Source of the DNA: Paraniabella defluvii
Lineage (GTDB): Bacteria > Bacteroidota > Bacteroidia > Chitinophagales > Chitinophagaceae
Length of the DNA: 64,000 nt
Assembly: GCA_019316985.1 (NCBI GenBank)
Contig: CP079215.1
Coordinates: 6,014,001-6,078,000, forward strand
Direction: 5' to 3'
Below the pieces are notes generated by a model that was not told the origin of the DNA, did not search any database, and saw only the letters and a program-made list of their open reading frames with translations. The stretch's first letter is position 1, and each line of letters starts with the position of its first letter. Both the position numbers and the translations under genes were made by a program. This document shows positions 1 to 64,000 of the stretch, in pieces.

Positions 1-1
1 C

Positions 2-685
2 TTATTCATAGTTTTGCAAATCATTGCCTGTGGTAAAATGGATGCCAATTATGCAGACTTTATAAAAGACGGGGAGATTGTATACACCGGGAGAGCCGAA
101 GCCCTTACTTCCTATCCTGGTAAAAACCGGGTGAAACTAAGCTGGTTGCTCGTTTCCGATCCCAAGGTCAAGCTATGTAAAGTTTTCTGGAATAACAAAA
201 CGGATTCTCTTGCAATACCCGTGCAGAAAACAGGAAAGACAGATACAATACAAACGATCATCAGCAACCTGAACGAAGGGCTTTATGCATTCCAGGTTTA
301 TACTTATGACGACGAAGGACATACTTCGGTAAAATCTGAAGTGCCGGGAGTTTCTTATGGAGCCAGTTACGCCGGCTCCATCTTCAACCGCTCTTTAAAA
401 TCGGTCAAAAAGGCGCCCAACGGCAAAGATATCTGGCTGGAATGGTTTGGAGCAGCGCAACAAACTGCAGCAGTACAGGTAAACTATATCAATACCGACG
501 GACAACCGGCTAGCGTTGTGTATACAGAGCGGTTCGACAACCTGGGGAGATCAAGAGGTTTTTCGAATACCGATACCATCTATAACTATAAAAATGGTAC
601 GTCCTTCAATTACCGCACGGGTTTTCTGCCGGGCAATGGAGCTATTGATACATTTTATACTGCCTTTAAAAATGTAATCCCTTAA
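2..685 (+). CDS. DUF4998-type surface lipoprotein (5' end outside window)
   Basis: The reading frame is already open at base 2, so the start codon lies before the window. The first visible residues are the end of a lipoprotein signal peptide, hydrophobic LQIIAC followed by G, so the Cys at residue 8 should be lipidated. The rest (about 220 residues) resembles the DUF4998 family found beside SusC/SusD genes in Bacteroidota: a beta-rich domain with a VSYGASYAGS segment and repeated Y/F-rich strands. This family assignment is from memory of the family, not from a search. It is uninterrupted, unlike most genes here. It is the first gene of a plus-strand series leading to glycoside hydrolases, so I infer a glycan-binding or accessory role at the cell surface. 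Function unproven. Confidence 0.6.
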   Translation, partial: LFIVLQIIACGKMDANYADFIKDGEIVYTGRAEALTSYPGKNRVKLSWLLVSDPKVKLCKVFWNNKTDSLAIPVQKTGKTDTIQTIISNLNEGLYAFQVYTYDDEGHTSVKSEVPGVSYGASYAGSIFNRSLKSVKKAPNGKDIWLEWFGAAQQTAAVQVNYINTDGQPASVVYTERFDNLGRSRGFSNTDTIYNYKNGTSFNYRTGFLPGNGAIDTFYTAFKNVIP

Positions 686-773
686 AGAAAAATAAAACAA
701 AATAGTACGCTATAACCCGCCACTTTACCACCAGGACCGGCGGTTATCAGCATAGTTAAATTGGAAATCCCCG

Positions 774-2875
774 ATGAAAAATTATCTATCACTACTGGTT
801 GCACTGTTTACCTATGCTGCAGGCAGTGCCCAGTCTCCCGCTACAGCCACGGTACCTGCCCGCTGGAACCTGGCATCTTCTCAGGCTATTGCATGGCAGG
901 TTAAGGACCGGGTGCCGCACGCTGATCATATAGAAATGAGCGGACAAAAAGTTTCACTCTGGCTGCAGTACCAGGTAGATGAAAAAAGGCACCCTCCTTC
1001 ACCAGAACTTTTGTCTTCCCTACCTTCCGCCTGTTGCCGGCAAGAACTATTGCTTCTATGATGTATAGCGTAGAAGACGAAAACCTGCCCCGGATTTTAA
1101 TAAATGATAAGCTTTTAAAAAAGGAGTATATATGCAACCGTAATGGACGATCAGCCGGAAAAGGCTGCATTTATACAATTTGACGGCATTCTTTCTGCCG
1201 AAAGTACAATTGGAGCTGCAGGTACCATAACCTTAAAAAGATCTTTTTATCCCTCTGTTGATAAAGCAATGGCGGTTGAAAAACTTGTTTTTATTAATAA
1301 CGGCGGGCAACCGGCCCGCATTGAGATGGAGTTCCTGCAGCGGGAAGTAAGGCCTGCCGCCGAACGGTCTAGCGACGGCCCCTTCGATTTATAATATCAA
1401 CCGTCAACGACGGCTTAAAAACAGTGGCGCCGGGCGACTCTGTAACCTTTGGCATTAGTTACCAGGCAATTGCCGGGGCTTCCGCCACCTCTGTTGATGC
1501 CGATATAATGCAGGAGGAAGCTGGCAGGAGAAAAAGAGTTAAAGATATATCGGCCTTACTTCGCCTCGAGTGCCCCGATGAAGTTTTAAATACGATGTTC
1601 AACTTTGCAAAAATAAGAGGCACAGAAAGCATCTTCAATACCAGGGGCGGCCTAATGCATGGCCCAGGTGGTCTCAGGTACTACGCTGCTATATGGGCTA
1701 ACGACCAGGCTGAATACATTAATCCTTTTTTTTGCTTACCTGGGCGACGATATTGCCGTTAAATCGGCAATGAACGCGTACCGGCTGTTTGCCGCGTATA
1801 TGAACCCGGAATACAAGCCTATTCCCAGTTCCATTATAAATGAAGGAAAAGGAGTATGGCAGGGTGCAGGCGACCGGGGTGATATGGCCATGATTGCCTA
1901 TGGCGCCGGGCGTTTTGCGCTTGCCAACGGGAATGCCGATTCGGCCAAAGTTTTGTGGCCCCTTATCGAATGGTGCCTCGAATACTGCAGGAGAAAGATC
2001 AATACAGAGGGAGTGGTATGGAGCAACAGGGACGAACTGGAAGGCAGGTTCCTTCCGGCAATGCCAATCTTAATACCAGTTGCTTGTATTATGATGGCCT
2101 GTTATCTGCGGCAATGCTTGCACAGTCATTGGGAAAAACGCAAAGCAGGTGAAAGACTACACACAGCGGGCGGCTGAAATGAAAGTAAATATTGAAAAAT
2201 ACTTTGGCGCAAAGGTTGAAGGATTTGATACCTACCGGTACTATAAGGGCAACGATACTTTACGGGCCTGGATCGCTACGCCTCTGGTAATGGATATATT
2301 CGATAGAAAAAAAGGAACTATAGAAGCCTTATTCTCTGACCGGCTTTGGACCGAAGATGGTTTGGCTACCCTCGCCGGCAACAGCACATTCTGGGACAGA
2401 TCTACATTATATGGATTACGCGGGGCCTTTGCCGCAGGTGAAAAAGGCAAGGCGTATAACTTTTTAAAATACTATTCGCAAAGGCGATTACTGGGCGAGC
2501 ACGTGCCCTACGCGGTGGAAGCCTACCCTGAGGGAAATCAGCGGCACCTTTCGGCTGAAAGCGGCTTGTATTGCCGCATATTTACTGAGGGGATATTAGG
2601 CATTCGTCCCGTTGGATTTAGTGCTTTTACTATTACGCCCCAACTTCCGGCAACATGGAATTTTATGCGACTCAAAAACATCCATGCCTTTGGAAAGATA
2701 TTCGATATAGAAATACTTCGTAAGAATACCGACCGGTTAACGATGTATATTACAGCAAATGGTAAAAAGCGGGGATATGAATTGACAGAAGGGAAAAAAC
2801 CACTATCAGGCTCTAAACAACTTCAGGCCCGGGCAAAATGCCGCAATTGTTACCGTTACCTATACTGCGGATTGA
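774..2875 (+). CDS. Secreted six-hairpin (alpha/alpha)6 glycosidase-like protein, frameshifted
   Basis: It starts at an ATG followed by a signal peptide (MKNYLSLLVALFTYAAGSAQ). The conceptual protein is about 700 residues: an N-terminal beta-sandwich, then a helical catalytic-type domain with GVWQGAGDRGD, SNRDELEGRF, LWTEDGLATLAG and YPEGNQRHLSAESG, then a short beta domain ending FRPGQNAAIVTVTYTAD. This layout is that of six-hairpin glycosidases (debranching-enzyme or rhamnosidase-like clans); I cannot name a GH family. The reading frame changes at least six times, near 985, 1135, 1400, 1728, 2050, 2145 and 2810. At 1725-1732 a run of eight T would read correctly as seven; near 2050 one T is missing. 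Conserved sequence on both sides of every break argues for sequencing indels. It lies 60 nt ahead of the GH36 gene and is probably co-transcribed with it. Confidence 0.6.
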
Positions 2876-2935
2876 AAAAGAACCAGTACAATAGGTAATA
2901 CATTAAACTATTAATAGTTCTCTAAAGAAAAACAA

Positions 2936-5086
2936 ATGAAAATACGCTCCTGTACCATTTTGCTTCTTCTAATATCAATTGCCGGTAAAGCGCAAACAGG
3001 CAGTATTTTTATAGAAACCGATAACACTGCTATTGTTTACAAAATAGGAAAGGACAAAAAAGTAAACCAGGTATATATAGGCAACAAGCTATCGAGATCG
3101 GATTACACGGAGCTGAGCGCCGGACGGGAAAATTTACCTGACCGCTGGTATGGACAATCAATTGGAGCCGGCCATTCGCGCCGTACACAGTGATGGCAAT
3201 CCTTCACTGGATTTGCAGTTCGACAGCTATCAACAGCGGAAGGAAGGCGATATTACCCATACACAAATCAGGCTAAAGGATCCTGTTTACCCTTTTAATG
3301 TAACGGTTCACTTTAAAGCCTATACCCGGGAAGATGTGATCAAAACATGGACTGAAATATCGCATAAAGAAAAGCAACCTGTAATGCTGACGCAATATGC
3401 TTCTTCGCTGCTGCACTTAAATGCGGGGCAATACTGGTTAACACAATTTCACGGGGATTGGGCCAGGGAGGTACAGATGATAGAGGAAAAGCTTTCAAAT
3501 GGTATAAAAATATAGAAAGCAAGCTGGGAACACGAACCAATTTTTATCAGACACAAACTTTTTTGTTTCGCTGGAGAAGCCCTCTTCAGAAAATGAAGGA
3601 AAGCTGATTGCGGGAACACTGGGCTGGACCGGCAATTTCAAATATACTTTTGAAGTAGATCAAAAAAACGGGTTAAGGGTTATTTCGGGAATTAACCCGT
3701 TTGCATCAGAATATTACCTGGCTCCGAACGAGGTATTTAGGACGCCTGAATTTATATTTACCTATTCAGCAAAGGAAAAGGGCTGGCCAGCCGTAATTTG
3801 CATAAATGGGTAAGAAATAATGCCCTGCTCGATGGCAATGTTCCCAGGATGACCTTGCTCAATAACTGGGAAGCTACACACACCAGCTTTAATGAGCAAA
3901 GGCTTACGGAGCTTTTTGATGAAGCGCACAAACTGGGTGTAGACCTTTTTCTACTCGATGACGGGTGGTTTGGTAACAAATATCCGAGGAACGATGACAA
4001 AGCCGGCCTGGGAGACTGGCAACCAGACCGCTCAAAACTTCCGAACGGAATAGGCAAACTGGTAAAGGAGGCATCCGCGCGCGGCGTAAAGTTCGGCATC
4101 TGGCTCGAGCCCGAAATGGTGAATCCTAAAAGTGAACTATACGAAACACATCCCGACTGGATATTGAAACTGCCCAACCGGCCGGAAAGCTACGGTAGAA
4201 ATCAATTGGTGCTGGATCTTACAAACCCGGCTGTTCAGAACTTTGTTTATAGTATCGTGGACGATATGATGACGGAAAACCCGGGGATTGCTTTTATAAA
4301 ATGGGATTGTAACCGAAGCATGACGAACGCCTATTCCACTTATCTTAAAAATCGTCAATCACATCTTTATATTAACTACACCAAAGGATTATACAGTGTG
4401 ATGGAGCGAATAAGGAAGAAGTACCCCATTTACCCATTATGCTATGTGCCGGAGGCGGCGGCCGTACAGACTACAAAGCCCTCGAATATTTTACGGAGTT
4501 CTGGCCCAGCGACAATACGGATGCCCTGGAGCGTATCTTTATACAATGGGGATACTCTTATTTTTTTCCGTCAAATACTATTTCGGCACATGTAACCAGC
4601 ATGGGAAAACAGTCTCTTAAGTTCAGAACAGACGTGGCGATGATGGGCAAAATGGGATATGACATCCGCATCAACAACTTCACCGGGCAAGAGCTTGAAT
4701 TCAGTAAAAACGCGGTTAAAACCTATTCTGAAATCAGCGATGTTATATGGAAAGGCGATCTTTACCGCCTGATCTCACCCTACGACCAGAACAGGGCGGT
4801 GCTGATGTATGTTAACGACGCTCAAAGCCGGGCGGTGCTCTTCAACTATCATATGAACCTCAGGAAAAAGGATAATTTTTCCAAGGTGTTGCTGGAAGGC
4901 TTAAATCCATCCAAGAGTTACCGGGTACGCGAGATCAACCTGTTGCCCGGCACATCATCTACATTACCGGACAATAACAAAATATTATCGGGAGCATATT
5001 TAATGGAGGCAGGAATCAATATTGCACCGGGAAAGCTGCAATCTTTAACAAGCAACATCATTGAAATAACAGAAACCCCTATATAA
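2936..5086 (+). CDS. GH36 alpha-galactosidase, secreted, frameshifted
   Basis: About 715 residues with a signal peptide (MKIRSCTILLLLISIAGKAQ). GH36 hallmarks are all present: the N-terminal beta-supersandwich, then LFLLDDGWFGNKYPRN, GIWLEPEMVNP, the nucleophile segment GIAFIKWDCNR (Asp of KWD), LCAGGGGRTDYKALEYF and the acid/base segment FWPSDNTDALER, then a C-terminal beta domain. The enzyme should hydrolyse terminal alpha-1,6- or alpha-1,3-galactose in the periplasm. Frame changes occur near 3145, 3508, 3785 and 4437, with conserved sequence on both sides. It sits between a six-hairpin glycosidase-like gene and a dual esterase, a plausible trimming set for a galactose-decorated polysaccharide. 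Family assignment is firm; the exact substrate is inferred. Confidence 0.88.
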
Positions 5087-5192
5087 GTCATCCTCACCCG
5101 CTAACCCGGTTTAGATACAGGTATATACAGCTTAATAACTGGTATAATCAACTGACTGCTAAAAAAATCTATTTCCTATTTTAGCTGGTTAA

Positions 5193-7168
5193 ATGATGGG
5201 AGCCAGAAGTTTGAAAAAAACAAGAAGATACTATCCTTGCTGCTTTTGCTTGCCGGCCTCTTATGGCTAAAGCATGGCACAGCCCAGACTGTTGGTGATG
5301 AGCGCCCGACTCAATGGAAACATTTCAGGAAATTTCAGTTTACACTCGATGGTGCCGAAGCCTGGTACATAGAACCGGCAAAGCCCCTGCCGGGGAAACC
5401 CTGGGTATGGCGTGCCTATTTCCCCGACTGGCACACCGACATGGACAGCATTTTACTGGAACGGGGAATTGCTATAGCCTATATAAAAGCAAATGATTTA
5501 TTCGGGCACGCTTCTGCTATGAATTTGTGGGATGCTTTATACGATTTCCTTGTTTATAAAAAGCAATTTGCAGCCAAACCTGCCCTTGAAGCTGTAAGCC
5601 GAGGAGGATTATACGCTTATGCCTGGGCTAAAAAAATCCATCGAAGGTAAGCTGCATTTATGCGGAGGCACCGGTTTGCGATTTCACCAGCTGGCCTGGG
5701 GGAAAGGCCGGGGAACCGGTTCGGCCACAGATTGGAAAAAAATTATTGAAAGTATATGGCTTTTCAGAAGCGGAAGCCATACAGTACAACGATCAACCCA
5801 AAGACAATCTTGAAACGCTGGCTGCCTATAAAGTACCTATTTTACATGTAATAGGTTTAAATGACAGCATTGTTCCTAATGAGGAAAATACCTTTAAGCT
5901 TGTACAAAACTATATCAAAGCCGGCGGACCTGCGGCAATAGTGCCTATGACCAAAGGAACGCAAAGCCTGCAGGGGCACCACTTCCCTATTGAAACCCCT
6001 GAAGGGCTGGCCAATTTCATCATCGGAAATATTACACCGGTAAAGCCGGTACTGGCCAGCGAGCGTTTTATATCTGTCAATAACGGGCTCTCCAACCTGG
6101 CTTACCGCATCGGCCAAAAAGATTCTATCACAGTGGCTTTTTAGGCGGTTCAATTACCCATATGAAAGGATGGCGTAATATGGTTGGCAGGTTTCTTACA
6201 GAATATTATCCCGGCGCCCGCTTCCGTTTTATTAACGCGGGCATTCCGTCGCTGGGCAGCTTACCTCATGCCTTTCGCCTACAAAATGATGTTTTAAGCA
6301 AAGGCAGGATCGACCTCCTATTTATAGAATCTGCTGTAAATGATCTGGTGAACCGAACGCCGGCAATTACGCAGCAACGCGCACTAGAAGGCATCATCCA
6401 TCACTCGCTGACTGCTAACCCCTACATGAATATCGTTCTCATGGGGTTTGCCGATGAATTTAAAATAGCCGATTACAGCGCGCACAAAACACCGGCCGAA
6501 ATACGGCTACACCAGGAGCTGGCGCTCCATTATCAGGTTCCTTTTATCAACCTGGCAGCAGAGGTTTATGAACGCATCGGTAATAAGGAGTTAAGCTGGC
6601 AGGACGATTTTAAAGACCTGCATCCCTCCCCTACGGCCAGGCATTGTATGCCCATTCCATCCAAACCCTGTTAAAAAGGGCATTGCAAAAACCGGCAGAT
6701 CAGCTTGTAAAAGCTACAATACCACCTCCACTGGACAGGAAAAGTTACACCCGGGGAAGCTACCTGCCCGTGTCAGCTGTAACCAAAAGTAATGGCTTTA
6801 ACATCAACCAGTACTGGGAACCAGCGGATGGTGTAAGCACAAGACCCGGGTTTGTACAGGTACCTGTTCTGGAAGCGACAACGGCAGGAGCTGCCACAGA
6901 ATTAACATTTAAAGGTTCAGCTATCGGCATAGCCGTTCTTTCGGGCCCCGATGCAGGAATCGTTGAATATACAATAGATGGAAAAGAAGTAAAGACCGCA
7001 GACCTCTATACACAATGGAGTAAAGGATTACACTTACCCTGGTTTATTTTATTAGGCGACGGATTACCGGAAGGCAGCCATCAGCTGAGGCTAAAAGTGG
7101 CTCCTCAGGGTAACACCGCCTCCAAAGGAAACGCGGTCAGGATTGTTCATTTCCTGGTAAACAAATAG
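5193..7168 (+). CDS. Fused alpha/beta-hydrolase + SGNH/GDSL hydrolase (dual esterase), frameshifted
   Basis: One reading path of about 650 residues joins two hydrolase folds. Residues ~30-300 are an alpha/beta-hydrolase: nucleophile elbow EAVSRGGLYAYAW, then ILHVIGLNDSIVPNEEN carrying the likely acid, and GHHFPIETP carrying the His. Residues ~330-480 are an SGNH hydrolase: block I FLGGSITHMKGW, Gly block INAGIPSLGS, Asn block ESAVNDLV and block V DLHPSPTG. A beta-sandwich follows (AIGIAVLSGPDAGIVEYTIDG). I chose the ATG at 5193 because a signal peptide appears in the next frame (ILSLLLLLAGLLW). A run of seven A at 5213-5219 needs an eighth to join them. Other breaks are near 5640, 5750, 6140 and 6645. 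Likely role: removing acetyl or similar esters from polysaccharide in the periplasm. The fusion is the unusual feature. Confidence 0.72.
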
Positions 7169-7237
7169 GCTATTATCTTATACATTATGCCGGTTGAGAA
7201 AACCGGCAGCTTACATAATAATTGAAAACAATACAAT

Positions 7238-8373
7238 ATGAAGTCAGCAAATTTATGGCTTGCCGGTATGGTAACACTGCTTTCAGCAACTACCCCGGTT
7301 CGTGCACAGCAATCATCCATTGAAGCATTTAAATCATGGCCCAAAGGAACTTCGCCGGAAGAGATCGGGAAGAAAATAGCCTCAAGGTTTATAGTTACGC
7401 CTCATACCAACTTTAACCGGAGTACCCCTCCGAAGGTAATTACTTACCCTGAAACCTGCACCTGGTACGGCGCGCTGACTTTTGCAAAAGTCACCGGTAA
7501 TAAGGCCTTAACCCGGCAACTGGCAGATCGTTTTGAACCTTTATTGGGTAACCGCGACACGCTGGTTCCCGTGCCCGACCACGTAGACTATACCGTATTC
7601 GGATCGGTTCCCCTGGAACTATATATGCAAACAAAAGACGAGCGTTATTTGAAGCTGGGAAAAATGTTTGCAGATAAACAATGGGGCCCTCCGGAAGGAA
7701 AAAGAGTTACAGCAGAATCGCACCGGTTTTATAATAAAGGCTTAACCTGGCAAACACGTCTTTGGATTGACGATATGTTTATGATTACAGCCGTGCAATC
7801 GCAGGCCTTCCGGGCTACGGGCAACCGCATGTATATTGACAAAGCAGCCAATGAAATGGTGTTTTACCTGGACTCATTACAACAGCCGAACGGGCTCTTC
7901 TATCATGCCCCGGATGTACCTTACTTCTGGGGACGGGGTGACGGCTGGATGGCTGTTGGCATGAGCGAGCTCTTGCGTTCTTTGCCCAAAGATCATCCTA
8001 ACCGCGCCCGTATCATGGATGGCTATAAAAAATGATGGCCACTTTGCTGAAATACCAGGCAGACGATGGTATGTGGAGGCAGCTTATTGACGATCCCAAC
8101 TCATGGAAAGAAACTTCCTGCACCGGTATGTTTACCTGCGCCTTTATTACAGGTGTGAAAGAAGGCTGGTTAGATAAAAGATATATGCCCCTGCCGCACG
8201 TAAAGCCTGGCTGTCGTTAATAAAATACATCAACAGTGATGGCGACATTACCGATGTATGTGAAGGAACCAATAAAAAGACAGCCACCAGTATTACCTCG
8301 ATCGGAAAAGAAATACTGGAGACCTTCATGGGCAGGCGCCCTGTTATGGTGTGCTACGGCATTTCTGAGATAA
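7238..8373 (+). CDS. GH105 unsaturated rhamnogalacturonyl/uronyl hydrolase, frameshifted
   Basis: About 375 residues with a signal peptide ending near VRAQQ. GH105 features: TCTWYGALTFAKVTG, WQTRLWIDDMFMITAVQSQAF (the Asp pair holds the catalytic acid) and YFWGRGDGWMAVGMSELL. After repair the C-terminus reads TGDLHGQAPLLWCATAFLR, typical of the family, so the true stop is at 8371-8373. Four breaks are clear. At 8028-8033 six A should be seven; near 8195 there is an unresolved shift; at 8273-8277 five A should be six; at 8339-8341 CCC should be CCCC. The enzyme removes the 4,5-unsaturated uronic acid that pectin lyases leave on oligosaccharides, by hydrating the double bond. It points to rhamnogalacturonan or a related pectin for this segment. 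A strong hairpin follows the gene. Confidence 0.85.
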
Positions 8374-8392
8374 AGCTGTAATAAAATTGAAC

Positions 8393-8419
8393 GCCAGGGA
8401 CCGTCCCGAAGTCCCTGGC
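8393..8419. terminator. Hairpin terminator after GH105
   Basis: A perfect 8-bp inverted repeat (gccaggga / tccctggc) with an 11-nt loop lies 19 nt after the repaired stop codon of the GH105 gene. The plus-strand gene series ends here and the next gene is on the other strand, so a transcription terminator is expected. There is no clear T-tract, which lowers confidence. Confidence 0.5.
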
Positions 8420-8886
8420 CCCTATTGCGACTTATTATAAGCTATGTATGTATGAAATAATGATTGAATGATATTTATAGAAATGTCACCTGGAATAAAG
8501 CAGTGAGAGGAGCATGCCATTTTTCCGATTCGTGCATACACGAACGAGGAAAGCCAGTGAAAATGCTTGTCAGCACGAGCGCCGGGGAATAGAAATTTAT
8601 GCACCTATTATAAATTCACCAGATGGAAGATTGCCGGCCTGTCCTGCCCGCAGCACTACAGCGAAACGGAACCACTGCTTTGCCTGGGAACGGGTATATG
8701 CTGCCCTCCCCGACCGGCCAGATTCGGGAAATAAATAACCCTATAAACCTATCTCGCGTTTAAATGAAGAAGCCCCACCAGTAGCAAAGACTTGCTTTTG
8801 AGTGAGGCGTTCTTTCCTCTGATTGCTTGCTTAAACTACTATCTTAAACAGCTGTACCATGATACAATCAAGTTAAGCTGTTCTGT
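8420..8886. other. Gene-poor stretch between the GH105 and cytochrome c genes
   Basis: About 470 bases between the terminator of the plus-strand PUL series and the 3' end of the convergent cytochrome c gene. Two short ORFs overlap here on opposite strands (8422-8604 minus, 8514-8738 plus). Neither has a recognisable domain, signal peptide or conserved neighbour link, and the plus one is rich in Arg, Pro and Cys as chance ORFs are. I see no tRNA, repeat array or transposase remnant. A weak 7-bp hairpin at 8847-8853/8876-8882 could end the cytochrome c transcript. Confidence 0.4.
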
Positions 8887-9396
8887 TTAATAAAAGTATC
8901 TGCTGCCGGTAACCATTAAACCAAGCAACTTAAACAAATGCAGCACGCGGCTATTTCTTTTTTTTACAGTTAATTGCGCCACTTCGTTCTTATACACCGG
9001 CGTTGCCTTGTTTCCAAAACTCCTCCTGATATAGGTTAATACATCAGCAACCTGCTGATCTGTAAGCATTTTAAACGGAGGCATATTATTGGAATAATAT
9101 TCCCCGTCGAGCTCCACATGTTCCTGCAGGCCGTTTCTTACAATCCTGATGAGTCTGGTTTTGCTACCTAAAACACCGCTTGTGCCTGCCAGCGGAGGGT
9201 TTAAGTTTTGCACGCCGCCCCCATCGGGCTGGTGACAGGATAAACAAAATTTCTGGTAAACTATTTTTCCGCGGTTTGTTGATGATATAACCGGCGAAAC
9301 CGAAGAGGTACTCTTTTTCACCACGGGCTTCTTTGCAGACTGGCCCCACCCTGCAAGGCTTCCTAATATACAACCCATTACTATAACTGTCCTCAT
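8887..9396 (-). CDS. Periplasmic c-type cytochrome
   Basis: 169 residues, uninterrupted. I use the ATG at 9396 (MRTVIVMGCILGSLAGWGQ, a signal peptide) rather than the upstream ATG at 9414, because the preceding gene stops at 9398 and leaves one base between them, which suggests translational coupling. The heme-binding CxxCH is CLSCHQPDGGG; the axial Met is probably in YYSNNMPPFKMLTDQQV, and VADVLTYIRRSFGN closes a normal class I cytochrome c fold. The Ser/Lys-rich segment after the signal peptide looks like a linker. It directly follows a PQQ-type sugar dehydrogenase and is the natural electron acceptor for it: substrate oxidation in the periplasm would pass electrons to this cytochrome and on to a terminal oxidase. 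Family assignment is firm; the partner is inferred from position. Confidence 0.85.
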   Translation of the reverse strand: MRTVIVMGCILGSLAGWGQSAKKPVVKKSTSSVSPVISSTNRGKIVYQKFCLSCHQPDGGGVQNLNPPLAGTSGVLGSKTRLIRIVRNGLQEHVELDGEYYSNNMPPFKMLTDQQVADVLTYIRRSFGNKATPVYKNEVAQLTVKKRNSRVLHLFKLLGLMVTGSRYFY

Positions 9397-9397
9397 C

Positions 9398-10657
9398 TTA
9401 TTGTTTATATTCAATTTTATAAATAGTCCCCTTTACATCGTCTGTAACATAAAGTGCTCCGTCAGGTCCCTGTGCCAACCCGCAGGGACGGTGCTGTGCC
9501 TGGCGGGGAGAGATCACTTCAGGCACTCCCGAAAATCCATCAGCAAACACTTCCCAATTGCCAGACGGCTTGCCGTTTTCAAAAGGAACAAATACCACAT
9601 AGTACCCTTCCTGTTTTTCAGGTGTACGATTCCATGAACCATGAAAAGCTACGAAGGCCCCGTTCCTGAATCTTTCGGGGAATTGGCTGCCGGTATAGAA
9701 CAATAATCCGTTAGGAGCTAAATGTCCGGGAAAAGCCACTACCGGGTCAATATACTCCTTCCCTCCTTCTTTCTTACCATCACCGCCGTACTCGGGCGCC
9801 ACGATCTTTTTTTTTTCAGGATAGGATCATAATAAATAAACGGGAACCCCGCGTTGTCGCCTTTCTGAATCATATACATGCATTCAGCGGGAACTTCGGC
9901 AGACTGCTTTTGCGTGTATAGCGCCGGAAAAAGATCGTGCAGCTGATCCCTGCCATGTTGCATAACAAACAATTTGTTGTTTTGCGTGTTCCAGTCAAGT
10001 CCTACAACATTGCGCAACCCTGTAGCATAACGGATACCATCTGCGTAAGTTTGATCCGGCTTGTCGCAACGGAACTGCCAGATACCTCCCGACGAATCAA
10101 GCAGCGGGCAACCGGGTATACCCATCGACCCGGGTTGCCGGTCTTTTTCCTGGCACGAATTGGTTGGCGTACCTATATTAACATAAATATTGCCTTCATT
10201 ATCCAGCACAATAGACTTGGTTTCATGCTGCCGCCCCATCTTTAAACCTGTTATAATCCGCTCGGGCTGATCAGGATTCAGTACCTCGTTATCGTTACCC
10301 AACCTGTAACGAAAAACTTCCTGGTTGGAAGAGGCATACAAGTATTTATCCTTTACATAAATTCCTGTTCCGCCATAATTGCTAAACCGCCCACCACAGT
10401 AGCCTGTCCCTGGCTATTTTCCCGTAGTATTAAAATACCTTTTCCTGCCAGGGCCGGGCCATCTTCACATAAATCAATCCACCGGGCAATACAGAAAGAT
10501 GCCTTGCTTTTCCTGAGGTATCAATGATCTTGCGGGCGGTAAATCCTGGCAAAATCTTTAATCCTGCGTTGGAGACCTGGCTAAATCCTGATAAATTTTG
10601 GCCGAGCAGTAGTAGGAGAATAATATTGATCCTTATAACATTTCTAATCTGATACAT
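9398..10657 (-). CDS. PQQ-dependent sugar dehydrogenase family protein, frameshifted
   Basis: About 420 residues with an N-terminal signal peptide (IRINIILLLLLGQNLSGFSQ). The body is a beta-propeller of the glucose/sorbosone dehydrogenase type: VLDNEGNIYVNIGTP, YATGLRNVVGLDWN, LFVMQHGRDQLHDLFP, GFPFIYYDP, AFVAFHGSWNR and CGLAQGPDGALYVTDD. The family oxidises aldoses or sorbosones with PQQ in the periplasm. A start at 10657 (MYQIRN) is preferred to 10681 because a candidate -7 box at 10692-10699 would place the RNA start only a few bases before 10681. Breaks are near 10340-10430 and in a ten-T run near 9807-9816, where one more base restores the frame (LKKKKIVAPEYGG). The downstream cytochrome c begins one base after the stop. 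No PQQ synthesis gene is in view. Confidence 0.75.
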
Positions 10658-10691
10658 AAGATGGCTTAAAAATTTTCGCATATTTACGAGA

Positions 10692-10699
10692 CAAATATG
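10692..10699 (-). promoter_or_regulatory. Candidate -7 promoter element for the dehydrogenase-cytochrome pair
   Basis: On the minus strand the bases read CATATTTG, one mismatch from the Bacteroidota -7 consensus TAnnTTTG. It lies in the gap between the AraC gene and the dehydrogenase, about 35 bases before the ATG at 10657. No clear -33 TTG was seen at the usual distance. Confidence 0.35.
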
Positions 10700-10812
10700 A
10701 ACCGCTTTTCCATTATCCACATGCACCCGATCAGCAATCTATTCACTCATTTTAGCAATATTACAGCGCAATAAACCCTGGTGCACGTCCTCAATCAGCG
10801 GCAACATATTTA

Positions 10813-11675
10813 CTACATCATATACTCTTTTTGATACATTAAAGGACTACGGCCTGTAATAATTTTGAAATACTTATGAAAGCTCGAAAAATTGTTGAAC
10901 CCGCTTTCAAAACATAAACGCTTCAGGCATGTATTGGTTTCTATCAATAGCCTGCAAGCGTATCCAACCCGCAACTCAATAAGATATTGGGAATAAGTTT
11001 TGCCTGTTCGTGATTTAAAGTACCTGCAAAAGGAATTAGGGCTAATATTGGCGATTTCTGCTATTTCCTCCAATGCTATCCTATGTTTAAAATGTTTTCC
11101 TGAATAATCAAAAATGGCCTGAAGTCTTTCATCTTCATCAGAATAGTCATTCGGCCTGAAACCAACAGAAGATAGCTCAGTGCAATTCTGTTCTGAGGAA
11201 ATAATCATTAACGCCTCGATCATCAATAGTATCCGCTGACTTCCTTCGGCGTAAGAAAGTTGTTCCAGGATGGTTGCAACACGGCTTCGCGCGCTACCTT
11301 CTATTTGCAAGCCTCTTTTGATCGCTCAAAAACCGCCTTTATTTCTATATTCTCGGGCAGGTCTAAAAAATGGCTTCCAAGAAAGTTTTGAGGGAAATGA
11401 GCTACAAATACATTCACCTGATTTGCCTTTTCCTCAAAAAAAAGAATCAGAAAAACGCCAGTAGTGAGGAAGGTTGGGCCCCACCAATACTACGTCGCCG
11501 CTTTTAAAAGTTGAAATATTATCACCTATAAACTGCGTACCCTCCCGTTTTTGAAATAAATCAATTCAAGTTCTGCATGAAGATGCCAGCGATTGTTTAC
11601 ATGGGGTACCGAATCATTTCTAAAACTAAATGAACTGTAGGGCTCAGTGTGCATTTTAAGTAATTGAGGTTTCAT
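10813..11675 (-). CDS. AraC-family transcriptional regulator, frameshifted
   Basis: About 287 residues. The start at 11675 gives MKPQLLKMHTEPYSSFSF. The N-terminal half is a cupin-like ligand domain (RWHLHAELELIYFKNG, later VVLVGPNLPHYWRF). The C-terminal half holds two AraC helix-turn-helix units: IALEEIAEIANISPNSFCRYFKSRTGKTYSQYL and CLKRLCFESGFNNFSSFHKYFKIITGRSPLMYQKEY. The frame is broken at two or more places between about 11310 and 11540, inside the ligand domain; the HTH half is intact. It is a close paralog of the regulator at 44644-45510 (same start MKPxLLK, same NRRWHCHEE/NNRWHLHAE and PHYWRF motifs). It is read in the same direction as the dehydrogenase and cytochrome genes and may control them, or the SusC/SusD genes upstream. 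The ligand is unknown. Confidence 0.82.
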
Positions 11676-11896
11676 AAAAGCATTTTTAGTTAAGCAATCA
11701 TTGTTAAGCAAATAGGAATTTGATCAGTTTATTTTAAGTTTATGGTTTACAGTTACACCTGGTGCAAGGTTACAAGCAGGCAACCCCTGTTTAAAGGGCA
11801 TTACACGCTGCTGCCGAATTCCTTCACCTGTTGGCAAGCCATATATTCCCGTGAGCAACTACATGCATTATTAAATTTCTGTAATTGCCTGGTGTG

Positions 11897-13609
11897 TTAC
11901 CAACCCGGGTTTTGAGGATATGCCGTTCCCGTAGTCACTGCATCGATCTGGTTTTGAGGAATAGGGCGTAGTACATGAAATTCTTTGATGTTTGCCGCCG
12001 CTTCGGGATTATAGTTCTTTGTCTTCACCCGGTCTATCAGTTTACCGGTTCGTACGAGGTCCAGCCATCTTGTTAGCTCGCCACATAATTCCCGGCTACG
12101 TTCATCAAGAATAAAATCCAGGGAAGGGATCGCTGATACATCCATGACGGCGGGGTTGGAATTGGGATAAGCAGCCCGCCTTCTCACTATGTTAATATAT
12201 TGAAGCGCCTCGGCCGTACCTGCGCCGCCCATAAATGCAGCTTCAGCTGCTATGAGGTAGGTTTCTGCCAGGCGGTATACTATTACCGGCCTTATAGAAG
12301 GATAGTTCATGTCAGCCCTCTTGGTGTCGTTATACTTCTTCATATAGGGGCTCAAGCTGATATTATAATTATTGGGAGGCATCAATAAATACCTCGCAGC
12401 TGCAATCTCGGCAGCAGTAGCCGGTTTACCAGGCATAAAAATGGCGGTGTCTCCCACCGAAAATTTGGGTTGTCCCACTACTGCGCCCGCCGGTGCTCCC
12501 GGAGGCAGAGGAGCCGTCCACTTGGGAATGGAGGCGGCATTATTACTGTACCATACCGTTTGAAAAGTTTTATTATACCTTGTATCATTTACACGCTCGG
12601 CAAATGCCACTTCTGTTAGCCACCGGGTGGGTACGCAACGTATATACGGCCGCCCATATTGCACATCTCTTTTCATACCGCCCACATCTTCATACTTAGG
12701 CACCCACATATGGTTCAGCACATTATCTGAACCGCCGCTATTATTGGGGCCGTTATAAGCCAGGTTGGAGGTATGCTGTACCGTCCAGATCACTTCATTG
12801 CTGGCTTCATTTCCTTCTTCAAAAACCTGCCCGAAATCAGGCAGCAGGCTGAGCCCGCTTTTATTGATCACTTCTGTAGCGCTGTTATAAGCATTTTTAT
12901 AATCATCCGCTTTTTTTGCAGCTGAGCCGGCTCTTGCCAGGTATACCTTAGCCAGCACATGCCATGCAGCAGTTCTGGTTACCTTCCCGGGCAAAACACC
13001 TGTTGATTTAGGGCTTAATGGCAAAGCAGGTTCAGCAATAGCATCATTCAGATCCTGGATAATGAAATCATATACCTCTGCCATGGGGGGGTGCGTGTTG
13101 CCGATGTTACCGGGGTGGTTTGAAAATTCGTGTTGAGTGTTACATCGCCCCAGAATTGCACGAGCAAAAAATAGAAGTTGGCTCTCAGAAATTTTGCCTC
13201 AGCCACAATCCGGCCTTTTTGTTCTGCAGAAAGGCCCGTTACTTTGGAGGCATTTTCTATGACGCCGTTACAGGTATTGATATTGGTATAACACTCCTTC
13301 CATATAGCAGCTACCGTACCATTGGAGGTATTGTAGTTGCTATTATACTTGTTTATATCATTGTTCCCGTCTTTACCCGTGTAAAACTCGTCTGTACCTA
13401 TTACCGTCATCGTAAAAGGTTTTGTGTTCCCCACAGGTTCCTGGTGCCGGCATAAGCCGCGTCCAATCCGCGCTGAAAACCCTGCGTGGTTGAAAAAACT
13501 CAGGTGTAAGGATAGAGTGCGGTTCCTCTCTCAATTGTTTGGTACAAGCTGAAACAAGCACTACCAACAAGAGGTTAAGCCAAAAAGAAAATAGTTTTTT
13601 CATGTTCAT
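11897..13609 (-). CDS. SusD/RagB-family glycan-binding lipoprotein, frameshifted
   Basis: About 565 residues. The start MNMKKLFSFW precedes a lipoprotein signal ending LVSAC, so the mature protein should be anchored in the outer membrane. The SusD fold shows in the N-terminal TPR part (IWKECYTNINTCNGVIENA, AEAKFLRANFYFLLVQFWGDV) and the C-terminal part (VIVYRLAETYLIAAEAAF, LDFILDERSRELCGELTRWLDLVRTGKL). It ends YPQNPGW, the usual SusD ending. Breaks lie near 13085 and 13430-13480; one T or C run miscalled by a base would explain each. It follows the SusC gene at 13686-17074 by 76 bases and forms the receptor pair with it. The ligand cannot be told from sequence. It lies downstream of an ECF sigma/FecR pair. 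Confidence 0.87.
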
Positions 13610-13685
13610 AATATGTTTGGGTTTGCCAAAGCAACAAACCGTTGTAAAAATCTGATATCGTGGAATTATCATTCATCTTCAGGGG

Positions 13686-16600
13686 TTACAATGTAATATT
13701 CAATCCAAAAAGAATAGAATAGGTAGCAGGCGTATCTACATTGATTTCGCCGCGGTTGTTACCTGCATTAATGGCTTCAGGATCGATGCCCTTATACACA
13801 TTGCGATACTTCGAGAAAAGAATGAAGGCATCATTGGCTGTAACATATACTCTTGCCGAACGGAGATTCAGGAACGAGTTGGGAAGATTATACCCCAATG
13901 TCAGGCTCCTGACTTTAACGAATGTTCCGTCGAAATATCCCAGGGTTGAGTTATTAGGTGTATTGGTAGACGCGGCATTAGGCTTTGGCCAAAAATTTTC
14001 GCCATTGGTCGGCGTCCAGTAATTGACACGCAGGTTGTTGTAATTTCCCTGGAAAGTGTTGGCAAAACCACTATTGTGCATACGGCTGGTAATAGTGCTT
14101 CCAAACCGGCCAAAAGCAACAATCGTAAAGTCAAAGCCTTTATAAGCTAACCTGTTGGTAAAGCCTGCCGACCAGCGGGGCTGGCTCGAGCCCAATATCA
14201 CCCGGTCGCTTGCATTGATCTTGTTATCGCCGTTTACATCTTCTACCTTTATATTTCCGATAACCGATCCGGTACCGGTAAGAGACAGTCCCAGGCTTTT
14301 GGCAAGCGCCGAATCCGCTGCCGTATTCTGCCAGATACCTATCTTCCTGTAATCAAAAATGGTTCCTATGGGATAGCCAACAAACCGGCTATTGGTTATA
14401 TCCATTGTTACCCCTTCCTGTAGTTGCGTTATTTTGCCCCTGTTTAAAAAGAAGTTGATATCTGATGTCCAGCTTACTTTATTCCGGCCATCTCCTGCAA
14501 GGTTCACCGTTGCCAGCTGTATTTCTATTCCCCTGTTTTCCGTTTTACCAACATTGGTTACAATAGCATTGGGGATTCCGGAAGTAGGCGGTAAGCTTTG
14601 TGGTAGTAAAGGGAACTGGTGGCCTGCTTATAAAATTCAACAGAGCCGGATATCCTGTTATTAAACAGGCCAAAGTCAAGCCCCAGGTTGGTGCTGGCAG
14701 TATATTCCCAGGTTAAATTAGGATTGGGAACATCTGAGAGATAAACGCCGGTTGTCATCTGATCGCCGTAATTGTACACGGCTCCCGATAAGGCGCCAAG
14801 GGTTTGATAGGGATCAATCGCCGTGTTACCTACTTTACCGTAACTCACCCTCAGTTTAAGGTTGGAGAATATACGCGCATTACGGATAAAATCTTCCTGT
14901 GCCAGGTTCCATGCCAACACACCCGAAGGGAATGCCTGGAACTGGTTACCGGGCGCCAGTCTCGAAGACCCATCTGAACGTACGGTTATAGTAGCCAGGT
15001 ATTTATTTTTAAAGGCATAGTTGGCGCGCCCCATAACAGAGACGATATTCCATTTGGCATAGCTGCCAACACCCCGCAAATTGGCGCCAAACGCGGGGTT
15101 ATAATACCAGAGAGGATCAGCTACGATATCATTATTATCAAACTGGCTGGTTTGCCCCTGGGATTCCTGCATACTAAATAATCCTGTAAAATCGATCCGG
15201 TGTTTTTCAGCGAACGTCTTATTATACGTCAGAATATTTTCCAGTGTATAGTTCGTAGCAAATTCTGTCCGGTTTCTTGAAGTGGAAAGCCCTCCAAGAT
15301 TATTGGATGTTGCACTCGCATAGTAATTACCATAGATGTCGGACCGTATTTCGGCACCGGCGTTGAACCGGTATTTTAACCCTTTAGCCAGGTTCACGTC
15401 GAGGTATAACGTAGTAAAGGTTCCGGTTCTTTTACGGTTCTCTATTTTGGCACCTTCTACAAAATCGCCAAGCGGATTCCACACCTGATTGGCACTGCCG
15501 GGAACAAATCCCCATAAATTGCCGTTCTCGTCATAAGGCGTAGCCAGGGGACTGGCTCTTAAAACCTGACCCATAGGATTGGCATTTTCACCTTTAATAA
15601 CGCTAAAGTTGTTTAAGGAGCTCAATCCTACTTTTACCGATTTACCTAGCTGCTGATCGAGGTTGAGTCTTACAGAAAAGCGTTCGAACGATTGACCCGG
15701 GTAAATACCTGTTTCATTATGATAGCCTGTAGAGATCGCGTACTGTGTTTTAGCCGAACCTCCGGAAACGCTAAGCTGATGATCTGTATTCAACCCGGTC
15801 TTATAAATCAGGTCCTGCCAGTCGGTACTACGCCCCATGTTCATCGACTCTATTTCCTGCGGCGCAAAAACTCCATCCGCTATGATTGCAGGATCGTCGA
15901 TGCCCGTATACTTCCTGCTGCCATTGCTGAGGAAATTTCCGTTATAAGCCGCCCACTTTTTAAGCAGTGCAAACTCTTCCCCGTTCATCACTTCTATTTT
16001 TCCCAGGTTTTTCACAAACCCGGTATACCCGCTGTAAGCCACAACAGGCTCTCCGTTACGACCCCGGCGACTTGTAACCAGTATTACTCCATTGGCGCCC
16101 CTTGACCCGTAAATAGCGGTGGCCGATGCATCTTTCAGTACTTCGAGCGAAACGATATCGTCCGGGTTCAGATCGTTAATATTGCCGTTATAAGGAATTC
16201 CATCCACTACAAACAGCGGCCCGTTATCGGCACTTATAGAGCGAACGCCCCTGATGCGTATCACCGGCGAGGCGCCGGGCTTGCTGTTACCGCCGCCCTT
16301 TTGAATATCGATACCGGCACCCCTTCCCTGCAACGCCTGCGAAAGATTGGCAGCAGGCACCTCACGCAAAGACTTTTCATTAATGGAGGTAATGGAACCC
16401 GTAACATCAGACTTGCGCTGGGTACCGTAACCTATCACTATCACTTCGTCGAGTTTTCCATCTGCCTTTTCGAGCACGATGCCCGAACCGATAGCAGTTA
16501 TAGCTACCTCCCTGGTTTTAAAACCAACCACAGAAATAATCAGTATAGACTGATCATCCTTTACATCAATACGAAAACTGCCATCATTTGCGGTAACAGT

Positions 16601-17074
16601 ACCGTTAACTGTTCCTTTCTCAATAACATTGGCGCCGGCTACAGGCTGACCATTCTGGTCAACAACGACCCCTTTCACCGGTAACGCCGCTACCATGTCA
16701 TTACCGGTGTCGCCGGTGATAACAATTAATCCTTTCTTCATTTTTTTATAGGAAAAACTGGTAGTTTTTAAAATCTGCTGCATTACTTCGTCAATAGTTG
16801 CATTCTTCGCAAATACATCGATTTTCTGCCGGCTCAGCGCCACGCTGTCGCTGTAAACAAACCGGTAGTCATACCGCGATTCTATTCCGGTTAGTACCGC
16901 CAAAATAGAAATATTAGCCTGCTTCAAATTTATTTTCTCCTGGGAAAACGTCTTGATCGCAATTGCCTGACTGGATGTTAAAAGAATAATAAATACGGCA
17001 AGCTTCATTACCAATATATATTTGATAATTAATTGCACCCTAACGCGCATGGCGGGGCAATCCTTAATTTTCAT
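13686..17074 (-). CDS. SusC/RagA TonB-dependent outer-membrane transporter with STN domain, one frameshift
   Basis: About 1,130 residues. The N-terminus has a signal peptide (YILVMKLAVFIILLTSS), a STN (secretin/TonB N-terminal) domain at ~45-115 (SILAVLTGIESRYDYRFVYS) and a carboxypeptidase-regulatory-like beta-sandwich (VKGVVVDQNGQPVAGANV). Next come the SusC TonB-box-like segment LDEVIVIGYGTQRKSDVTGSI, the plug (VIRIRGVRSISADNGPLFVVDGIPY, LKDASATAIYGSRGANGVI) and the beta-barrel. STN domains contact a FecR-type anti-sigma across the periplasm, which matches the FecR and ECF sigma genes directly upstream: substrate binding should release the sigma factor. One break at about 14593 (AA should be AAA on the plus strand) splits the barrel. 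The other two SusC genes in the window lack the STN domain. Confidence 0.92.
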
Positions 17075-17213
17075 ATTTTTGTATTAATTAAAGTGATTGA
17101 ATATTGCTGTCCAGGCAATGATTACTTTACTATCCGGCGGGAAATGGTTGCACATTTTCCGCTTTTTTGTGATTACATGTTATGACTGATTATTCATACG
17201 GGCCTATTTTGGT

Positions 17214-18241
17214 TTAATTAAAAAGCAATACGTTATTTTTATCGATCGTATATTGAATTCCGGCAGCTAGTCTGAAAGTCTCTAAAACTTCCATAAGGCT
17301 CTCGTCTTTAAAGATACCACTGAGTTTTCTGTCTAACAGTGCTGACTTTTGTACCTGGATAGTACAGCCATAATGGCGCTCCAGCGTTTTTATAATCTGT
17401 TCCAGCCGCTCCTGTTTAAATACCAGGCGATTGGTCAGCCATCCTGTTTCTGCAGTAACGGCCTGCGCTGAGTCATAGCTGACTTTTACAACCGCGATCT
17501 CGGGTTGCTCTTTTTCCCGGTCGGCTTTAACGAAGGGATCGCGTACCACTACTTTCTCCATGGGTTTTAGCAGTATTTTACCCATTTCCTTCTTTTTAAA
17601 AGCAATCTGTACCGAGCCTTCCATTAAAGCTGTTTCCGCATTATTTTCATCCCTGTAAGAACGTACATTAAAAGCAGTACCCAGGGCCGTTACTTCCATT
17701 AAGTCTGTATGCACAATAAAGGGATGCGCTTTATCTTTAGCCACTTCGAAATAGGCTTCGCCAGATAACCATACCGATCTTGTCTTTACACCAAATGTAT
17801 TGTCGTAAGTTAGTTTGGTATCAGCATTTACCCACACTTTAGTGCCGTCTATAAGCGTTATCGTTGTTTTAGATCCCTTTTGCGTAGCAATAATATTGGT
17901 GGGATCGATTTTTTTGTATGCTGATTGAAAAAGATCGCTGCAACAGTAATAACAATTAATACAGCAGCTGCAGCCGCCAGTAATCGCTTGATATATACCG
18001 TTCTTTTATTCAACGGCCTGTAATTCATCTTTTTCTTTAGCAGGTCGAGTTCGTCTTTAATAACCCTGTCCTCCCGCTTATTAAAAAGAGGCTGCATCTC
18101 CGAAATCTCCTGCAGGTTATTGAAGACCGACGAATACAACGGATTGTCTTCGATAGCCTCGTTTAACTCCTTTAATTCCCAAAGTGATATTTCGCCGCTC
18201 TCTTTCTTTCTTATAAGTTCAATGAACCTCGACTTTTCCAT
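17214..18241 (-). CDS. FecR-family anti-sigma regulator, one frameshift
   Basis: About 345 residues. The first ~85 residues are a cytoplasmic anti-sigma region (MEKSRFIELIRKKESGEISLW). A single membrane helix follows (RLLAAAAAVLIVITVAAIFF), then the periplasmic FecR domain (TKVWVNADTKLTYDNTF, RSVWLSGEAYFEVAKD, HPFIVHTDLMEVTALGTAFNVRSY) and a C-terminal STN-like domain (RLEQIIKTLERHYGCTIQV). It should hold the ECF sigma factor encoded just upstream and respond to the STN domain of the SusC encoded just downstream. One break lies in a run of seven T at 17909-17915 (plus strand); eight would restore TKKIDPTNII. The gap of 139 bases to the SusC start is AT-rich and may hold a sigma-dependent promoter, but I could not define one. 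Confidence 0.88.
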
Positions 18242-18319
18242 AATTAGACCATACTTAACTATAAAGAGTATGGGGCTGCCAAAACCCTTAGTCTTTTCAA
18301 AAAAAAAAGAAAAATATTT

Positions 18320-18912
18320 TTATTGCGCCTTTTTGCCTGGCTTGAAATGCTTCTGGTGCTCGGGAAGCATCTGCTCAAAACAATCTACTATGCGGCTATA
18401 GGCAAGCGTCATGTGCGCCTCTACTGTTTTTACTGATATATCCAATAGCTGGGCTACATCTTTGTATTTCAAACCATCTTCTTTTACCAGGCGGAAAACC
18501 AGCCGGCATTTAAAAGGAAGGCTATTGATGGAGGCCTGTAATTGCTGAAATTGTTCCCTGGCAATAAATGTATACTCAGGACTCATATTATCGAAGGAAA
18601 TTTGCTCTAAATGTTCGTTGTCGATGGGCGTTAATCTTGAGCGTTTGCTTACATGACGTACCGCATTATTTTTATCGAACTATACAGGTAGTGCCCAATG
18701 TTGCTGACGGCACTTAAGGTACGCCGATTGGTCCACAACGTTAAAAAGAGATCCTGCACCAGGTCCAGTGCTACTTCTTTATCATCAACAATAGTAGAAA
18801 CATATGCTAACAGCCCTGATGAAAAATAGGTATATAGCTTCTCAAACGACTCGTGCGAATCGTTTTCAGCTACATCGTTCACCCATTCAGGGACTTTCCT
18901 CTTCATTAGCAA
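18320..18912 (-). CDS. ECF RNA polymerase sigma factor, one frameshift
   Basis: About 197 residues. Region 2 is ESFEKLYTYFSSGLLAYVSTIVDD followed by VALDLVQDLFLTLWTNR. Region 4 is INSLPFKCRLVFRLVKEDGLKYKDVAQLLDISVKTVEAHMTLAYSRI, the DNA-contacting helix-turn-helix. One break near 18665 separates them; the linking segment reads NAVRHVSKRSRLTPIDNEHLEQI in the next frame. It is the first gene of the order sigma, FecR, SusC, SusD, the classic trans-envelope signalling set of Bacteroidota. ATGs at 18912 and 18906 are both possible starts. A good -7 box lies 22 bases upstream. Direct target is probably the SusC/SusD pair downstream and perhaps its own operon. Confidence 0.87.
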
Positions 18913-18934
18913 GACTTTGACACCAACAGTTTAT

Positions 18935-18942
18935 CAAATATA
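18935..18942 (-). promoter_or_regulatory. -7 promoter element of the ECF sigma operon
   Basis: The minus strand reads TATATTTG, an exact match to the Bacteroidota vegetative -7 consensus TAnnTTTG, 22 bases before the sigma-factor ATG. A TTG sits 24 bases further upstream (CAA at 18967-18969 on the plus strand), slightly far for a -33 element. This suggests that basal expression of the sigma gene uses the housekeeping sigma factor. Confidence 0.55.
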
Positions 18943-19001
18943 GTATTCCTTTTTGATTTCACCCATCAACACCTATCGAAGTTCCTTATAACCAATATTC
19001 T

Positions 19002-20504
19002 CTAAGGCCCGGGGCCCAGCCTCAGCTTTAACTGCTGCAGATAAAGACTAAGCGGCTCCACTGGTTTATTATGAGAATCGTAAACTCCTTCCGGTAAAAA
19101 CGGCTCTTTATCAAAAGGCATAGCCTTCTGTTGCCGTTCTCCGGAAGAACCGATGACCCAGTTAAAAGCTCCCGGGGCTGCTGATTTAAATACGACTTTG
19201 CTACGCAGTTCCAGGCCACAGCCCAACCTACAGACCAGCCATGGCCGGAGCCCATTTCACCACGATTCATGAAATCAATACCACCGTCGGGCACCTTACA
19301 TCCGTCAATCAATAAGCCGGTTGCCCATCTTTGATGGGGCTGTATCCAGCCATTACCGCTGAAGGTACAGTTCAGCAACACGTTAGGTCCGCTTACTTTT
19401 GCCCCGGTAGCCAGAAAAAAACATTATCGCCACGGATCTTACATTTATTGAACAACAGCTGCCCCCATTAGCACTCAGGTCGGCTGGCTTGGCTGCTCCT
19501 ATGGTAGAAGCAGTATGCTGTATATCGATGTTCTCTACAGTAATTCTCCTGCCGGAAACAGCAATGCTGTTAACGGTGTTACTGATGGAAAGATCGCGGA
19601 GCCAGCCATCTGCCACGCCCTTTACCCTTATTGCCGAATGATGCTGCTGGCTGATGGTAACCGATTGCTCCGGGGCAACTATAGAAAGATTTTCCAGGCC
19701 CACATTTTTTACTTCGCCTGTTCGTCTTATTTTTTGTACCGTTGTTCCGGGTGCCGTAAAATGAGCGTCATAGCTATCGGTTAAAGGAACCTCTATCATG
19801 ATGACATTATTTTTACCGCCCTGATGGTGCGTTCTGTAGTCAGCTCCCCGGTTATCCAGGTTTGCTCCTTACCATCCCGCACCAAAGCATCCATTCCCAT
19901 AAAATGCACCCATGAATCGGTTACCGGCTTGCTGATTGCAATTTCATCTCCTGCCGAAAAGTTCCTGCCATCTGCTACTGTAAACTGATGAGCCCCGGAG
20001 GGTACATAAGCATCGGTAATAAAAACAGCTTCTCCCACCCGTTCGGTTTTTAGGTTTTCCCCAATTGAAAAACAAACATGCGGTACACCCGTCATGATAA
20101 TTTTCGAAGCTTCGCCTGATCCTCTCAGCACAATACCGTCGCTGGCCAGCCGTATTGTTTGTGAGCAGGGATAATTGCCGGGCGCCAGTACTACAGCACC
20201 CTGAAACCATCCTGTAAAGGCATTTGCGATACGGAATCTATAATACGCTGGATATGGGCTGCATTATCGCCTGCTACCGGGTAAACAGTTACCCGGGCAG
20301 GTATTTCGGGAATTCTTACGCCACCTCCCTTATAGCCCGCATAAGAAAAATCTATAATCCGGTCGCCCTTAGCCGTGCCTGTGTATTCCAGCGTTCCCGA
20401 TCCAGTCTTTTTATCCATTTACTTTGTGCTGCAGCAGTATGTTGCGCAACGGCAGTGCCCAGCCAGGTGGTTACGCTAACCATGACAGCAACTATTTTAT
20501 GCAT
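19002..20504 (-). CDS. Secreted right-handed beta-helix (pectate-lyase-like) protein A, frameshifted
   Basis: About 500 residues with a signal peptide (MHKIVAVMVSVTTWLGTAVAQ). The N-terminal part (IIDFSYAGYKGGGVRIPE, NAAHIQRIIDSVSQMP) is the start of a pectate-lyase-superfamily beta-helix. Helical rungs follow (NVGLENLSIV, GWLRDLSISNTVNSIAV). The C-terminal part has GPNVLLNCTFSGNGWIQPHQRWATGLLIDGC and GSGHGWSVGWAVAWNC, motifs shared with the paralog at 48547-50047. Breaks occur near 20200, 19800, 19440, 19370 and 19190. The start overlaps the end of the GH28 gene by 13 bases, so it is translationally coupled and the last gene of the 25-kb operon. Probably a lyase or hydrolase on uronic-acid polymers; the reaction is not established from sequence. 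Confidence 0.68.
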
Positions 20505-22067
20505 ACGGGGTAAGTTGGGTTACTCAAAAAGGTTTTGTCCACCGGGTAATTTATTTTTTTCAGGTAAATCTGTGACTTACTGGCTGCGTCGGCCACTACC
20601 AATGACCGCATATTCCCATAAACAGTCCACCCCTCCAGGGTAATATTGGCAGACTGTTTTATATGTATTGCAGAGGCCGCATTTTTCGTTGCGGGGATTA
20701 CAGCATCCGTAACCGCCATATTGGTGGCATCCTGCAAAAACAAGGCTGGCCGCAGATCGTTGCTTCTTAGCACGAACTGCAATCCCTTAATCCTGATATC
20801 CTTTACGTGCCGGGCCCAAAGGCCGTAAGATGGAATAACCGGGCCAAAAGTTTTAATTTCAGGATATTCTTTAATCGCCTCGGGAACATTAGCCATTACC
20901 TCATCCGCAGCGCCACCGCCGGGTAATTCTATCCATATATTTTCCAGCGTTACACCGGATAATTGATGTTCAGGTACGCCGGTCATAAGAATACCGGTTG
21001 CGGCTTTCAGCTGTGTGCTGTCTGCAGATACGGCTGTTATATTTTTAATATCACATTTTCAAAATACCCTGTAGTTTGTTGCTGATCCTGTCCTTTTCGA
21101 AATACATTGAGGCGCGATCCAAGACGTAGCAATATGGGTGTGCGAACATCATTCATTTTTACATCGGCTATTGTTATATTTTTTATCGGAGCGCCATCTA
21201 CCGACAATAGCTTAATGCCCCCGTTACGGGTTTCATAGATATAACAATCCCTGATATCAATATCTTCAAAACCGGCCATAGACTCGGTTCCTATTTTGAT
21301 ACCGGCCTGGCTGCTTTTGAGCCGCATTTTTCTGACAGTGATATTTTTACAGGCCATTTTGCTGGAGGTGGTTTTAAATACCAATGCATCATCGCCGCTC
21401 ACTACATCGCAATTGCTGATGTTAACATCCTGACAGCCATCAATACCAATGCCGTCATTATGTGCCACGCCTGTACTGCGGATCTTTACATTTTCTATCT
21501 CAATATTCCTGGACTGGAAATAGTGCGATGTCCATGCACCGGCATAGTTCAGGCTGATATCTTTAACGATCACATTATCGCACCGGACAACGCGTAGTAA
21601 AAAAGGTCTACGTCCCCAACGCTGGCCTTCGGGCCTGGTATCTTTAAGTATATGTACCGCTTTTAAAGCAGACCCCTGTCCGTCAATAATACCCCGGCCT
21701 TCGATCCCTATATTTTTCCGGTCTACGGCTACCAGTAATGCCCATCCTACGTCTATACCCAGTCCTTCGGTAAAAGGATCCACATTGCGATAATCCCCGA
21801 TATCCGTACTACCCAGTAAACGCGCGCCTTCTTCAAAGTATAGCTTTATATTATCTCTGAACTCTACAGTGCCGGTAAGATAATCTCCTTTGGGAAAATG
21901 ACCCTCCCGCCACCTTTACCATGGCAATCATCTATAGCCTTCTGAATAGCGGCAGTGTTCATCGTATGTCCGTCTGCTTTGGCTCCGAAATCAGTAACGA
22001 TTACATCCGCTGCCCGTATAACCGAAAAAATGCCGGATAGCGCCAGGAAAAGCATCAATTTTTTCAT
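20492..22067 (-). CDS. GH28 polygalacturonase-type glycoside hydrolase, frameshifted
   Basis: About 525 residues, with signal peptide MKKLMLFLALSGIFSVIRAAD and the entry motif VTDFGAKADGHTMNTAAIQKAIDDC. The beta-helix shows the GH28 signature blocks: VAHNDGIGIDGCQDV, VVSGDDALVFKTTSS (catalytic Asp pair) and SSQAGIKIGTESMAGFEDI (substrate-binding Lys region). The family hydrolyses alpha-1,4-galacturonosyl or related bonds in pectins. Breaks lie near 21890 and 21035. A C-terminal extension (VTLENIWIELPGGGA ... PSYGLWARHVKDIRIKGLQF) is shared with the GH28-type protein at 45568-48381. It lies 19 bases after the GH29 gene and overlaps the beta-helix gene by 13 bases. Confidence 0.85.
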
Positions 22068-22086
22068 AACTTTATTATATACACTA

Positions 22087-23513
22087 TTAATCCAGTTCGC
22101 CGGTTTTCATTTTCTGGGTTCCCTTGATATTTATGTTGGCTACTTCACCGGTAACGGTTAGTTGTATCAACGAGGCTATTTTATCCGGCGCTGCAGCTGG
22201 TACGCCAATCACTATAGTTCCGTTCTCATTTTTCACGTCAAGCTTTTTCCCGGTGGCTACCAACCTCGCTTCAACGGCTTTGTTGGTAATTGCAGGCACC
22301 ACTAATTTTCCGTTGGCAGGCCAGTTGAATACAAAAAGATTCAGCCGGGTATTTTTCCCATCCGTTTTTATGGTACAACGTCCCCAGTCCAGATCCTGAA
22401 GGGGACTGGCCTTGGTTGCATAAATAGCATTGCCGTTCACCTTCATCCAATTACCGATCTGTGCTAAACGGTCTATGCTTTCCTGTGGTACCGAGCCGTC
22501 TTCTTTAGGACCGATATTCAACAGGTAGTTGCCTCCTTTGGAAGCAATATCAACCAGGTTCCGGATTAATAATTCTGTAGATTTCCAATTATGATCCCAG
22601 CTTTTATATCCCCAGCTCCCATTCATTGTCATACAGGTTTCCCAATCCTGCCCATCCAGTTCTGCCTGGGTCGGTATTTTTGTTCCGGAGTTTTGGTATC
22701 TCCGGGAAAATTAGGACGTTTCAGCCGGTCGTTAGTAATGATGCCGGGCTGCAGCTTTAGTGCTTCCTGGAATTTTAACGCGGCAGCATCGGTCATATTG
22801 GTTGGTGTATCCCACCACAAAACAGCAATATCTCCGTAGTTTGTCAAAATTTCCTTGACCTGCGGAACAGCCACTTCGTCTATGTACTCATCAAAGGTTT
22901 TTGTCTCCTGCAGCGGATCCCAATGACCTTTATGCGCGGCGGTATAGGCATCTATTTTTGCAGAATCCGGATTAGGCCAGCCCTCCCTCATTTCCTTACG
23001 TGCTACTGAACCGCCGGGATTATTCCAGTCCTGCGCCTGGGAATAGTAAAATCCCAGCTTCATGCCATATTTCCGGCAGGCGTCTGCCAGGGGTTTTAGT
23101 AAATCCTTCCCGTACTTAGTGGCATCTACCACGTTCCACTTACTGGCATAAGATTTAAATAACGCGAAGCCATCATGGTGCTTGGAAGTAATGATAATGT
23201 ATTTCATACCGGCATCCTTTGCCATTTTTACAATAGCGTCAGGATCATAGTTGACCGGGTTAAATGATTTAGCCCGCTCCTGGTATTCTCGTACAGGGAT
23301 CTTGGAGCGATTCATGATCCACTCAGCGCCACCCCTTGCCTGCCGGTGTCCGTGATACACACCACCCCACTGGGCATATACGCCCCAGTGAATGAACATG
23401 CCAAAACGCGCTGCCCGCCACCATCCCATACGGGCATCTTTATCTGTTGTTTGCGCCTGCATTGAAGCCGAAAAGATCAATGCCGACATAAGTATTAAAT
23501 AGAATTTCTTCAT
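22087..23513 (-). CDS. GH29 alpha-L-fucosidase A, one frameshift
   Basis: About 475 residues with signal peptide (MKKFYLILMSALIFSASMQAQ). GH29 blocks: [47 protein letters not shown], the nucleophile segment IAVLWWDTPTNMT (Asp) and GGNYLLNIGPKEDGSVP. A C-terminal beta domain follows. It should remove terminal alpha-L-fucose in the periplasm. A single break near 22630-22680 falls in KIPTQAELDGQDWETCMTMNGSWGY. It is one of two GH29 genes in the operon; with the GH95 gene, this gives three enzymes of fucosidase-type families. It follows the PL6 gene by 37 bases. Confidence 0.9.
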
Positions 23514-23550
23514 CGCTATTATTTACATTTTATTAAAATATTGCTGCTTG

Positions 23551-24941
23551 TCATTTATACTGCTTTGCCGCAGCGGTACCGGCTTCACCGGTTTGAAGCA
23601 CCTGTGCTACGCCTTTCCCGTTCCGGTATTGATCGGCCCCAACATCCCATTTGCCCGATCTTGGCTGCGCATCCATATCCACATGAACTACTTTAAAACC
23701 TGCATCAGCCGATCCTATTGCAGGGCTTTTGGCGCCAAGCCGGTAAATGCCCTTACTATCTTTAACCAGCCGGGCATCTTCCAGCTTATATCCCCTGCAG
23801 GAATATCGCCGGGCCCGGCTACTTTATAAAGCCAGTTGTTTTTCCAGACACCCTCTTTTAAAGGTCCCGAAAGCACAGCGGCGGCGGCTCCTCCCTGGAT
23901 AATATTATCAGCGATGGTAATGGCTGTAGCGCCTAAACCGTTTTGCCTTGCCTGCAGCAGGATATTTTTTTGATTGCCCACTAATGTATTAAAGGCAATT
24001 AAAACACGATCGGGGCGATCATGAGATGTAAGCGGCGCACCATCCGCTACTTCAGCGCCCCCGTTACCAATGGTGATAGCCTGGCTGCAATTTTCAAAGT
24101 AGTTGCTGAAAATATGATGATCGTCTCCATAAATCCTCAGGCCGGGTGTATTAAAGAAAAAATTGCCGTATACATCGCAACGGTTGCCGTGTCTCAGCGT
24201 GAATTGCGCCGGGCAATCGCGTATGGTATTATACCGAAGGGTAACGCCGGACGCCTTAACGGAAATCAGCTCATTTTCGCCATGGCACTTTTCAAAAGAT
24301 TATACTCTACAATGCTGTTACTGGTTGATAAGCTTAGGCCGCTTAAGCCGAACTGTAAAGTTTCTGCGCCGTTAGCGCCTCCTGGTCGGGGAAATCATAA
24401 AAATAATTATGATGAATATGCAGGCGCTGAGCAATCTGGCTTCCTTCGCCTCTTATCGCCAGTATACGTCCCATTTCTTTTTTATGCTGGAAGGTGTTGT
24501 AATCTATTTCATGATCATTTCCTGCAATGGTAAGGTACTCGCCTTTCCCCGGTGTTTCAAAAACATTCCGTGTCCACCGGCAAAAGCTGGTTCCTGCAGC
24601 TGACTTGGCATGAGAAGCCGCATGTGTAAATGTAAAGCCTTTAATAACTACGTAGGATGCAGGGCTTACCAAATTGATGCCACCCCTGCCGGCAATAACT
24701 GCTCTTCCTACTGTTTCTGCCTGTATCATAACAGGCTGGGCTTGGGTTCCCGAACAGCCCACTATTATATCGGCTTCTGTTTGATACACTCCATTTTTCA
24801 GTATAATAGTTGTACCAGGGTAGCTTTGTTAATGGCTTTTTGCAGCTCATCTATAGAAGAAACCATTACAGGAGCCGCCAGCAACGACCCGATAAAGCTC
24901 AAACCCAGTACTATGAAAAAACATCTGATCATTTGATACAT
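23551..24941 (-). CDS. PL6 polysaccharide lyase (alginate lyase / chondroitinase-B type), frameshifted
   Basis: About 460 residues with signal peptide (MIRCFFIVLGLSFIGSLLA). Right-handed beta-helix with PL6 signatures: YVVIKGFTFTHAASHAK, IHHNYFYDFPDQ, GANGAETLQFGLSG, then ENELISVKASGVTLRYNT and QFTLRHGNRCDVYGNFF. In the family the Lys of SVK and the Arg of LRHG are the catalytic base and acid. It ends AQPRSGKWDVGADQYRN. PL6 enzymes cleave alginate or dermatan-type chains by beta-elimination, leaving an unsaturated uronic acid, which the GH88 encoded three genes upstream could remove. Breaks lie near 24830, 24790, 24345 and 23720. Starts at 24941 and 24932 are both possible. The real substrate in this PUL is uncertain. 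Confidence 0.8.
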
Positions 24942-24955
24942 TTTATTATTTTAAG

Positions 24956-26341
24956 CTAGTGCGTTGTTCCCGGGTTGGGGTTCGGATTCTTTTCATATAC
25001 TCTTAAATCAGTCAGCCACATCGATTCATTTTTTAGCAGCGGGTTCTGACCTACCGGATTTTGATTCAAACGCCCAGCGCCAAGGCTCCTGTATATCCCG
25101 AACTTGCTGCGGATATAAGAGCTTCCTGTTCGCCACATATCAATATCAGTATCCGTGAAATCGATGAGCACTTTACCATCACGTATTCTTGCAATCTTGC
25201 AGGAGTAGTAGCCGTTGTGCGCGTAATGCATCTCTTCACGCACACTTACCCATTCGTTCTCAAAATCGGCAAGGGGTATATTATCAACAATAGTTCCTTT
25301 CCCTGTTCTGGCGCCGTCAACAGAATGAATAATCTGCATGCGCTTATTAGATCCGTTGCTGTTGGCTCTTGGTGTAATTGTAATAACCGGGCTGCCGTTA
25401 TTAGGTCCGTCCTGCGCCTTTAACTGATGAATATGACAAAAGCTGGATGTAGGCTGAAAACCAGCGGGCAACTTAAAACTCCATTCCAGTATCTGCCACT
25501 CATCCCAATTCCCCTGCACCTTGGCCCAATTGGTATTGTTGGTGGCAGATTTCAGCTCATTTCTCTGGCGATCGACGGTACCCGAGCTGCAACGGTCGCC
25601 ATCGATCACCGGGTCGATATGGATATTAAACCGGAAAACATATTTGTTCAGAAATCATCCTTTTCCGCTGCAAAATGCACCCCATCCCTATGACCACCGT
25701 ATCCCCACTGCAATGAGGATGCTCTGTATAATCAAAGCCCGAGATTCTTGCATAGCTATTTAACTCATTATACGGTTTTCCGGCTATTGAAGAGTCGGCA
25801 TTGAGTACTGTTGTCAGCTGGTAGCCTTTACAACCAGGCCCCTGGATCTCCATCGGAGAACAGGTGGTGCCGGCTTTTATCCAGGCTGTAGCGGGAACCT
25901 GTGCATATATCGAATCCAGCGTAAACTCTATGGTATACGCTTCGGCGGCCGGCAGGTTGTCAAATTTTACAAAGTTGTCAGACCCAATGGCGCATTGCGT
26001 ATTGCCGTTTGAAGCCGTTATCTTTTCCATCCAGTCTACCCCGTTTACCTTTGCCGCAATAATATTGCTGATGGTGGGGCTACTCTCACCGCAGCTGCCC
26101 AGGTTGAGTACAAAATACCCGATATCTTTTGCCTTATTTTCTTTATCGCGTAGGTCCATGTTGAAGTACCTGGTGCGGAAGTAAGCCCCAGGCTAACTGC
26201 GTAGTTCCCGGTTTTCTGGATACCTGCATAAGCCTCAACCGGTCGTTCTTCTGCTACCGCTTCCATCTTTTCCTGTGAACAACTGAATAAGGTAATACTG
26301 CATAAAGTAAAAATTGACACTGTTTTGCTTAAATATTTCAT
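24956..26341 (-). CDS. Lipoprotein with jelly-roll polysaccharide-lyase-like domain, frameshifted
   Basis: About 460 residues. The signal peptide ends ITLFSCSQ, so it is a lipoprotein. Residues ~40-190 form a Cys-containing beta domain (FVLNLGSCGESSPTISNII, AEAYTIEFTLDSIYA) that I cannot name. Residues ~210-450 look like a jelly-roll lyase: KYVFRFNIHIDPVIDGDRC, the DRQRNELK segment, HIHQLKAQDGPNNG and SKFGIYRSLGAG. RxEL and HxH-type motifs recall PL7-like lyases, but the spacing differs, so I do not assign a family. Breaks lie near 26160, 25700 and 25630. It is 14 bases ahead of PL6 and 90 bases behind GH88 in the operon. Being lipid-anchored, it could act at the surface before import, which is inference. 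Confidence 0.6.
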
Positions 26342-26431
26342 ATGTTATCGTATTTACTGATGGAATAAAACATGCATCGGCAACGATCCAATGCCTGATT
26401 TAAATCCAGGTGAACCATGAAGATGCCTCTC

Positions 26432-27632
26432 TTAATACAGCTTCTTTGAAACAGTTAATTTCCGCAAACGCAACATCGCTTCGAGATAGTAATAATCTGC
26501 ATAGCTCAAGGGCACATCCACTTCGCTGTTCGATGGTTTCGATCCTGTGCTATGCTGTAATAAAAAACCAAAGTCGCTGCCCATGGGAGCCCTGTAACTA
26601 TTGGTTAAGCTGTTGAGCATCTTTTCAGCGCTTGCCCTGTAAAGCTTTCCGTTCCTGCTATAGGTGCTTAGCTCCAACATTGCCGATGCCATTACTGCCG
26701 CCGCAGACACATCCCTTGGTTCCTGCGGTATTTGAGGTGCATTAAAATCCCAATAAGGTATCAGATCCTTGGGCATATTAGGATGCTTCAAAATAAATCC
26801 TGCAATATTTTCAGCCTGCTTTAGATATTTAGGATCTTTTGTTTCACGATAACACATCGTGTATCCATAAACAGCCCATGCCTCTCCCCTCGACCAGGTT
26901 GATTCATCAGAATATCCCTGGTGGGTTGTTTTTTATTGATCTTCCCTGCCTGTGTTGAATCATAATCCACCACGTGCCAGGTACTGAAATCTTTCCTGAA
27001 ATGATTTTTCATGGTGTTATCGGCATGGCTTACGGCAATATTATAATAGGATTGATCGCCTGTAAGTTTTGATACAGCAAACAACAATTCGAGGTTCAGC
27101 ATATTATCAATAATTACCGGGTAGTCCCATTTTTGTTTATTATGGTCCCAGGAGCGTATGACGCCCGCTGTTTTATTAAAACGCCTGCTCAAGGTTTTTG
27201 CAGACTGTATCAACACTTCTTTATAATGAGTATTGCCGGTAAGCCTGAAGCCATTACCCACACTGCAGTATACTTTGAAGCCCATATCATGTGTACCGCC
27301 GTTCCATTGCTCTTTTTCAATACCAGCAGTATACCGCTCCGCTTCTTTTTCCATTCGGCATTTCGTGAGTACTCATATAAAAACCATAATACGCCCGGGA
27401 AAAAACCGCTGGTCCAATCGCCCGATTTCACCAGCTTTAACTTACCCTGCTCAATAGTTCTTGGAGCAACCAGCTCCGGCTTTCCTTCTTTAGCCTTATC
27501 AACTTCAGCAAGCATTATCCGGGTTTGTTTCTCCGCATCACCAAACACGGCGCGAATATCCGGGCGTTGTGCCTGCGCGCTCATCCCTGTTATAATAGCT
27601 ATGCCCAGGGATACGACTATTTTATTCACCAT
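26432..27632 (-). CDS. GH88 unsaturated glucuronyl hydrolase, frameshifted
   Basis: About 400 residues with signal peptide MVNKIVVSLGIAIITGMSAQAQ. GH88 blocks are clear: GDWTSGFFPGVLWFLYEYS, GGTHDMGFKVYCSVGNG, the catalytic DNMLNLELLF, TWSRGEAWAVYGYTMCYRETKDP and SEVDVPLSYADYYYLEAMLRL. The enzyme hydrates the double bond of 4,5-unsaturated uronic acid at the end of lyase products and releases the next sugar. Two breaks: five T at 27346-27350 (plus) should be six, and another near 26880. It starts 5 bases after the GH29-B stop. Together with the three lyase-type proteins of the operon it shows that the substrate backbone contains uronic acid. Confidence 0.9.
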
Positions 27633-27637
27633 ATCTG

Positions 27638-29512
27638 TTACTTTTTAATTAAAGTAATTCTAAGGGGCGCATCAGTTCCTGTTTGGTTATAGATACCGGC
27701 TGAATGACCAGCGTATGTATTCCTTGTTTTAACTGCACCGGGCCTATATTTTTGTCAGCATATCCTCTCCTTTTGCAGCCGGTTGAAGCACCCTTCAGCC
27801 AGCTGTTTACCATCCAACATCACTTTATAAGTACCGCCGGAACTCATTCCAACAATATACTTCAGTGACAGATCAAATATTGCATCCCTATCGTTCCTAA
27901 AGGTCCAGCTGATGGTTTGTGATGGCAGCTTCCATCCATCCACGTAATACCGGTTGGTTTTTCCATCGCCAAAGCCAAAACCTTTTCCGTTCAAGGCCGC
28001 ATCAAACGCAAGCATTCGTGCAACACGGCTATTGGGAGCTATATAACGTATACTGTCGAATCGGGTTCCCTCATTGAGTTCCAATACTACTACGGTGTTG
28101 GTAGTATCCGGCGCTGTTGCAGGAAGTTGAATCTTCCAGTCTTGCTTGCCTGCCCTTATTATGTTCAAACTTTTAGTTGTATCCGACAATAAATAAGTTC
28201 TCCTTATACCGCCTGCAATTCCACCTACATAGAGCTTACCATCCGCAGGGTAATCAAAAACGTGTAAGTATAGTTTACCTTTTTTATAGGTAGTAACGCC
28301 CCAGCTTTGAAGAGGAGCCGGCGTAGCCACAGTACCATAAATGCTCTCGCCATTTTTATCCATCCACCGGCCAATACCCTTTAAAATATTTTCATCCTTA
28401 ACATCTATAGAACCGTCTCCCATAGGGCCTATATTCATCAACAGGTTTCCACCTTTTGCCGCAGCACTGGCCAGCAGCCTTATAAAATGAGCCGCGGGTT
28501 TATGAGAAAGATCAAACCGGTTGTAGCCATAGCTTTCATTGGTTGTTGGAATAGCTTCCCAATTACCTGTAACGGGATAAAATTCAGCGGGGCGGTCGGC
28601 CGTATTTTGTAATCGCCGAAATTATTTTTTCGCTTCTAACCAGTCGCCCGTTTACCACCACATCAGGATCTGCTTTACGAATGGCTTCCAGAATGCGTAT
28701 ATTCTCCGAAAACGGCAATTTATGAGGTGTATCAAACCATAAAATATCGGGGTGATATTTATGAATCAGCTCTACAATTTGCGGGATGGCTTTTTCATCA
28801 ACATAGCGCTTTGCCTTTTCTAATAATTCCGGGTGCAGATTGTACCAGCCGGTACCGCCATATAGCTGTAAGTCGCCACCCGGGTTTTTGTACTCCCAAT
28901 CGTTACCCGGCGCATCAGTGTGCTCCCAGTCGAACGCATGGGAATAATAAAACCCAAACTTTAAACCATTCTTTTTGCAGGCTGCCTGCAATTCATACAT
29001 AGGGTCTCTTTTAAAAGGAGTTTGAGCCTGGATATTAAAGTCGGATACCATTGACGGATACATGGCAAATCCATCGTGATGTTTTGCGGTAATCACCAGG
29101 TAACGCATGCCGGCTGCTTTAGCGTCCCTCACCCATTCTTCTGCATTAAATTCCTACGGGATTGAACTGATGGGCAATTTCCAGGTAATCCTTTTAAAAA
29201 TCTTCTCTTTTCTCATTAAATGCTCCCCATATCCCTTTACCTCCCTGCCCTTCCATTCTCCGCCGGGAAGCGAATAGATGCCCCAATGGATAAACATACC
29301 AAACTTTGCATCGCTCCACCATTTTATGCGGTCTTCATGATTTTTCATGGAAGTGGCCCACCAACCATTTAATGCCGCCTGCACGGCGCTGTTGTCGCGA
29401 TCGGTGCCCGCTTTATTAAACATCTCCTTATCCTCATCCCCTTCACCTGCGCTTCAACCAACAGCATTGAGAGGCCACACAAAACCGTTAGTATTATTTT
29501 TGCGTACTTCAT
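27638..29512 (-). CDS. GH29 alpha-L-fucosidase B with C-terminal beta domains, frameshifted
   Basis: About 625 residues, longer than GH29-A because of added C-terminal domains. Signal peptide [24 protein letters not shown]29 blocks: [48 protein letters not shown], nucleophile segment [12 protein letters not shown] and [16 protein letters not shown]-terminal carbohydrate-binding-like domain follows ([19 protein letters not shown]), and the protein ends [11 protein letters not shown] after repair. Breaks lie near 29430, 29140, 28610, 28450 and 27770, and one A is missing near 27690. The ATG overlaps the stop of the alginate-lyase-family gene (ATGA), a sign of translational coupling. GH29-A and GH29-B differ enough to suggest different linkages, such as alpha-1,2 and alpha-1,3/4, but this is not provable here. 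Confidence 0.87.
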
Positions 29513-30683
29513 TTTGTTAGCCATATTAAAGGGTTACGTACAGGCAGGTTACGAATCACTTCTTCTACTGTCGGGAAGTGATCGAGCTTTGTCCATGTGT
29601 TGAACCAATCCCGGTTATGAAAGGCCGCAGCGCCAAACAATAAAGCAGGTTGGGCCACGGGCCAGTTATTCCAATACATTACATCCTGTTTAAAAGGCCA
29701 TTTGTTTTTATTATTGATATAAGGATATAGAAATGCTATTGCCTTTTTAATAGAACGACCATCGGTTGTCTGGTAGCTCCAGAGATCATCTTCTTTTGAG
29801 GAAAGTATCTGGCAAACAGTTGCCATGGCATCCAGGTTAAACAGCGAATAGCCATAAGGTTTGGTACGGGCCAGCTCTCTTGGGAAACTCCCGTCGGGCG
29901 CCATCTGGTTGGGCAACAGCACTTTTTATAACGATCTGAACAGAAGTCCATCCATTTTTGATTGCCGGTAAACTTTGCAAAGCTGGCCACCTGCATCACC
30001 CAGCAGGTACCGTGATTATTAGCTGCGTTCATTTCATCAATGCCATATTGATGGGAGGTTACCCAGTCCAGGTATTGTGCAAACCACTGCTTTACCTGGT
30101 TTAAGGCTTCCTGATCCATCGCAGGAGATTGCTGCATCATGTAAAGTCCCTGGGCTACTTCAATTAACTGTATCGCATCGATGATACCGATACCCCTGCC
30201 TGTTGCTCTTCCTTTAATAGCCTGCGCGTAAAGAAGGCTCGGGTTCATTTTTGTTGCCGTATCAACAAACCAGGCTTTACAATGTTCCATCGCCTTTGTT
30301 ACATACTTATCATGCCCTGTAATGCGCCATGCTGATGCCAATACGCCTACAATCCGGCTTAAGCGTATCATTGCCAGCCGATGCGCCACAAAGTTACCCG
30401 GGTTGGTCATCCCATCTTTTTGAATATAAGGACTATCCGCGTTTGCAGGATTAGGCCACCAGTAGTCGCCTTCGCTGTAAAAGTCGTGTATGCCACCTGC
30501 ACTTCTCGGGGAGGTTTGTGCAGTAACCGTTACAGTCTTTTCTTTAAGCGCCTTTTCTGCTTCTTTTAAAACGTTGTTACGCAGCTGCTTTACAGCGATA
30601 TTGTAAATATCAGCCGTGTTGCTTTGCTGTGCACGCAAGCCGGAGGCAGCTCCCATTAATGCTATGACAATAAACCATCTCAT
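29509..30683 (-). CDS. Alginate-lyase-family (helical) polysaccharide lyase, one frameshift
   Basis: About 390 residues. The start at 30683 gives signal peptide MRWFIVIALMGAASGLRAQQ and leaves 4 bases after the GH31 stop; an ATG at 30737 would overlap GH31. It is a helical toroid of the Alginate_lyase (PF05426) type: FYSEGDYWWPNPANADSPY, NFVAHRLAMIRLSRIVG, LIEVAQGLYMM and the NNHGTCWVMQ motif, whose His is catalytic in the family, then NQMAPDGSFPRELARTKPYGYSLFNLDAM. Related families (PL5, PL38) act on alginate or glucuronan, so a beta-eliminative uronan lyase is likely. One break near 29925 is joined by SDRYKKVLLPNQM. The 3' end overlaps GH29-B by 4 bases. Confidence 0.78.
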
Positions 30684-30687
30684 ATTA

Positions 30688-32821
30688 CTATTGGCCCGAC
30701 ATAAACCGGAATGTGATTTTGTTATATGATTGAACATTCTTATTGTGCGCCGCTTCCACAACGCCTTTTAATTGCCCTTTGGTATCTTTTTCGATCCTGA
30801 TAGTACGCCAGTCAAAAGCGCCCTTTTCATAATCCAGGCTTTGACCGTCATCATCGTAGAGTTTGTAAGTACCTTGTTTTTGACCGTATACTCTTACTTC
30901 CAGATCTACTTTTTCTCCTTTACGGGTGCATGCAATTTTGCTTCCATCATGGGAATAATACCACCATCTTTTACGAATACCGGGATTTTATCAAGTCCCG
31001 GTGTTACCGTTATAATTTCCCCATCTCCTGCATACGCCCCGGTATAAAAATCAAACCATTTTCCTTTGGGTAAAATAACTTTTCTTGTTTGCTGACCGGT
31101 AAATAGAGGCGCTACCAACAGATATTCTCCCGCCATATACTGATCCTTCACTTCTTTAGTTGTCGCTTCCAGGTACGGGTTATCATCCAGGTTTCCTTTT
31201 ACAGCACTCACCGCATTTACTTCAAAGCCGGGCTCCAGGCTCATACCACGAAAAACAGGAGTTCCCTCAAAACGATATTTTGCAAACTCGCTGTACCAAT
31301 AAGGCATCATTTGCATACGAAGCAAAGCCAACTCTTTTACCTGCTCTGCCACATCGGGATAAGACCAGGGTTTGGTGCCGCTTGACCAGGCGTTGATCAT
31401 GGCCATTGGTGAAAAAATAACGGTTTGAAACCGGCGCAGCCATTCCTCTGAAGTTTTGGAGGCACGGGCCTCGGGAGTCCACAGTACACCAATGTAACCG
31501 CTATTGATCAGGGCGGTGATAAAGTCTTCATGATTATAATAATCATTGTAGATCACATAAGGAAAGGTATTGGCGCCCGCATTAGACGCTCTTACCAAAC
31601 CATAGGTACGCTCATTCTTTTGCCTAAACATATCCAGGCTGTATCGCATAGCCAGTACGCCGTACGTCTGCCGCATGGGCTCCCCGGTTAAGCCGCCGGG
31701 GAAACGCGCCACATCCGGCCAGAGATAATAATCATATCCATCTACTTCGTCAATCTTATAACCGCTTACTCCAATGTCTACCTGGTCTTTTTTAACTGAC
31801 CGAAAAAAATATCGCGAGCCTGCGGTATCGTAAAATCAGGCACTTCGCCCACCCAAACCGTATGCGAGCCGGTATAGGGCGACATTTGTTTATAAAACCT
31901 CGCTTCTTTTGAAACATAAGGATTAATCCATAAGTTTAGACGGATATCCTTATCGCGCATCTCCTCACGAATTTTCCGGGTTGGGGAAAGCGTTTTTGTC
32001 CCATTCAAAAGTGCCGGGGTAAGCGCGGCTTTGCCATCCAGGCTCCAGGCCCACAAAATCCAGCGGGTATCCTTTGAGACGAAAAGAATCTACCTCTGCT
32101 TTTACATCATCAGCCGTATACAAAGTTTTCACCCGTTGAGTGAAACCCAGTCCCAGCGGGGCGGCAGCACGCCACCACCATTAAATAAATTATATCTTCT
32201 TACAGCATCCAGGCTGGTAGGACCCGCAAATACATATACTTCACTACCGGCAGCCGGCACTAAAATTTCTACTGCATCTGAATAAGGGCGCGAACTCCAG
32301 CTTTTATCTTCATTCCTGTTTTTTCTCTGCAGGGGATGCTTACTATCCTTTCTTACTGAAGTACCGGCATACACAGTTATATACCTGGCCGAATTAATAA
32401 AAACGCCATACCCTGCGCTGGATACATAAAAGGAACCGGGGCGTGGGTGCGCCGTTGTCCTTACCACCATAGTGATCCATATGTAACTGCAGGATTTTAC
32501 CCCGCTGATGCACGGTTTGAAAATTCAGTCCCAACCCGAACAGCTGCTCCTTCTCCTCCAGGGGAAAGCGCAGATAGGTTTTACCGTCCACAACCGAAGC
32601 CGTAATATCCTTGATGCTTATGGGCAGGGGCTATTCCCCATCTTTTGCAACGCTTCGGTTGCCGGAACTGATCCTGAAGCCTTTAATAAATCGTAGGTCT
32701 CGGGTTGGCCGGCTATACCCTTCCATACTCCGGGCGCTACCTGTTGCCACTGGAGCGATTGAGCACCGGCCTTATTGAATAAAGCTACAAACAGATATAT
32801 GAAAAAAATATAATGACGCAT
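30688..32821 (-). CDS. GH31 alpha-glycosidase (alpha-xylosidase/alpha-glucosidase type), frameshifted
   Basis: About 710 residues with signal peptide MRHYIFFIYLFVALFNKAGAQ. GH31 blocks: KEQLFGLGLNFQTVHQRG, FVGLEPGWQ, IRLNLWINPYVS, the nucleophile segment VSGYKIDEVDGYDYY (Asp of KIDE) and FNPxYxHEDF-like YNDYYNHEDFITALINSGYIG. The C-terminal PVFRGMSLEPGF and YLLVAPLFTG are also typical. The KIDE variant rather than WxDMNE separates it from classical alpha-glucosidases; I cannot tell xylosidase from glucosidase or galactosidase. Breaks are near 32625, 32440, 32130, 32040, 31790 and 30905. Stop at 30688 inferred after repair (NKITFRFMSGQ). It starts 2 bases after the GH95 stop. Confidence 0.83.
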
Positions 32822-32823
32822 TG

Positions 32824-35383
32824 TTATAGTGGTACAATGGTGTACCTTTTACCTTTTGAGTTTTAAAATTAATGGTATACCCTGCTGTTGTATTTACATC
32901 GGGGAGTTGCTCTTTTGCATTATTACGATAACCGGGCTTCCCGTACCGGGTCAGCAATTTGTTACCGGAATCACCCCGGCGGTTGAAGAAACAACCTCTA
33001 CCACTTTTACAGGCTGCAGGGTGTGCAGGGTGCAGTCCCCTCCTATTTCAGAATAAATAGTTGCATTGCTAAGCTTGTTATTCTTCCAGTTTATATCTAC
33101 TTTAAAATTACCCCTGGCTTTAATGCCTCTTATAAACCCGTCTTTCCAAACAGATGGTAGCGCTGGCAACAGGAACAGGTAGCCCTCATGGCTTTGCAGC
33201 AACATTTCCGTCATGCCCGCTGTTGCTCCAAAGTTCCGTCGATCTGAAAAGGAGGATGCGCGTCGAACAGGTTCGGATAAGTACCTCCACCGCCCATGGT
33301 CTCCCGCTTCTCCCGCGGATCAATATATGCGAAGGCATCGCTTAAGATCTTATAGGCATGATCTCCGTCGCGGAGACGGGCCCACCAGTTAATTTTCCAG
33401 GCCATAGACCAGCCCGTGCTTACATCTCCCCGGAAGATCAATGATTTCTTTGCCGCCGCCGCCAGCTCCGGCGTGCTGCTCAACGTTACCTGGCTGCCAG
33501 GATATAATCCAAACAAATGTGAAAGATGCCGGTGTTTATCAGTAGGCGCATCCCAGTCTTTAAACCATTCCTGCAGCTGCCCGTATTGCCCGATATTAAA
33601 AGGATACAATTGATCCATTGCTTTTTTAAGAGTGGCTGCAAAAGCTGCATCGGTTTTTAGTACCTCAGCTGATTTAATTACGGCAGTAAACAGCTCCCTG
33701 ATGATGGACATATCCATAGTGCTGGCCATGGTAAGCTGGTGCTCTTTGCCGTTGATCTTAATGGTATTTTCAGGCGAAGAGGAAGGATTGGTAACCAGCA
33801 TGCCCGATTGGGGATCTTTAACGAGCCACTGCAACAGGAACTGCGCTGCGCCTTTCATTAAAGGATAGCCTTTCTCTCTTAAAAATTGCTCGTCGCCTGT
33901 GAAAAGATAATGTTCCCATAAATGAGTACTGAACCAGCCGGCAGCCATGGGCCAGCAGCTCCACCGGGGCATAGCAGAAGGGTCATTCCAGCCTTGCCCG
34001 CCCGGAGGGGAGGTCTTTGCCCAAAGGTCTGAATTATGATGAGCCGTCCAGCCTTCATTGATGCCATAGTTTACTTTGGCCGTTACCGCTCCGTTAACAG
34101 CCAGTTCTTTCATGAAGTCGAACAAAGGCTGGTGGCATTCCGAAAGATTGGTATTTTCTGCCAGCCAATAATTCATTTCGGTATTAATGTTGGTGGTATA
34201 ATTGCTACCCCAGGGTGGCTGCACATGATCGTTCCAGATACCCTGCAGGTTGGTAGGTCTTGATCCGGGCCTGGAAGAAGCAATCATGAGGTAGCGACCG
34301 AACTGATAATATAAGGTTTGCAGGCCAAAATCATCAGGCGTTTTGGCAAAGCGCCTCAGTCGTTCATTGGTTGGCAAATCTGCGTGGCGTGACGGACTGT
34401 TAATTTTAAAAACAACCCGGTCAAACAAATTACGATAGTCCGCAATATGGTTGTGCCGAAGCTTTTCGAAAGATATATTTTGTACCCGCTGCATATTGCT
34501 GCCTGCTTCTATACGCGGGGCTTTTCCTCTTTGCCGGGCGACTTATCGAACCCATTGAAGCTGGTGGCATTGGTTAAATAGATCGTTACTGTATTGGCTC
34601 CTGAAATATGAAGTTGATTGCCTACAGCTTTCACTGTTGCACCGGGGCTACTATTTTTAACTGAACCTCAAAGTTGATACCCTCGCCGTTCCAGTCGTCA
34701 TACACCACCTGCTCTTTTTCATAAGCACGGTTGGCTACAAACTTCGGGGCTTTCCCAGTTAATACCAGCCCGTCCTTTCCATTTGCTGCAACCTTGTATT
34801 TCAGTTTACTGCTAAGCGCTGCCGAAATGTTGATGGCTTTGCTCTTATCAGCGCTGAGGCGTACTACCAGTGCTTTATCGGGATGACTTACAAAAGCTTC
34901 CCGGGTATAGCTTACTCCATTCAAAGTATACTTTACCGTAGCAGTTGCTGTATTAAGATTCAAATCGCGGTAATAAGCCGAAGCCGTTGTATCCGGACCC
35001 AGTGTTCTCAGCCACAGATCAGCCATAGGAAGATAACGGGCCGAATAAGGTCCATGCATTTTTTCCAGACATTGGTGGCGCTATCATATAAACCTGCAAA
35101 AATGAGCCGGCGCACCTCAGCCAATATTGCCGGACCACCAGGAGTATTGCCCGGGTTGCGCTCCTGACCAAAGCGTGTTATCATTCAGTTGCAGACGCTC
35201 GGTGCCCACTCCGCCAAATACCATAGCGCCTGTTTTACCATTACCTAAAGGAAGCGCTTCTTCCCAAATGGATGCAGGCTGGTTGTACCAGAGCTTTAAA
35301 TCTTCTCCGGGCGACGATACCTGCGCCTTAACAAGCACTACGGTTAATAATCCCGTAATTAAAAATAATCTCTTATGCATCAT
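32824..35383 (-). CDS. GH95 alpha-L-fucosidase/alpha-L-galactosidase, frameshifted
   Basis: About 850 residues with signal peptide ([21 protein letters not shown]). GH95 blocks: [57 protein letters not shown] (split here only by my quotation), [47 protein letters not shown] and [13 protein letters not shown]. The family inverts alpha-1,2-L-fucose or alpha-L-galactose linkages. After repair it ends [10 protein letters not shown]. Breaks lie near 35140, 35060, 34640, 34500, 33230 and 32900. GH2 stop and GH95 start share the sequence TAATG, so translation is probably coupled; a second ATG one codon on is also possible. Confidence 0.9.
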
Positions 35384-37847
35384 TATAAATTAATAAAAGC
35401 AACCGGAAGCTGATCCACTTTAGCGCTGGCTACCGATCGTCCGCCGTTTGTTTGAATGCGAATAGTAGCACGTCCATTATATAATTGTACGAGCCTGGAT
35501 CCTCCCGATGTACCAAGGTTATCTATTAAAGTTCCATCACCCGTTAAACCGAAACGGATCCAGTTCACGGCATCCATGCATTGAACATTATTGCTATCGT
35601 ATAATTTAGCTTCAAGCGTAATAATACCGTTTTCCTCCCTGATCTTTTTAGCGAGACCTGCGCGGGTTGAGCCCATTTCTCGGTCTGGTACTCAAAACGT
35701 ATCGTATCGCTCACCACTGTTTTTCCTTTACGGGCCATTACATGAACATTATAGCTACCCTTTTTTAAAGGCAGGTTCCAACGCAGGCCTGCCGCCGGAA
35801 AATCCTGGCTGTTTCTTTTTTAATACCATACGATTTACCGTTTACAAACAGTTCTGCTTCGTCACAATTGGAGTACACTTTGATCATTTTTTCTTCATTC
35901 TCGTTACCCCAGCGCACCGGCCATGAATGCCCGTAAATATGAACCATAGGTTGACTGGCCCAGTAGGATTGAAATACATAGTAAGCTTCTTTTTTAGTAA
36001 GATCTCTTTCAACTACGCCTTTCTGGTTCATGTAGGGAACCGGGTTTTCGGGTCGAACGGGTGTTGAGAAATCCTTAAAAGGCCATTGAGCCGTACCGGT
36101 TAACCAGGGCATGGTTTCCTGCTCCTTTAAATGCCAGTCTACCAAGTTGCATATATATAGGTCTCGCTCCAATCGCCATCTTTGGAAGCCCTGGCTGCAC
36201 CACCATACAGGGAGGCATCGCCGGCTCTTTCATCTGCTGTGCCGGTTGTTTTAATATTTTGCAAAGCCTTATCAGGATTTTCTGAATGTCTTCCTGCATG
36301 GCTGTCGCCGCCCCACTCTACGTGAAGAAAATGATCTACCTTATCAAATTCAGCTTTTGAAACCTCTTTGTATTCGGTATAAATGCCGCGGTACCAACCA
36401 GCCCAGATCGACGGTGAATAAACATCTACAATATCTTTACAAAAATCGCAGCGCCGGATAGCGGTCTTTCTTGTAGGGTCTAACTGATGAGACAAGTCGT
36501 GCAGTTCTTTCATATAAGCCCGTATCTTTTGCTGATCAAACTCCGGGAAATCGTTAGGCCAGTCATTCTCATTTCCTAATCCCCAGATAATTACTGAAGG
36601 ATGATTATAATGCTGCCGGATCATATTACGCAACATGCGTTTGCCCTGCTCCTGGTACACCGGACCGCCGAGACCTCCACGACACCATGGAATTTCTTCC
36701 CATACCAAAATGCCCAGGCTATCACAAAGATCCAGGATCACCCGCGATTGCTGATAGTGCCCAAGACGGATAAAGTTCACGCCCATTTGCTTCATGGCAA
36801 CCATCTCTTCGCGCATTTGATCTGCTGTCATTGCAGCCGCTACCCCTGCATGGTCTTCATGCCGGTGCGTGCCTCTCAACAACAATCTTTTGCCATTCAA
36901 CAAAAATGGGCCTTTTTTACAAACTCAAAGCTTCGGAAACCAATACGGGTTTGCGTTGTTTGAGTTACGGCGCCGGATGTAACCGTGGCTTCCAGCGTAT
37001 ACAATACCGGCTTATCGGTGCTCCAAAGCCCGGGATTTTTAACCACCAGATCTCCTGCATCGATATCACCATCTAGCTGCTGCACCTGCTTTTCTATCTT
37101 TTGAACTTCCCTACCGAGCGGATCTTTTAATTTTATCGATAGCTGCGCTGTAGCCAAATGACCGGGATTCTCCAGGCGTAACTTTACGTTTACTGTAGCC
37201 GACTTGTTATCCCCCTAACTACCGGAGTGGCATATATATCACTGATATAGAGTGATGGCTGATAAACAAGGTTTACATAACGATAGAGACCTCCATATAA
37301 ATTAAAGTCAGAAAGATCGGAAGGCATCATCTCCAGGTCGCGGGAATTATCGCAACGGACAGACAGCGGTACTTTACCTTTAAATTCACGAACTAATTTT
37401 TCATCTTTTAAGAACAATGCCACAGCCTCTGTTATATCCACACTCCATTCATCATAACCGCCTACGTGCTCGCCTACTTTGGTGGTATATACATATACCT
37501 GGGTCTTTTGTCCGGCGCCTTCGAAATGCAATAAAGTTCTCCCCCTTCGTAAGGATTCTTTACATCCAGCTGTGTTTTATACCACATTGGTCCCTGGTAA
37601 TAATTCACATCCGGATCTACCGCATCCTTATCGTTAGCACAATGAGGCAGGCTTACCCTGCCCATAGCGGTACAGATTCAGGGCTACCTTCTTTCCCCGG
37701 CCGTACGGCTTCCCATATACCTCCGAGATCTTCTCTTAAAAAAAGCCATCCCTGGTTAATGCGAACAGACTGCTGGGCTTTTACAGGTTGATACCCTGCC
37801 AATAATATCATTAAAACAACACCTATTACACGCATCGCACGGTTCAT
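35383..37847 (-). CDS. GH2 beta-galactosidase/beta-glucuronidase-type hydrolase, frameshifted
   Basis: About 820 residues with signal peptide (MRVIGVVLMILLAGYQPVKAQ). The domain order is GH2: sugar-binding jelly roll (INQGWLFLRED, SLPHCANDKDA, YDEWSVDITEAV), an Ig-like domain, then the TIM barrel with LLRGTHRHEDHAGVAAAM, VNFIRLGHYQQS and the acid/base segment IIWGLGNENDWP (Glu of NEN). The nucleophile segment is FLHVEWGGDSHAG (Glu). C-terminal Ig-like domains follow (KVYSNCDEAELFVNGKSYG). It is one of the most broken genes, with changes near 37660, 37520, 37195, 37150, 36900, 36160, 35800 and 35680. Beta-galactosidase or beta-glucuronidase activity is likely; specificity is not deducible. The stop overlaps the GH95 start. 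Confidence 0.87.
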
Positions 37848-37887
37848 TTCAAAATTTAATGTTTAAATAATTACGTTTCTTAGTTCA

Positions 37888-38958
37888 TTATTGCAGTATT
37901 GTTCCGTCATTGTTAATATAAACGCTTTTTAAAACGATAGTAGTACCCGTAGTACCTGACCTGGCAGGAAAAGTAACGCGAAATTCTTTAGCTACCGGAT
38001 CTGCAAAGCCAGGGTACTGTGACTTAGCCTTTGCCAGCCAATCTTTAATAGCATTGCTGGTAAACCATAATGTACCGTCTACATGGGCCGAAAATATATT
38101 ATCCTTATCTACCGAGAAAGTAAAGTTTTTCAGCTGGTTTGCTGCCATTGAAAACAAAGCGCTTCTGCCGGCAACGGGTTCTATCAGGGTACCGGGCAGC
38201 GGAAAGGTGTTACCGGGCGCGCTCCATTGTGAATTATTGGTTGCAGGTACAAATGTTTCAAAACGGATCTGGTAATTATTGGTAGTAGCAGGATTAGCAG
38301 TGGGTAGAAACTCCCAGCGGATCTCCCTTATATACGGTATGGTGACATTTGCAGGCTGCGCAAAGTATAAGCTGATGAAAGTGTTCTGTCCCGCTCTGTA
38401 AAAGGTATTCCAACCCATTTTTGTCCGGATAGAAAACGGGATCTTTAATTCAGAAAGATTCAATGACCTTCGGATATTGGGTGTACTGGTGGAACTGGCA
38501 GTAATTTCGGCTGTTGACGAAGCTGCATCCGTATTATTTTTAAGTACGTTGGATGTATTGCTGGTTGACCAGCCATTTCCATTGAAGGTATAGGCGCTTT
38601 GAAATTCATCAAAATAATATCTTGTTACCTTCATCAAAGTGGAGCGTGAAGAATTGCTACCTCCGTTTTTTGCTTTTGCCGTAATTGTGTATTCGCCCGG
38701 CTGAGACGGCGCTATCCATAAGTTCTCGAAAAGATTTTGCGTTCGAAAACCGTCGAAGCTGCCACCTGTGGCCGACCATTCATACCCTATTCCGTTTTTA
38801 TCTCCGGAGGTAGCCGCCCAAACAGGCACTTTTTCTCCGAAATAAAATTCTTCGCCCGATTTACTCAGCGATTCGATCTGAATACCTGCATCTTTTTTAC
38901 ACGAAATAAGCAGCACTAAGCAAATCGTTACAAACCAGCAGTTGATACTTTTATTCAT
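37888..38958 (-). CDS. PUL surface lipoprotein, probable glycan-binding protein
   Basis: 356 residues, uninterrupted. The signal peptide ends LVLLISCKKD, so it is a lipoprotein. Residues ~30-110 resemble a PKD/Ig-like domain (YEWSATGGSFDGF, PSQPGEYTITAKAKNGG). The remainder is a beta-sandwich with many aromatic residues (WNTFYRAGQNTFISLYF, IREIRWEFLP, DGTLWFTSNAIKDWL), plausible for a concanavalin-like glycan-binding domain. It lies two genes after SusD, where SusE/SusF-like surface glycan-binding proteins are normally encoded, and just before the enzymes. I infer the same role. No enzyme motif is visible. Confidence 0.6.
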   Translation of the reverse strand: MNKSINCWFVTICLVLLISCKKDAGIQIESLSKSGEEFYFGEKVPVWAATSGDKNGIGYEWSATGGSFDGFRTQNLFENLWIAPSQPGEYTITAKAKNGGSNSSRSTLMKVTRYYFDEFQSAYTFNGNGWSTSNTSNVLKNNTDAASSTAEITASSTSTPNIRRSLNLSELKIPFSIRTKMGWNTFYRAGQNTFISLYFAQPANVTIPYIREIRWEFLPTANPATTNNYQIRFETFVPATNNSQWSAPGNTFPLPGTLIEPVAGRSALFSMAANQLKNFTFSVDKDNIFSAHVDGTLWFTSNAIKDWLAKAKSQYPGFADPVAKEFRVTFPARSGTTGTTIVLKSVYINNDGTILQ

Positions 38959-38978
38959 AAAACAGCTTTTTATCAGAC

Positions 38979-39704
38979 TTAGTTATTTTTAATTGCCTGG
39001 CGGGTAGGTTGAAATAACCAGCGCGCCATAACATGTACCACACCATTTGTTGCATGAAGATCGGGCGTACGTGGCGCGATATTAACCCAGTTAGCGGCTA
39101 TATTTGTTGACTTATATACGGTTGGTACTCCAACATAATTATTGATACGGAGATTGGCCTCCCTCACGTTTTCCAGGTACAGGTACACTTTTGCCGAATC
39201 GTTACTGGCACTGTAAGCAAAGGTTTCTACCCAGCGTGGTTTTGAATTAAGGGTTGAGTAAGTTTGTATTCCTTTAATAACATGGTAACGCAGTAAATTA
39301 GCAATAGTATCCCGGCTGTATTGCGACCAGTCGGAGCCACGCATCGTGATCGTGTTGCCGGGATTAGCAGGATCGGGCCCCAAAACAGTATTGATCACCC
39401 AATAACTGTTTCCATCTTCCAGATTGGTTAAGGCGTTATTATGCAGCAACAAAAATGTATTACCGCTGGAAGAATATAGTTCCTTTACATCTTTAAATTT
39501 CGGGTCCTGATCTACATATTCTATTGCAGCCAACATCCCGGAAAACGCATCGGGGCGGGATTTCATAAAATCCATCACGTTCATGTTAAGCTCTGTATTG
39601 TAAAATGACTTTTCGTAATCATACCCTTGCTGTAACTTGCTGCAGCCTGTACAAAGTATAATAGCTGATATCATTACTGCAATGCATTCATTTAAATAAC
39701 GCAT
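38979..39704 (-). CDS. Fasciclin (FAS1) domain lipoprotein in the PUL
   Basis: 241 residues, uninterrupted. I use the ATG at 39704 (MRYLNECIAVMISAIILCTGC) because it gives a clean lipoprotein signal; the ORF continues in frame upstream to 39785 without a better start. A FAS1-type domain is suggested by FLLLHNNALTNL, TIANLLRYHVIKGIQTYSTL and the closing DLHATNGVVHVMARWLF. FAS1 domains bind proteins or glycans. It is the gene right after SusD, a position normally taken by SusE-like binding proteins, so it may be an alternative surface glycan-binding component. It is 31 bases after SusD and 20 bases before the next lipoprotein. Confidence 0.72.
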   Translation of the reverse strand: MRYLNECIAVMISAIILCTGCSKLQQGYDYEKSFYNTELNMNVMDFMKSRPDAFSGMLAAIEYVDQDPKFKDVKELYSSSGNTFLLLHNNALTNLEDGNSYWVINTVLGPDPANPGNTITMRGSDWSQYSRDTIANLLRYHVIKGIQTYSTLNSKPRWVETFAYSASNDSAKVYLYLENVREANLRINNYVGVPTVYKSTNIAANWVNIAPRTPDLHATNGVVHVMARWLFQPTRQAIKNN

Positions 39705-39735
39705 GATATATAAGTTTGAAATATTAACTAATGAT

Positions 39736-41300
39736 TTATTCGTCGTAAGGCGGGTTCTGATCTCCGAGTAATTTTCTGTTGGCATTAAAAGCGGCCGAAT
39801 TTATCGGGAACAAAACACGCCCCATATTGATCCCCGCAAACTGGATTCCCCGGTGGTTGTACTTAAAATAGGATTCATAATTGTTTTCAGATAACCGTAA
39901 CCGTTATCCGAATAATCGTATATCTTTCCAATGCGGCACAGGTCGAACCATCGTTTTCCTTCTCCCAACAACTCGAGCTGCCGTTCATTAAGGATGGTGT
40001 TCTCGATACCTGCAGTTAAATCATCCGTATAGTCGGAAAGCTTTGCCGTAACCGTATAGCCCACACGCTTACGGATATTATTGACGATATCCAATGCCTC
40101 CTGGTATTTGCCCGTATGAGCTAATGCCTCGGCTCTCAGGAGCATTACGTCAGCAAATCGGTAAATAGGTATGGCGGCACTGCAATCGGTATTACCCTGA
40201 AAAGTAAAGCCGGTGCCTTGGGGAGCATTTGCCTTCCAGGGCGAATATATTTTCCTAGCTGCACAACGGCCGCATCGTACAATTCTTCGGTGTTATAAGC
40301 CAGTGTATCGAACACCGCCCAAAAACGCCCGTCCATCGGCTTCTGTGTTGTCGGGTCAACCCGTTCTTTAAACCGCTGCCAGATAAATGTTCTTGGCTCA
40401 TACTGGTTGGTATTAGAAGCTGATCCTACTTTGGAGCAAACACCCACGCCGCCGCCTCTTTCTGCTACCGACCAGAACAGGTTAAAGATGGCTTCGTTTG
40501 AATTGGCCGGATCCAGGAATATGCTTTTCCATTCAGAAATATTGTTAACATACTGGCATTTGCTTTCCGTGATGCAATTCTGTGATGCAGTTATAGCACG
40601 GGAATAATCCTGAAACCACATCGCTACATCTGTTTGCAGCGCATACACCGCGGCTTTCTGCAGGTAAAATCTTTGTGTGGTAGTGCTTCCGATCAACAAA
40701 ATCGACGAGTCAATATCACTTTCTATTCTTTTGCGCACCTGGTCAACCGACGACCTGGCTACCTGGGTTTCCTGATCCAGGCTTTCTATAGGCGAGGTCA
40801 GCAAGGGCAGCTTTCCCCATACCCTGAGGCCGTAAAAATACATCAGCGCCCTCAGGCCATAACACTGCCCCAGATAGTCCCTGTACTTTGCAGCACCTCC
40901 GTCGGCGTTCGACTCGATCATTTGGGGAAATATTTGATGCCATAATTGCATAACGAAATGGTGGTATACAAATTGGTCCAGTTCGTAATTCCGTTAATAT
41001 CCGCATCATTACCCGAGAGGGTATTGGATATCATTGTTTGTTGCGCATTACCTGTTCCTCCAACGCGAACATTATCTGAACGCACTTCGCCCCAATCGAA
41101 AAAAAAGCGCTGCTCAGTGTTGATTGCATTTGGTTGTAAATACCGGCCATCCAGGTATTGGCATCGTTCTGGTCCTGCCAGAACCTGTTGGGAGAAACTG
41201 TTGAAATGGGATCCTGGGTCAAAAACTTTTTACAACCGGGAAGTACAACTCCTATGCTGAGCAGAAGAGCTGCAAACGTTACTATTTTTATTTGTTTCAT
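39736..41300 (-). CDS. SusD/RagB-family glycan-binding lipoprotein of the large PUL, frameshifted
   Basis: About 520 residues, signal peptide ending VLPGCKKF. SusD features: DANTWMAGIYNQMQS, YRDYLGQCYGLRALMYFYGLRVWGKLPL, IYRFADVMLLRAEALAHTGKY and ILNERQLELLGEGKRWFDLCRIGKI, ending GDQNPPYDE after repair (stop at 39736). Breaks lie near 41060, 40950, 40200 and 39840. It starts 13 bases after the SusC stop, as is usual. It should cap the SusC barrel at the surface and capture the polysaccharide; the ligand is likely the uronic-acid polymer that the downstream enzymes suggest. Confidence 0.88.
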
Positions 41301-41313
41301 AAGACAGACTTTA

Positions 41314-44300
41314 TTAAAATGTTACATTTAATCCTAAACCGTATTCCCTCTTGTGCGGGTATCGCCCGGCATCGTTTCCGGGCTTCAGAACGCTGACCTG
41401 TGAAACTTCAGGATCAAACCCTTTGTATTCGGTCCAGGTAAGCAGGTTATTTCCATATATATATACCACCAGGTTCTGAGAAGCCACTTTCTTTCTTAGC
41501 CTTGCAGGCAGGGAATAGCTCAGGCGGGTACTTTGGAGTCGCACAAACGAACCGTTTTCAAGATACTGGCTACCGCCCCTGCGCATGTTATCAGCAGCTT
41601 TATCTCCTCCGATATAAGAATCGGTAATCTGCCCGGGGTATTTCCACATATTTAAGATAAAATAAGCATCCGGCGTAGTATTGTTATTAGAGAAAGAAGC
41701 CAGGTTCCTGCGGTTCTCGTTGTAAATTTTATTACCGAAATTCCCGTATAAATTAAATGAGAGCGCAAACGCTTTGTAACTAATGCTATTTGCCCATCCT
41801 AAGCTCCACCGGGGCTGCCCGTGACCTAAAAACTGCCTGTCTTCGTTACCAATATTATTATTATAAACCCCGTTGGCATCAGGAAGGTTCTCCCATATCA
41901 CATCGCCTCCTTTAGAAACTACTCCGTTGGCTGTCAATTGTTTTACAACACCTGTATAAGGTGTGCCATCAGGAAGCGTATATCCCAGAAATACCGGCTG
42001 ATTATTTTTTTGAATAATCACATTACCATTCCCATCCTTTTGGAACTGCGGGATCAGCCTTGTTTTATAATCTTCCGTATAAGCATTAGACTGGTCGTAT
42101 TGATAAATACCCAGGTATTTATACCCAAAAAAATTGCCGGCTTCCTTGCCTTGTTGCACGCTCCAGATATCATCAATATAATCAACCGGGAGCTCGGTTA
42201 TCTTATTGCGAACATTAGACCAGTTTACCGTAGTTTGCCAGCTGAAATTCTTCTGCCTGATGGGAAAACCTGATACCATCAGCTCCAACCCACGGTTTTC
42301 GATGGCGCCTGCATTTACACGGGCACGGCTGGGAAACCCGATTTCAAAAGGTAATGGGCTATCATATAAAAGATCGGATGTTTCTTTGATGTAGTAGTCA
42401 CCCGTAAAGCTCAGGCGCCCGCCCCATAAAGTCAGATCCAGACCAATATTTTTTTGCGTGGTAGATTCCCATTTCAAAAAGGATTTCCCATTCTTGTGTT
42501 GGTACGCACACCGCTCACCCCGTTATAAAAATATCCGCCGAATATATATTGTTGCGCGGCATCATATTCCCCGATGCGCGAGTTGCCTGTAGCCCCGTAG
42601 CTTGCACGTAATTTCGCATCGGTAACCACTCCTTTCAGAGAAGACATAAACTGCTCGTCGCTTAATCTCCAACCTACGGACACTGAAGGAAAATTACCCC
42701 AGCGATTGGCGGCGCCAAAAACAGAAGAGCCATCTCTCCGGAAGTTTACATTCAATAAATAGCGTCCCCTGTAATCATAACTCAATCTTCCTACAAAGCC
42801 GGCCAGCGATGATTGTATAGCAGTAGAGTAAACATTAGTGAGATCGTATAAGCCCGCCGCATTCAGCGTTTCCACCGCTTCGGTCACAAACAAGGTTCCC
42901 CTGATATTCACTTCCTCTTCCCTTCTTCTCTCAATATTCATACCTACCATTGCACTAAGGTTATGAGCAGCTCCAAAGGTATGTTTGTAATTAGCTAACG
43001 CATTTCCCTGTAGCCGGATCGGAAGCGTTACATTGTCGCGGCCCACACTGATGGGTGGATTACCATTAGACAGTAACTTCGAAGTAAACTCATTAGAGCG
43101 CTCTAGCTGAACATCAGCAGACGCATCTGCATGCAGGGTTAGCCCCGTTGCAACCGTCAGGTCAAACGTCTGGTAAATAACACCCTTATAAACCTGGGTA
43201 ATATCTTTGCGCAGATATGCCTCCGCCAGCGGGTTTCTTCGTCCGCCGTTAAAATAAATATATTCGCCGTCCGGAAGGTAGAGCGCCATGCCGGGCGGGC
43301 GCTGAAGCGCCTGCTGAAGCATATTTCCTTCATTGATATCGTTTTTATTCTGATAGGAAAAATTTACCCTGGTGGCCATTGAGAAGTTCTTAGATGGCTT
43401 ATAGTCTATATTGGTGCGAAACGAAAAGCGTTTATTATAGCTTGTTATCATAATACCTGTTTCATCGAGATACTGCAAGCTGCTGAAATAGCTAAGTGTT
43501 TTATTTCCTCCCATTATACCCAGGTCAAACTGATTGCGAACGGCGGTTTGCGTCATTAAAGCCTGGTAGTCATTGTCAGAATTTTTGAAAAAGCCGTTGA
43601 ATCGTCTGGCTTGGGATCCAAACCCAGATTTGTTCTGCGGTCAAACATCTGGCGTTGCAGCCTGTTGGCCTGCGATATGCGGTTAGACAGCTTGTTGTAG
43701 CTACGCAGGTAACCTACCGTTATTCTCGGTTTTTCCGAAGTGCCTTTTTGGTTGTAATAATAATTACCCCATTTGCCGACCTCGACCCGTAAATGGCAGC
43801 AGATGCGGCATCTTTTAAGATCTCTATCGATTGTACATCATTGGGATTGATATTATTGATATCGTCCATAGGTGCGCCATCCACTATATACAAAGGGCTT
43901 ACGCCGGCATCTGAGAGGGTGGAGAGACCCTGATGGTAATGGACGACGATGAGCCAGGTGCTCCCTGAATTTGACATCACCCGAACTCCCGGAGCAGCTC
44001 CTGGATCGCATCAAAGATGGTAACCGGCTGTTTTTCTTCTATTGTTTTGGCATTGATCGAACTTATTGCACCGGTAACATCTCTTTTTCTCTGGGTGCCG
44101 TACCCTACCACTACAATCTCATCCAGATCGCTTAGTGATTGTTTCAGCACAATATGGATCTCCGCTCCTTACCTACTGTTTTTTCCTGATCGGTAAAACC
44201 AACAGCTGAAAAAACAAGAATGCTTTGTTCCCGGGTACCTGCAGAATAAAATGGCCTGAAGAATCGGAGCTGGTACCGCTGTTAGCTCCTTTAACCATTA

Positions 44301-44457
44301 CAGTTGCCCTGTTCACAGGCTTCCCGGCTTCATCCATTACAAACCCGGTCACTCTTATGTTCTGCGCGTTAAGGCCGCCGAAAGTACAGAGGGCAATAAG
44401 GGTAAATAAAAGCAGTTTTGAAAAGGTTCTCCTTTTTGATCTTAAATAATACTCCAT
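41314..44457 (-). CDS. SusC/RagA TonB-dependent transporter of the large PUL, frameshifted
   Basis: About 1,045 residues. Signal peptide ([21 protein letters not shown]), a carboxypeptidase-regulatory-like domain ([23 protein letters not shown]), then [21 protein letters not shown], the plug ([39 protein letters not shown]) and barrel, ending [14 protein letters not shown]. It has no STN domain, so it is not tied to the FecR/ECF pair in the window. Breaks lie near 44190, 43960, 43740, 43560 and 42475. It is the first gene of the 15-gene minus-strand operon and is divergent from the AraC gene at 44644, which is the obvious candidate regulator. Confidence 0.9.
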
Positions 44458-44643
44458 AAAAGGCTTTTTAAAAAGTACAATCGTTTCGTTAGTAGGTGCA
44501 AGTAAAGCCGTTTTTCAGGCAAAATGGGCCGGTATATTACCCATTTATTGAGCTATTTTAACCTTGATATATTCATCCAGTTAGTTATGGTGTATATTTC
44601 GCTTACTAATCGAATTCACACTAACAATAACTCCAAAATCAGA
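44458..44643. promoter_or_regulatory. Divergent intergenic region between the PUL operon and its AraC gene
   Basis: 186 bases, AT-rich, holding the promoters of both the 25-kb minus-strand operon and the plus-strand AraC gene. On the plus strand TATATTTC at about 44593-44600 is one mismatch from the -7 consensus TAnnTTTG. I did not find a clear -7 for the operon side. AraC binding sites are expected here but none can be read off as an obvious direct repeat. Confidence 0.35.
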
Positions 44644-45510
44644 ATGAAACCACATTTGCTAAAAATCGCTCCACCCCGGTACTTCTTTTGAAGTCAGGCG
44701 CGATCTTTTTCCAATTAACAGGCGCTGGCATTGCCATGAAGAAATAGAGCTGATATATATTGCTAAAGGAACGGGTATGTTGCTGATCGGCGACCATGTA
44801 AGACTTTTCACCGCCGGAACAATTTGCCTGATCGGCCCTCATGTACCGCATTACTGGCGTTTCGACGACAGGTATCATGAAGCCGGTATTGAAGAAAGTA
44901 TTAACGTCATTGCGATCCATTTCCTGGAATCTTTCTGGGGGCAAAAGTTTTTGAAGCTGCCTGAGAATACCGATATCAGGCTGCTTTTGGAAAACGCCAA
45001 AAGGGGTATCCTCATTGATGCAATGAATGATATGCTGATACACTCTTTTGAAAACGTATTAAATACCGACAGGCCTTACCGCATTATTGCCTTATTAACC
45101 CTTCTTACGAAAATAGCCGGCTGGCAAAACCAGGTTTACCTGTCTTCAGCCGACATCCAATTAAATGTTGGAGCTACGGAAGAAGAACGGATCAACGAAG
45201 TATACGAGTATACGATAAAAAATTTCAGGAAGAAAATACAACTGGATGAAATTGCAAAAATCGCAGGCGTTCGCCCCAACTCCTTTGCCGTTTTTTTAAA
45301 CTGAGAACAAGAAAAACCTATACGCAGTTTATAGCCGAACTACGAATTGCGCATGTTTGTAAATTACTGATAAAAACCGACAGCCCGATTAAGAAGATTT
45401 GCTACGACAGCGGTTTCTACAATTTCACGTCTTTTCATAAATGTTTCAAACAGGTCACCGGCATGAGTCCTCTTCTTTATCAGAAAAAATATAAACCCCT
45501 GTCGGGATAG
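44644..45510 (+). CDS. AraC-family regulator next to the large PUL, frameshifted
   Basis: About 288 residues. N-terminal cupin-like domain (NRRWHCHEEIELIYIAKGTGMLLIGDHV, LIGPHVPHYWRFDD), C-terminal double HTH (IQLDEIAKIAGVRPNSFAVF and CYDSGFYNFTSFHKCFKQVTGMSPLLYQKKY). Breaks near 44685 and 45300; the second falls between the two HTH units (SFAVFFKLRTRKTYTQFIAEL). It is a close paralog of the regulator at 10813-11675. It is transcribed away from the SusC operon and toward the GH28-type gene 57 bases downstream, so it may control both. The effector is presumably a sugar released by these enzymes. Confidence 0.82.
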
Positions 45511-45567
45511 GTTATTAAAATAAACCCAGAACTCATTATATCATCACTTCAATCTACGATTTTGAAA

Positions 45568-48381
45568 ATGAAATCATTTTTCCTAACCCTTTTGTCAGCA
45601 CAGCTTGTGTACCGGCAATAGTATCAGCTCAGGAAGCCTTGCCGTTTTCGCGCTACATAAGCAGGCAAAGTAGTAATACCATTTACCTGGTAACAGGCAC
45701 TACTTATCTATTTGATGTAGACACCCCGGAAAATGGAGGTCTAAAATCCACTACGCCATCTGTTAAAGATTTACTTTCAGACCTTTCCCGCAACTCACTA
45801 ATTGGCTCCATACTAACTCCAGGCGGCTTAACCAAAAAAAGACGGTACGATTGTTTCCGGGGATCAGTTACTGGTTCATTCCAAAGACGGGATGGTAAAA
45901 AATACCTTATCGATTTGCGCCGGGAGGCGCTTAAAGGAATGCTGCATATTGAACACGAGCAGCGAACCTTTGATACCAAAGAAGATCTGGTCATTAATTA
46001 TACCACAGGTCAAAGAAGTCCTAATACAACAATTGTAATAACGTTACCCCGGGGCTTACAGCAGGTACCGGTAATATCTTCGTCAATATTATCGGTCGCG
46101 GAGAAATATTGCTTCAGCAGCTGGAGCAGCAGTCTGTTGGAAGAACCGGCAGCGGTTATCCTTTCACCAAAACAGGATCCGCGCAAATTTCAAAAGATGG
46201 AAGGCAAATTACTTTAACAGGGCTCGACCTTCGTCCATCAAACGGGGTGGACATCCAAATAAGAATACGGGAAGCGAAGTTTACCCAGGCCGGTGCTCAT
46301 GAATTCAAGGCTTATTATATCACCCGTGAACCGGAAATACTCACAAGCACTGAATCAGCTGCGAAAGTGATGGTAACCCAAACTATTTCAGATTTACAAC
46401 GGATTGCCGATTCATCCCTGTTCTATGCAGACCGTTCTGAGCGGTACAGATACACCACTTTAAAATGGCCGCGGATGTCTGCTTCCGCAATCGTCATTCA
46501 ACAATCTACCGACAACGGGAAAAGCTGGACGGCCTCCAATGCCCGTATTGATAGGGCCAATGGTACGGCCAGACTTAAAGATCTGCAGCCCGGAAAACTT
46601 CATTGGTTCAGGATGCTGGTTTCCGGCGGCAAACATCGGGGTTTTTCCAACACCGTATCCTTTTTTCCGGGAAAATAGATATAAAGCAATTCGGCGTTTC
46701 GGGTAAAGGAGACTCCGATGATACTGAAAAAATAAACGCAGCTATTGACTCTATATACCGTTTAGGCGGCGGAACAATTTTATTTACCCCGGGCGTATAT
46801 AACGTAAGAACCGTACACCTGAAAAGTAATGTTTGGCTATACCTGGAAAAAGGCGCTACCATTCAGGCTTTGAAAGGAGGTGATGCGCCCGAGCTCACCT
46901 GGTTCAGCAGCAGGAAATACAGGTCGGGTCTATCACCAACTGATATGGGCCCCTATCTGAATCCGGAAAACTGGTTAACAAAACAAGATGTGGGGCATAC
47001 CTATTTTCGCAACGCCATGTTTACCGCCGAGAGACAGGATAATATAAAAATTATTGGCAATGGCTACATTACCGGCAATGGTAACCTGGTAACCAGCGAT
47101 AAAGTAATGGATAATGCTCCTGATAACCGGAGCGATAAAATGTTCTCCTTGAGCTATGCAGCCGTATTGAGATAGGCGGTATTTACCGCAAAGAAGATCT
47201 TTGGTACGATAGCACCGCTGATGCTCCCTACTATGTAACCCATGATAAAAGCCGGGATTTCAACACCGACAACATGCTCCAAATTGACCGGGCCGGACAT
47301 TTTGTATTACTGGCTACCGGAACAGACCAGATTAACGTGCATGATACCTATTTTGCAAAAAACAATAGCTCGAACGCAAGGGATATTTATGACTTTATGG
47401 GATGCAATGATGTTTACGTGCGTAATATTTATTCAAGGGTAAGTTCAGACGATATAGTAAAACCTGGCTCCGATTGCTCGCTGGGATTTACCCGACCCGC
47501 AAAAATTATAAAGTACGCAATATTATAGGCGATACCAATTGCAATCTTTTTCAAATCGGGTCTGAAACAGCTGATGACATTACCAATATTTGTGTTGACA
47601 ATATTTATGTTTTGGGCGCCAATAAAGCCGGGTTTTCGATTTCTACAAATGATGGAGGTTTGGTTAAAGATATTCACCTGAACTGCGGCGAAACCGGGCC
47701 TGTACATAGCCGTTCAAAGATGTTACGCACGCACACGCCTTTTTTATTTCTATTTCTAATCGAGGGAGGGTGTTAGGAGCTAAAGCCCAATTATTTAAAT
47801 TCACAGAAAATGGTGCCACCCGAAATGAATTGCTGGTTACTAATGTGAATATCGGAAGGGTGGAAAACATCATGCTGAATGGCATAGATATTTCGGAGGT
47901 ATATGCAGGCAGTTCCTATGGTAAAGCCAGTAAGAGATGGCAGGAATTTGACGGAAGCCAACGCATCGCAACACCTATCATTGCCGGGTACGCATTGCCC
48001 GCCAGCCATAACGTGGAGGGAGGTCTCAACTTTCAGCTGCCTAATGGCATCCACACGGGATATATCACCAATATCAGGTTTAATGATATACACCTGCTTG
48101 TTAAAGGAGGTCATCCGGCAGCCGATACGGCAGCCAATCCGCCCGAATTAGGTGTTGGACAATATAATGCTTCTAACCTGAAAATACAGCCATCATGGGG
48201 AATGTGGGCCAGGCACGTTAAAGATCTGGCTATTACGAACTCCACATTTGATTATGAGCAACCAGACCATCGTTACTGGCTGTTTTTAAATGATACTAAA
48301 AACGTGCACCTGTCAAATAACCGGGTAGCCGGTGCCGGAACTATTGGTCAAAAAGAAACAACCGGATTAAAAACAGACTAA
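45568..48381 (+). CDS. Long GH28-type beta-helix hydrolase with N-terminal beta-sandwich/FN3-like domain, frameshifted
   Basis: About 935 residues. The N-terminal ~370 residues are beta-rich and include a fibronectin-III-like stretch (IVIQQSTDNGKSWT, KDLQPGKLHWFRMLVSGG). The C-terminal ~560 residues are a GH28-type beta-helix (IKQFGVSGKGDSDDTEKINAAI, LKSNVWLYLEKGATI, NIKIIGNGYITGNGN). In place of the usual GDD block it has YSRVSSDDIVKPGSDCSLGF, so the Asp pair is kept in a variant context. It shares the C-terminal feature PSWGMWARHVKDLAITNSTF with the GH28 at 20492. Breaks near 45600, 45830, 46080, 46670, 47155, 47510 and 47705. Likely acts on galacturonan-containing side chains. Ends before a strong terminator. 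Confidence 0.7.
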
Positions 48382-48449
48382 ATTCGCCAGGTGTATCAAT
48401 ATCCTTACGTTAGATCTTAATCAAAATGATACGTAAGATTCGGTCTTCA

Positions 48450-48481
48450 CAACAAAACGCCTCCGAGGGGGCGTTTTGTTG
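48450..48481. terminator. Bidirectional terminator between convergent genes
   Basis: A perfect 12-bp inverted repeat (caacaaaacgcc / ggcgttttgttg) with an 8-nt loop. The stem carries AAAA and TTTT tracts on its outer side, so it can work in both directions. It lies 68 bases after the plus-strand GH28-type gene and 65 bases from the end of the minus-strand beta-helix gene, as expected for two convergent genes. Confidence 0.85.
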
Positions 48482-48546
48482 CTATAAACCGGCTGTAAGA
48501 AATGAACGCAACAATTTTGTCCCATTACCGGCCGTAACGCCCAAGT

Positions 48547-50047
48547 TTAATTTCCTTTTAACGCTAATTGCCTTGCCTTCAGCTGGGCCCGGTACAAGGA
48601 AGCAGGTTGTAACCCATTTTGCCCCTGTCCTTCCCATTCACCATCGGGCCGCCCTTCCAGCCTTCCCGGCACTTTTTTTCCTTTAACGCCGATAGCATAA
48701 TTTTCCCCGAAACCCATGGGCTTTCTACAACAACGGTTCCTGCAGTGCAGTTCCAGAAAATCTGGTTTACTCCAGGCCACCCGTGACCCGACCCCAGTTT
48801 CCACGGTCTCTTACATTCATTTCCCCGTTGTTTCAATATTATCGTATAAAGTACCCATAGCCCAGCGATGATGAGGTCCTATATCAGCATAGGTACTACT
48901 CGCTTTGCAGTTATAAAACACATTAGGGCCGCAAACTTTGGCGCCTGTCACATAATCATGCCTGCCGTCTTTTGACACACAATTCATAAAAAGGTTTTGC
49001 TGCCCGTCGTTATTAAAGGAATAACGGCGGCCGCCTGTTATTACTGATTTGTGATCAGTGCACGTACAGTTAAGCACCGAAATATTTTTTGTAAGCCGTC
49101 CCAGATTAACACATGAAAAAGCAAAGTAACGGGCATTTATATTTCTTATCCAGCTGTTTTCTGCTTTATCAACAGATATGGCATCCCAGGAATGGTTTTC
49201 CGAGGTATCGGCGGTATATGCCGATTCGCAATCTATATTTTCTACACCTACATTCTGTATCCGCCCTTTAAAGTCGTACCTGTAAACAAATGCCGAACAG
49301 TATTTAGCATCTATTTCCATTACTACCGGGTTATCAATAATAATATTGCTGCCCTTTACGGCAATTATTTCCCGCTGGAACTGGAAACTGTAGTCTTTTG
49401 CCTGCCATTGCAGCGTACCAGGCCTTTCTACAATACGGTTCATTTTTAAATCGTCTATCCATTGCGGTGTTGCGTTCCATTCCAGAATAATACGATCGCC
49501 TTTTTTAAAACCGGAAGCCGATACTACAGGTATTGAAAAACTGCCAACCGGCACATATTCGGCCCTGACACCGGTTCTCGTACCTTTTATTTCTTTAACG
49601 CTGCCCTCACCCAGCACCTTTATAAGGGGGCGCCTCTCAGTACCTGCTGCAAAAAAGTAGTTCCCACTCCCTCTCCTCTTAATACGATACCACTGGCATG
49701 AATTCTTATCTGGTCCTTGATGATATACTTTCCCTTTTTATAAGCACTGCCCCGCGAAAACCGGATCCATTTAAAGGTTGGGCAGACAAATCGTCAATAG
49801 CCTGCTGTATTTGGCTTTCTGCCTGCAAACCAGGTTCAACTGTTCTTACAGCAGGTATATCAGGAATAGGCGCATTGCCTGTACCGTAACCTACCCGGCT
49901 AAAATCGGGTAATATATTTCCTTTTGAGTCCGGCTTATATATTAAACGGCCGTCTGCTTTTATTGTTACGAATTTCGATTGCCACTCATTCCAGGTAAAA
50001 GAAGCAACTACAAGAGCCAAAAAAATGATGAACAAACGCATACACAT
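48547..50047 (-). CDS. Secreted right-handed beta-helix (pectate-lyase-like) protein B, frameshifted
   Basis: About 500 residues. The start is MCMRLFIIFLALVVASFTW (50047; ATG at 50041 also possible). N-terminal part DFSRVGYGTGNAPIPDIPAV with IQQAIDDLSAQP matches the beta-helix entry of protein A at 19002-20504. Middle rungs include IQNVGVENIDCESAY and SWIRNINARYFAFSCVNLG. The C-terminal block has VTGAKVCGPNVFYNCKAS, GPHHRWAMGTLYDNI and GNWGSGHGWPGVNQIFWNCTAG, the last two shared with protein A. Breaks near 49800, 49620, 48825 and 48790. Some relatives are annotated as pectate-lyase superfamily proteins; the reaction is unproven. Stands alone, reading toward the GH28-type gene. Confidence 0.68.
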
Positions 50048-50222
50048 TGATTTACCATAATATTCCAAAAAAATTTCATGAATTGATATAAGCGGGTAAA
50101 ATAACTTACAGCTTGGATAACTGAGCTAACTGTGGCTTAGGGGCCTTAGCAATACCAATGCAAGTTACTATAAATGAAAGATAAAAATGTATTGTAGTCA
50201 ACCGAAAAAGAACTCGCCCTAC

Positions 50223-50254
50223 AGCACCCCATCTATCAGGATGGGGTGCTTTTT
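50223..50254 (+). terminator. GC-rich hairpin followed by T-tract, overlapping the end of the EamA gene
   Basis: A perfect 11-bp inverted repeat (agcaccccatc / gatggggtgct) with a 6-nt loop, followed on the plus strand by TTTT. The T-tract is on the plus side only. No plus-strand gene precedes it, while the minus-strand EamA gene ends inside it (stop at 50236). It may serve as the EamA terminator despite poor U content, or may end an unseen plus-strand transcript. Confidence 0.55.
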
Positions 50255-51158
50255 ACCTTTGGCTTCAATCGCCTGGCTGCTTTTAAAATATATTTTTCGA
50301 GCAAATTAAAGACCAGGCCGACCATTACGAATATGGACGCGCCAATTTTCCAGAAAGGCAACGGCTCATTTAATATAAGAGCGGCGCTTACAAAACCTAT
50401 AACCGGGATCAAAAGCGTAAACGGTACCACCGCAGCAGTTGCATAGGAGTTGAGCAGATATCCCCAAATGCCATACCCCACATGGGTAGATAGATAAACA
50501 ATATAAAGGATAGCCAAAACAGTAGGCAGCGATATATTTTGAAGAGAGCTTACTATCCGTTCGGGCCCCTCTATAAAAAATGACAAGCCCACCATAAAAG
50601 GAAAAGCCACCAGATTGCCCCATACCACCAGCGAAAGCGGCGATTCCGCATCCACTTCTTGGAAAACATATTGCCGGCCGACCAGGAGAGAGCGGCCAGA
50701 ACCGTAAGCACGAGACCAATAAGAGAAGCGCTATCACCCATATGAAAAGCAACAATGCCTATACCTGCAAAGGATATCAGGGAGCCGCATATCTTCCAGA
50801 TACCGGGCTTATCAGTAAAAAAGAAAGCAGCCAAACCCATGGAAAAAAATACCTGTACCTGCAGCACCAGTGAAGCAAGGCCGGTTGATAAGCCCATATA
50901 AATACCGCTAAACAGTAACCCAAATTGCATCACGAAGGTAAAAATGCCATAACCAACGATATACTTTACGGGAGCTTTGGGCCGCGGCAGTATAAAAACC
51001 CAGGGCAAGGCAGCCAAACCAAACCGAACCGCACATAACAACAAGGGAGGAAAGCCATTCAAACCGTAATGAATAGCAATAAAATTAAGGCCCCATATCA
51101 ACACCGTAAACAGCGCCAGAAACAGGTGTTTCGTTGATAAGTTCAATGCATTTCCCAT
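50236..51158 (-). CDS. EamA/DMT-superfamily permease, one frameshift
   Basis: About 305 residues, ten hydrophobic helices in two EamA repeats: FLALFTVLIWGLNFIAIHYGL, LLLCAVRFGLAALPWVFI and LASLVLQVQVFFSMGLAAFFF in the first; YATAAVVPFTLLIPVIGFVSAALILNEPLPFWKIGAS in the second. Relatives export amino acids or other metabolites; the substrate here is unknown. One break near 50655 sits in the loop between repeats (MFSKKWMRN / MDAESPLSLVVWGN). It is divergent from the TetR gene, 323 bases away. Confidence 0.82.
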
Positions 51159-51481
51159 ACCTTACTAAACTACTTTCAATAGTAACCTGCAAATTTCAAG
51201 ATCTGAATCGAAAAAACACAGATACAGTTCAGGGTATTTTTACGGATACAGATGGTAACGGTTCAGCAGAAACTGCTTCCTGTTATCATTCTATACTAAG
51301 TTCCGCCCAATAGCAATGCTCCTATCTTTTACAAAACCGGATCCTGCTTTATCCCTAATTCTGTTCCGGCGCCCCATTGACAGCAGCCGCAGTGGTCGCA
51401 GCGGTAGTTAGCTACATTGATTCCATCACGTCATTATCACTAAAATTTCACTTTCTTTGCAACATACCAACCAGTACTTTT
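51159..51481. other. Divergent EamA / TetR intergenic region
   Basis: 323 bases with no coding signal. The last 30 bases before the TetR start contain TTTCTTTG at 51452-51459, one mismatch from the -7 consensus. Immediately after it lies the operator-like sequence at 51462-51479. The rest shows no repeat or RNA structure I can support; an ORF running upstream in frame from TetR (from 51377) is low complexity and not a credible N-terminus. Confidence 0.45.
51462..51479. promoter_or_regulatory. Putative autoregulatory TetR operator
   Basis: ACATACCAACCAGTACTT matches the perfect palindrome downstream of tetR (ACATACTAATTAGTATGT at 52085-52102) at 13 of 18 positions, with the same ACATAC and AGTA half-site cores. 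It overlaps the expected RNA start of tetR, so bound regulator would block its own promoter. Confidence 0.6.
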
Positions 51482-52080
51482 ATGAAAAAAGCACAAGCTA
51501 CCCGGTTAAATATTCTGCAGAAAGCTTTTGAACTGATTTACGCAAAAGGCTACCAATCCACCAGTATCGACGAAATTATCGCTACTACACAGGTAACCAA
51601 AGGTGCCTTCTTTTACCATTTTAAGAACAAGGACGAAATGGGGCTGGCCATTATTGAGGAAATATTAAAACCCACACTTAACGGAAGTTTCATTGAGCCT
51701 TTGGAGAAATATGAAAATCCGTTACAGTCTATTTACGAATTGATGCATTATCTTTTAATAAAAGACAAATTTCTAAAACCCGAATATGGATGCCCGGCCG
51801 CCAATTTCACCCACGAAATGACACCCTGGAATATTAGCTTCAGTAAAGTGCTGAACGAGCTTACCGGGCTATGGATGAACGTAATGATTAAGGCTATAGA
51901 AAAAGGAAAGAAACAAGGATTTGTGAAAAAGATGTAAGCGCTAAACAGGTAACCTTATTCGTAGTATCGGGGTATTGGGGTATCCGTAACCTTGGTAAAC
52001 TCGGCAATAAAACTTATTACACCAGCTACCTAAAAGAGCTAAAAACATATCTGGATACATTAAAAGAAGCTTCATCTTAA
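51482..52080 (+). CDS. TetR/AcrR-family transcriptional repressor, one frameshift
   Basis: About 200 residues. N-terminal DNA-binding domain: RLNILQKAFELIYAKGYQSTSIDEIIATTQVTKGAFFYHFKNKDEMGLAII, a canonical TetR helix-turn-helix. The C-terminal domain (LKPEYGCPAANFTHEM, LNELTGLWMNVMIKAIE) is of the ligand-binding type. One break: five A at 51926-51930 should be six, giving GFVKKDVSAKQVTLFVVSGYWG and a stop at 52078-52080. Operator-like palindromes lie just before its start and just after its stop, the second in front of the membrane-protein gene, so it probably represses itself and the downstream genes. Confidence 0.88.
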
Positions 52081-52112
52081 AAAAACATACTAATTAGTAT
52101 GTTTTTTTTTTT
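52079..52112. promoter_or_regulatory. Perfect palindrome: TetR operator and probable tetR terminator
   Basis: A 30-base perfect palindrome (52079-52108) with core ACATACTAATTAGTATGT, overlapping the stop codon of tetR and followed by a run of T to 52112. As RNA it folds into an A/U-rich hairpin with a U-tract, so it can end the tetR transcript. As DNA it is a classic two-fold symmetric TetR operator, directly upstream of a perfect -7 box. Both roles fit the sequence. Confidence 0.7.
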
Positions 52113-52119
52113 ATTTTTG
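52112..52119 (+). promoter_or_regulatory. -7 promoter element for the membrane protein / DUF3817 / rhodanese genes
   Basis: TATTTTTG is an exact match to TAnnTTTG, 18 bases before the ATG at 52138. Its -33 region falls inside the palindrome at 52079-52108, so binding of the TetR protein would block polymerase access. Confidence 0.65.
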
Positions 52120-52137
52120 CATCGTTAAACAAAAACG

Positions 52138-52596
52138 ATGTTCCAGGTATTATTATTCTTACACTCACTATTCAGGTGGCTGGTGCTCGTAAGCCTCGTT
52201 TATAGTATTTACAGAGCTTACCGGGGCTATATCCAAAAACGGTCATTTAGCAAAACAGATAATGCTCTTCGTCATTGGACAGCTACCATTGCTCATATCC
52301 AGTTAATGATAGGGATGGTACTTTATTTTAAAAGCCCATTAATACAACACTTCTGGACGCATTCCGGCAAAGTTTCCGCCGTTAAAGAAGTAACCTTCTT
52401 CAGCCTGGTACATATAGTATTGATGCTTATATCAATCGTTATCATAACCATTGGCTCATCCCTTGCCAAAAGAAAGCAGGAAGACAGCGCTGTTTTTAAA
52501 ACGATGCTGGCGTGGTACCTGCCGGCCCTGATCCTTATTATTATCGCCATCCCCTGGCCTTTTTCTCCATTAGCCAGCAGGCCCTATTTCAGATAA
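52138..52596 (+). CDS. Conserved four-helix membrane protein
   Basis: 152 residues, uninterrupted. Four hydrophobic segments: FLHSLFRWLVLVSLVYSIY, HIQLMIGMVLYF, HIVLMLISIVIITIGSSLA and LPALILIIIAIPWPF. His residues sit near the membrane ends (FLHSLFRW, HWTATIAHIQ, HFWTHSGK, LVHIVLM), which suggests a heme- or metal-binding membrane protein of the cytochrome b type, but this is inference. Begins the short operon under the TetR operator; the DUF3817 gene starts 2 bases after its stop. Confidence 0.7.
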   Translation: MFQVLLFLHSLFRWLVLVSLVYSIYRAYRGYIQKRSFSKTDNALRHWTATIAHIQLMIGMVLYFKSPLIQHFWTHSGKVSAVKEVTFFSLVHIVLMLISIVIITIGSSLAKRKQEDSAVFKTMLAWYLPALILIIIAIPWPFSPLASRPYFR

Positions 52597-52598
52597 AA

Positions 52599-52905
52599 AT
52601 GAAACATCTACTTCAAACAAAAGTTGGCCGGTTACGCATTATCGGCTTCCTGGAAGGCATTTCTCTTTTAGCCCTGATCTGTATTGCCATGCCCCTCAAG
52701 TACTGCTTTAATTATCCCCGGCAGTTCAAGCCCTGGGGCCCGCTCACGGAGCATTGTTCGTACTCTTTATTTTTAACACGCTTAGCGTGGGTGTTGAGCA
52801 AAAATGGAAATTTGCTGCTACTACCTGGAAAGTGCTGGTTGCATGTATGATACCTTTCGGAACATTTTATATAGACAAAAGATCCTGAAACCCATTAACT
52901 CCTGA
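52599..52905 (+). CDS. DUF3817 integral membrane protein, frameshifted
   Basis: About 100 residues. MKHLLQTKVGRLRIIGFLEGISLLALICIAMPLKY, then in the next frame AVQALGPAHGALFVLFIFNTLSV, the DUF3817 signature (GPxHGxLF), and finally a membrane helix with ILKPINS at the end. Breaks near 52725 and in the four A at 52877-52880. Function of the family is unknown. It is followed one base later by the rhodanese gene. Confidence 0.75.
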
Positions 52906-52906
52906 C

Positions 52907-53274
52907 ATGAAAACAGTATTAATCCTGATTGTAGTTAGTGTTCTTCTTTACGCAGGGTATCGCATCTACAGATCAGTTCATCTCTCCAAAGAACTACAAT
53001 CAAAAATTGCGGACAACCCCATTATACTGGATGTAAGAACCGAAAAGGAATATGCGGCAGGGCATATCAAAGGAGCCGTGAATATTTCCCTGGGAACGAT
53101 AAGAGAGCGCTACAAAGAGCTCGATCCGCAGAAAAGCTATATTATCTATTGTTCTCATGGATTAAGGAGCGTTAAGGCCACCACCCTGTTAAAGGAAAGA
53201 GGCTTTAAATACGTATACAACGGGGCGCCCGTCAAAATCTGGAACAATTGCTGAACCTGCATTCCTTACATTGA
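52907..53274 (+). CDS. Membrane-anchored rhodanese-like sulfurtransferase
   Basis: About 120 residues. An N-terminal membrane helix (VLILIVVSVLLYAGYRIY) is followed by a single rhodanese domain: IILDVRTEKEYAAGHIKGAVNISLG and the active-site loop IIYCSHGLRSVKAT with the catalytic Cys. As written the frame stops at 53254, but if the GGGG at 53222-53225 is five G the end becomes NGGARQNLEQLL, the usual rhodanese ending, with stop at 53272-53274. It presumably moves sulfane sulfur or acts in redox control outside the cytoplasmic membrane. It starts one base after DUF3817. Confidence 0.78.
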
Positions 53275-53426
53275 CACCAGATTAATTGTGCGGCATACCC
53301 GAAATAGATTCACACGAACCTGGCCGCAATGACGCCAAAGCGCCGGTACATGCTGCATTAGGTGAAGCATCTTTATACATATCCGGCTACTTTATTCTAA
53401 CTTAGTAGTATTGTAATTCTGACCTG

Positions 53427-54186
53427 ATGGATTATTTCGTAAAAGAAGGATCTGTAGTTCGCACTATATGGGGAAAAAGCGATACTATCCTTTTTATTTT
53501 TGCAGGAGCCGCCGCTGAGTTTGCGCTGAACAAGTCGGTAGACTGGCTATACTTTACGGGGAAATTACCTGCCGACCCCATCGGGCGGCTGTTCTCTACC
53601 GTTCGTTATGCCCGGGAGATTGTTTTTTCCTCAAAAGAGGATGCTTTTAAAGCCATTGATATGATCACCCAAATTCATAGGGAGTAGAAAAAAAGCGCGG
53701 CTACACTATACCCGACTGGGCCTACCGGGATGTGCTTTTCATGCTGATATACTATTCTATTGCTGCCTATGAATTACTGGAACACCGTTTAAGTGACGCA
53801 GAGAAAGAGGAAGTATACGATGTATTTTACCGGGTAGGAATACGCATGGATCTAAAGGATTTACCATCGTCTTATGTGGAATGGCTACCGGTTCGGGAAG
53901 CACACCTGTCGGATAATCTTCAAAAAGTAACTACACCGAAGACCTTTTCATTCAATACAGGAAACACCTGGGTTCTATGCGGTTCAAGGTACTGCTCGAA
54001 GGCCAGAAGCTGGTAGTACCAGAACGGGTTAAACAATTGCTCAACTTCAACGACTTTTTCCTTTTAACACCGGCAGTACCTTTGTATAAAGTGAGCCGCG
54101 TGATGAAAATGGACTGGCTTTTAAAGCACCTGCTGCTTCCTTCTAATTATAAAGACCAGATCAATGCGTTGAATGTTCATCCTTAA
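53427..54186 (+). CDS. DUF2236 / MpaB-family oxygenase-like protein, frameshifted
   Basis: About 250 residues. VVRTIWGKSDTILFIFAGAAAEFALNKSVDWL, RLFSTVRYAREIVFSS and AIDMITQIHREVEKKRGYTI match the DUF2236 (oxygenase MpaB / rubber-oxygenase catalytic) family; the His in QIHREV is a heme-ligand region in the family. YRDVLFMLIYYSIAAYELLEHRL follows. Breaks near 53690 and 53960. The family uses heme to cleave or oxidise hydrophobic substrates; the substrate here is unknown. It overlaps the end of the convergent GntP gene by 4 bases. Confidence 0.78.
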
Positions 54187-55505
54187 ACAAAAATATCGAG
54201 CAACAATACGCCGCCCAGGCCGGCTACACCAATAACAGATTCCATAAGAGTCCAGCTTCTAAAAGTATCTTTAAGGCTCAGCCCGAGGTATTCTTTAAAC
54301 ATCCAGAAGCCTGTGTCGTTTACATGAGAGCACATCAGGCTACCGGCGCCAATAGACAATACCATTAACTCTGGGTTTACATGCATCGACACCACAAGCG
54401 GTTGCACAATACCCGCCGCCGTAAGCCCCGCTACGGTTGCGGAGCCGATAGCTATTCTTAATACGGTAGCCACCATCCAACCTAATAACAGCGGTGGCAG
54501 CGTACTATGCTTAAAGTATAGTGTAATGGCATCTGCGGTGCCGCTGGCAATCAGCACCTGCTTTAAGGCGCCCCCTGCTGCAGTAATAAATATAATGGCG
54601 GCAATAGCATTGATGGCATTCCCCGATTTATCCATTAACAGGCTTATTTTAATTCCCCTGCTCCGTCCTAAAACAACAATAGCCAATAAAACTGCTACCA
54701 GGAGCGACATGCCCGGATCGCCTATAAATAAAAGAAACTGCTTCGCTGCCCCCTCCGCTGGTTTATATAATTGCAATACCAGGGTGGACACCGCCAGTAA
54801 AATAACCGGAACCAGGGCTGTAAACAGGCTGATAGCAAAACCCGGCGGTCTTGCCGGGGCCTCAATCTGCTGATTAAATATGCCTTCGGGAGGTTTCGTT
54901 GCAATTTTCTTCACCCGTTCGGGAAACCATAAACCAGCCAATAGCAAAACCGGAACTGCTATACACAAGCCGTATAAAAGTGTCAGTCCTATATCCGCTT
55001 TAAAAATACTGGCAATGGCCGTAGGCCCGGGATGCGGTGGTAAAAAACCATGAGTTACCGAAAGAGGCGCCGCCATGGCTATGGCAAGATAAATAAGCGG
55101 GGTTTTGGTTTCGAAAGCAATCGTAAACACTAGCGGAATCAGCACTACGAAGCCTGCATTGTAAAAAAGAGCAAGGCCTACGCTAAAGCTGGTGATACAA
55201 ACTGCCAGCTTAGCATTTTGATGACCGAATAATTGGAGCAGCCGGTTACTGATTTGACGGGTAGCCCCGGTTTCGGTTAAAATAGCACCAAGCATTACTC
55301 CAAAACCTAATACAGCAATAACAGAACCCAGTATATCGCCTGCCCCTTTTGAAATAGCAGCTATACAGGCTGCAGGCTGCATGCCATTAGTTAACCCAAT
55401 AAATAAGGCAGTAACAAACAACGCGGTAAAGGCATTCAGCTTAGCTCCTGCTATCAGCAGGAGTAATAATGCCATACCCAGTACAAGTATTAGTATTGGC
55501 GACAT
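54183..55505 (-). CDS. gntP: GntP-family gluconate:H+ symporter
   Basis: 440 residues, uninterrupted. It starts MSPILILVLGMALLLLLIAGAKLNAFTAL and has 12 or more hydrophobic segments. GntP-family features include VLGFGVMLGAILTETGATRQIS, LALFYNAGFVVLIPLVF, PLSVTHGFLPPHPGPTAIASIF and GSLMCSHVNDTGFWMFKEY. It should import gluconate or a related sugar acid across the inner membrane. It is the last gene of the order histidine kinase, response regulator, gluconokinase, permease, 13 bases after gluconokinase. Confidence 0.92.
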   Translation of the reverse strand: MSPILILVLGMALLLLLIAGAKLNAFTALFVTALFIGLTNGMQPAACIAAISKGAGDILGSVIAVLGFGVMLGAILTETGATRQISNRLLQLFGHQNAKLAVCITSFSVGLALFYNAGFVVLIPLVFTIAFETKTPLIYLAIAMAAPLSVTHGFLPPHPGPTAIASIFKADIGLTLLYGLCIAVPVLLLAGLWFPERVKKIATKPPEGIFNQQIEAPARPPGFAISLFTALVPVILLAVSTLVLQLYKPAEGAAKQFLLFIGDPGMSLLVAVLLAIVVLGRSRGIKISLLMDKSGNAINAIAAIIFITAAGGALKQVLIASGTADAITLYFKHSTLPPLLLGWMVATVLRIAIGSATVAGLTAAGIVQPLVVSMHVNPELMVLSIGAGSLMCSHVNDTGFWMFKEYLGLSLKDTFRSWTLMESVIGVAGLGGVLLLDIFV

Positions 55506-55518
55506 GCAATCATCTGTT

Positions 55519-56027
55519 TTAAATTAACCCAAGTTTTTTCAACACCAGGGTTATGGTTTTATCGAGCGTTTCCTGCACTTCAATAGTAATCACATCTCTT
55601 TCCAGTTGGGCGGGCTCCTCCAGCAAAGCGAATTGGCTCCTTAATAAACTCACTGGCATAAAATGCCCCTGCCTGCCTTCCAGCTGCTGAAAAACTTTTT
55701 GGTAAGACGCTTTAAGATACAAAAAGTTATTGAACCAATGCCCGTTCGAAGCTGGTCCCGGTATTGCTGCTTTAAAGCAGAACAGGTGATCACAACTTTT
55801 TCTCCTTTACCTGTTACGGCCAGGGCCTCCTGTATAATAGTATCCAGCCATCCCAGCCGGTCTTCATCAGTCAGCGGTATGCCCCGGCTCATTTTATCGA
55901 TATTAGCCTGCGGGTGCAAGTCGTCGCCATCGATAAAAAGAACCTGTTGCTGCTGTGCAATGGCTTCGCCAACAGAGGTTTTCCCACTGCCCGAAACACC
56001 CATTACTATGAACACTGCACCCGCCAC
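55519..56027 (-). CDS. gntK: Gluconokinase, one frameshift
   Basis: About 170 residues, normal for GntK. Walker A VFIVMGVSGSGKTSVG, then FIDGDDLHPQANIDKMSRGIPLTDEDRLGWLD and VVITCSALKQQYRDQLR, all characteristic, then (next frame) LYLKASYQKVFQQLEGRQGHFMP. One break near 55740, where GG should probably be GGG. The start is GTG at 56027: an in-frame stop lies four codons upstream and no ATG is available. It phosphorylates gluconate to 6-phosphogluconate. It begins 4 bases after the response-regulator stop and feeds on the product of the adjacent GntP importer. Confidence 0.9.
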
Positions 56028-56031
56028 CTGT

Positions 56032-56740
56032 TTATTTTACACTAAAGATAAAACCAACACCATACACATTTTCAATCTTCACCTTTTTAGAATCGGCTAA
56101 CAATTTACGCAGTCTTGATATAAATACATCCAGGCTTCTCCCAAAAAATAATCGTTCTCTCCCCAAAGCTGTATCAGGATATCTTCACGCTTGATAACGG
56201 CGTTCCTGTTTTGATACATATACTCCAGCAGGTTCGCCTCCCGCACTGTAAGAGAAATACTTTTGCCTGCATTACCTACAGAGATCTTGAATACATCCTT
56301 CCTGAAAACAACGTCGCCGATCTTAATAGTGTTATCGCCGGTTTCCCCAGGTTCTGCACTGCTGAATTTATTATTTCTCCGTATAATATTAGTTACCCTT
56401 AATACCAGCTCATCAATATCAAATGGTTTATTAATATAATCGTCAGCGCCCAGCTTCAGCCCCGCAATGCGGTCTTTTTTCTCGTTACGGGCTGTTAAGA
56501 ACAAAAGGGAATGGCATCATCAACCTTTTTAATCTCTTCGGCAAACCTGAAGCCATCGATCCCTGGCAGCTGTACATCCGTTATCACCAGATCATAATGT
56601 CCATGCACCTGTTTAAAAGTATCCAAACCGTCCTCTCCAGTAGTTCTCAGGTCTACCTCAAAATTCATCAATTGCAGATACTGCTTTACTACGTTACCCA
56701 GATCGATCTCATCTTCTACAAAAAGAATTTTATGCTTCAT
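56032..56740 (-). CDS. OmpR-family response regulator, frameshifted
   Basis: About 235 residues. Receiver domain: KILFVEDEIDLGNVV (acidic pair), phospho-acceptor Asp in YDLVITDVQLPGIDGF, and the conserved Lys in DDYINKPFDIDEL. The C-terminal winged helix shows SLTVREANLLEYMYQNRNAVIKREDIL, then FISRLRKLLAD and IENVYGVGFIFSV. Breaks near 56510 and 56150. After repair the stop is at 56032. It is 38 bases after the histidine kinase and 4 bases before gluconokinase. Confidence 0.87.
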
Positions 56741-56778
56741 CTGTTTATATATTTATCTCTGACAAAGAAACTTCAACC

Positions 56779-58203
56779 TCATAGCGGGATAATAATGCTA
56801 AAATCAGTACCCGATTTCTCCACCGTATCTACCTGCAGCTGCCAGCGATGTGCTTCTATACATTGCTTGGTATAATACAGTCCTAATCCCAGCCCCTTTA
56901 CTGCTTTATTGTCGATAGCCTTGGTGGTGCGGTAGAATTTATCAAAAATATTCTTGAATTCGCCGGCCGGAATACCCACTCCGTTGTCTACTATGTGCAC
57001 AGTAAGCTGCCTATCCTTTTCGGTTGTAAAAATACTGATACGTTTAATAGAACTGGTATTGTACTTAATACCATTCTCTATCATATTTATAATCATAGTG
57101 GTCACCCAGAACCTGTCCAGCAGAACTGTATGTTGTTCGCCGGTTTCCTTAAAATCTATTTCTACCTTCTGGTTATCGGCCTGTATCATATAATCATCTA
57201 CCACCTGCCTCAGCAATTCCTCTATAATAACAGGTTCCTTCTGTAAGGTAGCTTCATTCATCATAGTAATATCTATTACCTGCCGAAACAGGCTATTTAA
57301 TCTTTCTGCCTGCCGGCCGATAACGCCGGTGAGCGACGCCACCATTTCCTTGTTATCTTTTACCTGATCTTTTCAAGGGTTTTATTAGCCACAAGGATGG
57401 CAGATAAAGGTGTTTGAAACTCATGATTGATACTATTCACAAAATCAGATTTCATTTCTGCCAGTTTTTTCTGCTTCGACCAATTTCTAAAAGTGATATA
57501 AAAAATTGTTGCCAGTGAAAGGATGGAAAAGAGCGATAGCAAAAAAAGTGGGCAACATCCGGGTGATGATTGCCTGCGTGCGATGAGGGGTGTCGGTATA
57601 TAACGAAAAACCGATCCGGTTAGAGTACGCAGTAGGTGTGCTGATAGTAATATTCGAAACAAGATTGGAAGGCCCTGTGTTTTGCAGGGACCCGCTAACC
57701 ACAATTCCCTTGTTTTGGAACGCACTGTCTAAACCTTTATAAAGCTGAGACTTATCATAAAGTGTTACATACTGCTGACCATTAAAAGTCACACTTATAT
57801 GATCCACGGTAGAAAGCCATATCAGATCCGTCTCCAGCTTGTTCTCTTTTATGATTGCCGTCATCAGGCTATCTATATTACTACGGGCCCTTAACCGTAC
57901 CGCGATGCTATCAACAACCCATTGACTTAATCTATAAAAATGTTTCCGATCTGATTTATAAAGCCGCTCCAGTTCATACATATTCCTGTTTAAGAAACTA
58001 TCGATAATGGCTTGTCCGCCCGGAAACACTTTGTCGTTACGAATAGCGTTACTATAATCGCGCTTAATCTGTGCGGCCTCTGCCAAAAAGAACTTGTCGT
58101 TCTTTAACTCAAAAGTATTATACACCAAAAAATACTGCACTACAGCCAGTATTACAAAACTAGCGATGGCTATAAATCTTATGCGGAATATAGAAGATGA
58201 CAT
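56779..58203 (-). CDS. Membrane sensor histidine kinase, frameshifted
   Basis: About 475 residues. I choose the ATG at 58203 (MSSSIFRIRFIAIASFVILAVVQYFLVYNTF), which starts just before the first membrane helix. A periplasmic sensor of ~190 residues follows, with a second helix near ALLSLFSILSLATIFYITF. The kinase core has the H box VNSINHEFQTPLSAILVAN, N box MIINMIENGIKYNTS, G boxes VHIVDNGVGIPAG and KGLGLGLYYTKQCIEAH. Breaks near 57550 and 57350. It should phosphorylate the adjacent regulator. The periplasmic signal is unknown; the gluconate genes downstream suggest a sugar acid. Divergent from the SusC gene at 58422. Confidence 0.87.
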
Positions 58204-58421
58204 GAATAATAAAATAGCCATAAAACTACCAATACAAAACAACTTATGTGCAATATTAAAAATCTGTTAACAATTTGTTGGGCTTTTGTTATTAAGATGT
58301 TATAGATTCCTTAAATACTTTCAACCACTGAAATGAGAAGATCAAAGCTCTGGCTTTATTTACTTGGATTGCCCCATACGACGTAAACTATTTTCTAACA
58401 TACGATTAAACAAGTAAAACG

Positions 58422-61400
58422 ATGACTAAACAAACACTGCTGAAAGTATGTGCTTTCCTGTTTTTGTTCAATCTCCTGGTATTACCGGAGTTGAAGGCAC
58501 AACAGGAAATAACAATTACCGGGACAGTTAAAGACCCTCTTAATACCCCAATGGCTGGAGTATCTATTGAAAACCTAAGATCAAACCAGGCTACTACTAC
58601 CAACGAAGCAGGCGCCTTCTCCATCCAGGCAGTCAAAGGCGATAGCCTGGCAGCAACATTCATCGGATACAAAGATTACCGGTGGAGGTTTTCAGACCGG
58701 ATAGACATCCAGATAGTAATGGAAGCCGCATCCGGCAGCATGGAAGACGTGGTAGTAGTTGGATTTGGACAACAGCGAAAGATAAGTACAGTTGGCGCCC
58801 AATCAACGGTGAATGTAGAAGACCTCAAGCAACCGGTTGCTAATCTCAGTGCAGCCCTGGCTGGCCGTATTGCCGGCTTGATAGGTGTACAACGGTCGGG
58901 ACTGCCAGGTTCCAACGGCGCTGATCTCTGGATCAGGGGTATTTCCAACTTCGGCGGAGGTAATTCCACATCGCCATTAATAGTGGTGGATGGAGTAATT
59001 GGTCGCGACATAAATGCCTTCGATCCGGAAGATATCGCGTCTTTCTCTATATTAAAAGATGCATCTGCTACCGCGGTTTATGGTGTGGCCGGCGCTAACG
59101 GTGTTATCCTGATCACTACAAAAAGGGAAGAACATCGAAGCCTTCTTTAACATTTAATTACAACCAGGGGTTTAACACATTTACGAAATTACCTGAACTG
59201 ACTGATGGCGTTACTTATATGCAGTTACGCAATGAGGCCCTGGTGGCCAGCGGGCGTACTCCAGAATATTCCCAGGCATATATAGACAGCACAATTGCCG
59301 GTAACCAGCCCTATTTATATCCTAATGTAGACTGGATGAAAACCATTTTTCAGAAATCCTCTTACAATAGAAGGGCCAATTTTAACGCCCGCGGCGGCTC
59401 AGAAATGTCTAACTATTACGTTGGCCTTTCTTACTACGAGGAGAACAGCCTTCTACGCCTGGACGAACTAGCCAATTATAATGCGGATGCTAAATTCAGG
59501 AGAATCAATTTTACATCTAATGTAAACATGAACTGGACCAAAACGACCAAGTTCGAGCTGGGTGTACAGGGATATGTAACCAACACCAATATGCCGGGTA
59601 CCAGTCCGCAGGATGCGTTTTCAAGGGTGATGCAAACCAATCCTGTACTGTATCCCGTTATGTATCCTGGCAATTTGTTACCGGCAGTCAACCAATCTAC
59701 AGATGCGCAACCCAACCCTTACGGGCTGATTACGCAAAGAGGCTATGTTAACACAGCCAGTAACCAGTTATATTCCAATGCACGCCTGACACAGGACCTG
59801 GGAAGCATACTAAAAGGACTATCAGCTACAGTGCTGTACTCTTTCGACGTGTGGAACTCGCATGCCATATCACGCACACGTAACCGAAGTGCTTATCAGA
59901 TTGACAGGGTAATCCTTATAAAGAAGACGGCTCGCTTAATTTAACTGTTATACAAAATGGTTCAGACGACCTGGGTTATGGAACCAGCAGCGGCGCCAAC
60001 AGGAAAAATTACCTGGAAGGTGCTATTAATTATACCAACCAATTTGGTAAACATGGCGTAACCGGTATGTTATTGTATAACCAAAGAGAGGAAATCAGCT
60101 CTAACGCCGGTAGCCTGATAGAGTCTATCCCTTACAGGTTACAAGGCCTTGTAGGTCGAGCTACTTATGCTTACGATAATAAATACTTTGGGGAATTCAA
60201 CTTCGGTTATAACGGATCAGAAAACTTTGCTCCTGAGAACCGCTTTGGCTTCTTCCCTTCAGTGGGTGTGGGTTATGTGATATCGAATGAAAAATTCTTC
60301 GAGCCTTTCACTAAAATTGTACAGTTCCTGAAATTGCGTTATTCTAATGGTATTGTAGGATCCGGATCCGGCGGAAGAAGATTCGGCTTTTTAGATATCG
60401 TAAATGGAAGCGCATCGGGATATACTTTCGGCTATGGGTCCACTACTTATGGCTTCGGTGGTACAGCTATTTCAGAATATGGCAGCATGGTACGCTGGTC
60501 GGAAATGCACAAACAAAACCTGGGCATTGAATTTAAAACACTGGACAACAAAATATCTGCAACTGTTGACCTGTTTAGTGACAATCGTACCGGTATTTTC
60601 CTGCAGCGCGGTGTGCTGATGGATTATGTTGGTTTGATCAGCGTGCCTTATGGTAACCTCGGCAGAATGACCAATAAAGGATTGGATGTTACCGTAGAAA
60701 CCACGCCTATAGCTATTGGCAAAACTTATTGGGATTTTAGGGCTAACCTTACTTATAACCGCGACCTGGTTATTGAAAACGACCAACCGGCACAACCCTT
60801 TCCCTATATGGAAAGAAGAGGCCAGAATACTTTATCCCGGTACGGATACGTAGCTATTGGCCTGTTTGAAGATGAAAAGGATATTCAGAACAGTCCATTG
60901 CAGAGAACCGGTGCCGTACGTCCTGGTGATATCAAATACAAAGATCTGAACGGCGACGGCATTATTGATGCCAATGATATTACCCGCATCGGTAATGGCG
61001 ATGTGCCACGAATTATATGGGGCGGCAGCTTTAATGTAAGCTGGAAACAGTTTTACATTGGCGCCTTCTTCCAGGGCACTTCGGGCGCCGACAGAATGCT
61101 GGGTGGAGATGGTATGATTCCGTTCAACAACAGTACCGGTGCCGAAAGAAGCAATTTGTTTATGGCGGCTACGGACAGATGGACACCCGAAAACCCCAAT
61201 CAAAACGCCATGTATCCACGGCTGGGATGGGGTCTGTGGTTAATCAGAATAATGCGGTGGCCAGCAGCTGGTGGGTGAAAGATGTGGACTTTATACGTCT
61301 CAAAACATTCGACCTGGGGTATAATCTTCCCAAGGGAACGCTGGGTAACCTGGGCTTAAAAAATGCACGCATTTATGTGCAGGGCGTAAACCTGTTCTAC

Positions 61401-61502
61401 TGGAGCAAATTCAAACTCTGGGATCCCGAAATCAATTCCAATAACGGTTCCTCTTATCCCAATATCAGAACTATATCTTTCGGTATACAGGCCAACTTCT
61501 AA
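58422..61502 (+). CDS. SusC/RagA TonB-dependent transporter of a third PUL, frameshifted
   Basis: About 1,025 residues. Signal peptide (LKVCAFLFLFNLLVLPELKAQ), carboxypeptidase-regulatory-like domain (ITGTVKDPLNTPMAGVSIENL), TonB-box-like EDVVVVGFGQQRKISTVGAQS, plug (LWIRGISNFGGGNSTSPLIVVDGVIG, ILKDASATAVYGVAGANGVI) and barrel, ending YPNIRTISFGIQANF. No STN domain. Breaks near 59130, 59910 and 61225. It is followed by a SusD gene 40 bases on and a DUF1735 lipoprotein, so a new PUL begins here and continues past the window. Its upstream gap of 218 bases is shared with the histidine kinase gene. Confidence 0.9.
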
Positions 61503-61542
61503 TCAATTTTCTTAACCAACAAATGGTTTTAAAATAGTAATA

Positions 61543-63349
61543 ATGAAAAAGTCACTTATATACACAATGGTGGTATCAGTTCTGCTTACTACAGTTTCGT
61601 GTAGTAAATACCTCGATCAGATACCTGACAATATTTTAACAGCAGAAGAAATATGGAAATCTAAAAGCAGGACAGAAAATTTCCTGGCTAATATTTATGC
61701 TGCATTACCCAACGAGCATCAGCAACGTTTTGTAAACACTACAAACTCCGGCCCATGGATTGCAGCATCTGATGAAAGTAAATATACCTGGGATTTTAAC
61801 TATGCCAACAATATGAACTCGAGCGTGTGGGCTAATACCAATGGCCAGGTAGCGCACTACTGGAGGGAATACTACCGCGCGATAAGAAATGCTACTTACT
61901 TCATGCAAAATGCGCAAAAACTGATCCTGCAGAAATTGAGCCGGCCATTATTACCCGCTACATTGCCGAAGCAAGGGCATTAAGAGCATACTATTATTTT
62001 CAATTGCTGCGAATATATGGCCCCGTTATTATTTTGGGCGACGAACTACTCGACTTCGAAGCCGATCTCAGCACATTAAAACGTGCCCGTAACAGTATGG
62101 ACGAGTGTGTAAACTATATTGTTTCGGAATTTGATAAAGCTTATACCGACCTGCCTGTAAAACCGGTAGATGTAAGAGAGTCGGGCAGAATGACCAGGGG
62201 AATCGTAAAAGCGTACAAGGCAGAAACCCTGCTTCTGGCGGCAAGTCCATTGTTTAACGGCAATACACAGTATGCCGCTTTAAAAACGCCGATGGAAAAC
62301 AACTGATCAGCCAGAGCTACGACGCCAATAAATGGAAAGTAGCTGCAGATGCGCACAAAGCCTTTATCGACGAGTTTGTACCTGCTGTATATGACCTGTT
62401 TATTCAACCCAATGCCAATCCATTCATGCAGGCTTATTTATCTACAAGAAATGTAGTAACCCAGGACTGGAATCCTGAATGGATATTCGCACGCACTATG
62501 TCTCCCAATAACATGGAGTACGACCGCACACCTAAACATGTTGGATTTGTAGCAGCTACACAGGGAGGCGGCGCCAATGGCGTAACACAAACAATGGTAG
62601 ATGCATATTTCATGGCAAACGGCAGGCCTATTACCGATCCCAATTCAGGCTATATATCTTCTGGCTTTTCGAATTTCCAGGCACCTTTCGATGTACAGGC
62701 CAGAAATACATTTAATCAATGGGTAGGGCGCGAGCCACGTTTTTATGTTGGCGTAACCTATAACAGGAGCTACTGGCTGTTTCAGCAAGGCAGCAGCACG
62801 CCGGTAATTACCATCATGGAATATAACGGCAATTCGGGGCGGGTGCAAAGCCTGTCTGACGTAACGCCTACAGGATACATTGTTCGCAAAAACACCGTGG
62901 GTAACGGAAATAACAGGGGCGCCTTACTCCTGCGGCTGGCAAACATTTATCTGAATTATGCCGAAGCACTAAATGAAGCTGAACCGGGTAACACAGACAT
63001 TCTTAAATACGTAAACCTGATCAGGAAAAGGGCCGGTATACCCGAATATGGAAGCGCAGAGCTGGAAGCCCCTTCAGGACAGGCAGCCATGAGAGAAGCC
63101 ATACGCAGAGAAAGAAGGATTGAATTAGCTTTTGAAAGTGTACGGTATTTTGATACCCGCAGGTGGAAGATCGCAGAACAAACTAACTCCGGAGATTTTT
63201 ATGGCATGAACCTCCAGGCCAGTGGCGATGCATTCTATACAAAAACCTTGCTGGAAGTTAGAAAGTTTTTACCAAGAGATTACCTGTGGCCCATTCCTAA
63301 TAACGAGGTTTTGAAGAATGAATTGTTAGTACAAAACCCGGGCTGGTAA
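61543..63349 (+). CDS. SusD/RagB-family lipoprotein of the third PUL, frameshifted
   Basis: About 600 residues. Signal peptide ends LLTTVSCSKYLDQIPD, a lipoprotein. SusD features: YYRAIRNATYFMQNAQK, YIAEARALRAYYYFQLLRIYGPVIILGDE (spanning a break) and LLRLANIYLNYAEALNEAEPG, then MREAIRRERRIELAFESVRYFDTRRWKIA; it ends ELLVQNPGW. Breaks near 61920 and 62295. Pairs with the SusC just upstream; ligand unknown. Confidence 0.88.
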
Positions 63350-63374
63350 ATTCATCATTTTAAAAATTGAAATA

Positions 63375-64000
63375 ATGAGAACAGATATCAAAAAACTAAG
63401 CTTCACAATCATAATTGCAGCTACGCTTTTAAGTGCATGCAACAAACCTGATGAAATTACCCTGGAAAGCGAAGGTACTTTATACATGGCAACGGCTATA
63501 GAAGAGAAAGCCAAATTCAACCTCTTTCTGGCCGATACGGCTCAAACGATAGCATTTGGAGCTGCTTACAGCGGACTTGGTTTCCCGGGCAGTGACATAC
63601 CCGTATCTTTTTCGGTACAAAAAGACCTTATTGCTTCTTTTAACCAGGCCAATGGTACCCGTTACCTGCCTTTTCCTGAAGGCTCCTACTCTATTGAAAG
63701 CCTTAATACCGTTATAAAAGCAGGTAAAACTACTTCGGTGCCTCTAACCATTTCTATTTTGTCGAATAAACTGGACAGGGATGAAAAATATATGATTCCT
63801 ATTAGAATGGAAGCTCCCGCGGGCTCAAAAGTTTCGTCTAATCTGCAGGTTACTTACTTCAGGTTAGAAAGCATTGTACGTAAAGAAACAGATATTACCG
63901 ACCTGTCTAAGCTGACAGTATCGCAGGAGCATCGTGACGGGCCAGGCGCTAATGAAGCTTCGGCAAAACTGGTAGACAACAATACGGCCAGTAAGTTCTT
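63375..64000 (+). CDS. DUF1735-type glycan-binding lipoprotein, 3' end outside window
   Basis: The frame is open from the ATG at 63375 to the window end (208 codons seen). The lipoprotein signal is LSFTIIIAATLLSACNKP. The visible part resembles DUF1735 (BT_3987-like N-terminal) domains: YMATAIEEKAKFNLFLAD, NGTRYLPFPEGSYSIESLNTVIKAG, MIPIRMEAP. The last residues (NEASAKLVDNNTASKF) look like the start of an F5/8 type C carbohydrate-binding module. Such proteins follow SusD and act as surface glycan-binding proteins or lead into GH18-type enzymes. Uninterrupted so far. Confidence 0.75.
   Translation, partial: MRTDIKKLSFTIIIAATLLSACNKPDEITLESEGTLYMATAIEEKAKFNLFLADTAQTIAFGAAYSGLGFPGSDIPVSFSVQKDLIASFNQANGTRYLPFPEGSYSIESLNTVIKAGKTTSVPLTISILSNKLDRDEKYMIPIRMEAPAGSKVSSNLQVTYFRLESIVRKETDITDLSKLTVSQEHRDGPGANEASAKLVDNNTASKF

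Follow-up and report, generated by a model that had tools for sequence, protein, structure and literature searches.

The gene at positions 5193..7168 (+ strand) of the window, the 64,000-nucleotide stretch of Paraniabella defluvii DNA analyzed here, probably encodes a secreted, single-chain, bi-catalytic carbohydrate esterase that would take acyl groups off a fucose-bearing pectic glycan. The gene is frame-broken in the assembly and holds, in order, a signal-peptide-like start, an alpha/beta-hydrolase (ABH) domain, an SGNH hydrolase domain, and a CBM35-like beta-sandwich. An earlier note made from this DNA had described an ABH with a Ser elbow, an SGNH hydrolase, and a beta-sandwich in one secreted protein, and all three parts could be located on the + strand in that order. 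Conservation among relatives, as described below, gives good support to the presence of two candidate esterase sites directed at a single polysaccharide.

The architecture was established from intact relatives. Our first search covered 59 genomes, including that of the window, and recovered the SGNH piece or distant homologues in 17. The 11 closest matches outside the window's genome have an SGNH piece that is 54-72% identical, and 10 of them carry a single uninterrupted frame of 650-660 aa that includes the ABH; these are the single-chain homologs of ~650 residues that the earlier note had proposed to look for. The eleventh, from the same genus (G014), encodes only the SGNH domain and sandwich from its own start (427 aa) and lacks the ABH. 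When 84,980 species genomes were scanned, 224 relatives emerged, of which 80 were kept. Because both scan patterns lie within the SGNH half, the first domain was not selected for by the scan. In all 80 kept relatives, one frame runs without interruption through ABH, SGNH, and sandwich (L095 starts at a contig edge), although the list was ranked by likeness to the full chain, so that fused forms are favored among these best 80 of 224. The relatives come mostly from Bacteroidota, with others from Planctomycetota, Verrucomicrobiota, Kiritimatiellota, Omnitrophota, Abditibacteriota, and Chlorobiota. Thus, the fusion of two esterase folds claimed in the earlier note is real, is widespread in Bacteroidota and found in other phyla too, and is not peculiar to the window genome. 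Plasmid records gave three matches at 29-30% identity, none of which reached 80% query coverage.

To describe the folds, the full chain of one relative (L033) was modeled by AlphaFold2 with an alignment of 56 of the 80 relatives (A2), giving a pLDDT of 91.7 and a pTM of 0.82. Residues 281-654 of this model match RiCE17 (6hfz_C) nearly over its full length, as an SGNH domain with a CBM35-type sandwich after it (Z 36.1, rmsd 2.9, 348 of 371 residues, 22% identity). RiCE17, which carries a CBM35 clamp, is the CE17 mannan 2-O-acetylesterase of Roseburia intestinalis (PDB 6HFZ/6HH9; PMC9487903, PMC13276840). Its active site is reported as Ser41-His193-Asp190 with Asn110, its CBM35 as forming a clamp with Trp326, and CE17 as described so far from Bacillota only (PMC13276840). 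In the window, the CE17-like SGNH domain occupies 6076..6690 (+), as placed by PF13472, by likeness to PDB 6hfz, and by residues conserved in all 80 of the best 80 of 224 relatives; the equivalent of the RiCE17 CBM35 clamp lies at 6715..7165 (+), as placed by comparison of the L033 model with 6hfz_C. The catalytic codons read from the sequence are Ser 6150-6152, Asn 6339-6341, and His 6621-6623 (+).

All 56 members of A2 match PF13472 (E up to 0.01), and residues Ser315, Gly345, Asn378, and His472 (L033 numbering; blocks I, II, III, and V) are present in every one of the best 80 of 224 relatives. The earlier note had credited the domain with all four SGNH blocks; the Ser, Gly, Asn, and His are there, but a basic residue takes the place of the usual acid at position -3 from the His. 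This position is Lys in 76, Arg in three, and His in one of the 80 chains (best 80 of 224); position -5 from the His is Asp in all 80 (again the best 80 of 224). From these alignments, the latter Asp may replace the acid, or a Ser-His dyad may work. Since the RiCE17-type Asp is replaced by Lys, Arg, or His, the mechanism of the SGNH domain cannot be transferred straight from RiCE17. Membership in CE17 was considered and dropped; we do not claim it because the Asp190 feature was absent when tested. The family differs from RiCE17 in further respects: the identity is ~22%, Asp190 is replaced in all 80 (best 80 of 224), an ABH is fused in front of the SGNH domain, and the gene neighborhood is fucose- or pectin-like, not mannan-like. 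The column aligned to the clamp residue Trp326 is W in 69, H in seven, and Y in four of the best 80 of 224 relatives, an equivalence given by one profile alignment.

The ABH domain spans 5300..6045 (+) in the window, as determined by tblastn with relatives, by the fold predicted for relatives, and by a triad conserved in all 80 of the best 80 of 224. Its serine elbow reads VSRGGLY, and the triad codons read from the sequence are Ser 5597-5599, Asp 5863-5865, and His 5977-5979 (+). The corresponding Ser130, Asp219, and His257 (L033 numbering) are invariant in all 80 fused chains (best 80 of 224). In the L033 model, residues 32-279 resemble esterase D-type hydrolases as closely as they do the catalytic domains of S9 enzymes, both with Z near 21. 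A separate AlphaFold2 model of this domain (alignment A3, 38 of the 80 relatives; pLDDT 94.8) gave the same picture as the full chain, with alpha/beta-hydrolase folds at Z 20-21 over ~225 residues. The domain has the features of the alpha/beta-hydrolase superfamily, that is, the predicted fold with Ser, Asp, and His after strand, elbow, and loop. Acetylxylan esterases are some among many similar folds, and CE1 and CE7 do not stand out in the fold matches, though the domain may still belong to one of them. We do not claim membership of the domain in the prolyl oligopeptidase S9 family (PF00326), given that the 654-aa model consists of the ABH (32-279) and the RiCE17-like part (281-654) and leaves no room for a propeller.

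The two halves of the chain also occur apart from each other and in other combinations. We surveyed 294 genomes drawn from the family for the modules at a match threshold of 1e-40; 53 gave a match, in which 13 places cover almost all of the profile and a large number match one half only. We fetched 18 regions, 17 chosen from these matches plus the G014 locus. The ABH stands alone in L128, L129, L132, and L134, and the SGNH-sandwich in L118, L131, and L133. A GDSL domain precedes the ABH in L117 and L119, with a further part added in L121, L122, L124, L126, and L127; L120 is a beta-helix/PDZ protein with an ABH at its end; and L130 has the order GDSL-ABH-SGNH-sandwich. Some modules are joined to glycosidases, in one protein each: SGNH-sandwich with GH29 (L123:2606-4972), SGNH-sandwich with GH92 (L125:2797-6246), and GDSL-ABH with a GH95-like domain (L124:2528-5932). 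The ABH module is carried by Bacteroidaceae too. A Phocaeicola massiliensis record labeled as a plasmid (OY726026.1) encodes a 709-aa GDSL-ABH-GDSL protein, as assigned by Pfam (L135:2320-4449), and by eye the next ORF resembles IMP dehydrogenase.

A third esterase domain with its own serine motif forms an N-terminal extension of >150 aa in 28 of the best 80 of 224 relatives. It is of the SASA type in seven (L044, L045, L046, L048, L051, L056, and L061) and of the GDSL type in 21 loci lying between L057 and L097. L075 carries a shortened GDSL-like remnant. Pfam confirmed the esterase type in the three extensions scanned (P0001, P0002, and L051). The extra GDSL domain of P0002 (L058) resembles AxeA1-type acetylxylan esterases (NF042968; 4.2e-70, model positions 271-459), but the match falls below the curated cut-off and the domain is absent from the window gene. 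Separate neighboring GDSL genes forming one BLAST cluster are found at L092, where the gene is named by Pfam, and at five of the seven SASA-type loci (L044, L046, L048, L056, and L061). A tree of the SGNH-sandwich part was built from 86 rows, comprising the 80 relatives, L130, and five of the stand-alone or otherwise fused forms. The architecture label changes four times on this tree, at least three of which are forced by well-supported branches, so the ABH half joined or was lost repeatedly; shuffled labels give equally few changes in 29-40 of 500 trials, and the tree is midpoint-rooted with long branches that limit its reading.

These data bear on whether both domains are carbohydrate esterases. 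It is conceivable, though unlikely, that only the SGNH domain is one, and that the ABH is a structural or specificity domain or cuts a feruloyl or methyl ester or, like S9 enzymes, a peptide. Among the nearest folds, S9 peptidase catalytic domains tie in Z with S-formylglutathione hydrolases, 46 of the 56 A2 members match Peptidase_S9 (E up to 0.01), and a comparison of the ABH domain with PDB sequences returned a best E of only 0.021 and no close solved structure. Moreover, G014 lacks the whole ABH while retaining the rest, and in two stand-alone homologues (L129:1840-2709 and L134:2427-3293) Val replaces the catalytic Ser. These two proteins are possibly inactive relatives, judging by the substitution, and they indicate that the ABH fold can persist without its nucleophile. 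Nevertheless, of the 13 ABH modules in the additional regions retrieved, the remaining 11 keep the triad, as do all 80 fused chains (best 80 of 224), the model is without an S9-type propeller, and the ABH accompanies three other esterase types. We favor a chain in which both sites would be active esterases.

Note that the window gene itself must be read across several frame breaks. When the 654-aa protein of a close relative was compared with the window by tblastn, it aligned in four segments in frames 2-1-3-2 at 58-71% identity, with frame changes near 5632, at 6138-6144, and near 6629. Frame reading points to additional possible shifts: the short mismatch at ~5698-5742 suggests two more shifts that cancel each other, and the gene start near 5212-5218 may contain one more. 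Single-base runs of 4-7 are found at the break sites. The signal-peptide-like region at 5216..5290 (+), assigned by reading the sequence, is leucine-rich, ends in ..GTAQ, and has an uncertain start frame; the relatives start similarly. This part of the earlier claim stands, and the protein would be secreted. By Pfam, the piece at 6162-6671 matches PF13472 at 2.7e-12 (48 bits, against a curated cut-off of 32.9), two other pieces give matches below cut-off (the C-terminal sandwich a weak one to CE2_N), and the first piece has no match at E up to 1.

The break at ~6140 that the earlier note had reported is present in the DNA, at a run of five T in 6138..6144 (+), where it cuts the serine region of SGNH block I. 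The frame that carries the strand before block I runs to 6141, and a different frame carries the catalytic GGSIT; the window DNA reads a stop codon at 6142-6144, and an ATG follows at 6162. We consider it improbable that the gene is a true pseudogene in the window strain. In favor of a pseudogene, alignment shows that this single gene contains at least three frame changes, and frame reading adds further places. However, the pieces remain 58-71% identical to an intact relative, and every catalytic residue of both domains is found within them. The GH36, GH105, GH28, GH29, and beta-helix genes of the window are split as well, and the single-contig assembly is 72% complete. The frame breaks are most likely assembly length errors at single-base runs, with which a completeness of 72% is consistent across the assembly, and the gene is presumably intact in the living strain. 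The alternative in which separate ABH and SGNH genes meet at 6140-6162 has very little probability, for, despite the stop and ATG and the one genus relative with the SGNH-sandwich half alone (L008; L133), a start at 6162 omits the catalytic Ser codon at 6150-6152, adjoining genes are broken in the same way, and the existence of intact single-chain relatives (10 of 11 close ones and 80 of 80 kept, the best 80 of 224) leads us to reject the true stop and start by which the earlier note would have had two genes; the break is no gene boundary. Many genes in the window, mainly in 1-30000, are broken at short single-base runs. Since so many genes are split, findings based on ORFs in this assembly need comparison with relatives.

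The neighborhood of the single-chain esterase gene suggests a substrate. Directly upstream is a GH36 alpha-galactosidase (Melibiase; 3798..5086, +) and directly downstream a GH105/GH88-type unsaturated uronyl hydrolase (PF07470; 7226..8370, +), both frame-broken and both as named in the earlier note. Upstream of the GH36 gene, another frame-broken gene at 774-2898 gives three pieces without a Pfam match (E up to 0.01). On the - strand are a SusD- and SusC-type outer-membrane uptake pair (11897..17167; SusD by Pfam, and TonB plug and CarbopepD_reg_2 by Pfam for 14558-17074); a beta-helix protein, GH28, and GH29 (19014..23513; by tblastn similarity to genes beside the intact relative L022, GH29 also by Pfam); and a second GH29, an alginate-lyase-type protein, GH31, and GH95 (28082..34494; GH29 by tblastn, the others by Pfam). 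The locus thus holds GH36, GH105, GH28, GH29, and GH95, a gene neighborhood of the pectin type.

In 10 of the 11 close relatives (L022-L031, not L032), a GH29 alpha-L-fucosidase lies <0.4 kb downstream on the same strand, whereas the next downstream gene in the window is the GH105. The genes beside L022 encode two beta-helix-like proteins, a GH105, a GH28, a SASA esterase, and a GH95-like protein; for the GH28, the top NCBIfam matches are rhamnogalacturonidases, below their cut-offs. A search of the window at 1e-8 gave nothing similar to this GH95-like protein, and the GH95 of the window is a different one. When genes at the loci of the best 80 of 224 relatives were grouped by BLAST, with only cluster representatives named, GH29 clusters were found at 23 or more loci, sulfatase at 22 or more, GH95 at 15 or more, and SASA esterase at 11 or more, counts that are lower bounds because full 8 kb flanks were available for 53 of the 80 loci only. 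A fucose-bearing, acetylated pectic glycan fits best as the substrate, judged from neighbors in genomes that are themselves rich in GH29 (2-24 matches per genome in 14 good-quality genomes of the genus). Given the sulfatase cluster at 22 or more of the 80 loci, some family members may act on sulfated fucans.

On this basis, the ABH, by its Ser-Asp-His triad, would attack ester-linked acyl groups, most likely acetyls, and the SGNH domain, with a Ser/Gly/Asn oxyanion hole and a His base, would likewise attack acyl groups, most likely acetyls. Within one glycan, the two sites would differ in the position or residue on which they act, and the CBM35-like sandwich, like that of RiCE17, would hold the sugar chain clamped above the SGNH site. 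The de-esterified oligosaccharides could then serve as substrates for the neighboring alpha-L-fucosidase, uronyl hydrolase, and alpha-galactosidase. The literature searched contained no activity report for any member of the family.

Multi-catalytic carbohydrate esterases have at least two catalytic domains per chain, and both putative catalytic residue sets are present in all 80 of the best 80 of 224 relatives. Such enzymes are already known. Fused CE6-CE1 acetyl-feruloyl esterases are reported from Bacteroidetes (PMC7110780), and Fll4 is reported to hold three esterase domains in one chain, a CE6 followed by two CE1-type domains, with a CBM48-like domain in the middle (PMC12247016). These proteins resemble the window family in joining several SGNH- and alpha/beta-type esterase domains in one Bacteroidota chain, but they differ in domain families and order and belong to xylan loci. 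The fused chain gives no NCBIfam match, with the L022 protein searched at E up to 0.01 and L033 at E up to 0.1, and no chain with an ABH plus a CE17-like part is named in the titles and abstract beginnings searched, mostly outside subscription journals. The ABH plus CE17-like arrangement is a new variant among multi-catalytic esterases. We put forward, tentatively, a broader proposal: the chain may unite two undescribed esterase families, a mobile ABH and a CE17-like SGNH with a basic residue in place of the acid (the Asp at -5 or a Ser-His dyad working), which would clear esters from two positions on an acetylated, fucose-bearing glycan and thereby open it to the adjacent GH29, with a third esterase completing a three-site chain in 28 of the 80 relatives (best 80 of 224).

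Acetyl and other ester groups are a main barrier to the breakdown of pectin and algal fucans, and, to our knowledge, few esterases for fucose-bearing glycans have been described. The exchanged catalytic acid of the SGNH domain poses a clear question of enzymology, and the natural single, double, and triple architectures provide test cases for cooperation between esterase sites. In the family of the window gene, a probable clamp and two or three esterase domains are linked with fucosidases at many loci in Bacteroidota.
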